From the IMG/VR virus record IMGVR_UViG_3300027987_000201, positions 1-26,073 of that record: a stretch of DNA of 26,073 nucleotides; one strand, 5' to 3'. A program made the translations under genes and the position numbers. How positions within the stretch are numbered: the first letter of the stretch is position 1; each line of letters starts with the position of its first letter. Positions 1 to 26,073 of this stretch are shown here, piece after piece. The notes beneath the pieces are model-generated. The model was not told the DNA's origin, made no database searches, and saw nothing but the letters and a program-made list of their open reading frames with translations. The stretch comes from a virus.

Positions 1-152
1 TCTATGCAATCACTCCGTGTGATGAAGAGACAATGCAAGCGGCTGTCATTGGTTTGAAGAGAAGACCCATTGAAGTATGGAAGTTGAATCTTCCACAGCT
101 TCCTGCAAGCAATATGCAGGACGATGATGAGGATGATGATTTGGAGTTTTGA
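1..152 (+). CDS. C-terminal end of a truncated protein with an acidic tail
   Basis: The open frame enters from the left edge (codons start at base 3) and ends with TGA at 150-152, leaving about 49 residues. The visible part ends in the very acidic tail DDDEDDDLEF. A short acidic tail ending in an aromatic residue is known from single-stranded DNA-binding proteins such as T7 gp2.5 and bacterial SSB, where it recruits partner proteins. An SSB or recombination-associated role is therefore possible, but the DNA-binding domain lies outside the window, so this is only a suggestion. The stop overlaps the start of the next gene by one base (TGATG), so the two are probably translationally coupled. Confidence 0.5.
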   Translation, partial: YAITPCDEETMQAAVIGLKRRPIEVWKLNLPQLPASNMQDDDEDDDLEF

Positions 153-442
153 TGGCAAAGCCGAAGAATCAATTTCCGAGTGAGCGGGTGCGGTTGGATG
201 GGTTTGTTCGGATGCGCGCACAGGGGAAGACGGAAGATCCGCGCGAGCAGGTCTTCTATGATTGGTATCTTGCGAACCGTGTGAACCGCTCCGCTTACAC
301 GGTGATGAAGGAAATGATGACGGCGATGCTGAACGGTGAGATGGGTCCGCAGATCCAGCAGGCGGTTCAGGCTGGTGATACACAGGCGGCGATTGAGGCG
401 GCGCAGGATCTGATGAGTCAGTTCGTAGTGGAGATTGGATAA
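152..442 (+). CDS. hypothetical phage protein, 96 aa
   Basis: A small soluble protein of 96 residues, basic at the N-terminus (MAKPKNQFPSERVRLDG) and helix-rich after that, with no signal peptide or membrane segment. I do not recognise the family. I chose ATG 152, which shares a base with the upstream TGA, over the in-frame TTG at 149 because overlapping stop-start junctions are the rule in this genome. It follows the acidic-tailed protein and precedes a 162-bp noncoding gap, so it may be the last gene of an early cluster. No function can be assigned from sequence alone. Confidence 0.6.
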   Translation: MAKPKNQFPSERVRLDGFVRMRAQGKTEDPREQVFYDWYLANRVNRSAYTVMKEMMTAMLNGEMGPQIQQAVQAGDTQAAIEAAQDLMSQFVVEIG

Positions 443-448
443 ACAAGC

Positions 449-500
449 ATCCGCCAATTTAACCGCCAAATACGTCCAACCCCTTTTTAACCGTCAGATT
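449..500. repeat. three imperfect 12-bp direct repeats (iteron- or operator-like)
   Basis: ATCCGCCAATTT (449-460) and AACCGCCAAATA (461-472) are directly adjacent, and a third copy, AACCGTCAGATT, lies at 489-500. They sit in the 443-604 gap, the only sizeable noncoding stretch in the left third of the window. Repeats of this size upstream of a gene can be protein binding sites. The copies are imperfect and few, so chance is not excluded. Confidence 0.25.
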
Positions 501-565
501 GGTCTGCGTGCGCTGGGACAGGTGCATGGATGGCGGAGGAGGTCCCTTGTGGGGGAGGGGAGTTG

Positions 566-600
566 TGAAGGATGAATGCAGAAGTATGAAGGATGAAATG
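566..600. repeat. tandem TGAAGGATGAA units
   Basis: TGAAGGATGAATG (566-578) and TGAAGGATGAAATG (587-600) lie just ahead of the ATG at 605, and the second copy supplies the Shine-Dalgarno-like AAGG. A related run (GCTGAAGGATGAATG) precedes the tail chaperone gene near 20130. This looks like a short repeat that has been recruited as ribosome binding sequence. Confidence 0.4.
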
Positions 601-604
601 AACC

Positions 605-1195
605 ATGGAAACAACAAGAGCATATCCATTGTATTGGCCTGAAGGATGGCCAAGAGCAAAAAGTTTTCAAGTGAAACGCGCGCGATTTGGCGATCATAGC
701 GTGAATGAAGGCAGACGTGTTTTGACCGACCAAGTGCGCTTGTTCGGCGGAAGAGATCTGATCATCTCTTCGAACCTTGCGCTCAGGCTGGATGGCATTC
801 CGCGTTCTGGACAAAAGCAACCAGATGACCGTGGAGTGGCGATCTTCTTCAAACGCAATAAACAGGACATGGCCTTGGCATGCGATATTTATTCAACAGT
901 TGAAGATAACCTGTGGGCACTTTGCAGAACATTGGATGCGCTCCGTCAGATCGAGCGGGATGGTTCGCCTTCGTTGATCAACCGCGCGTTCAAAGGTTTT
1001 GCGGCATTGCCTGACCCTGAAGCACGGAAGTGGTTCGAGGTTTTGGGTGTGCCTGAAAATGCAGATAATGGGACGGTCCGAGCGGCTTACATCAGGCTGT
1101 CGAAGCAATATCATCCTGATGCTGGCGGTGATGCCGTGATGTTCGACCAGGTGCAAAAGGCTTTTGACCTGGCGATGGGAAAGCGAGGTGCGTGA
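605..1195 (+). CDS. phage J-domain (DnaJ-like) protein, 196 aa
   Basis: The last ~65 residues form a J-domain: helix I around WFEVLGV, helix II around AAYIRLSKQYHPD, and the diagnostic HPD triad at residues 170-172. J-domains stimulate the ATPase of Hsp70 (DnaK). The first ~130 residues (start METTRAYPLYWPEGWPR, then an AIFFKRN strand and a DIYSTVEDNLWALCRTLD helix) match, from memory, an N-terminal module commonly joined to a J-domain in phage genomes; its function is unknown. The protein therefore probably brings host DnaK to a phage target. Start ATG 605 follows AAGG at the normal distance. The stop TGA overlaps the next start as TGATG. Confidence 0.8.
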   Translation: METTRAYPLYWPEGWPRAKSFQVKRARFGDHSVNEGRRVLTDQVRLFGGRDLIISSNLALRLDGIPRSGQKQPDDRGVAIFFKRNKQDMALACDIYSTVEDNLWALCRTLDALRQIERDGSPSLINRAFKGFAALPDPEARKWFEVLGVPENADNGTVRAAYIRLSKQYHPDAGGDAVMFDQVQKAFDLAMGKRGA

Positions 1196-1392
1196 TGTCA
1201 AAAAACAATTGTCAGAAATGCGGGAAGAAACATTTGCAAGAATATCGGATGGCATTGATGATGGGACCGAAAGGGTATCGCAGGTATTCGGTGTGCATGG
1301 ATTGTGCGAAGAAGTTGAAGCTGCCTGAACCCAGGGGCGGCGGCAGGCAGTTGGCAAAGGCTCAACATGAGGTGGAGAATGCCAGCCTATAA
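1195..1392 (+). CDS. small zinc-finger-like protein, 65 aa
   Basis: Two CxxC pairs, in NCQKCGKK (residues 5-12) and VCMDCAKK (about residues 35-42), are about 27 residues apart and fit a four-cysteine zinc ribbon. The rest is basic, as in small nucleic-acid-binding phage proteins. ATG 1195 overlaps the TGA of the J-domain gene, and its 3' end overlaps the next gene by 14 bp, indicating one transcript. The substrate is unknown. An in-frame GTG at 1192 would add one residue but is less likely. Confidence 0.6.
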   Translation: MSKNNCQKCGKKHLQEYRMALMMGPKGYRRYSVCMDCAKKLKLPEPRGGGRQLAKAQHEVENASL

Positions 1393-1831
1393 CTTTCAGA
1401 AGCAGTTCGTGCCGATCATCCTGGATAGGACGAAGCCGCACACGATCCGCAGGAAGAGGGTGCTGCGCCCGACCATTGCAGGAGATACGCTGTATCTGAA
1501 CACAGGGATGCGGACGAAGCAATGCGAGCGGATCGCCATTTCAAAGTGCTTGAAAGTGGAGCCGCTGATCATCTATCCATGGCGTTTCGAGATAATGAAA
1601 GCAGACGATCAACTGGTCTATTCATGGCTTACTGAAACTGAGATCTTAGATCTGGCACGATCTGATGGTTTCTCTCATCCATCCAATTTCTTTGATTTCT
1701 TCAAACGATATAAGACCGAATGTCTTGATGACATGGAGTTGATCCATTGGGATACGGATAAGTTTTTTGTGCCTGTGATGGCCCTCACCCTGCCCTCTCC
1801 CAACGGGAGAGGGGAAGGCGGTGAAGCATGA
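1379..1831 (+). CDS. ASCH/PUA-like domain protein with a repeat-derived C-terminal tail
   Basis: A protein of 150 residues. The N-terminal part (MPAYNFQKQFVPIILDRTK, then HTIRRKR, AGDTLYLNTGMRTK) has the pattern of the small ASCH/PUA-like family common in phages: K..TIRR followed by GD.LYL.TG. ASCH domains have a PUA-like fold and are thought to bind RNA or modified nucleotides. I chose ATG 1379 because GAGGTGGAG lies directly in front of it; the ATG at 1367 lacks a good site. The last ~16 residues (ALTLPSPNGRGEGGEA) are encoded by an intergenic-type palindrome, so the native protein probably ended near VPVM and was extended by repeat insertion. The gene ends in ATGA overlap with the nucleotidyltransferase. 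Confidence 0.55.
   Translation: MPAYNFQKQFVPIILDRTKPHTIRRKRVLRPTIAGDTLYLNTGMRTKQCERIAISKCLKVEPLIIYPWRFEIMKADDQLVYSWLTETEILDLARSDGFSHPSNFFDFFKRYKTECLDDMELIHWDTDKFFVPVMALTLPSPNGRGEGGEA
1781..1826. repeat. REP-like palindrome (copy 1)
   Basis: CCCTCTCCC (1793-1801), AAC, GGGAGAGGG (1805-1813) is a perfect 9-bp stem with a 3-nt loop, preceded by CCCTCACCCTG. It resembles dispersed extragenic palindromes of bacterial chromosomes. It lies inside the 3' end of the preceding gene and 14 bp before the ATG at 1828. Confidence 0.65.
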
Positions 1832-2457
1832 ATCACTCTGAAGCATTGAACACGGCGAAGGCGCTGGCTGGGTATTTTGAGCCTGCCTCCAGGCGGATCG
1901 AGATCGCTGGGAGCATTCGGCGCGAGAAGCCTGACGTGAAAGACATTGAGATCGTGGCGATTCCTGACCTGACGGCTCCCGAAAGGCCGCGTGCAGAATT
2001 TGGGAAGCCGATTCCCCTCGCATATAAGACGAAACTGGATGAGCTTGTGGGACGGATGTTCCAGGCTGGCGATATCCGCATCGAGTTGAACGGTGATCGC
2101 TATAAGAAGCTATATCTGAAATACGCAGGGATCAAGTGCGACCTTTTCATCAACCTACCGCCTTCGGAATGGGGCGTGCAGATGGTGATCCGCACGGGGC
2201 CGAAGGATTTCGGTCACTGGTGTGTGACGAACCGCAGGCATGGCGGCGCGCTGCCTGATGGTTATTTTGTGAAGCACCAGGTCGTTTGGATCGAGGAAGA
2301 GATCAGTAAGAATGAAATGCCTGAGAACGCTGATAAGGCTGTGAAGCTGTTGACGCCGAGTAATCATCTTTCGATGCCCGAGGAGGTCGATTTTTTGAAT
2401 TTCCTTGGGTTGGGATGGATCGAGCCGCGGGACAGGGTGGCAAAGTGGAAGAGATAG
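1828..2457 (+). CDS. DNA polymerase beta-type nucleotidyltransferase, 209 aa
   Basis: The nucleotidyltransferase signature is visible: AGSIRREK with G28-S29, followed by metal-binding acidic residues in KDIEIV (D39, E41) and a third acidic residue in IKCDLFI (D105). This arrangement is that of the Pol X/Pol beta palm. The later GPKDFGHW and LTPSNHLSMPEE segments fit the thumb-like C-terminal part of Pol X relatives. The protein is short (209 aa), lacks the 8-kDa lyase and PHP domains, and has DxE in place of the usual DxD. It could be a gap-filling or template-independent nucleotidyltransferase. Start ATG 1828 overlaps the upstream TGA (ATGA). It ends in TAG, one of several natural amber stops in the window. 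Confidence 0.75.
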   Translation: MNHSEALNTAKALAGYFEPASRRIEIAGSIRREKPDVKDIEIVAIPDLTAPERPRAEFGKPIPLAYKTKLDELVGRMFQAGDIRIELNGDRYKKLYLKYAGIKCDLFINLPPSEWGVQMVIRTGPKDFGHWCVTNRRHGGALPDGYFVKHQVVWIEEEISKNEMPENADKAVKLLTPSNHLSMPEEVDFLNFLGLGWIEPRDRVAKWKR

Positions 2458-2897
2458 TTCATGACATCGTTTCGCTGGATGGGATGAGGAGCATCAGGCT
2501 GGTGAGCGACCGTGAGATCTCGCACCCACGGATGATGCGCTTCGTGAATGGTCCATGCAGGGATCATGCACAGGTGAACTGCTATCCCACGTCCGCGCTG
2601 AGTTTGTTCTACGGCGAGGTGACGTTCCCTTTGCGCGGCGCGTTGGAGTTGACCGCCGAGGGCTGGCCGAAGCCGAAGCGTTTTGGCGTGTGGCGTTTGA
2701 TGAAGGAGGATGGGTTTCGCGTGAGCGAAGTGATCGATCTCATTTCGCGCTGGTATTTTGTGCAGACGCATCGAATGCCGAATTATGCATTCATGAAGTG
2801 TTTTCCGAAAGACGTTGAGAACGGTTTTGAGTTGAACGATGTGATGCTGATGCAGGCGGAATGGGCGCTGGATCAGTGTGTGATGGTTGGAGGCTGA
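2445..2897 (+). CDS. hypothetical protein, about 150 aa
   Basis: A soluble protein with mixed alpha/beta character. Recognisable stretches are VNGPCRDHAQVNCYP, TFPLRGALELTAEGWPKP and the C-terminal DVMLMQAEWALDQ helix, but I do not recognise the family. The start is uncertain. GTG 2445, preceded by AGGGTGG, gives a 13-bp overlap with the upstream gene, like other junctions here. The in-frame ATG at 2415 would overlap by 43 bp and has no clear ribosome binding site. It lies between a nucleotidyltransferase and a zinc-ribbon protein in the early/accessory block. Confidence 0.55.
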   Translation: MEEIVHDIVSLDGMRSIRLVSDREISHPRMMRFVNGPCRDHAQVNCYPTSALSLFYGEVTFPLRGALELTAEGWPKPKRFGVWRLMKEDGFRVSEVIDLISRWYFVQTHRMPNYAFMKCFPKDVENGFELNDVMLMQAEWALDQCVMVGG

Positions 2898-2899
2898 AT

Positions 2900-3160
2900 A
2901 TGGAACCCTGGCGGTGTTTGGATTGCAGTGCGACATTGGGGCAGATGCGTGAGAACGACAACGGTAAGGATGAGCTGCTGTTATACCGTGAGGCGGTGCA
3001 GTTGAACGATGATGTGCCCGCGGATGTGGATGTGTTGTGTGTGGTGCGTCACAGTGTGACGGGGGTGCGCTGTTCGGTGTGCGGGAAGCTCCGTTCGTGG
3101 CAACGCAGGTCGAATGGTTGGTCTGTGAAGCGTGAGCCGAAGACGTATCAGGCTGAATGA
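2900..3160 (+). CDS. zinc-ribbon-like small protein, 86 aa
   Basis: CLDC near the N-terminus (residues 6-9) and CSVC about 50 residues later form two CxxC pairs expected to bind one zinc ion. The middle is acidic and the C-terminus basic (SWQRRSNGWSVKREPK). ATG 2900 is chosen because GGAGG lies 6 nt upstream; an in-frame ATG at 2861 would extend far into the previous gene. No enzymatic motif is visible. The stop overlaps the ATG of the following membrane protein. Confidence 0.55.
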   Translation: MEPWRCLDCSATLGQMRENDNGKDELLLYREAVQLNDDVPADVDVLCVVRHSVTGVRCSVCGKLRSWQRRSNGWSVKREPKTYQAE

Positions 3161-3462
3161 TGCATCGCTCAAAGTGGAAACCTGGCGCGCTGCGTGCGTC
3201 CCTGTTGTTGATGGTTGGGTGCGTGGCGTGGGAATATTCACGCTGGTGTTACCAGCATTCGCTGTGGCTGGCGATGCAGATCGTGCATGGACTGGATGAA
3301 AGGCCGTTCGTATATCGGGCTTTGGTCTCATGGATGGCTTTGGGTTTGGTGAAGCTGGGATTGCGCGAGGACACGGCTTTGAGCGCCGTGGTGATCTTTT
3401 GGGCGATCTGTTTTGTGTATGCGCTCGAATTCTTTTTGGATGGCAGGAGAAAGGCTGGATGA
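3157..3462 (+). CDS. small integral membrane protein, N-terminal half of a possible split protein
   Basis: 101 residues with a hydrophobic segment near residues 13-27 and a stronger one at about 75-95 (ALSAVVIFWAICFVYALEF), plus the phrase ERPFVYRALVSWM between them. A PF.YR.L..W motif near the N-terminus followed by an NRET motif is, from memory, seen in single-chain multi-pass bacterial membrane proteins resembling GT-C glycosyltransferases. The NRET part is found in the next gene. The two ORFs overlap by ATGA and lie in different frames, so they are either a coupled pair or one gene split by a frameshift. Start may be ATG 3157 or 3160. Confidence 0.55.
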   Translation: MMHRSKWKPGALRASLLLMVGCVAWEYSRWCYQHSLWLAMQIVHGLDERPFVYRALVSWMALGLVKLGLREDTALSAVVIFWAICFVYALEFFLDGRRKAG

Positions 3463-4052
3463 AACGTTTCGCAATATGCGCATTCGCGGTGATCGGTTTT
3501 ATGCTGGCGTTGATCTGGCGCTGCAAGGTATATGATCTTGCAACAGGCACGCTGTTCACGCTATGCCTGGCTTTTTTGGGGCGCGGGCGGCTGGGTTGGT
3601 TCCATGCGGTCTTTGCGATAAGCTGCCTGAACCGCGAGACGAGCATTTTGTTGACATTGGTATTCATCGTTTATCTATTCGGCAGCATATCTTTTGGGAG
3701 GCTTTTTGGGGGCGCGTTTTTGCAGGTGGTTTTGTTTACTGCGGTGCGCTTATGGCTTATGTATCTATACGGCACGAACGCTGGGGCAGATGTGGTGATG
3801 GACCCTTTGGATAACCTGCAGATCTTCGCGCGGATGCCGTGGGAGAGCTGGCTTCATTGGTCGGTTCTGGCGATGCTGACGTGGCGCGTCATCCGACGTT
3901 TGAAGCTGGGCCCGCGTCTTTGGCGTATAGCGTGGCTGACGATGTTCCCGCTCTTGCTGGCCATGTATCTTGTGTTCGGCGCGGCGTTCGAGGTGCGGGT
4001 GTTTGCAGAGTTGTGGGCGGTTCTTATTGCGTTCCTGCTTCGGCTGACTTGA
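3459..4052 (+). CDS. multi-pass membrane protein with an NRET motif, 197 aa
   Basis: About six to eight hydrophobic segments fill the protein (for example AICAFAVIGFMLALIW, SILLTLVFIVYLFG, WLTMFPLLLAMYLVFGAAF), with the polar motif SCLNRETS at about residue 59. NRET within a membrane helix bundle is reminiscent of large GT-C-like membrane proteins that use lipid-linked sugars. That assignment is tentative. ATG 3459 overlaps the upstream TGA; the same frame is open further upstream, to about 3330, without good start context. Together with the preceding ORF it could form one membrane enzyme that alters a cell-surface glycan. It is the last gene before the regulatory region. Confidence 0.6.
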   Translation: MKRFAICAFAVIGFMLALIWRCKVYDLATGTLFTLCLAFLGRGRLGWFHAVFAISCLNRETSILLTLVFIVYLFGSISFGRLFGGAFLQVVLFTAVRLWLMYLYGTNAGADVVMDPLDNLQIFARMPWESWLHWSVLAMLTWRVIRRLKLGPRLWRIAWLTMFPLLLAMYLVFGAAFEVRVFAELWAVLIAFLLRLT

Positions 4053-4086
4053 CCCCTGAGCCCTTTGGATGTAAGATTCGGTCACT

Positions 4087-4236
4087 GAGACGACCATCTC
4101 CATGAAGGCGGCATTTCGCTTTCTACAATCGAATATTCATGGCAAAGCCATGCCGTTGAACAAAGAGTTGCCGCCGAGATGGTCGTCTCCCGACAATGTT
4201 CGTTCGACGGCATGATTTTGTTTCAGGAGACGACCA
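4087..4236 (+). promoter_or_regulatory. competing inverted repeats that can sequester the ribosome binding site at 4237
   Basis: GAGACGACCATCTC (4087-4100) is a perfect 14-bp inverted repeat with GAGATGGTCGTCTC (4176-4189), extended inward by GGCGGCA (4107-4113) with TGCCGCC (4169-4175). A small hairpin CATGGC-AAA-GCCATG lies inside (4138-4152). The right arm TGGTCGTCTCC (4180-4190) is also perfectly complementary over 11 bp to GGAGACGACCA (4226-4236), which contains the Shine-Dalgarno of the ATG at 4237. A further 13-bp pairing with one G-U joins CATGCCGTTGAAC (4149-4161) to GTTCGACGGCATG (4202-4214). The first and second arrangements exclude each other, so this may be an RNA switch. A MITE-like palindrome is the main alternative. 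No protein-coding gene is seen in 4053-4236. Confidence 0.55.
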
Positions 4237-4584
4237 ATGAACAAGCAAGTTGATAAGATGATCGAGGCAGATGCAAGAAAGAATTTGGAGCGGCCAGCGT
4301 TGGAGAAACCGATCTATTCGCAGGAGTTCATGGCGGCGATGGAGGAATACGCCTTCCATACGCTGGTGAACCACCTGGAAGCGAAGGGGGTCGGGAAGGA
4401 GGCGGTGGACCTGCTCGAGAATATGTACCTGCTCGGCGGCCTGCGGATCACGTTCCTGAAGGAGGCCGAGGTGCGGTATATTTGGAACGAGCACGCGGGC
4501 GATGTGATCGCGGGCATCAGCAGGGCGGTGCCTGCGCTGGGAGGTCATTTTATTACACCGACAGGAGTGCTGCTGGAAGCATAA
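4237..4584 (+). CDS. hypothetical protein under possible translational control, 115 aa
   Basis: A helical, acidic cytoplasmic-type protein: MNKQVDKMIEADARKN, then helices such as FMAAMEEYAFHTLVNHLEA and KEAVDLLENMYLLGGLR, ending ITPTGVLLEA. No known domain is recognised. AGGAG at 4225-4229 is correctly placed before ATG 4237, but this Shine-Dalgarno lies inside the arm GGAGACGACCA that can pair with 4180-4190. Translation may therefore depend on RNA folding. It stands alone between the structured leader and the promoter-terminator unit downstream, a position often taken by phage regulators. A regulator role is inference from position only. Confidence 0.6.
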   Translation: MNKQVDKMIEADARKNLERPALEKPIYSQEFMAAMEEYAFHTLVNHLEAKGVGKEAVDLLENMYLLGGLRITFLKEAEVRYIWNEHAGDVIAGISRAVPALGGHFITPTGVLLEA

Positions 4585-4605
4585 ATTACATGTTTTGCAC
4601 AGGTA

Positions 4606-4634
4606 TTGACAAGGAATTGAAAAACTGTTAAAAA
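4606..4634 (+). promoter_or_regulatory. sigma70-type promoter, candidate late promoter
   Basis: TTGACA (4606-4611) is a perfect -35 box. Seventeen bases later is TAAAAA (4629-4634), preceded by TG at 4626-4627 as an extended -10. The predicted start of transcription is near 4641. It points into the intrinsic terminator at 4698-4732 and then into the lysis and structural genes. Confidence 0.65.
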
Positions 4635-4640
4635 TATCCT

Positions 4641-4732
4641 AATTGAAGAAGCAATGGCAGGCCTGATACAGTTTTCGGGCCAGTAAGACGAGTTGAGCGC
4701 CGTCGTGACGTAATGTCACGGCGGCGTTTTTT
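4641..4732 (+). ncRNA. candidate ~90-nt leader or small RNA between promoter and terminator
   Basis: From the predicted start near 4641 to the U-tract at 4732 the transcript would be about 92 nt, with two hairpins: GGCCTG (4660-4665) with CGGGCC (4676-4681), six pairs including one G-U and a 10-nt loop, and the terminator hairpin. No good ORF is contained in it. It may be a free small RNA or the leader of an antiterminated late transcript. Ends are predicted, not measured. Confidence 0.4.
4698..4732 (+). terminator. strong rho-independent terminator
   Basis: CGCCGTCGTGAC (4698-4709) pairs with GTCACGGCGGCG (4715-4726), 12 pairs with one G-U, around the 5-nt loop GTAAT, and is followed directly by six T residues (4727-4732). 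It ends the short transcript from the promoter at 4606. It would also end read-through from the early genes. Confidence 0.85.
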
Positions 4733-4740
4733 GTTGCTTC

Positions 4741-4780
4741 TACCTCCCCCCCAACCCCTCTCCTAAAGGAGAGGGGAGCA
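4741..4780. repeat. REP-like palindrome (copy 2)
   Basis: CCCCTCTCCT (4755-4764), AA, AGGAGAGGGG (4767-4776) is a perfect 10-bp stem with a 2-nt loop, preceded by a C-rich run. It belongs to the same general type as the element at 1793-1813. It ends 23 bp before the ATG at 4800. Confidence 0.65.
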
Positions 4781-4799
4781 AAGAAATGGAGAAATTGAT

Positions 4800-5006
4800 A
4801 TGAAAACAAAAGCCATTGTCGTTTCGAAGATCGTTTGGGTGAACCTGATCATGACCGTGCTTGCGGTGATCGATCTGCTTTCCACCACGCCGATCGTCCC
4901 GCCTGAATACCTGCCCTGGCTGGCAGCGTTCGCGGGCGTGTTGAACATCGTCCTGCGCATCTGGTTCACCGATACCACGCTGCAAGGCGTATTCAAGGCC
5001 AAGTAA
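4800..5006 (+). CDS. small holin-like membrane protein, 68 aa
   Basis: Two hydrophobic segments, about residues 8-28 (SKIVWVNLIMTVLAVIDLL) and 39-58 (WLAAFAGVLNIVLRIWF), are separated by a short PPEYLP turn, with a short lysine-containing C-terminus. Small two-helix proteins with KxVWVN near the start and NIVLR.W in the second helix are frequent in phage genomes and are usually taken as holin-like. The position just upstream of the endolysin supports a lysis role. GGAG at 4788-4791 serves ATG 4800. It is the first gene after the late promoter-terminator unit. Holin activity itself is not shown by sequence. Confidence 0.6.
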   Translation: MKTKAIVVSKIVWVNLIMTVLAVIDLLSTTPIVPPEYLPWLAAFAGVLNIVLRIWFTDTTLQGVFKAK

Positions 5007-5011
5007 ACATA

Positions 5012-5305
5012 ATGCAGTTGGTTTTCGATCCATACGCGCTGGTCGTGGCGCTTTCGATCCTTGCGGCAGCATGGATGTGGGGATTGGAATGGAGGCTGAG
5101 ATATCCGATCCCCATCTGGGAAATGGCGCGTATTTTTATGATCGCGCTCTCCATCCAATTTGCCATTTACAGCTTGTTCTCATTCCTTTTGATCGATGTC
5201 CAATTGCGCGTGTACCTTGTGCGCACATCGATCATCGTCGTTTGTCTTGCCCAGGCCATCCCATTGTTCATTGCATACAGGACCTGGAATCATGGCGCTC
5301 GATAA
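5012..5305 (+). CDS. small three-helix membrane protein of the lysis region, 97 aa
   Basis: Three hydrophobic segments are visible: YALVVALSILAAAWMWGLEW, FMIALSIQFAIYSLFSFLLI and TSIIVVCLAQAIPLFIA. Size and number of helices fit a class I holin or an accessory lysis membrane protein. The gene lies 5 bp downstream of the previous membrane protein and overlaps the next gene by 14 bp, so all belong to one lysis operon. No family-specific motif is recognised. It could be the true holin, with the upstream protein a partner, or the reverse. Confidence 0.55.
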   Translation: MQLVFDPYALVVALSILAAAWMWGLEWRLRYPIPIWEMARIFMIALSIQFAIYSLFSFLLIDVQLRVYLVRTSIIVVCLAQAIPLFIAYRTWNHGAR

Positions 5306-5633
5306 TGAATTCCTGCGGTTCCTCGGCGTCACATTGCTTTCGCTGTTGAACTTCATCCTGTTCCTGTGGCAATCGTTGAAGCGTGTGCCGCGCGAAGTGG
5401 ACAAGATGAAAGCCGAGCAATATGAGAGCCTGACCGAGGCTGCCGAGAGCAATATGCAGGGCGCACAGATCAGCAATGAGCTATTGACGAAACGGATCGA
5501 AGAACTGAAACACGAAGACCATAAGAAGGCAATGCACATCAAGAACCTCGAAGGGCAACTGCGCGCACACGGCATCGAACCATCCGCGCCGCCCACCACT
5601 GGCGAGTTGAATGCGATGAGAAAAGGTCAATGA
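5292..5633 (+). CDS. membrane-anchored coiled-coil protein of the lysis region, 113 aa
   Basis: One N-terminal hydrophobic segment (FLGVTLLSLLNFILFLWQSL, about residues 10-29) is followed by a charged, heptad-like helix from about residue 35 to 95 (EVDKMKAEQYESLTEAAE and IEELKHEDHKKAMHIKN) and a proline-containing tail. This plan is shared by inner-membrane spanins and other phage membrane coiled-coil proteins. No lipoprotein partner (outer spanin) is seen nearby, so spanin function is only a possibility. ATG 5292 lies after CCTGGAAT and overlaps the upstream gene by 14 bp. An earlier in-frame start at 5196 would create a long overlap and is rejected. It ends ATGA with the endolysin gene. Confidence 0.55.
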   Translation: MALDNEFLRFLGVTLLSLLNFILFLWQSLKRVPREVDKMKAEQYESLTEAAESNMQGAQISNELLTKRIEELKHEDHKKAMHIKNLEGQLRAHGIEPSAPPTTGELNAMRKGQ

Positions 5634-5923
5634 ACATCCATCAAATCAAGCAATGGGTTCAGAATAATCTTCGGTATGAAGAGAACAGCCGCAAAAGCAA
5701 CCGAGAAATGCTACAGGCGGCTCTTCCGCTTTCTGCAAAGATGGAAGCCTTGTCCGCGCTTGTGCAACCCGATTATTCGCGCTCATGGGGCATCGATATC
5801 AGTGGCAAATGGGATGGCTATGTGGATCTATCCGTCACCAAGTCGATGGGTGCATCGTTCGCCTATCTCAAAGGCGCAGATGGGACGATTCATGATGACA
5901 CGTATTATCCCGTCAACAGGTAG
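5630..5923 (+). CDS. GH25 endolysin, N-terminal part, ended by an in-frame amber codon
   Basis: After a ~50-residue helical leader the protein enters the start of a glycoside hydrolase 25 lysozyme domain: SWGIDISGKWDG with the conserved Asp at residue 56, then ASFAYLKGADGTIHDDTYY. GH25 enzymes cleave the MurNAc-GlcNAc bond of peptidoglycan. A TAG at 5921-5923 (codon 98) stops it at PVNR. The same frame continues without another stop as KALDADLPHGPYFWLYR, exactly the expected next part of the fold, so TAG replaces a sense codon (CAG is one base away). As read here, the 97-residue product lacks the active site DFE and cannot be a working lysozyme unless the amber is suppressed. Confidence 0.75.
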   Translation: MNIHQIKQWVQNNLRYEENSRKSNREMLQAALPLSAKMEALSALVQPDYSRSWGIDISGKWDGYVDLSVTKSMGASFAYLKGADGTIHDDTYYPVNR

Positions 5924-5992
5924 AAAGCGCTCGATGCCGATCTTCCGCATGGTCCCTATTTCTGGCTGTATCGAAACTCAAATGTCTCTGGC

Positions 5993-6724
5993 GTGGCGCA
6001 GGCGCAAAGCTGGGCGAATTTCGTAAATAAATATCCGCCCGTTCTGAATCCTGTCTTCGATTTCGAGTGGACAAAGTATGGCGGCCAGCCAGCCAACCCG
6101 ACATACAGCGATCTGAGAATTACGCTGACCGAATGGATACGACTCGGAAACCCGCCCCCCGACCTGTATTCTGCCAAAGGATTCATGGATGAATATGGAC
6201 AGATCCCCAGCGACATCAAGGCCATGATCCGAGGGCTATTCATCGCCAGCTATAACGAAGGCACTCCCTATATGCCGCTCGGTTACAAATCCGATGAATG
6301 GTTGAAATGGCAATTCACTCCCAGCGGCGATATGGCAATCCTTGCGCCGAATAGTTTCAACACGAAGGAAGTGGACCTGAGCTATTCTGCTGGGGAAGCA
6401 CCAACGTCACCAGATGGAGGCACCATGTACCAATGCAAGGTCAAATCAACGGCCACCCCTTATGTCAATTTGAGAGAACAAGCCAACCTCTCAAGCAGGG
6501 ATATCGGGGATATAACCCCAAACACGGAATTTCAGGCTGATGAGCTGGTGAATGGTTTTCTCCATGCCATCACACCGTTCATAGGTTACGTCTCTGCCCA
6601 ATTCGTTGACTATTCAATCATCATAACTCCGCCCCCCGATAAACAACCATTCGATGTGGCTGTGATGGTTGTGAAGGATGGTTATCGTGACGGGTTTGGC
6701 ACCGTGCATATGGAGCCGAAATAG
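5993..6724 (+). CDS. GH25 endolysin, catalytic C-terminal part with SH3-like domain
   Basis: This is the same reading frame as 5630-5923, continuing beyond the amber codon; homology resumes immediately at 5924. The segment holds the GH25 active-site DxE (NPVFDFEWTKYGG, at about 144-146 of the full chain), the WQFTPSG strand and the KEVDLSY end of the barrel. It then has a bacterial SH3-like wall-binding domain (YVNLREQANLSSRDIGDI through YVSAQFVDY). The whole chain 5630-6724 would be 364 residues. GTG 5993 is the first formal start but has no convincing Shine-Dalgarno and lies inside the catalytic fold. Amber read-through, a recent nonsense mutation or a sequencing error is more likely than independent initiation. 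It ends with TAG 6722-6724, next to ATG 6725. Confidence 0.7.
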   Translation: MAQAQSWANFVNKYPPVLNPVFDFEWTKYGGQPANPTYSDLRITLTEWIRLGNPPPDLYSAKGFMDEYGQIPSDIKAMIRGLFIASYNEGTPYMPLGYKSDEWLKWQFTPSGDMAILAPNSFNTKEVDLSYSAGEAPTSPDGGTMYQCKVKSTATPYVNLREQANLSSRDIGDITPNTEFQADELVNGFLHAITPFIGYVSAQFVDYSIIITPPPDKQPFDVAVMVVKDGYRDGFGTVHMEPK

Positions 6725-7501
6725 ATGTTGAATGTCACCATCAAAACACCCCAGCAGATCGATGAAATGATTGTGGATGTTGTGGATAAGCCCATTGTGA
6801 TCCCACCACCGAGCGTTCCCGCTGTGTGCGAGACGCTGGGACATGGCGATGCCGCCATCATGGACTACATCCCCACTGCCATAGGGAACTATGACCTCGT
6901 GAAGCTGTGCCGATCGAATAATGGGCAGACCAGTTTCAATGCGCGCAGCCAGCCTTTCGAATTCACAGATGATGATATTGCCTTTATCAAGGCGATACAG
7001 CCTGACGATGAATCCATTTATGGAGCGAAGATCGAGCAAAAATGGAACTGGCATGGATTTGGCGGAGCCAGCGGCAGGCCATATTTCAAAAGCGATGGCA
7101 TATGGAAACGAGACCTGATGGTGTATGGCCATTCGCTTGTGGCAGTTGGTGCCTCTGAAAAATTCCATACAGATTTCCCGACAGGCAAAAGCGGAATATT
7201 CGATTTTTACAAACTCAAGGGCTTCAAACGTCACATGAAGCCCGCTTATCTGGGTGAGTACGTCGATTATGTTTATCGCTGGAATTACAACGGCAGCATT
7301 CGAAACGCGCCCACACGGGTGCGGAGCGAGGTCATCCCGCTGATCGAGGCGGGTATCCTGCAGGTTTGCACCGAGAATCAGGCAGGCGGATCGAAGATCT
7401 CGATAACGAGCAAAGGTCTGAAATTCGATATTGTGCCTGATCCCGATGAATACAGCCACCCACAAGGGACGGTGTGGCTGTGGGAAGGTGCGTTGAAGTG
7501 A
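6725..7501 (+). CDS. hypothetical protein in frame with the endolysin, 258 aa
   Basis: The ORF starts with the ATG directly after the endolysin TAG (TAGATG) and is in the same frame, so suppression of that amber would join the two. GGAG at 6712-6715 lies 9 nt before ATG 6725, enough for independent translation. The N-terminus has a proline-rich stretch (KPIVIPPPSVPAVC). The rest looks like a globular beta-rich domain with many aromatic residues (KIEQKWNWHGFGG, EYVDYVYRWNYNG, TVWLWEGALK). I recognise no family. It could be an added wall-binding module, a lysis accessory or an unrelated virion protein. Its TGA overlaps the GTG of the small terminase gene. Confidence 0.55.
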   Translation: MLNVTIKTPQQIDEMIVDVVDKPIVIPPPSVPAVCETLGHGDAAIMDYIPTAIGNYDLVKLCRSNNGQTSFNARSQPFEFTDDDIAFIKAIQPDDESIYGAKIEQKWNWHGFGGASGRPYFKSDGIWKRDLMVYGHSLVAVGASEKFHTDFPTGKSGIFDFYKLKGFKRHMKPAYLGEYVDYVYRWNYNGSIRNAPTRVRSEVIPLIEAGILQVCTENQAGGSKISITSKGLKFDIVPDPDEYSHPQGTVWLWEGALK

Positions 7502-8226
7502 GCATCAAACGTGTAACGCAATTGGAGCTTGAGAACTTCGCGCAGGGCATCACAGAAGTGGATGACGCCGATGCGCGTGTTCCGCTTTCTGTGGCCGATG
7601 TGCGTGCGCAAGAGATGGCATTCATCAAAACGCTGCGTGATACGGGCAAGCTCAGCGCGGATGAAGAAGTGCCGAATTGGGCTGATGTGTATCAGAAGCT
7701 GGTCAATGCGAACCTTCGTCCGCGATTGGCGGCGTATATCGCATGGGCCACGATGCCGAAGAAATATCGTTACCCTGAAACGCAGGACAAGCTGGCGACC
7801 GAAGTTCTCGGTCTCACCTCAGACCGTGCCATCGCCACGTGGCGCAAGAAGTATCCAGAGATCGACATGATGATCTCGGAACTGCAGGCTGAAGCGATGC
7901 TGGAATACCGCCCAGGCGCGTTTCATGCTCTCGGGACAGTTGCTTCAGACCCGAGCTACCGAGCCAACCCTGACAGGCGTCTCTTCTTTGAGATGACGAA
8001 GGATTACACGCCGCGCGTTAAGAACGAGATCGACGATGGCAAGGGTGTGGGTCGCAAGATACTCGGCGGATTGAAGAAACTCTCCAATGCAGAACTTATC
8101 GCCGCGCTTGGAACCGATGCGCTTGAACTGATGAAGGAATTGGAAGAAGAACTTTCTGAAAACGAGGATGTGCAGGGAGACCCTGCCCCTACAAGCGCAA
8201 CTGAGGAAGAAGATGCTGGCGAATAA
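7498..8226 (+). CDS. terminase small subunit-like DNA-binding protein, 242 aa
   Basis: Residues ~85-130 contain a helix-turn-helix pattern, YRYPETQDKLATEVLG then SDRAIATWRKKYPEID, like that in phBC6A51-type small terminase subunits, which recognise phage DNA for packaging. The C-terminus is acidic (ELMKELEEELSENEDV). It lies immediately upstream of the large terminase, the standard pairing. I chose GTG 7498, which overlaps the upstream TGA (GTGA) and follows GAAGGTG. An ATG at 7474 would overlap the previous gene more. The tail segment VQGDPAPT is encoded by a small palindrome that looks like a dispersed repeat, so the natural C-terminus may have been shorter. Confidence 0.75.
   Translation: MSIKRVTQLELENFAQGITEVDDADARVPLSVADVRAQEMAFIKTLRDTGKLSADEEVPNWADVYQKLVNANLRPRLAAYIAWATMPKKYRYPETQDKLATEVLGLTSDRAIATWRKKYPEIDMMISELQAEAMLEYRPGAFHALGTVASDPSYRANPDRRLFFEMTKDYTPRVKNEIDDGKGVGRKILGGLKKLSNAELIAALGTDALELMKELEEELSENEDVQGDPAPTSATEEEDAGE
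8173..8185. repeat. small repeat-like palindrome at the terminase gene junction
   Basis: CAGGG-AGA-CCCTG is a perfect 5-bp stem with a 3-nt loop, followed by CCCCTACA. The sequence around it resembles short GC-rich dispersed bacterial repeats. It lies in the 3' end of the small terminase gene and 27 bp before the ATG of the large subunit. The stem is short, so this is the weakest of the palindromes. Confidence 0.3.
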
Positions 8227-9796
8227 TCACGATGCGATCAAGGATGAATTACGCAGCCGCTTGATGGCGGAGCGTGATTTCCTTACCTTCTGCCAGCACG
8301 TGGACAGGAAGCATCCGACCGATGCGAAGCATGTGCAGGTATTGGCGCACAAGCTCGAACAGGTTGCGAAGTACATCCTGACAGGCGGGGTGGAAGGCAT
8401 TTCGCGTTTGATGGTGTTCATGCCTCCGCGTTATTGGAAAAGCCAGACCGCTTCGCGCAAGTTCCCTGCCTGGTTATTGGGCAAGAACCCTGACCTGCGC
8501 ATCATTCTGACCTCGTATAACGTGGACCTTGCCAGCAAACATTCCAAAGCTGTGCGCGACCTGATCCAAACCGAGGAATATTCGCAGGTGTTCGGGCAGC
8601 TCTCTTCGAACGATGCGCCTGTGGAATTGGACCCTGACAGCAAGGCTTCGGTGGGCTGGGAGATCGCAGACCATAACGGCGGGATGCACGCCGCGGGCGT
8701 TGGAGGCGGTATCACAGGCTTCGGGGCGAACCTGTTCATCATCGATGATCCAGTCAAAGGCAGGAAAGAAGCGAGTTCCGAGACGATATCCGATGACCAG
8801 TACGAATGGTACAAGTCCACGGCTTATACACGTTTGGAAGACCACGGCGCGATCATCGTCATCCAAACGCGCTGGGATGTGAAGGACCTTTCGGGTCGTC
8901 TGCTCGAGGCGATGGTCTCTGATGAGGAAGCCGATCAATGGGACGTGGTGTTCATGCCCGCGATCGCTCCCGATGAAAAGGAATATCCGAAGAACGAAGA
9001 AGAGTTCCGCGAGAACCTTTTGGGCGGCGTGTTCCTGCCGATGGATGGTGACCAGCTCGGGCGCAAGCCTGGCGAACCGTTATGGCCGAAGAAGCATGAC
9101 ATTCAGGCTTTGCGCATCAAGAAAGCCAATATGGATGACTTTGAGTTCGCGGCGCAGTATGACCAGATGCCGAAACTCGCCAAAGGCAATTTCTTCGATG
9201 AAGACGATTTCGATATCGTGCCGCGCGCGCCTGAAGGTTTGCAGTGGTATCGCTATGTGGACCTGGCTTTGGGCAAGACCCAGCAAAGCGATTTCAATGC
9301 GACGGCTGCGGTGGGTATGGACCACAACGGTGAGATGTACATCCGAGACATGATCCGTGAGAGAAACCTTGACCTGTTCATGGGCGATCTGAAAGTTGCG
9401 ATGCTAAGCGATAAAGAGCACGGCGTCATTTGGGGCATTGAAGACAATGCCTTTCAATCGTTGGTGGTGAAGCAATTTCTCAAGGATAAGAGCCTTGCGA
9501 AGATCTCCATCATCGGCGTTACGCGAAGCAGTGGCGAAGGCGATAAAACGCAATGGGCACAGCCCTGGCGTTTGCGTTCAAAACAAAAGATGGTCCACCT
9601 GGTTCGCGGTGCATGGAACTTAACTTTCAAACGAGAGGCGACTTCCTTCCCGAAAGGCGCGAACGATGACCAGGTTGATTCGGTCAGCGGCGGGAACCAG
9701 ATGATCGCTGATGATGTAAGCGGCACGAACCGCACGGCAAGCAGTGAAGCGGTGGTGGTTTCGGCAGAGCAATTATTTGCAGATATTTTGATGTAG
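8213..9796 (+). CDS. terL: terminase large subunit, 527 aa
   Basis: This is the packaging motor that hydrolyses ATP to fill the prohead and cuts the concatemer. The ATPase half has a Walker A-like MPPRYWKSQTAS at residues 70-81 (the PPRxxKS form typical of phage terminases, with Trp where Gly is common) and Walker B LFIIDDP at 174-180, followed by a Thr/Gln-rich coupling segment IVIQTRWD. The RNase H-like nuclease half has acidic residues at YVDLALGK (D350), IEDNAFQS and NDDQVDSVSG (484-493). ATG 8213 follows GAGGAAG and overlaps the small-subunit gene by 14 bp. The gene ends in TAG, whose G is also the first base of the palindromic repeat at 9796. Confidence 0.95.
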   Translation: MLANNHDAIKDELRSRLMAERDFLTFCQHVDRKHPTDAKHVQVLAHKLEQVAKYILTGGVEGISRLMVFMPPRYWKSQTASRKFPAWLLGKNPDLRIILTSYNVDLASKHSKAVRDLIQTEEYSQVFGQLSSNDAPVELDPDSKASVGWEIADHNGGMHAAGVGGGITGFGANLFIIDDPVKGRKEASSETISDDQYEWYKSTAYTRLEDHGAIIVIQTRWDVKDLSGRLLEAMVSDEEADQWDVVFMPAIAPDEKEYPKNEEEFRENLLGGVFLPMDGDQLGRKPGEPLWPKKHDIQALRIKKANMDDFEFAAQYDQMPKLAKGNFFDEDDFDIVPRAPEGLQWYRYVDLALGKTQQSDFNATAAVGMDHNGEMYIRDMIRERNLDLFMGDLKVAMLSDKEHGVIWGIEDNAFQSLVVKQFLKDKSLAKISIIGVTRSSGEGDKTQWAQPWRLRSKQKMVHLVRGAWNLTFKREATSFPKGANDDQVDSVSGGNQMIADDVSGTNRTASSEAVVVSAEQLFADILM

Positions 9797-9833
9797 GTCT
9801 CGATACGCCGCTGAGTACAGCGGCTACTCGACC
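9796..9833. repeat. REP-like palindrome of GGTCTCGATA type (copy 3)
   Basis: The element runs from GGTCTCGATA to CTACTCGACC, with a perfect central stem GCCGCTG (9807-9813), AGTA, CAGCGGC (9818-9824). It resembles a widely dispersed class of bacterial intergenic palindromes. It begins within the stop codon of the large terminase gene and ends 3 bp before the AAGGAG (9836-9841) of the capsid gene. Confidence 0.65.
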
Positions 9834-9848
9834 ACAAGGAGAAATGAC

Positions 9849-12143
9849 ATGGCAAAGAAATTCAATGAACGTGTGGATGCGCAGGTGGTGCTCGAAGAAC
9901 GTGAAGAGGGCAAGCCGCGCAAGATCAAGATCGAAGGTGCAATCACGGCGGATGTTGTGAATGGCAACAAACGCCGATATCCTGCTGATGTAGTGCGTTC
10001 AGCGGTGGAGGAACTCCAAGGCCATCTGAACGAAAGCGCAGGGCAGGGACGTGCCATTCAGCTCCTCGGCGAGGCAGAACATCCGTCAGACAAGGGCGGG
10101 CGGGCCAACCTGCTGGAAACCGTAACCAAGTGGGAGAACGTGCAGTTCGACGGCGCACGTGTTGATCTCACTGGCCGCATTCTGGAAACCAGCAAAGGCA
10201 AAGACATCCTGACCCTGATGGAAGGCGGCGTGATGCCAGGCGTGAGTCTGCGTGGATACGGTGAAGGCAAAAACACTGGAAAGGGCGATAACAAGATCTT
10301 CGAAGTTTCGGAGCTGCATATCACAGGCTTTGACCTGGTGTTGGAACCGAGCTTCGAGAACTCCGCCCAATTAATTGAATCAATCCAAGGAGATGATGAA
10401 ATGACCCCTGAGGAACTCCTCAAACTGTTGAAAGAACACCCCGAAGTTTTCGAGGGTATTACCGAAGCCCAGGTGAAGAAGATGGGCGAAACCCAATTGA
10501 AGGCGCTCGAAGAGCAGGTCCGCGCGGCGCTGGGGATCGATGGCAAGGCCGATATCGCCGAGTCATTGAAGGGCATGGCTGAGAAGGCTCGCAAGTTCGA
10601 AGAGAGCCAGAAGGTCTCCGCCATCGATGAAGCGAAGAAGGCAGCCTGCAAGGACCTTCCGTTCGGCGAGAAATTCAACAAGATGTTCACCGAGAGCATC
10701 GAGGAAGCCGAATTCGACAGCCCCGAAGCTGTGAAGAAGTTCGCCGAATCCCTGCACAAGCAGTACAGCAAGATCACTGCGGATCTCAAGCTGAAGGGCA
10801 TGGGCTTCGTGGAAGGCAAAGGCCTGCAGGTGCGCGGTCCCGTTCTCGAGAGTGAGACGGGCACGCCTGAGTTCGCGCGTGCGAGCTTCGAGTTGAGCGA
10901 ATCCATCCGCCGCGTGGAGATGTCTGATACGCGCGATTGGAACAAGCCTGTGAGCTTGAACGAGAAGTTCACGAAGATGCTGCTCACCCGCTTCGATGCG
11001 CTCCACAAGCAAAAACTGCTCGCTGAGAGCAAGGCGCTCGAGGAAGCCGAGATCACCACGGACCTGAACCTGCCCTATTCCGTCAGCCGCGCGCTGATCG
11101 AAGAGGCGTTCCCGAACCTGGTGGCATCTGGCATCTTCGATGTGGGCATCATGAACAACAGCCCCGAGCTGTTGTACTTCGAAACATTCAGCGGCGACAG
11201 CGGCTACACTGGCACAGTGACCGATGAAGTTGTGACGGGCGGCGCGGAAGAGGTATGGTATGCGCTCGCTCATGGACGTGTCACGCCAGGGACCGTGGTG
11301 GTCACATCGAACCCCGCTGGCACCACCTATGTGGAAGGCACTGACTTTGTGATCGATTACGGCGCAGGCCGCATTAAGTTCCTTTCGGCTGGCTCGATCA
11401 ATGCGAACGATGTGCTTGTGGATTACGGCTACACCGCCGTGCGTGATGGCGAGATGGCCGTGATACAACGCGGTGAGATCAACCTGAGCTACATCACCAT
11501 CACCGCTGCGGCAGACCGCCTGGCTGACCAGATCAGCCGTGAGGCGATCGTGTTCGCCGCTTCGCAGATGGGACTGGACGTGGTAGCCCGCACGATGGCC
11601 AACCTGGTCAAGCAACTCCGCCGCAAGATCGACCTTGGCATCATCTATGCTGCATGGTCCGCGGTCAAATCCGTTGCTTCCAATAGCGGCGGCACGTGGA
11701 CCATCGGCACCACAGATGCAGACTATGCGGAACTCGCACGCCTAATCGGTGCAACGAAGTTGATCGTCCGCAACCGCTATTACAACCCCACCTTTGTGCT
11801 GATGAGCGCCACCAATGCCGAATATCTCAGCAACTGGTCTGGCTTCAAGCGTGACGGTTTCCCCGATGCGCTTTTGACCGCGGCTGGTTTCGTTGGCAAC
11901 CTCAAAGGGCTGCCCGTTTTCCAGTCCACTGAAATGCCCGACACCGAGGTGATCGTAGGCAACCGTGAACTGGTGATGCACCGCGTCTTCCAGCCTGCGT
12001 TGATCAATGGACCATATCACACACAGGATGTGAGCACTGGCAAGTTGATCGCGGCACAGCAATACTATGTGGAAGAGTTCAACAACACGGAAACACCCGT
12101 CGAAGAAAAGGGCGCTTTCCTGACCGTGGCTTCTGGCTCATAG
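9849..12143 (+). CDS. fused prohead protease, scaffold and major capsid protein, 764 aa
   Basis: Residues 1-180 resemble the T4 gp21-type prohead protease: TADVVNGNKRRYP, GEAEHP with probable catalytic His78, GRILETSKGKD, and MPGVSLRG with probable nucleophile Ser133. Residues 185-370 are charged and helical, like a scaffold or delta domain. About 375-764 is an HK97-fold capsid protein (LPYSVSRALIEEAFP, GEINLSYITITAAADRLAD, RNRYYNPTFVLMSATN), with a beta-rich insertion around EGTDFVIDYGAGRIKF. AAGGAG at 9836-9841 serves ATG 9849. A second full Shine-Dalgarno and in-frame ATG at 10401 would yield a 580-residue scaffold-capsid protein without protease. The nested start suggests many capsid subunits and few protease fusions. 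It ends in TAG. Confidence 0.85.
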   Translation: MAKKFNERVDAQVVLEEREEGKPRKIKIEGAITADVVNGNKRRYPADVVRSAVEELQGHLNESAGQGRAIQLLGEAEHPSDKGGRANLLETVTKWENVQFDGARVDLTGRILETSKGKDILTLMEGGVMPGVSLRGYGEGKNTGKGDNKIFEVSELHITGFDLVLEPSFENSAQLIESIQGDDEMTPEELLKLLKEHPEVFEGITEAQVKKMGETQLKALEEQVRAALGIDGKADIAESLKGMAEKARKFEESQKVSAIDEAKKAACKDLPFGEKFNKMFTESIEEAEFDSPEAVKKFAESLHKQYSKITADLKLKGMGFVEGKGLQVRGPVLESETGTPEFARASFELSESIRRVEMSDTRDWNKPVSLNEKFTKMLLTRFDALHKQKLLAESKALEEAEITTDLNLPYSVSRALIEEAFPNLVASGIFDVGIMNNSPELLYFETFSGDSGYTGTVTDEVVTGGAEEVWYALAHGRVTPGTVVVTSNPAGTTYVEGTDFVIDYGAGRIKFLSAGSINANDVLVDYGYTAVRDGEMAVIQRGEINLSYITITAAADRLADQISREAIVFAASQMGLDVVARTMANLVKQLRRKIDLGIIYAAWSAVKSVASNSGGTWTIGTTDADYAELARLIGATKLIVRNRYYNPTFVLMSATNAEYLSNWSGFKRDGFPDALLTAAGFVGNLKGLPVFQSTEMPDTEVIVGNRELVMHRVFQPALINGPYHTQDVSTGKLIAAQQYYVEEFNNTETPVEEKGAFLTVASGS
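10387..10403 (+). promoter_or_regulatory. internal ribosome binding site and start of the scaffold-capsid product
   Basis: AAGGAG (10387-10392), an 8-nt spacer and ATG (10401-10403) lie inside the protease-capsid gene and in its frame (codon 185). The following residues, MTPEELLKLLKEHPEV, look like a natural N-terminus of a scaffold or delta domain. This is as strong as any ribosome binding site in the window. It marks either a functional nested gene or the relic of two genes fused by loss of a stop codon. Confidence 0.65.
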
Positions 12144-12162
12144 TCATCCACATCCACCTCAC

Positions 12163-12213
12163 CTCCCCCTCTCCTAATCCCCTAACGGGGACGCTACGCA
12201 GGGAGAGGGGGAG
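12163..12213. repeat. compound REP-like palindrome (copy 4)
   Basis: CTCCCCCTCTCC (12163-12174) and GGAGAGGGGGAG (12202-12213) form a perfect 12-bp outer stem. An inner stem TCCCC (12178-12182) with GGGGA (12187-12191) around TAAC gives a branched shape. The element separates the capsid gene from the glycosyltransferase cassette and ends 19 bp before the ATG at 12233. Confidence 0.7.
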
Positions 12214-12232
12214 CAGGGCGAAGGAATAGGAA

Positions 12233-13474
12233 ATGAATTATTGGAATGAACCGATCCAATTCTTAGCGCGGACGGAACCGCATATCGAATTACTGGCTCC
12301 GATCTATCTGGCAATGGACCCGTCCATGCGCGGTGAGTTCTTCGTGCCAGAGACTTTGCTTTTGCAGGCGTTCGAATTTGGCGTGGATGCAATCGGTCTG
12401 CATGGGTCGTTGAACCAGCCGCTGGAGGTGATGCCGCCGCCGAGCCTGGCTCCGATGGTGACGACGGGATACCGTGACCTGTTGATCGCCGTGCGGTCGC
12501 ATAACAAGCGTCCGCAGATCTATTTCCAGATGGATGCGTTCAAGGCGGCAGCACAGGATAAGGTCAATTTGTTCCTGTGCCCGAATGACAGGCGGTTGGA
12601 ATGGGTCAAGAATTTCTGGCCGAACAGGTCCGCTATTTTGATGAGTGACCAGGCCGAAGTCACGGCTGAAGCGATCGCCGATTATGTGCGTGAGCGAGGC
12701 AATTTGAAAAAGATCACTGAGATCGACGGTGATAGCATCGGCATCCTATATATCGCTTTCGGAGAAAAGGCTGCCAATGCTGTGCGCGAGAGTGCCAGGA
12801 GCTTGCGGCGCGTTGGATTGCAGATCCCCGTTTGTGTGGTGGGTGATATGCCAGTGACTGGATTCCAGTTCATCGAGTGGACAGGCGAGAGCCCTTTCGA
12901 CCACACACAGCGCAGCAATTTCCAATTCCGCGCTGGTCGCATCAAGCCCAGGCTTGTGGACATAACCCCGTTCGATCGGACGCTGTATCTGGATGCGGAT
13001 ACGGAATTCATGGACGACATCATCCCAGGCTTCGAAGCGCTCAGCGAATATGACGTTGCGATCGCGCGCGAGAATCTGACCCTACATCAGCTCTACAATA
13101 AAAAGCTGGCGGGCTGGGAGATCAACATTCAAGAGCGTGACGCAACCATCAAGGAGTTGGGAGCTGGTCCGCATGTGTTCTTTTTGAACAGCGGTGTGCT
13201 TTTCTTCCGCAAATCCACGGCGGCGATCGCAGGGATGCGCCGCTGGCATGAAGCATGGATGGAATGGCAGCAATGGGATGAACAACTCGCCTTCATGCGC
13301 GCCTTCCATCGCACGCCTAAAGCGCGTGTGAAACTGCTCGAGCCCGAATGGAATTATCCGCATCGAAGCCATAACGGAATCGTGATCTTCCATAACTATG
13401 GCAGGGGTGTGGTGCGGATGGATGCTCCCATAACTGTGAGCCATGAGCAGTTGGCGATTAGCGAGGCGGCATGA
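12233..13474 (+). CDS. GT-A type glycosyltransferase with an N-terminal extra domain, 413 aa
   Basis: The C-terminal half (about 165-413) resembles nucleotide-sugar-dependent transferases of the GT8-like group: KPRLVDITPFDRTLYLDAD with the metal-binding DxD at 254-256, FFLNSGVLFFRKS, a WDEQLAF helix, and EWNYPH with a late FHNYG. The N-terminal ~160 residues (with QAFEFGVDAIGLHG and NLFLCPNDRRLEWV) form a separate domain I cannot assign. The start ATG 12233 follows AAGGA. It is the first of four genes joined by overlaps between capsid and connector genes, so it probably glycosylates a virion protein or a surface glycan. The acceptor is unknown. Confidence 0.75.
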   Translation: MNYWNEPIQFLARTEPHIELLAPIYLAMDPSMRGEFFVPETLLLQAFEFGVDAIGLHGSLNQPLEVMPPPSLAPMVTTGYRDLLIAVRSHNKRPQIYFQMDAFKAAAQDKVNLFLCPNDRRLEWVKNFWPNRSAILMSDQAEVTAEAIADYVRERGNLKKITEIDGDSIGILYIAFGEKAANAVRESARSLRRVGLQIPVCVVGDMPVTGFQFIEWTGESPFDHTQRSNFQFRAGRIKPRLVDITPFDRTLYLDADTEFMDDIIPGFEALSEYDVAIARENLTLHQLYNKKLAGWEINIQERDATIKELGAGPHVFFLNSGVLFFRKSTAAIAGMRRWHEAWMEWQQWDEQLAFMRAFHRTPKARVKLLEPEWNYPHRSHNGIVIFHNYGRGVVRMDAPITVSHEQLAISEAA

Positions 13475-14073
13475 AAGAATCGATTGAGTTCATGCGGAAT
13501 CGGCATGTTGATCAAGCGGTATGGATCGTTGGGAAAGGCCCATCGTTGCAGTACCTGAACGCTGGATATTTTGGTAATGGTCCGATCATTACGATCAATG
13601 AAGCCATTCTGAGCGTTCAGGATCTTCCACTTGCGAATACGATGTATGCCATGAACAAGGATGGATGCCGAAACGAAGCAAAGGGTCATACCTGCCCGAT
13701 GGTCGAGCCGTGGTGGGATGTGAACATGATCCTACAGGCCCCTGGCTTTTCTGAGCATTGTTTCCCAAACCATCCGAATCGCTTATGGATCAACCCTGTT
13801 GACGATCTTGGCTTTGATCTACCAACTGTGCTGAGCGTGCGCATGTGTATTGCGATCGCAAAGCTAATGGGGGGCAATGAGATCAATCTTATTTCGTGCG
13901 ATTCACTTGTGAACGGTGATATGCGCATCTTCGATGGAAAGGTTGTGAGATCGAGCGGCGCATCTGGTCATTACTCACATAATATTTCGATCATTAAGAA
14001 AGAACTGGAAGATATCAAGCACCACTTTATTCTGCCGAGGAAAAATGAACGACAAACAATTGCGAACGCGTGA
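13471..14073 (+). CDS. Maf/DUF115-like glycosyltransferase-related protein, 200 aa
   Basis: The N-terminus VWIVGKGPSLQYL (residues 17-29) is the nucleotide-binding GxGPSL loop found in DUF115/Maf-type proteins and in GT42-like sialyltransferases. It is followed by IITINEAIL, matching the N.E/N.A stretch after this loop. The C-terminal part holds INLISCDSLVNGD and a helix rich in Lys and Glu. Maf relatives transfer nonulosonic acids to flagellin and other surfaces, but the substrate here cannot be read from sequence. ATG 13471 overlaps the upstream TGA (ATGA). The 3' end overlaps the next gene by 29 bp. Base composition is more AT-rich than that of its neighbours. Confidence 0.6.
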   Translation: MKESIEFMRNRHVDQAVWIVGKGPSLQYLNAGYFGNGPIITINEAILSVQDLPLANTMYAMNKDGCRNEAKGHTCPMVEPWWDVNMILQAPGFSEHCFPNHPNRLWINPVDDLGFDLPTVLSVRMCIAIAKLMGGNEINLISCDSLVNGDMRIFDGKVVRSSGASGHYSHNISIIKKELEDIKHHFILPRKNERQTIANA

Positions 14074-14647
14074 ACATACACTTGCCGATGCGCTTGATGG
14101 GCCCATCTCTGCGGATGAAGGGGCGCACCTGGCCTACCTCGCCAGCCTGATCAAAACAGGCGGCACGGTGTTGGAGATCGGAACGAACGAAGGCAAGAGC
14201 GCTTCGTTCATGGCATTTGGCCTGCGGCACGCGCACAACTTCAGGGCTCGCGTCCATTGCGTGGACCTGTGGAGTCTTGGCGGCCCTTCACAGCAGATCA
14301 ATTATCGTGACCCGCGTAAGCAGGCACGCTTCGAAGCGAACATGCTGAGGCTTGGATTGACCGAAACTGTGATCGCCCATCGCGCCGAGAGCACCGAGTT
14401 CGCCAAAACCTGGCAGGGCGAGATCGACCTGCTGTTCATCGACGGCGGACACAAGTATGAAGAGGTGAAGGCCGATTACGAAGCATGGATGAACTTCATT
14501 CCAGTTGGCGGCTATATTGCGATCCATGATGTGTTCGATATGTGGCCTGGCATCATGAAGTTCATGGATGAGATGGTTTATCCCGATGACCGCTGGCAGA
14601 ACTGGCACACGGTCTACCGTTTGAAGACCGCACAGAAAGTGAGATGA
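14045..14647 (+). CDS. class I SAM-dependent methyltransferase, 200 aa
   Basis: The SAM-binding motif I is VLEIGTNEGKSA (from residue 42), followed by VHCVDLWSLGG and the typical IDLLFIDGGHKYEEV and GGYIAIHDV of the Methyltransf_24 group, whose members often modify sugars or secondary metabolites. The start ATG 14045 follows GAGG in the 3' end of the previous gene. It is in tandem with a second methyltransferase of the same type. Its position after two glycosyltransferase-like genes suggests methylation of a sugar, but a protein or DNA target is not excluded. No target-recognition domain of DNA methyltransferases is present. Confidence 0.8.
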   Translation: MNDKQLRTREHTLADALDGPISADEGAHLAYLASLIKTGGTVLEIGTNEGKSASFMAFGLRHAHNFRARVHCVDLWSLGGPSQQINYRDPRKQARFEANMLRLGLTETVIAHRAESTEFAKTWQGEIDLLFIDGGHKYEEVKADYEAWMNFIPVGGYIAIHDVFDMWPGIMKFMDEMVYPDDRWQNWHTVYRLKTAQKVR

Positions 14648-15231
14648 GCATGACAAACGAAGAGATCATCAAAAAGGCGGAGAAAGCAGCGCCATCATGG
14701 ACATCCCCAGCCGAGCGCAACGAAATGATCGACCTGGCAAAACAGGTCCGCGAAGGTGGGCTGATCGTTGAGATCGGCGGTCTGTATGGCGGCATGACGG
14801 CAGTGCTAGGCCTTTCCAATCCGAACGCGCAGATCGTTGTCATTGACGAATTCAGTTGGAATCCCATCAAGGAATTGAAGGCCAGCGCCGCCCTGTTGCT
14901 ATCGAACTGCAATGGCGCAGGCGTGAACAATGTGCGCGTGATCACTGGTGACAGCCGCGTGGTGGGGAAGACGTGGAATCAGCCCATTGATCTACTCTGG
15001 ATCGATGGTGGACATTCCTATGAGTTCGTGAAAAGCGACCTTGATCATTTTGGTCCGCACGCGGCGCGCATCGCGCTGCACGATTATGGCAACCCGTTCT
15101 GGAAGACCATCCAGCAGGCTGTGGATGATTTTCTGAAAGTGCATCCAGAATGGCGCTTCGATCATAACGTGGAGACCGTTGGTGTATTGGAGCGCGTGGT
15201 AACGCCTGAACCGCAGATGAGCGAGATGTAA
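14644..15231 (+). CDS. second class I SAM-dependent methyltransferase, 195 aa
   Basis: LIVEIGGLYGGMT (from residue 40) is motif I, then QIVVIDEFSWNP, VRVITGDSR and IDLLWIDGGHSYEFVKSD with ARIALHDYGNP. It is clearly of the same fold as the preceding gene (shared IDLL.IDGGH.YE.VK.D core) but diverged, so an old duplication or a paired acquisition is likely. ATG 14644 overlaps the previous TGA (ATGA); ATG 14650 is an alternative. It is the last gene of the modification cassette, ending 1 bp before the connector gene. Confidence 0.8.
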   Translation: MSMTNEEIIKKAEKAAPSWTSPAERNEMIDLAKQVREGGLIVEIGGLYGGMTAVLGLSNPNAQIVVIDEFSWNPIKELKASAALLLSNCNGAGVNNVRVITGDSRVVGKTWNQPIDLLWIDGGHSYEFVKSDLDHFGPHAARIALHDYGNPFWKTIQQAVDDFLKVHPEWRFDHNVETVGVLERVVTPEPQMSEM

Positions 15232-15232
15232 A

Positions 15233-15880
15233 ATGACGACCCTTGCCGCTCTTATTGCTGAACTGCAAAGCGAGGTCCCTGCTGTGGACAGTGTGCCCAC
15301 CACGGCACAGTACACGCAGGCCATCAAGGATGCGGTGAACGATTTTTCACGCCGCTGCGGATTGGCGAAGATCGGTTCGATCTCCGTCGTTTCTGGCACA
15401 GCGACTTATGCCCTGCCCACGGACTTCATGAAGTTGATCAGCATGGACGCTTTGACAGGTGTGGAAGGTGTTCTTATAGCAACCAGCGGATTAATTCCAC
15501 TCTCGAAGAATTGGGATGAAACATGGACCATTGTCAACCAGCAGATCACGTTCTATCCAACACCGTCCTATTCATTGACCCGATATTTCAAATACAAGGC
15601 GGCATGGATATTGACTGGCACGAACCCGAATGAGACCTATGCCGCGCTCGGCGATAACGAGAAGGACATCATCATGCTGAAGGCGAAGGGCAGTTGTTAC
15701 GAGAAGCTGAGCAATGCCACCGCTTCGAATGGTCCGTTGAGATATTCGTTTGGTGCGGTGAGCGAAGATCTCTCTGGCAATGTCGAGAATTATCAGAAAA
15801 AGATGTATGCCCTGCACGGTGATTATGTCGCCGCATGTGAAGACTATAACGGCGCAAGCCTGTTTGTGAACGGTGGATGA
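15233..15880 (+). CDS. head-tail connector (adaptor) protein, 215 aa
   Basis: The N-terminus (LAALIAELQSEVPAVDS, TTAQYTQAIKDAVNDFSRRCG) and the following SVVSGTATYALPTDFMKLISM fit the adaptor proteins that bind below the portal, which combine short helices with a beta layer. The later NEKDIIMLKAKGSCYEKL helix also fits. The gene is placed between the capsid region and the head-closure and tail genes, as expected. ATG 15233 comes just after the upstream TAA. The assignment rests on pattern and position. Confidence 0.65.
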   Translation: MTTLAALIAELQSEVPAVDSVPTTAQYTQAIKDAVNDFSRRCGLAKIGSISVVSGTATYALPTDFMKLISMDALTGVEGVLIATSGLIPLSKNWDETWTIVNQQITFYPTPSYSLTRYFKYKAAWILTGTNPNETYAALGDNEKDIIMLKAKGSCYEKLSNATASNGPLRYSFGAVSEDLSGNVENYQKKMYALHGDYVAACEDYNGASLFVNGG

Positions 15881-16191
15881 TGAATAGTAATTTTTATCAA
15901 GCCCGCATGAGACTGATCCGCGCGCGGAATGAAGTGAGCCTTGCCATTCGGAGAGGATCTTCCACGCTCACGGCCCAATCCATGCGGATCGAGTATGCGG
16001 GATCTCGCGCAGCGAGACTGCAAAGCGACGCGGCACGGGCTGCAACGCAGGCAGTCTTCATCCTTGGCGAGCCTGATATGGACATACAAGCTGAAGATCG
16101 GCTGACCCATGACGGCAAGTTGATCAAGGTTGTTTTCATTCAATTGAATCGCCTGGCGGCAACGATCGCGGAAGGAATTGTTGAAGAATGA
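15877..16191 (+). CDS. probable head-closure (stopper-like) protein, 104 aa
   Basis: A basic helical N-terminus (FYQARMRLIRARNEVSLAIRR) precedes a small beta domain. The stretch EPDMDIQAEDRLTHDGKLIKV, as two short pieces around DRLTHDGK, recalls the D..DRFT.DG..Y.V pattern of phage stopper proteins. The length and the location between adaptor and HK97 gp10-like genes support head completion. The start can be ATG 15877 or 15880; the former overlaps the upstream TGA. Confidence 0.5.
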   Translation: MMNSNFYQARMRLIRARNEVSLAIRRGSSTLTAQSMRIEYAGSRAARLQSDAARAATQAVFILGEPDMDIQAEDRLTHDGKLIKVVFIQLNRLAATIAEGIVEE

Positions 16192-16622
16192 CCGATGGTT
16201 TTGAGTGGGTTGTGGCTCCTGATGTGATCGCCAAGGGACTCGAGGAGTACGGCGAGCGTGCGCTGGTTGCGATCCAGGCGGTTGCCAACTATTGGGGACA
16301 ATCCATTCAGGATGAGGCGCGGGAAGATGCCGTGTGGGAAGATCGCACAGGCAACGCCCGCGGAGGTCTCTTCTTTGCGTTGGATGGCTTTGGATTGGAA
16401 CCGCTGACTGGCGAAGTGACTCCAGAGGCAAAGAGCGAGATGAGCGACGTGGCTGTGGAAAGCGGTAATGCGGATACGCTGATCATCACGCTGGGGCATA
16501 CGGTCTTTTATGGAAAGTTTTTGGAATTATCGAACGGCGGCAAATATGCCGTGGTCATGAGCACGATCGAGAAGAACCTTGGGAGCCTGGAACGACAGGT
16601 TCAGGATGTTTTCAAAGGATAA
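16188..16622 (+). CDS. HK97 gp10-like tail completion protein, 144 aa
   Basis: The C-terminal half has the pattern of the HK97 gp10-like family: LGHTVFYGKFLELSNGGKY followed by a helix that ends the protein (EKNLGSLERQVQDVF). The N-terminal helix (IAKGLEEYGERALVAIQAV) also fits. These proteins sit at the head-tail joint. ATG 16188 overlaps the upstream TGA (ATGA). The portal gene follows after only 3 bp, an unusual neighbour for this family. Confidence 0.7.
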   Translation: MTDGFEWVVAPDVIAKGLEEYGERALVAIQAVANYWGQSIQDEAREDAVWEDRTGNARGGLFFALDGFGLEPLTGEVTPEAKSEMSDVAVESGNADTLIITLGHTVFYGKFLELSNGGKYAVVMSTIEKNLGSLERQVQDVFKG

Positions 16623-16625
16623 GCA

Positions 16626-17903
16626 ATGGCGACATTACGGCAAAGAGTTCAGGCCTTTTTCAATCCACCTGCGCAGGCACAGACCACGCAGAGCGAACCT
16701 GTATCCAAGGGTGCGGATGCGGTCGTTGCCGAGTATGAAAAGCTCAAGGCGGACCGCGAACGTATTGCGGTGATCAAGACCTGCCGCGAGATGTATGCCA
16801 CCGATACGCGCGTGAAAAAGGCGCATCGTTTTTATGCGCGCGATATTGTGCGGGCGGGCTTCATCGTGAAGACAAAGGATGAAACGGCGAAGCAGATCGC
16901 TATCCAGTTGCAGAAGCGATTGAACATGAACCAATTGCTGGAAGATGCCGTGCGTCTCACGTCCCGCGACGGTGATTCGTTCTATGAAGTGGTGATCGAT
17001 GAAGGCTTGCAGATCACCGAACTTTCACGCAAGCCAACGTTGTTGATGCATCGCAACAGCAACAGCACGGACAAGTTCGACGATGCGAACCGTGCCTTCT
17101 GGCAGGGAACGGACCGCTGGATGAGCCCTGAGCCGCCGAAGGATGCGATCTGGTTCCCTGAGTGGCAGATGGTCCATGCACGCTGGGAACATGACCCCGA
17201 GCATAAATACGGTACGCCGATGTTCAGCAGTGCCACATCACCTTTCAAGAAGGTCAAGGATGGTGAGCTGAATGTGGCTGTGCGACGCAAGATGGGCGGC
17301 TCGCAGATCCGCGTTCATAGTGTGGAAGGCGCTCCATCTGACCTTGAGAAATACAAGGAAGATAACAAGGCGGCTTTCGGTACTTTGAACGCCGTGACCG
17401 ACCTATTCAGCAATAAGAAGACCACCGTGGAAGTGAAGCAGGGCGACGGCACGATCGACAAGATCGGCGATGTGACGCATCACGTGGCCACGATGATGAC
17501 CGCTTCGGACGTACCGATGGAATTGATCGCCTATGGCGAAGGACTCAATCGTGACATCCTCGGCGAGAAGAAGGATGAATACGAAGAGACCTTATCACAG
17601 GGACGCGAATGGCTGACCGACCAGCTTGTGGCCCCTGTGTTGGAACGTCAGTGGCTGCTGGCAGGCTTGCTGCCTGATGCCGTGGATTATGAAATTATCT
17701 GGCGCAAGGCCAAACCGATGACACCCGCCGATGTGCGTGACCTGATGGACGCGCTTGCCAAGGCCAAATTACTCGGCATCAACGATGATGTGATCCAAAG
17801 CATTGCAGCGAGTTATCTGCGCGATGTGGATGATGACATTCTGAACATGGATGGTTTCAGCGTCGATCAATTGGCGCAGAATTTGAAAGGGATCAGCGTT
17901 TGA
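16626..17903 (+). CDS. portal protein, 425 aa
   Basis: The protein has the stretches expected of a portal: an N-terminal arm, RERIAVIKTCREMYATDTRV, the wing with LTSRDGDSFYEVVID, a WFPEWQMVHARWEHDPEHKYG segment with G.P-like turns, the DVPMELIAYGEGLNRDILGE region, and the acidic C-terminal helices (MTPADVRDLMDALAKAKLLG). Portals form the 12-fold ring through which DNA passes and to which terminase docks. Here it is not next to terL but nine genes downstream, right before the MuF-like gene. The start ATG 16626 follows AAAGGATAAG. The stop overlaps the next start as TGATG. Confidence 0.85.
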   Translation: MATLRQRVQAFFNPPAQAQTTQSEPVSKGADAVVAEYEKLKADRERIAVIKTCREMYATDTRVKKAHRFYARDIVRAGFIVKTKDETAKQIAIQLQKRLNMNQLLEDAVRLTSRDGDSFYEVVIDEGLQITELSRKPTLLMHRNSNSTDKFDDANRAFWQGTDRWMSPEPPKDAIWFPEWQMVHARWEHDPEHKYGTPMFSSATSPFKKVKDGELNVAVRRKMGGSQIRVHSVEGAPSDLEKYKEDNKAAFGTLNAVTDLFSNKKTTVEVKQGDGTIDKIGDVTHHVATMMTASDVPMELIAYGEGLNRDILGEKKDEYEETLSQGREWLTDQLVAPVLERQWLLAGLLPDAVDYEIIWRKAKPMTPADVRDLMDALAKAKLLGINDDVIQSIAASYLRDVDDDILNMDGFSVDQLAQNLKGISV

Positions 17904-19132
17904 TGAGCGTTTATCTCGAGCCCGTTGTTTTGAATGAAGCCAAGTCCATTGAGCTGATTGCTCAGTTGGAGAAGGTTCCGCTTTCGCGGATGTACCAGGC
18001 TTCGTTCAAGGCAGCTATACGTTTACATATTTGGTTTATGGGTCGCACTCAAGAATTGATTAGCGATTATTACAATGTAGCCCAAGCGACAATTCTGCGT
18101 GGTGGCGATCGAGATGGAATTATTGATAGTGCAATAGGATATCAGATACAACAGAAAATATTGTCCCGATGGGATAAGACTGCAAAGCAATGGACAGATG
18201 AATTTACGCAAGTACGAATTGAAGCAGCGAGCATTCCATTTGGTGTGTTGGCTATATATCACGAACGTCTCGTTCTTCCAGGTTTGAAGAAATTGGAAGA
18301 GGGGAAAGGTGTGGTCGATGGTGTTTTCGAACCGCAGTTGCAAGCATTGGTCACAGCGGGTGAGCAGCAAATATATAAAGATGGTCTCACGCTATCCAGC
18401 AGAATTTGGAAATGGGATCAAGATAGCCGAAACGGGATTAACGATGTTTTGATGAAGGGCATTGTCAACGGCGATTCGGCATGGAACATTGCCAAAGAAC
18501 TTGAACAATATCTTGGAACGGATCAGGATTGTCCGCGCTGGGCATATTCCAGATTGTATGGACTGACAAAGACCGATATTGCTCAAGGCGACTTGCATGG
18601 TTTGTATAGTGATAAAGCATTGTCATGGGAAACCGATTCCGATGGCAATCGTGTGCCAGTTACAGCAACGCCATGTGATGGAAAAAAAGGTGTTAGCTAT
18701 AACGCACTGCGACTTGCGCGTACTGAAATACAAAAAGCGCATGCGCTTGCGACTGATTATGTTATGGCACAGCAGCCTTGGGTGCAGAACGAAAAAATAA
18801 ACACATCACCTTCTCACGGCGAGCCAGATGAATGTGATGAAGTTGCGGCTGGTGGTGATAACAATGATGGAATTTATCCCGTTGGAACGATCAAACTACC
18901 TTTGCACCCCAATTGTTTGTGTTTCAAAACTGCTGATCTCATACCTGAAAAAGAGTTCACATCGAAGCTGAACGCATGGGTAAAGGGAGAAGGTCAATGG
19001 GAAGAACTGGATAACTATGCACAAATGCTTGGTGCAAATACTGCATCGCCACAGGATGCGCTGAATAAATCCATTCTACCAAATGCAATCAATTTAGCGA
19101 TCTGGCTGTTTGACCGAAAACCTAGTTTGTAA
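17903..19132 (+). CDS. MuF-like minor head protein, 409 aa
   Basis: The C-terminal half holds the Mu gpF/SPP1 gp7-type pattern: NALRLARTEIQKAHALATD, then a Cys/Asp stretch (DECDEVA), and HPNCLCF (from residue 335). Such proteins bind the portal and can be ejected with DNA. The first ~35 codons match the GC-rich style of the neighbours, but from about 18000 to 19130 the gene is visibly AT-richer; hand counts of single 60-base lines there give 35-47% GC, against 50-58% in two lines of the portal gene. This suggests that most of the gene was acquired by recombination. The start is ATG 17903, overlapping the portal TGA. Confidence 0.75.
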   Translation: MSVYLEPVVLNEAKSIELIAQLEKVPLSRMYQASFKAAIRLHIWFMGRTQELISDYYNVAQATILRGGDRDGIIDSAIGYQIQQKILSRWDKTAKQWTDEFTQVRIEAASIPFGVLAIYHERLVLPGLKKLEEGKGVVDGVFEPQLQALVTAGEQQIYKDGLTLSSRIWKWDQDSRNGINDVLMKGIVNGDSAWNIAKELEQYLGTDQDCPRWAYSRLYGLTKTDIAQGDLHGLYSDKALSWETDSDGNRVPVTATPCDGKKGVSYNALRLARTEIQKAHALATDYVMAQQPWVQNEKINTSPSHGEPDECDEVAAGGDNNDGIYPVGTIKLPLHPNCLCFKTADLIPEKEFTSKLNAWVKGEGQWEELDNYAQMLGANTASPQDALNKSILPNAINLAIWLFDRKPSL

Positions 19133-19144
19133 AGAGAAGTTCCT

Positions 19145-19564
19145 ATGACCTTGAGCAGTGAAGTGAAGACCGCACTTGAGACGAACGCCCCGCTGATGGC
19201 CATCCTAACGGGGGGCATCCATATCAACGTGGAGGAGATCAGCCTGGTGAATACGCCCAGCGCCTTTGACAGCACGACGAAGGAACTCAAGCCGTGCGCG
19301 TTGATCAAGGAAGGCGTGGAGAGCAAGCTAACGAGCGGACTGGCGAACTCGGTCAATTCGCCGCTGGTGATCTATTTTTATGAACGGCAGGGATATACCA
19401 ATATCGCCGCCGCGATGAGTCTGGTTTTTACGCAGATGAGTGACGCCAAGATCGGAACGAACGTCTGGCAGATCCATTTCGATATTGCAGTGAATCAACA
19501 GCGTGACACGGCGTTGGATTGTGCGCTCGGCTCGCTGAGATTTGTCGCCAAAAGACGGCGATGA
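19145..19564 (+). CDS. tail terminator-like protein, 139 aa
   Basis: The start (LSSEVKTALETNAPLMAILTGGIHI) followed by PCALIKEGV, SPLVIYFYERQGYTNIAAAM and the terminal strand region fits the tail terminator/tail completion group of siphophages, which cap the tail tube and join it to the head. The location between MuF-like and major tail genes supports this. The protein ends VAKRRR. A near copy of the last codons follows just after the stop (see findings). Confidence 0.6.
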   Translation: MTLSSEVKTALETNAPLMAILTGGIHINVEEISLVNTPSAFDSTTKELKPCALIKEGVESKLTSGLANSVNSPLVIYFYERQGYTNIAAAMSLVFTQMSDAKIGTNVWQIHFDIAVNQQRDTALDCALGSLRFVAKRRR

Positions 19565-19600
19565 TATGGCCAAAAGGCGAAGATAAAAAAGGAGATTGAA

Positions 19601-20128
19601 ATGTCATTAGATGAAAATGCAAAACCGTACGGACTGAACGATATCAAGCTCACGAGTTTTGATCGTTCGTTGCAGGTTGATCTACCTGCCGCAACAAAGC
19701 TCTCGTTCAAAGAACGCATCAAAAGCGCAGAAGGACCTGGTGACGATCAGTTGTCAACAATTGTTTCTGTTCTCGAAGCCATTGAATGGGAACTTGAAAA
19801 CACAGGATTGCCACTTGAAGCCTATGCCTTGATGAAGGGTTTGACGACCAGCACAACAGGGACTACGCCTAACCAGGTGAAGAAGTTGAAGAGCCGTGGC
19901 GCGGTTCGTTATCCGTATTTCCTAATCTATGGAAAAAGCATCGGTGAGGGTGATGATGATGTACATTGCATCATTTATAAAGCCAAAGTCACTGAAGGGC
20001 TGGATGCACCTCTTACCTACGGCGAATTGCAAAAACCCACGATCAAAGGTATTGGCATCGATGACGGCGTGAACGGCATCTATGATTGGGTGCAGAACGA
20101 AACCGCATCTGACTTGCCTGGCAGCTAA
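19601..20128 (+). CDS. major tail (tail tube) protein, 175 aa
   Basis: A 175-residue protein with the features of a siphophage tube subunit: MSLDENAKPYGLNDIKL, a long central segment ending in TSTTGTTPNQVKK, the strands RYPYFLIYGKS and HCIIYKAKV, and a closing YDWVQNETA. Size and position just upstream of the chaperone pair and tape measure agree with this. It has the best Shine-Dalgarno of the tail block, AAAAAAGGAG at 19584-19593, consistent with the high amounts needed. The 36-bp gap before it contains only the repeat-like AT-rich sequence. Confidence 0.75.
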   Translation: MSLDENAKPYGLNDIKLTSFDRSLQVDLPAATKLSFKERIKSAEGPGDDQLSTIVSVLEAIEWELENTGLPLEAYALMKGLTTSTTGTTPNQVKKLKSRGAVRYPYFLIYGKSIGEGDDDVHCIIYKAKVTEGLDAPLTYGELQKPTIKGIGIDDGVNGIYDWVQNETASDLPGS

Positions 20129-20142
20129 AGGCTGAAGGATGA

Positions 20143-20598
20143 ATGATGAAGGCTGAAAAAGTAAAACAACTTGAACAATCCACGCAGGCGAAGCGCGTCA
20201 ATCTGGCTGAGTGGCGCGCCAGCCGCATCAAAGAGCGGACGCTTCCCAGCGGGCTGACCGTACAACTGCGTGATGTGACCATGACCGACCTGATGTTCAC
20301 AGGCAAACTGCCCGAATCCATCATGAAGATGATGACCGATGCGGCAGAGAGCGGATCGCAGGACCTCGATCTTGAAACGCTCGCAAAAAACACTACCGAG
20401 TTCAACCAGATGTTGAACACGCTGGTGGAGGTTTCGCTGGTGGAACCCAAGATCGGTGACGTGGCCGATGATGAACATATCCTGCTGGCAGAGATCCCAT
20501 CGGATGACAAGCTGGACATCTTCCAGTTCCTGAATCGAGGTGCCGAACAATTGGCCTCCTTTCGTGAAGGAGAGAAGCAACCTGTGGAGGCTGTATAA
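20143..20598 (+). CDS. tail assembly chaperone, G-like part, 151 aa
   Basis: Located between tail tube and tape measure genes, as the lambda gpG counterpart is. The protein has the expected plan: ANLAEWRASR-like N-terminus (VNLAEWRASRIKERTLPSG), a helical core (DVTMTDLMFTGKLPESIM) and an acidic ending (EIPSDDKLDIFQFLNRG). Chaperones of this type hold the tape measure during tail assembly. Start ATG 20143 or 20146, behind GAAGGATGA. A second ORF in the +1 frame overlaps its 3' end, so a longer GT-type product may be made by frameshift. Confidence 0.65.
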   Translation: MMKAEKVKQLEQSTQAKRVNLAEWRASRIKERTLPSGLTVQLRDVTMTDLMFTGKLPESIMKMMTDAAESGSQDLDLETLAKNTTEFNQMLNTLVEVSLVEPKIGDVADDEHILLAEIPSDDKLDIFQFLNRGAEQLASFREGEKQPVEAV

Positions 20599-20848
20599 CG
20601 CAGCCACCGCCTACGATTACAGGCCGAGCGATCTCTTCCCTGAACTGACCCCGATGGCCGCTTGGCAGTTGGACGAAGCCTGCCTGAGCGTGGGCAGGCG
20701 TGTGGAGAACAACCTAAACAGCGGCAGGGAGATGTGGCACGGCTTTGGCGCTGATAGCAGTTTGATGGGCGCTGTGAAGCGCGGATATCGCAGCGCAAAG
20801 CAGTTCGTGAAAAAGAAGATGAAAATACCCGAAAGTGGTGTGTGGTAA
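20540..20848 (+). CDS. tail assembly chaperone, T-like part in the +1 frame, about 102 aa
   Basis: This frame is open from 20534 to 20848 and overlaps the end of the G-like gene by 65 bp. Its only early start is GTG 20540, without a clear ribosome binding site, so it may be reached by a +1 slip. TTT followed by C (20560-20563) in the G frame would allow a slip to TTC and continue VKERSNLWRLYNAATAYDY. The rest (SDLFPELTPMAAWQLDEACL) resembles T-like domains that follow the G part in many siphophages. It ends 0 bp before the tape measure ATG. Independent initiation is possible. Confidence 0.55.
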   Translation: MPNNWPPFVKERSNLWRLYNAATAYDYRPSDLFPELTPMAAWQLDEACLSVGRRVENNLNSGREMWHGFGADSSLMGAVKRGYRSAKQFVKKKMKIPESGVW

Positions 20849-22618
20849 ATGGCGATCCAGTTAGGTAGTGCATACGGAAAAGTCTCGCTTGATGTCAAGG
20901 GGTTGAAGAACGGTGTTCAGCAGGGCGTTGCAGACCTTGGCAAATTGCAGAAGGCTGGCACACTGCTCGGTTCCACGCTGAAGAATGTTGGTAATAAACT
21001 CACGCTTGGCGTCACGCTTCCCATCGCTGCAATGGGTGCTGCATCCATCAAAGCAGCATCTGACTTCGAAGAGACGAAGAACAAGGCCGTTGTTGTCTTT
21101 GGCCAGATGGCTGATCAAGTGGTTGCCAATGCGAACAAGGCAGGCACTGCACTTGGTCTGAGCCGCACGCAATATCTTGATTATGCATCTTCTCTCGGAG
21201 CGGCCTTCACCGCTGGTGGACTTGGTATCGAAGAGTCGACGGCGCTAGCTGAGCAGGCGGTCAAGCATTTCGCAGATCTGGCCAGTTTCCACAATGCGCG
21301 TGTGGAGGATGTCGCTGCAGCATGGCAGTCCGCCATCCGCGGACAATATGAACCGATCCAGCGTTATTTCCCATTCATCACGAATGAATATCTCAAAACC
21401 TATGGAACGGCCAATGGACTGGTGGATGCCAACACAAAGAACCTGACAGCCAACCAGCGCGCCATCATCCTGAATGCGATCGCACTGGATGAGAAACTGA
21501 ATCCTGCCATCGATGACTTCGCCGAAACTTCTGGCGGACTGGCCAACCAGGGACGCATCCTTCAGGCACAATGGCAGAATGCATTAATCACGTTGGGACA
21601 GAATCTATTGCCGCTCGCCCTCAAACTCGTTACGTTCTTGAACAGTTTGCTTGAAAAATTCAACCAGCTCAATCCCACACAACAAAAGATGGTGATCGGC
21701 TTCCTTGCGATCGCTGCAGCGATCGGTCCTATATTGAGCCTGTTTGGAACACTCATAACCACGGCCACAAGCTTGATCGGTCTATTTGGCTCTGGAGGGT
21801 TGCTTGCAGGTGCGGGAACTGCCATTGCGGGGCTTGGTACAACGATCACAGCCACGCTCATCCCTGCCATCGCTGCCGTTGGCTCGGCCTTATTGCCCAT
21901 ATTGATCGTCCTGGCGGCGATTGCGCTCACGGTCGGGCTCGTGGCATTGGCATGGAAATATAACTTCCTTGGGATGCGCGATAACGTCAACATGTGGATC
22001 AAGATCGTCACCAACCTGTGGAAAGCATTCACTGCCTTCCTGCGCGGCGATACTGAGGCCGCCACCGAATACCTGCAGGAGGCATGGCAGGCCTTCGTGG
22101 ACCGCTTCAATCAGATCTTCGAGAAGATCTTCAACATTCAGAACGCATGGCAGAGGTTCACCGAATTCCTGCGCAATGCATTGGCAAAGACCGTTCAGTT
22201 CATCCGTGACAGCTTCTCGCGCATCGACTGGTCGCTGGTGGGGAAGTTCATCCTGCAGGGCATCGCCAACGGCATGTTGTTGGGCATCCCTGGTCTGATC
22301 GTCATGGCTGGAAAGGTGGCATCTTCTGTTTTGGATACGATCAAAAAAGACCTTGGTATTGCATCTGAAAGTAAAAAATTGAAAGAAGCTGGAATGTGGG
22401 CACGGCGTGGCTTTTATTCTGGCTTCCTTGGAGGTCCCTCTGCCGAAGATACAGCACGCGCGCTTGTCAAGCCGATCATGAACAATGGAGGCTCGCGCTC
22501 TCAGACCGTGAACAATTATTTCAGCGGCGGCGTCACCACAAGACAAGTGAGTGGAATGATCGATGAGAAACTCGATACATTTGCCGATACGATCATCTCA
22601 TCATTACAGGGAACCTAG
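20849..22618 (+). CDS. tape measure protein, 589 aa
   Basis: The N-terminal ~200 residues (KVSLDVKGLKNGVQQGV, IKAASDFEETKNKAVVVFG) are a classic tape measure start with the ASDFEE motif. Hydrophobic segments lie at about 285-370 (GFLAIAAAIGPILSLFG, ALLPILIVLAAIALTVG), as in proteins that reach the host membrane, and coiled helices follow. The C-terminal end (SQTVNNYFSGGV) fits the assembly tip. At the usual ~0.15 nm per residue, 589 residues predict a tail of roughly 85-90 nm, rather short for a siphophage. ATG 20849 follows the T-like stop directly. It ends in TAG. Confidence 0.9.
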   Translation: MAIQLGSAYGKVSLDVKGLKNGVQQGVADLGKLQKAGTLLGSTLKNVGNKLTLGVTLPIAAMGAASIKAASDFEETKNKAVVVFGQMADQVVANANKAGTALGLSRTQYLDYASSLGAAFTAGGLGIEESTALAEQAVKHFADLASFHNARVEDVAAAWQSAIRGQYEPIQRYFPFITNEYLKTYGTANGLVDANTKNLTANQRAIILNAIALDEKLNPAIDDFAETSGGLANQGRILQAQWQNALITLGQNLLPLALKLVTFLNSLLEKFNQLNPTQQKMVIGFLAIAAAIGPILSLFGTLITTATSLIGLFGSGGLLAGAGTAIAGLGTTITATLIPAIAAVGSALLPILIVLAAIALTVGLVALAWKYNFLGMRDNVNMWIKIVTNLWKAFTAFLRGDTEAATEYLQEAWQAFVDRFNQIFEKIFNIQNAWQRFTEFLRNALAKTVQFIRDSFSRIDWSLVGKFILQGIANGMLLGIPGLIVMAGKVASSVLDTIKKDLGIASESKKLKEAGMWARRGFYSGFLGGPSAEDTARALVKPIMNNGGSRSQTVNNYFSGGVTTRQVSGMIDEKLDTFADTIISSLQGT

Positions 22619-22620
22619 CC

Positions 22621-23007
22621 ATGCCACAAGCCGATTTTGAAATTGGTACCGATTATGGATCACTCACGAACATCGAGTCGCTTGCCACGCCTTTGGAACT
22701 GCCGAAGAGCGAATACTTCCCTTATGCCCGCACCGTGAACCTTGGTGATGGCGGTAAAAGGGGAGTGGGCTTCCCGATGGCTTCATGGACGTTCGCCCTG
22801 CTCACCGTGGAACAACGTGACCAGCTCAAGACCTTCTGCCCTGATGCTTCAGGCGAGGTGTACATCCGCACGAAGCTGAACGATGATACCTATGCCGCCT
22901 TCAAAGCGGTGATGATCTGGCCAGAGAACGAAGACCGCTGGTATGGAGTGAAACGCAATTATCAGATCGTGTTTCGCAATCTTATCCCGCTGGGTGGAGG
23001 CTCATGA
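22621..23007 (+). CDS. minor tail protein, probable distal tail component, 128 aa
   Basis: A small beta-rich protein with WTFALLTVEQRDQLKTFCP and EDRWYGVKRNYQIVFRNLIP. The order tape measure, this gene, large tail-tip protein matches the position of distal tail or tail-tip connector proteins in siphophages. I do not recognise a specific family. ATG 22621 comes 2 bp after the upstream TAG, with AGGGA at normal distance. The stop overlaps the next start (ATGA), and GGAGG near the end serves that gene. Confidence 0.55.
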   Translation: MPQADFEIGTDYGSLTNIESLATPLELPKSEYFPYARTVNLGDGGKRGVGFPMASWTFALLTVEQRDQLKTFCPDASGEVYIRTKLNDDTYAAFKAVMIWPENEDRWYGVKRNYQIVFRNLIPLGGGS

Positions 23008-25973
23008 GCGCTCGCGCATTGACATCCCCCGAACTGGCATTGCTGCGCTCGAGCACGCAATTCACGAAGCTGTACCTGGCCATTCATAAGCCGAATGTCA
23101 TTTACACGGCCTTGCTGAACGGCGTGCCTGCATCGAACGATCAGGTCTATGAGATCACCTTTGACAACGGCTCGGGCACGCTGGCGAACGTCACTGCAGG
23201 GATGACGCTGTACGTGGGCACCTCGGCAGGCGCGTATGACCTCGGCATGTGCCGCATCCGTAAGGCACCGATCGCTGGCACGTTCTACATCGGTCTCACC
23301 AGTGAGATCACATGGGCGGATAATTGTTATCTGACTGTGGTGGATGATTTTGACCTGTGGCCAAAACATGCCACCATCGCATCATCCGTGCTCAGCATGG
23401 ATGTGGACGTTGCCTACTCAGACCAGCATGAAAATTTCCATCCTGTGCCGATCATGGGTCCGCATGCGGTAGCCTGGCTCGATCTTCCAGTCATTGATGT
23501 GGACTTTGATGCCGCAGATTCATGGGTGTTTGATTCAACCATCTCAGCTTATTCATGGTCCGCGCCTGGTGCATCCGCCACCAGTGGTCTGACGACTGCC
23601 ACGCCCACAATCACCTACAACGCCGCTGGAATTTATCGCGTATATTGCACGGTCACAGCCGCGAACGGCAAGACCACAACAGGCGTGCGGCATGTCTTCG
23701 TTTACGATCGAAGCGACAACGGCCCTTCAACCGTCTTCCAGCTCGCGCAATGTTATGCCGATTACGATGCAGGCGGCTGGATGTTCGATATGGAAATGCA
23801 GGCCGAAGCCTCGCTCACCGATATCCGTGACCGTTCGCTGGTTGTGCTCTTCGCTGAGGATTGGTATGGGACCACGAAACAGAGCATCGGTCCGATCACG
23901 AACCGCGAAAATATCGTCTGCGTGGGGCGTGTTGTGGGAGAATCCATCCGCTGGGACCGCGAGACAGGCCGCGTCCACTTCACGGTGCAGGGAGCGCAAT
24001 ACTGGCTGGGCAAGATCAAGGCCTTCCCCATCGAAATGCAGTTCGCAACGGATACGCCCGACAATTGGAGCGTGATGCCAGAGATGACCGTTGACCGCAT
24101 GTTATGGCATACGCTTTACTGGCATTCGACCGCCATCGAGACGATGGACTTCTACCCGACCGAAGACACGCGCTACCTGCCAGAGGGGAAGACCCTCGCA
24201 TCATCTCTTTGGGGACAACTGCTCGATGTTGCAACCAGCCGCCTGCTCGCCTCATGCGGTGTGGACCGCTTCGGAAGGCTCATCGCGCAGATCGATCCCC
24301 AGATGGTGCCAGAAGCCGATCGCACCTGGTCCACCGTGATGGATCTGACCGCCGATGACTGGCAGGAAGGCATCGACCTGCAGCGCGTCACCGTGCAGGA
24401 TATTTCACTCATCACCCTCAGCTCGCAATTATGTGATGCCAGCGGCGCGGTGGTTACGCTTTACAGCCTTTCACCAGGTCACGTGCCGCGGCGTTATGGG
24501 GAACCCATGGCCATTGACCGCCTGCTGGCGGCTTCGCAGTCTGAGAGCAATTCATTGGCTGGACTCGCGCTCGGCTGGCATACGAACCCATATCCAGAGA
24601 TCCCCGTCAACATGGCGATGAACAACCGCATGATCGATCTCTGGCCGCATCAATTCTGCGGGCTGACCATCGCCGAGGAAAACACGCCGCGCGAGATCGC
24701 CTTCGATGGAAATCTCATCCCGCGCCGCGTCAGTCTGTTCTTCGACGGCGATTCGGGCTGGATGCATTCTGAACTTAACTTCGAGGCAGAGACCTTCGAA
24801 GAGATCAATACCGATGGCGATATCCCCGATGTGGACGATACCTCCGTCCCGCCGTTTCCTCACATCAACTTCCCCGATCTTCCCCCGCTTGAACCCGTCT
24901 TCCCTGGCGATGCGTCATCAACGCCCAGCGGTCCCCCGATCGCATTGGGTCTTGATGGAGGTAAAGGTGTATTGTTAACAGAAGACTTCAACAGCGATTC
25001 CCCCACCTTCAGGTTCTGGAATACTGGCATCGCATCTGGGAACCTGACCGCCTTATCAACGAATGGCATTGCACCGCACGCATTGCATTATTGCCCGAAT
25101 GGAGCCTTATATCTCGGAAGATATAACAATCCATATGTGGGGCAGGCATTTGGCGGGATCTATCGTGCCGATTCTCTTGGCGCAAAATGGGTGGAAGTGG
25201 TCGATGAAGCCTGGGTGCAGGATAATGAAGGGTTTTCAGGCGGTTCCCCTGTCATCCTTGGAATTGGGTTCAACCCCAACAAACCTGAAGAGATCGCTTT
25301 CATTGCGGGGAATGCCGATACCGATACGCTTCATATCTGGATCGGAAATGCATTGGATGGTTTTACACAAGGCGCTCTCATTTCAAGTTCAGCGTTCCAA
25401 TCTGGCGCATTGACCTTTGGCGGGGGCAATTGGGTATGGGATATGCACGGCAGCGGCTTTGAATATTTCATTGCCTTTTCCGAGGACGCTTCATCCATCG
25501 TCAATACATCTTCGAACATGGGTATTGGCATCCTTGGCGCGCACAGGCGTTTCGGTTCAAGCGCCAAGTTGATCAAAAAGCTCGGCACCGATTCTTATGG
25601 CCTTATCTATACAGATGATAATGGCGTTACACTCGATTCGATCTCGACCTCTCCCGAGCTGATGTCTGGCATCATGGCCTGTTCGCCTGATGGGTATATG
25701 ATGGCCTGTTGGCAGGCAGGATCTGCCAATAAAGGACGCTCATCCGATTTTGGGTATACATGGGGTGCATTGCCAAACCTGTCACCAGGCGGTGAATATT
25801 GCTGGTGCTGGGTTGGCGGTGTTGGGGTGGCATCCCGCTGGATCGCAGCACGCGGTTCCGTTTGGTATTCCCCCGATTGGGGAGAATCCTGGGAGGACCG
25901 CAGCGGAAACCTTCCCTTCCTGATTCCAGCGGGGCGTTTGATCACCCATATCGTTGTCCCAGGATATTTCTAA
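23004..25973 (+). CDS. large modular tail-tip/receptor-binding protein, 989 aa
   Basis: Residues 1-160 and 235-625 are beta-rich and probably form the tail hub and baseplate part. Residues 166-235 resemble a PKD-like immunoglobulin fold (YSWSAPGAS, TITYNAAGIYRVYCTV). A proline-rich linker around 625-655 (PPFPHINFPDLPPLEPVFPG) leads to a C-terminal domain with Asp-box motifs: TDDNGVT near 870, SSDFGYTW at 913-920 and SPDWGESW at 956-963. Asp-boxes mark BNR/sialidase-type beta-propellers, which bind or cleave glycans. I infer receptor binding at the tail tip; enzymatic residues are not identifiable by eye. ATG 23004 follows GGAGG. The stop TAA lies 1 bp before the next ATG. Confidence 0.75.
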   Translation: MSARALTSPELALLRSSTQFTKLYLAIHKPNVIYTALLNGVPASNDQVYEITFDNGSGTLANVTAGMTLYVGTSAGAYDLGMCRIRKAPIAGTFYIGLTSEITWADNCYLTVVDDFDLWPKHATIASSVLSMDVDVAYSDQHENFHPVPIMGPHAVAWLDLPVIDVDFDAADSWVFDSTISAYSWSAPGASATSGLTTATPTITYNAAGIYRVYCTVTAANGKTTTGVRHVFVYDRSDNGPSTVFQLAQCYADYDAGGWMFDMEMQAEASLTDIRDRSLVVLFAEDWYGTTKQSIGPITNRENIVCVGRVVGESIRWDRETGRVHFTVQGAQYWLGKIKAFPIEMQFATDTPDNWSVMPEMTVDRMLWHTLYWHSTAIETMDFYPTEDTRYLPEGKTLASSLWGQLLDVATSRLLASCGVDRFGRLIAQIDPQMVPEADRTWSTVMDLTADDWQEGIDLQRVTVQDISLITLSSQLCDASGAVVTLYSLSPGHVPRRYGEPMAIDRLLAASQSESNSLAGLALGWHTNPYPEIPVNMAMNNRMIDLWPHQFCGLTIAEENTPREIAFDGNLIPRRVSLFFDGDSGWMHSELNFEAETFEEINTDGDIPDVDDTSVPPFPHINFPDLPPLEPVFPGDASSTPSGPPIALGLDGGKGVLLTEDFNSDSPTFRFWNTGIASGNLTALSTNGIAPHALHYCPNGALYLGRYNNPYVGQAFGGIYRADSLGAKWVEVVDEAWVQDNEGFSGGSPVILGIGFNPNKPEEIAFIAGNADTDTLHIWIGNALDGFTQGALISSSAFQSGALTFGGGNWVWDMHGSGFEYFIAFSEDASSIVNTSSNMGIGILGAHRRFGSSAKLIKKLGTDSYGLIYTDDNGVTLDSISTSPELMSGIMACSPDGYMMACWQAGSANKGRSSDFGYTWGALPNLSPGGEYCWCWVGGVGVASRWIAARGSVWYSPDWGESWEDRSGNLPFLIPAGRLITHIVVPGYF

Positions 25974-25974
25974 A

Positions 25975-26073
25975 ATGCCGAATAAACTCACGGAATCACG
26001 CCTGCGCAAAACACTCAAAAAGACAGCGGCTCCACAAACGGGCTGGCTGGATGTCTTCCCTGCAGTGATCGGC
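25975..26073 (+). CDS. start of a further tail-region gene, truncated at the window edge
   Basis: ATG 25975 opens a frame of 33 codons that runs off the right edge (MPNKLTESRLRKTLKKTAA then WLDVFPAVIG). The start is basic and helical. There is no stop within the window. It lies directly behind the tail-tip gene, so it probably encodes another tail fibre, minor tail or host-interaction protein, but nothing more can be said from 33 residues. Confidence 0.4.
   Translation, partial: MPNKLTESRLRKTLKKTAAPQTGWLDVFPAVIG

Follow-up and report, generated by a model that had tools for sequence, protein, structure and literature searches.

Our analysis indicates that a single head gene of the phage contig IMGVR_UViG_3300027987_000201 most probably corresponds to T4 genes 21, 22 and 23 placed in one reading frame and served by two translation starts. 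The window analyzed here is a stretch of 26,073 nt of that record, in which the open reading frame runs without a stop codon from 9849 to 12143 on the plus strand and encodes 764 aa. The start of the full-length product is preceded by a Shine-Dalgarno (SD) site, AAGGAG, at 9836..9841 (+), with an SD:anti-SD energy of −8.5 kcal/mol, among the strongest in the window. An AlphaFold2 model built with 38 homologues and of moderate quality (mean pLDDT 74) shows a protease domain, then a helical middle and then an end with the HK97 fold. Family matches agree with this predicted fold, and we thereby confirm that the gene joins an S77 prohead protease of the T4 gp21 family, a helical scaffold and an HK97-fold capsid domain in one chain, as the initial annotation had proposed.

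The prohead protease domain occupies residues 1-177 (9849..10379, +), with a core at about residues 21-170. Pfam PF03420 matches residues 21-169 (E=1.7e-16; 60.8 bits against a cut-off of 27) and PHROG 207 matches the protease part with E=2.4e-26. T4 gp21 itself was recovered as PDB entry 5jbl, by Foldseek with the model, and by hhalign of the protease part against T4 gp21 (E=1e-12). The catalytic residues predicted by homology are His78, Ser133 and Asp162, which would form the H-S-D triad of the S77 family (PMC5694885). His78 (10080..10082, +) and Ser133 (10245..10247, +) are each at least 90% conserved and align with LGELNHP and PGVSSRG of T4 gp21, respectively; the solved chain 5jbl has Ala at the position of His78. 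Asp162 (10332..10334, +) is invariant in 38 sequences.

Residues 185-393 (10401..11027, +) make up the scaffold region, which the AlphaFold2 model renders as a series of helices (206-211, 214-227, 236-266, 274-286, 292-317, 341-357 and 370-399) and which is enriched in the putative cleavage motif PhiXES. The capsid domain follows at residues 394-764 (11028..12140, +). Its HK97-fold features in the model include a 33-residue helix at 575-607, and structure searches returned many capsid matches with E<1e-7; Foldseek with the last part of the full-length model likewise gave capsid proteins. When the capsid domain was modelled alone, the best matches were the P1, S6 and T4 capsids, with HK97-type capsids next. 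At the level of sequence families, PHROG 617 (major head protein) matched weakly at residues 561-739 (3.7e-5), and Pfam Gp23 (PF07068) was detected in 15 of the 38 members (best 8.8e-9), the window's own sequence not among them. Comparison of the capsid profile with single T4 gp23 or single HK97 gp5 by hhalign was not significant. An Ig-like insertion at residues 455-547 (11211..11489, +) lies between capsid strands, probably in the E-loop. It matches PHROG 807, 'major tail protein with Ig-like domain' (E=3.4e-13), a domain kept in 37 of 38 homologues, and scores just below the family's cut-off for NCBIfam NF052337 (E=5.6e-16). This insertion in the capsid domain thus resembles the Ig domains of tail-tube and major tail proteins.

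Because of these capsid fold matches, the Gp23 hits among the members and the gene order in locus L060 and in T4, the gene looks like a T4-type 21-22-23 block in one reading frame. In L060, a Chloroflexota genome, genes for an S77 protease, a scaffold-like protein and a capsid-like protein stand separately side by side, and T4 has the same protease family and the same order as the window's gene, but in three separate genes. The initial annotation had assigned the capsid to the siphophages. We found this assignment unsupported: the nearest solved folds are those of P1, S6 and T4, the family searches also point nearer to these phages, and the domain order is that of T4 21-22-23, although the sequence-level links are weak and mixed. 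Only the tail genes of the window, for tape measure, major tail protein and tail chaperone, are of siphovirus type. The unusual combination is therefore one of a T4-like head block and siphovirus-like tail genes, and does not lie in the pairing of a T4 protease with a capsid from siphophages.

A nested in-frame start had been proposed exactly at the protease/scaffold border, and the AAGGAG at 10387..10392 (+) and the ATG at 10401..10403 (+), which encodes Met185, are indeed found there. The SD:anti-SD energy of the nested start is −8.5 kcal/mol, equal to that of the gene's own start at 9849, and its SD is the strongest of the 99 in-frame internal ATGs in the window's seven large genes. For comparison, the major tail protein (19601) ranks first among the window's gene starts with −8.7, and the nested start of lambda nu3 reaches −6.9 by the same measure, which is weaker than at 10401. 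When the nested start was aligned across 41 non-redundant sequences, the mean SD energy was −8.9, as opposed to −2.6 for 709 other in-frame ATGs. We also considered an ATG at 10233 (SD −6.6) as a second nested start and rejected it; homologues have Leu or Lys at this position.

Each of the 41 non-redundant sequences spanning this position has a start codon at the border (39 ATG and 2 GTG), two of the 41 having been aligned by hand (L040, shifted by one codon, and L045, in a gapped stretch), and five bacterial loci of 43-60% identity all have an ATG with an SD (−6.4 to −11.4), counts that come from related homologues and do not represent independent events. In the two GTG members, L026 and L052, Val replaces Met in the protein; therefore, it is the start codon and not the Met residue that is conserved. 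The SD core behaves similarly. GGAG occurs in 41 of 41 sequences, in two codon registers (GGA/G in 16, G/GAG in 25) and with its first base at one of three positions, −10 (19 sequences), −12 (16) or −13 (6), and the residues encoded there differ (QGD, MED, SED, KEL, QEN). The linker before the nested start is of variable length across members. It could be argued that a once separate scaffold-capsid gene left its SD and start behind as a relic that is now hardly used, and that all subunits carry the protease and have it cut off later, given that in L060 and T4 each of the three proteins has a gene and a start of its own. We consider this unlikely, since an unused site would decay, whereas this one is intact in every sequence that covers it, down to 41-48% identity, despite the changes in linker length, residues and register, and two members start with GTG.

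A protein-level constraint offers another explanation, in which a linker or a cleavage site demands Met and the acidic residues, and the likeness to an SD simply follows from Glu and Gly codons. Acidic residues do precede Met185 in most members, and a moderate SD often survives synonymous resampling: with the protein kept, an equally strong SD arose in a mean fraction of 0.26, which is only mildly significant taken alone. On its own, resampling tests the SD too weakly, because the acidic residues here favour GAG, and we therefore relied on register, position and local codon bias, together with the use of GTG and an AT-rich dip. The motif Glu is GAG in 25 of 25 cases, whereas neighbouring upstream Glu codons are mostly GAA (85 GAA versus 16 GAG; Fisher 6e-16). 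GC3 at codons −12 to −5 falls to 0.24-0.32, compared with 0.675 for the ORFs, and the 45-nt folding energy near the nested start is −4.7 versus −10.0; both the low GC3 and the weak local folding are expected of a ribosome entry site. Moreover, the distance from SD to start stays within a few bases while linker length varies widely. Along with the differing residues and the replacement of Met by Val, these observations make the protein-level explanation highly improbable. Taken together, the alignments give strong comparative support to the view that the nested start at 10401 is under selection at the nucleotide level. The conserved start codon and SD thus bear out the earlier proposal of a nested in-frame start like that of lambda C/Nu3, with the capsid protein included.

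The fusion itself recurs in relatives. Rctr41k (KX853513), an assembly from a methane-oxidising enrichment culture, carries a collinear fused homologue of 79% identity, its gene 30, annotated as 'putative phage capsid protein and protease'. An alignment-based scan of IMG/VR gave 49 loci, 40 of which align over almost the entire query, and an alignment-based scan of bacterial assemblies gave five further fused loci, all open throughout and labelled Anaerolineae, Anaerolineales, Chloroflexi, Clostridiales and, in one case, as a MAG named Slackia. A first scan of bacterial genomes with a single protein as the query had returned no matches. Among BFVD predicted viral proteins, additional long chains, of 'prohead protease' and of capsid type, align with most of the window's chain. 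The patterns used in the main IMG/VR scan, ETGTPEF and FDVG[IV]MN, lie in the scaffold and the capsid, outside the protease, so that relatives with a separate protease would also have been detected; no unfused relatives were found among the scanned IMG/VR loci, in which the protease-less loci end at a contig edge. Because 46 other, independent loci also carry the unbroken fusion, the loss of a stop codon through an assembly error is ruled out. With the same stop-free fusion in Rctr41k, 40 near-complete IMG/VR contigs and five bacterial assemblies, a merger of three genes by assembly or sequencing error or in a broken prophage can be dismissed as extremely improbable.

We infer that both starts are used and that the two products act together in head assembly. 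Initiation at 9849 would give the protease-scaffold-capsid chain of 764 aa (84-kDa), and initiation at 10401 would give a predicted short product of 580 aa (64-kDa; 10401..12143, +), which consists of scaffold and capsid without the protease. Long and short chains would co-assemble through their common scaffold and capsid parts and, since these parts are shared, only some of the shell subunits would bring a protease into the prohead. The proportion of protease-bearing subunits would be set by the nested start, that is, by two ribosome sites; the SD strengths at 9849 and 10401 predict no value for this ratio of products.

S77 proteases cleave after Glu within a three-residue motif (PMC5694885), and after assembly the protease would be expected to cut at PhiXE/S sites. 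In the complete homologues, PhiXES occurs 166 times in the scaffold versus 21.8 expected from shuffles, and 13 times in the capsid versus 24.5 expected. The most regular motif sites are E177, E300, E351 and E393. Of these, a predicted self-cleavage site, LIE/S at E177/S178 (10371..10382, +), lies between protease and scaffold and has the motif in 36 of 41 sequences. Two predicted cleavage sites are placed toward the capsid: LSE/S at E351/S352 (10893..10904, +), near the scaffold/capsid border, with the motif in 38 of 41 sequences, and LAE/S at E393/S394 (11019..11030, +), at the border, where 20 of 40 sequences have PhiXES and many others have PhiXEA. Because E62, within the protease domain, regularly shows the motif too (37 of 39), the motif by itself is no proof of cleavage. 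The pattern nevertheless predicts that the protease would free itself near E177, dice the scaffold at several sites and trim the capsid, so that the mature capsid protein would begin after E351 or E393.

Several features of the surrounding sequence were recorded. At 9790-9849, most homologues carry about 110 (some up to 290) extra N-terminal residues before the protease (GKPLEELVKGS...); Rctr41k gene 30 is longer than the window's protein by about 110 such residues. A family search with the 110-residue extension gave no convincing match. The window is without the extension, with about 300 bases missing relative to Rctr41k, and at this spot has a hairpin-like sequence, GGTCTCGATACGCCGCT-AGCGGCTACTCGACC, the first half of which is in no other fetched locus. 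Directly after the capsid stop codon, at 12148-12215, lies an inverted-repeat-like sequence, CCCCCTCTCC...GGAGAGGGGG, which may represent a terminator or some repeat element. An insert of about 3 kb relative to Rctr41k follows the capsid gene at 12233-15228; in it, one gene resembles nucleotide-sugar transferases (PF03407) and two others both match DNA methyltransferase PHROG 2675. Portal-like (weak match) and head morphogenesis genes are located at 16626-19132, some 4.5 kb beyond the capsid gene rather than between terminase and capsid; the order in Rctr41k is similar. Finally, a stretch of 37-39 bases at 4740-4778 is 95-97% identical to Rctr41k 21652-21690, just after the capsid gene of Rctr41k, and to 27707-27743, and is a dispersed repeat common to the window's phage and Rctr41k.

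Composite head genes of this general kind have precedents. Effantin and colleagues reportedly described in 2010 that the capsid gene of Gifsy-2 holds a protease, a central scaffold-like part and the major capsid protein in one gene, the protease being, by the same account, ClpP-like. Gifsy-2 and the window's gene have in common a protease, a scaffold-like middle and a capsid in one frame, but the window's gene has an S77 protease and a T4-like capsid. NCBIfam NF045540 represents ClpP-like prohead protease/major capsid protein fusion proteins, whose protease fold is unrelated to S77. The window's protein gave no match to NF045540 and has an S77 protease; it is therefore the same kind of gene but not a member of the ClpP fusion family. 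One ClpP-type composite gene (L157:1989-2984) has a frame that closes after 332 codons while similarity continues downstream, which may reflect a frameshift, a split gene or an error. In HK97, the capsid protein gp5 carries the scaffold (delta) domain at its N-terminus; this arrangement is like that of the window's predicted short product, but the HK97 protease, gp4, has a separate gene. Lambda C (4418-5737) and nu3 (5132-5737, as annotated) show a nested in-frame start in a protease gene and a shared 3' end, whereas lambda capsid protein E has a separate gene and the window's short product includes the capsid. T4 gene 21 has an annotated internal start near the protease N-terminus, in contrast to the scaffold border in the window. 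ES18 was tried as a composite-gene control and dropped, its coat gene being separate. A capsid-protease fusion is reported for Powelldog (PMC12760985). The passage that Gambelli et al. (2016; PMC5099504) devote to the Rctr41k genome names just a prohead protease and says nothing of a nested start. A literature search for a reported nested start in protease-capsid fusions found none. The initial annotation had called the joining of a myovirus-type protease with a siphophage capsid in one chain unusual; this overstates the case, since composite genes as such were already known from Gifsy-2, NF045540 and the Rctr41k annotation. What is new is this S77 version of the composite gene, together with the evidence of selection on its nested start.

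Phages with a maturation protease need few copies of the enzyme among hundreds of shell subunits. In T4, there are about 55 copies of gp21 per prohead (PMC9958956), far below the number of capsid subunits. A single composite gene would seem to impose a ratio of one to one, which a nested start would avoid by means of a single additional ribosome site. For annotation, it follows that homologues would be described as two products, with the mature capsid protein as a cleaved C-terminal part.

Candidate border starts also appear in fusions with the other protease fold. In one clade of ClpP-type fusions, an aligned border ATG with an SD is present in four loci (L159, L160, L161 and L163); another fusion, L166, has a separate border ATG with an SD, and three loci of another clade (L153-L155) have a weaker border site, AAGGA. 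This recurrence of a border ATG and SD, read from the sequences, is suggestive. We put forward tentatively, as something that may well prove otherwise, that a nested start at the border has been retained or has arisen independently in composite genes whose proteases represent two or more unrelated folds, among them S77 and ClpP. If this is true, the two-start capsid polyprotein would be a general way in which phages dose their maturation protease.
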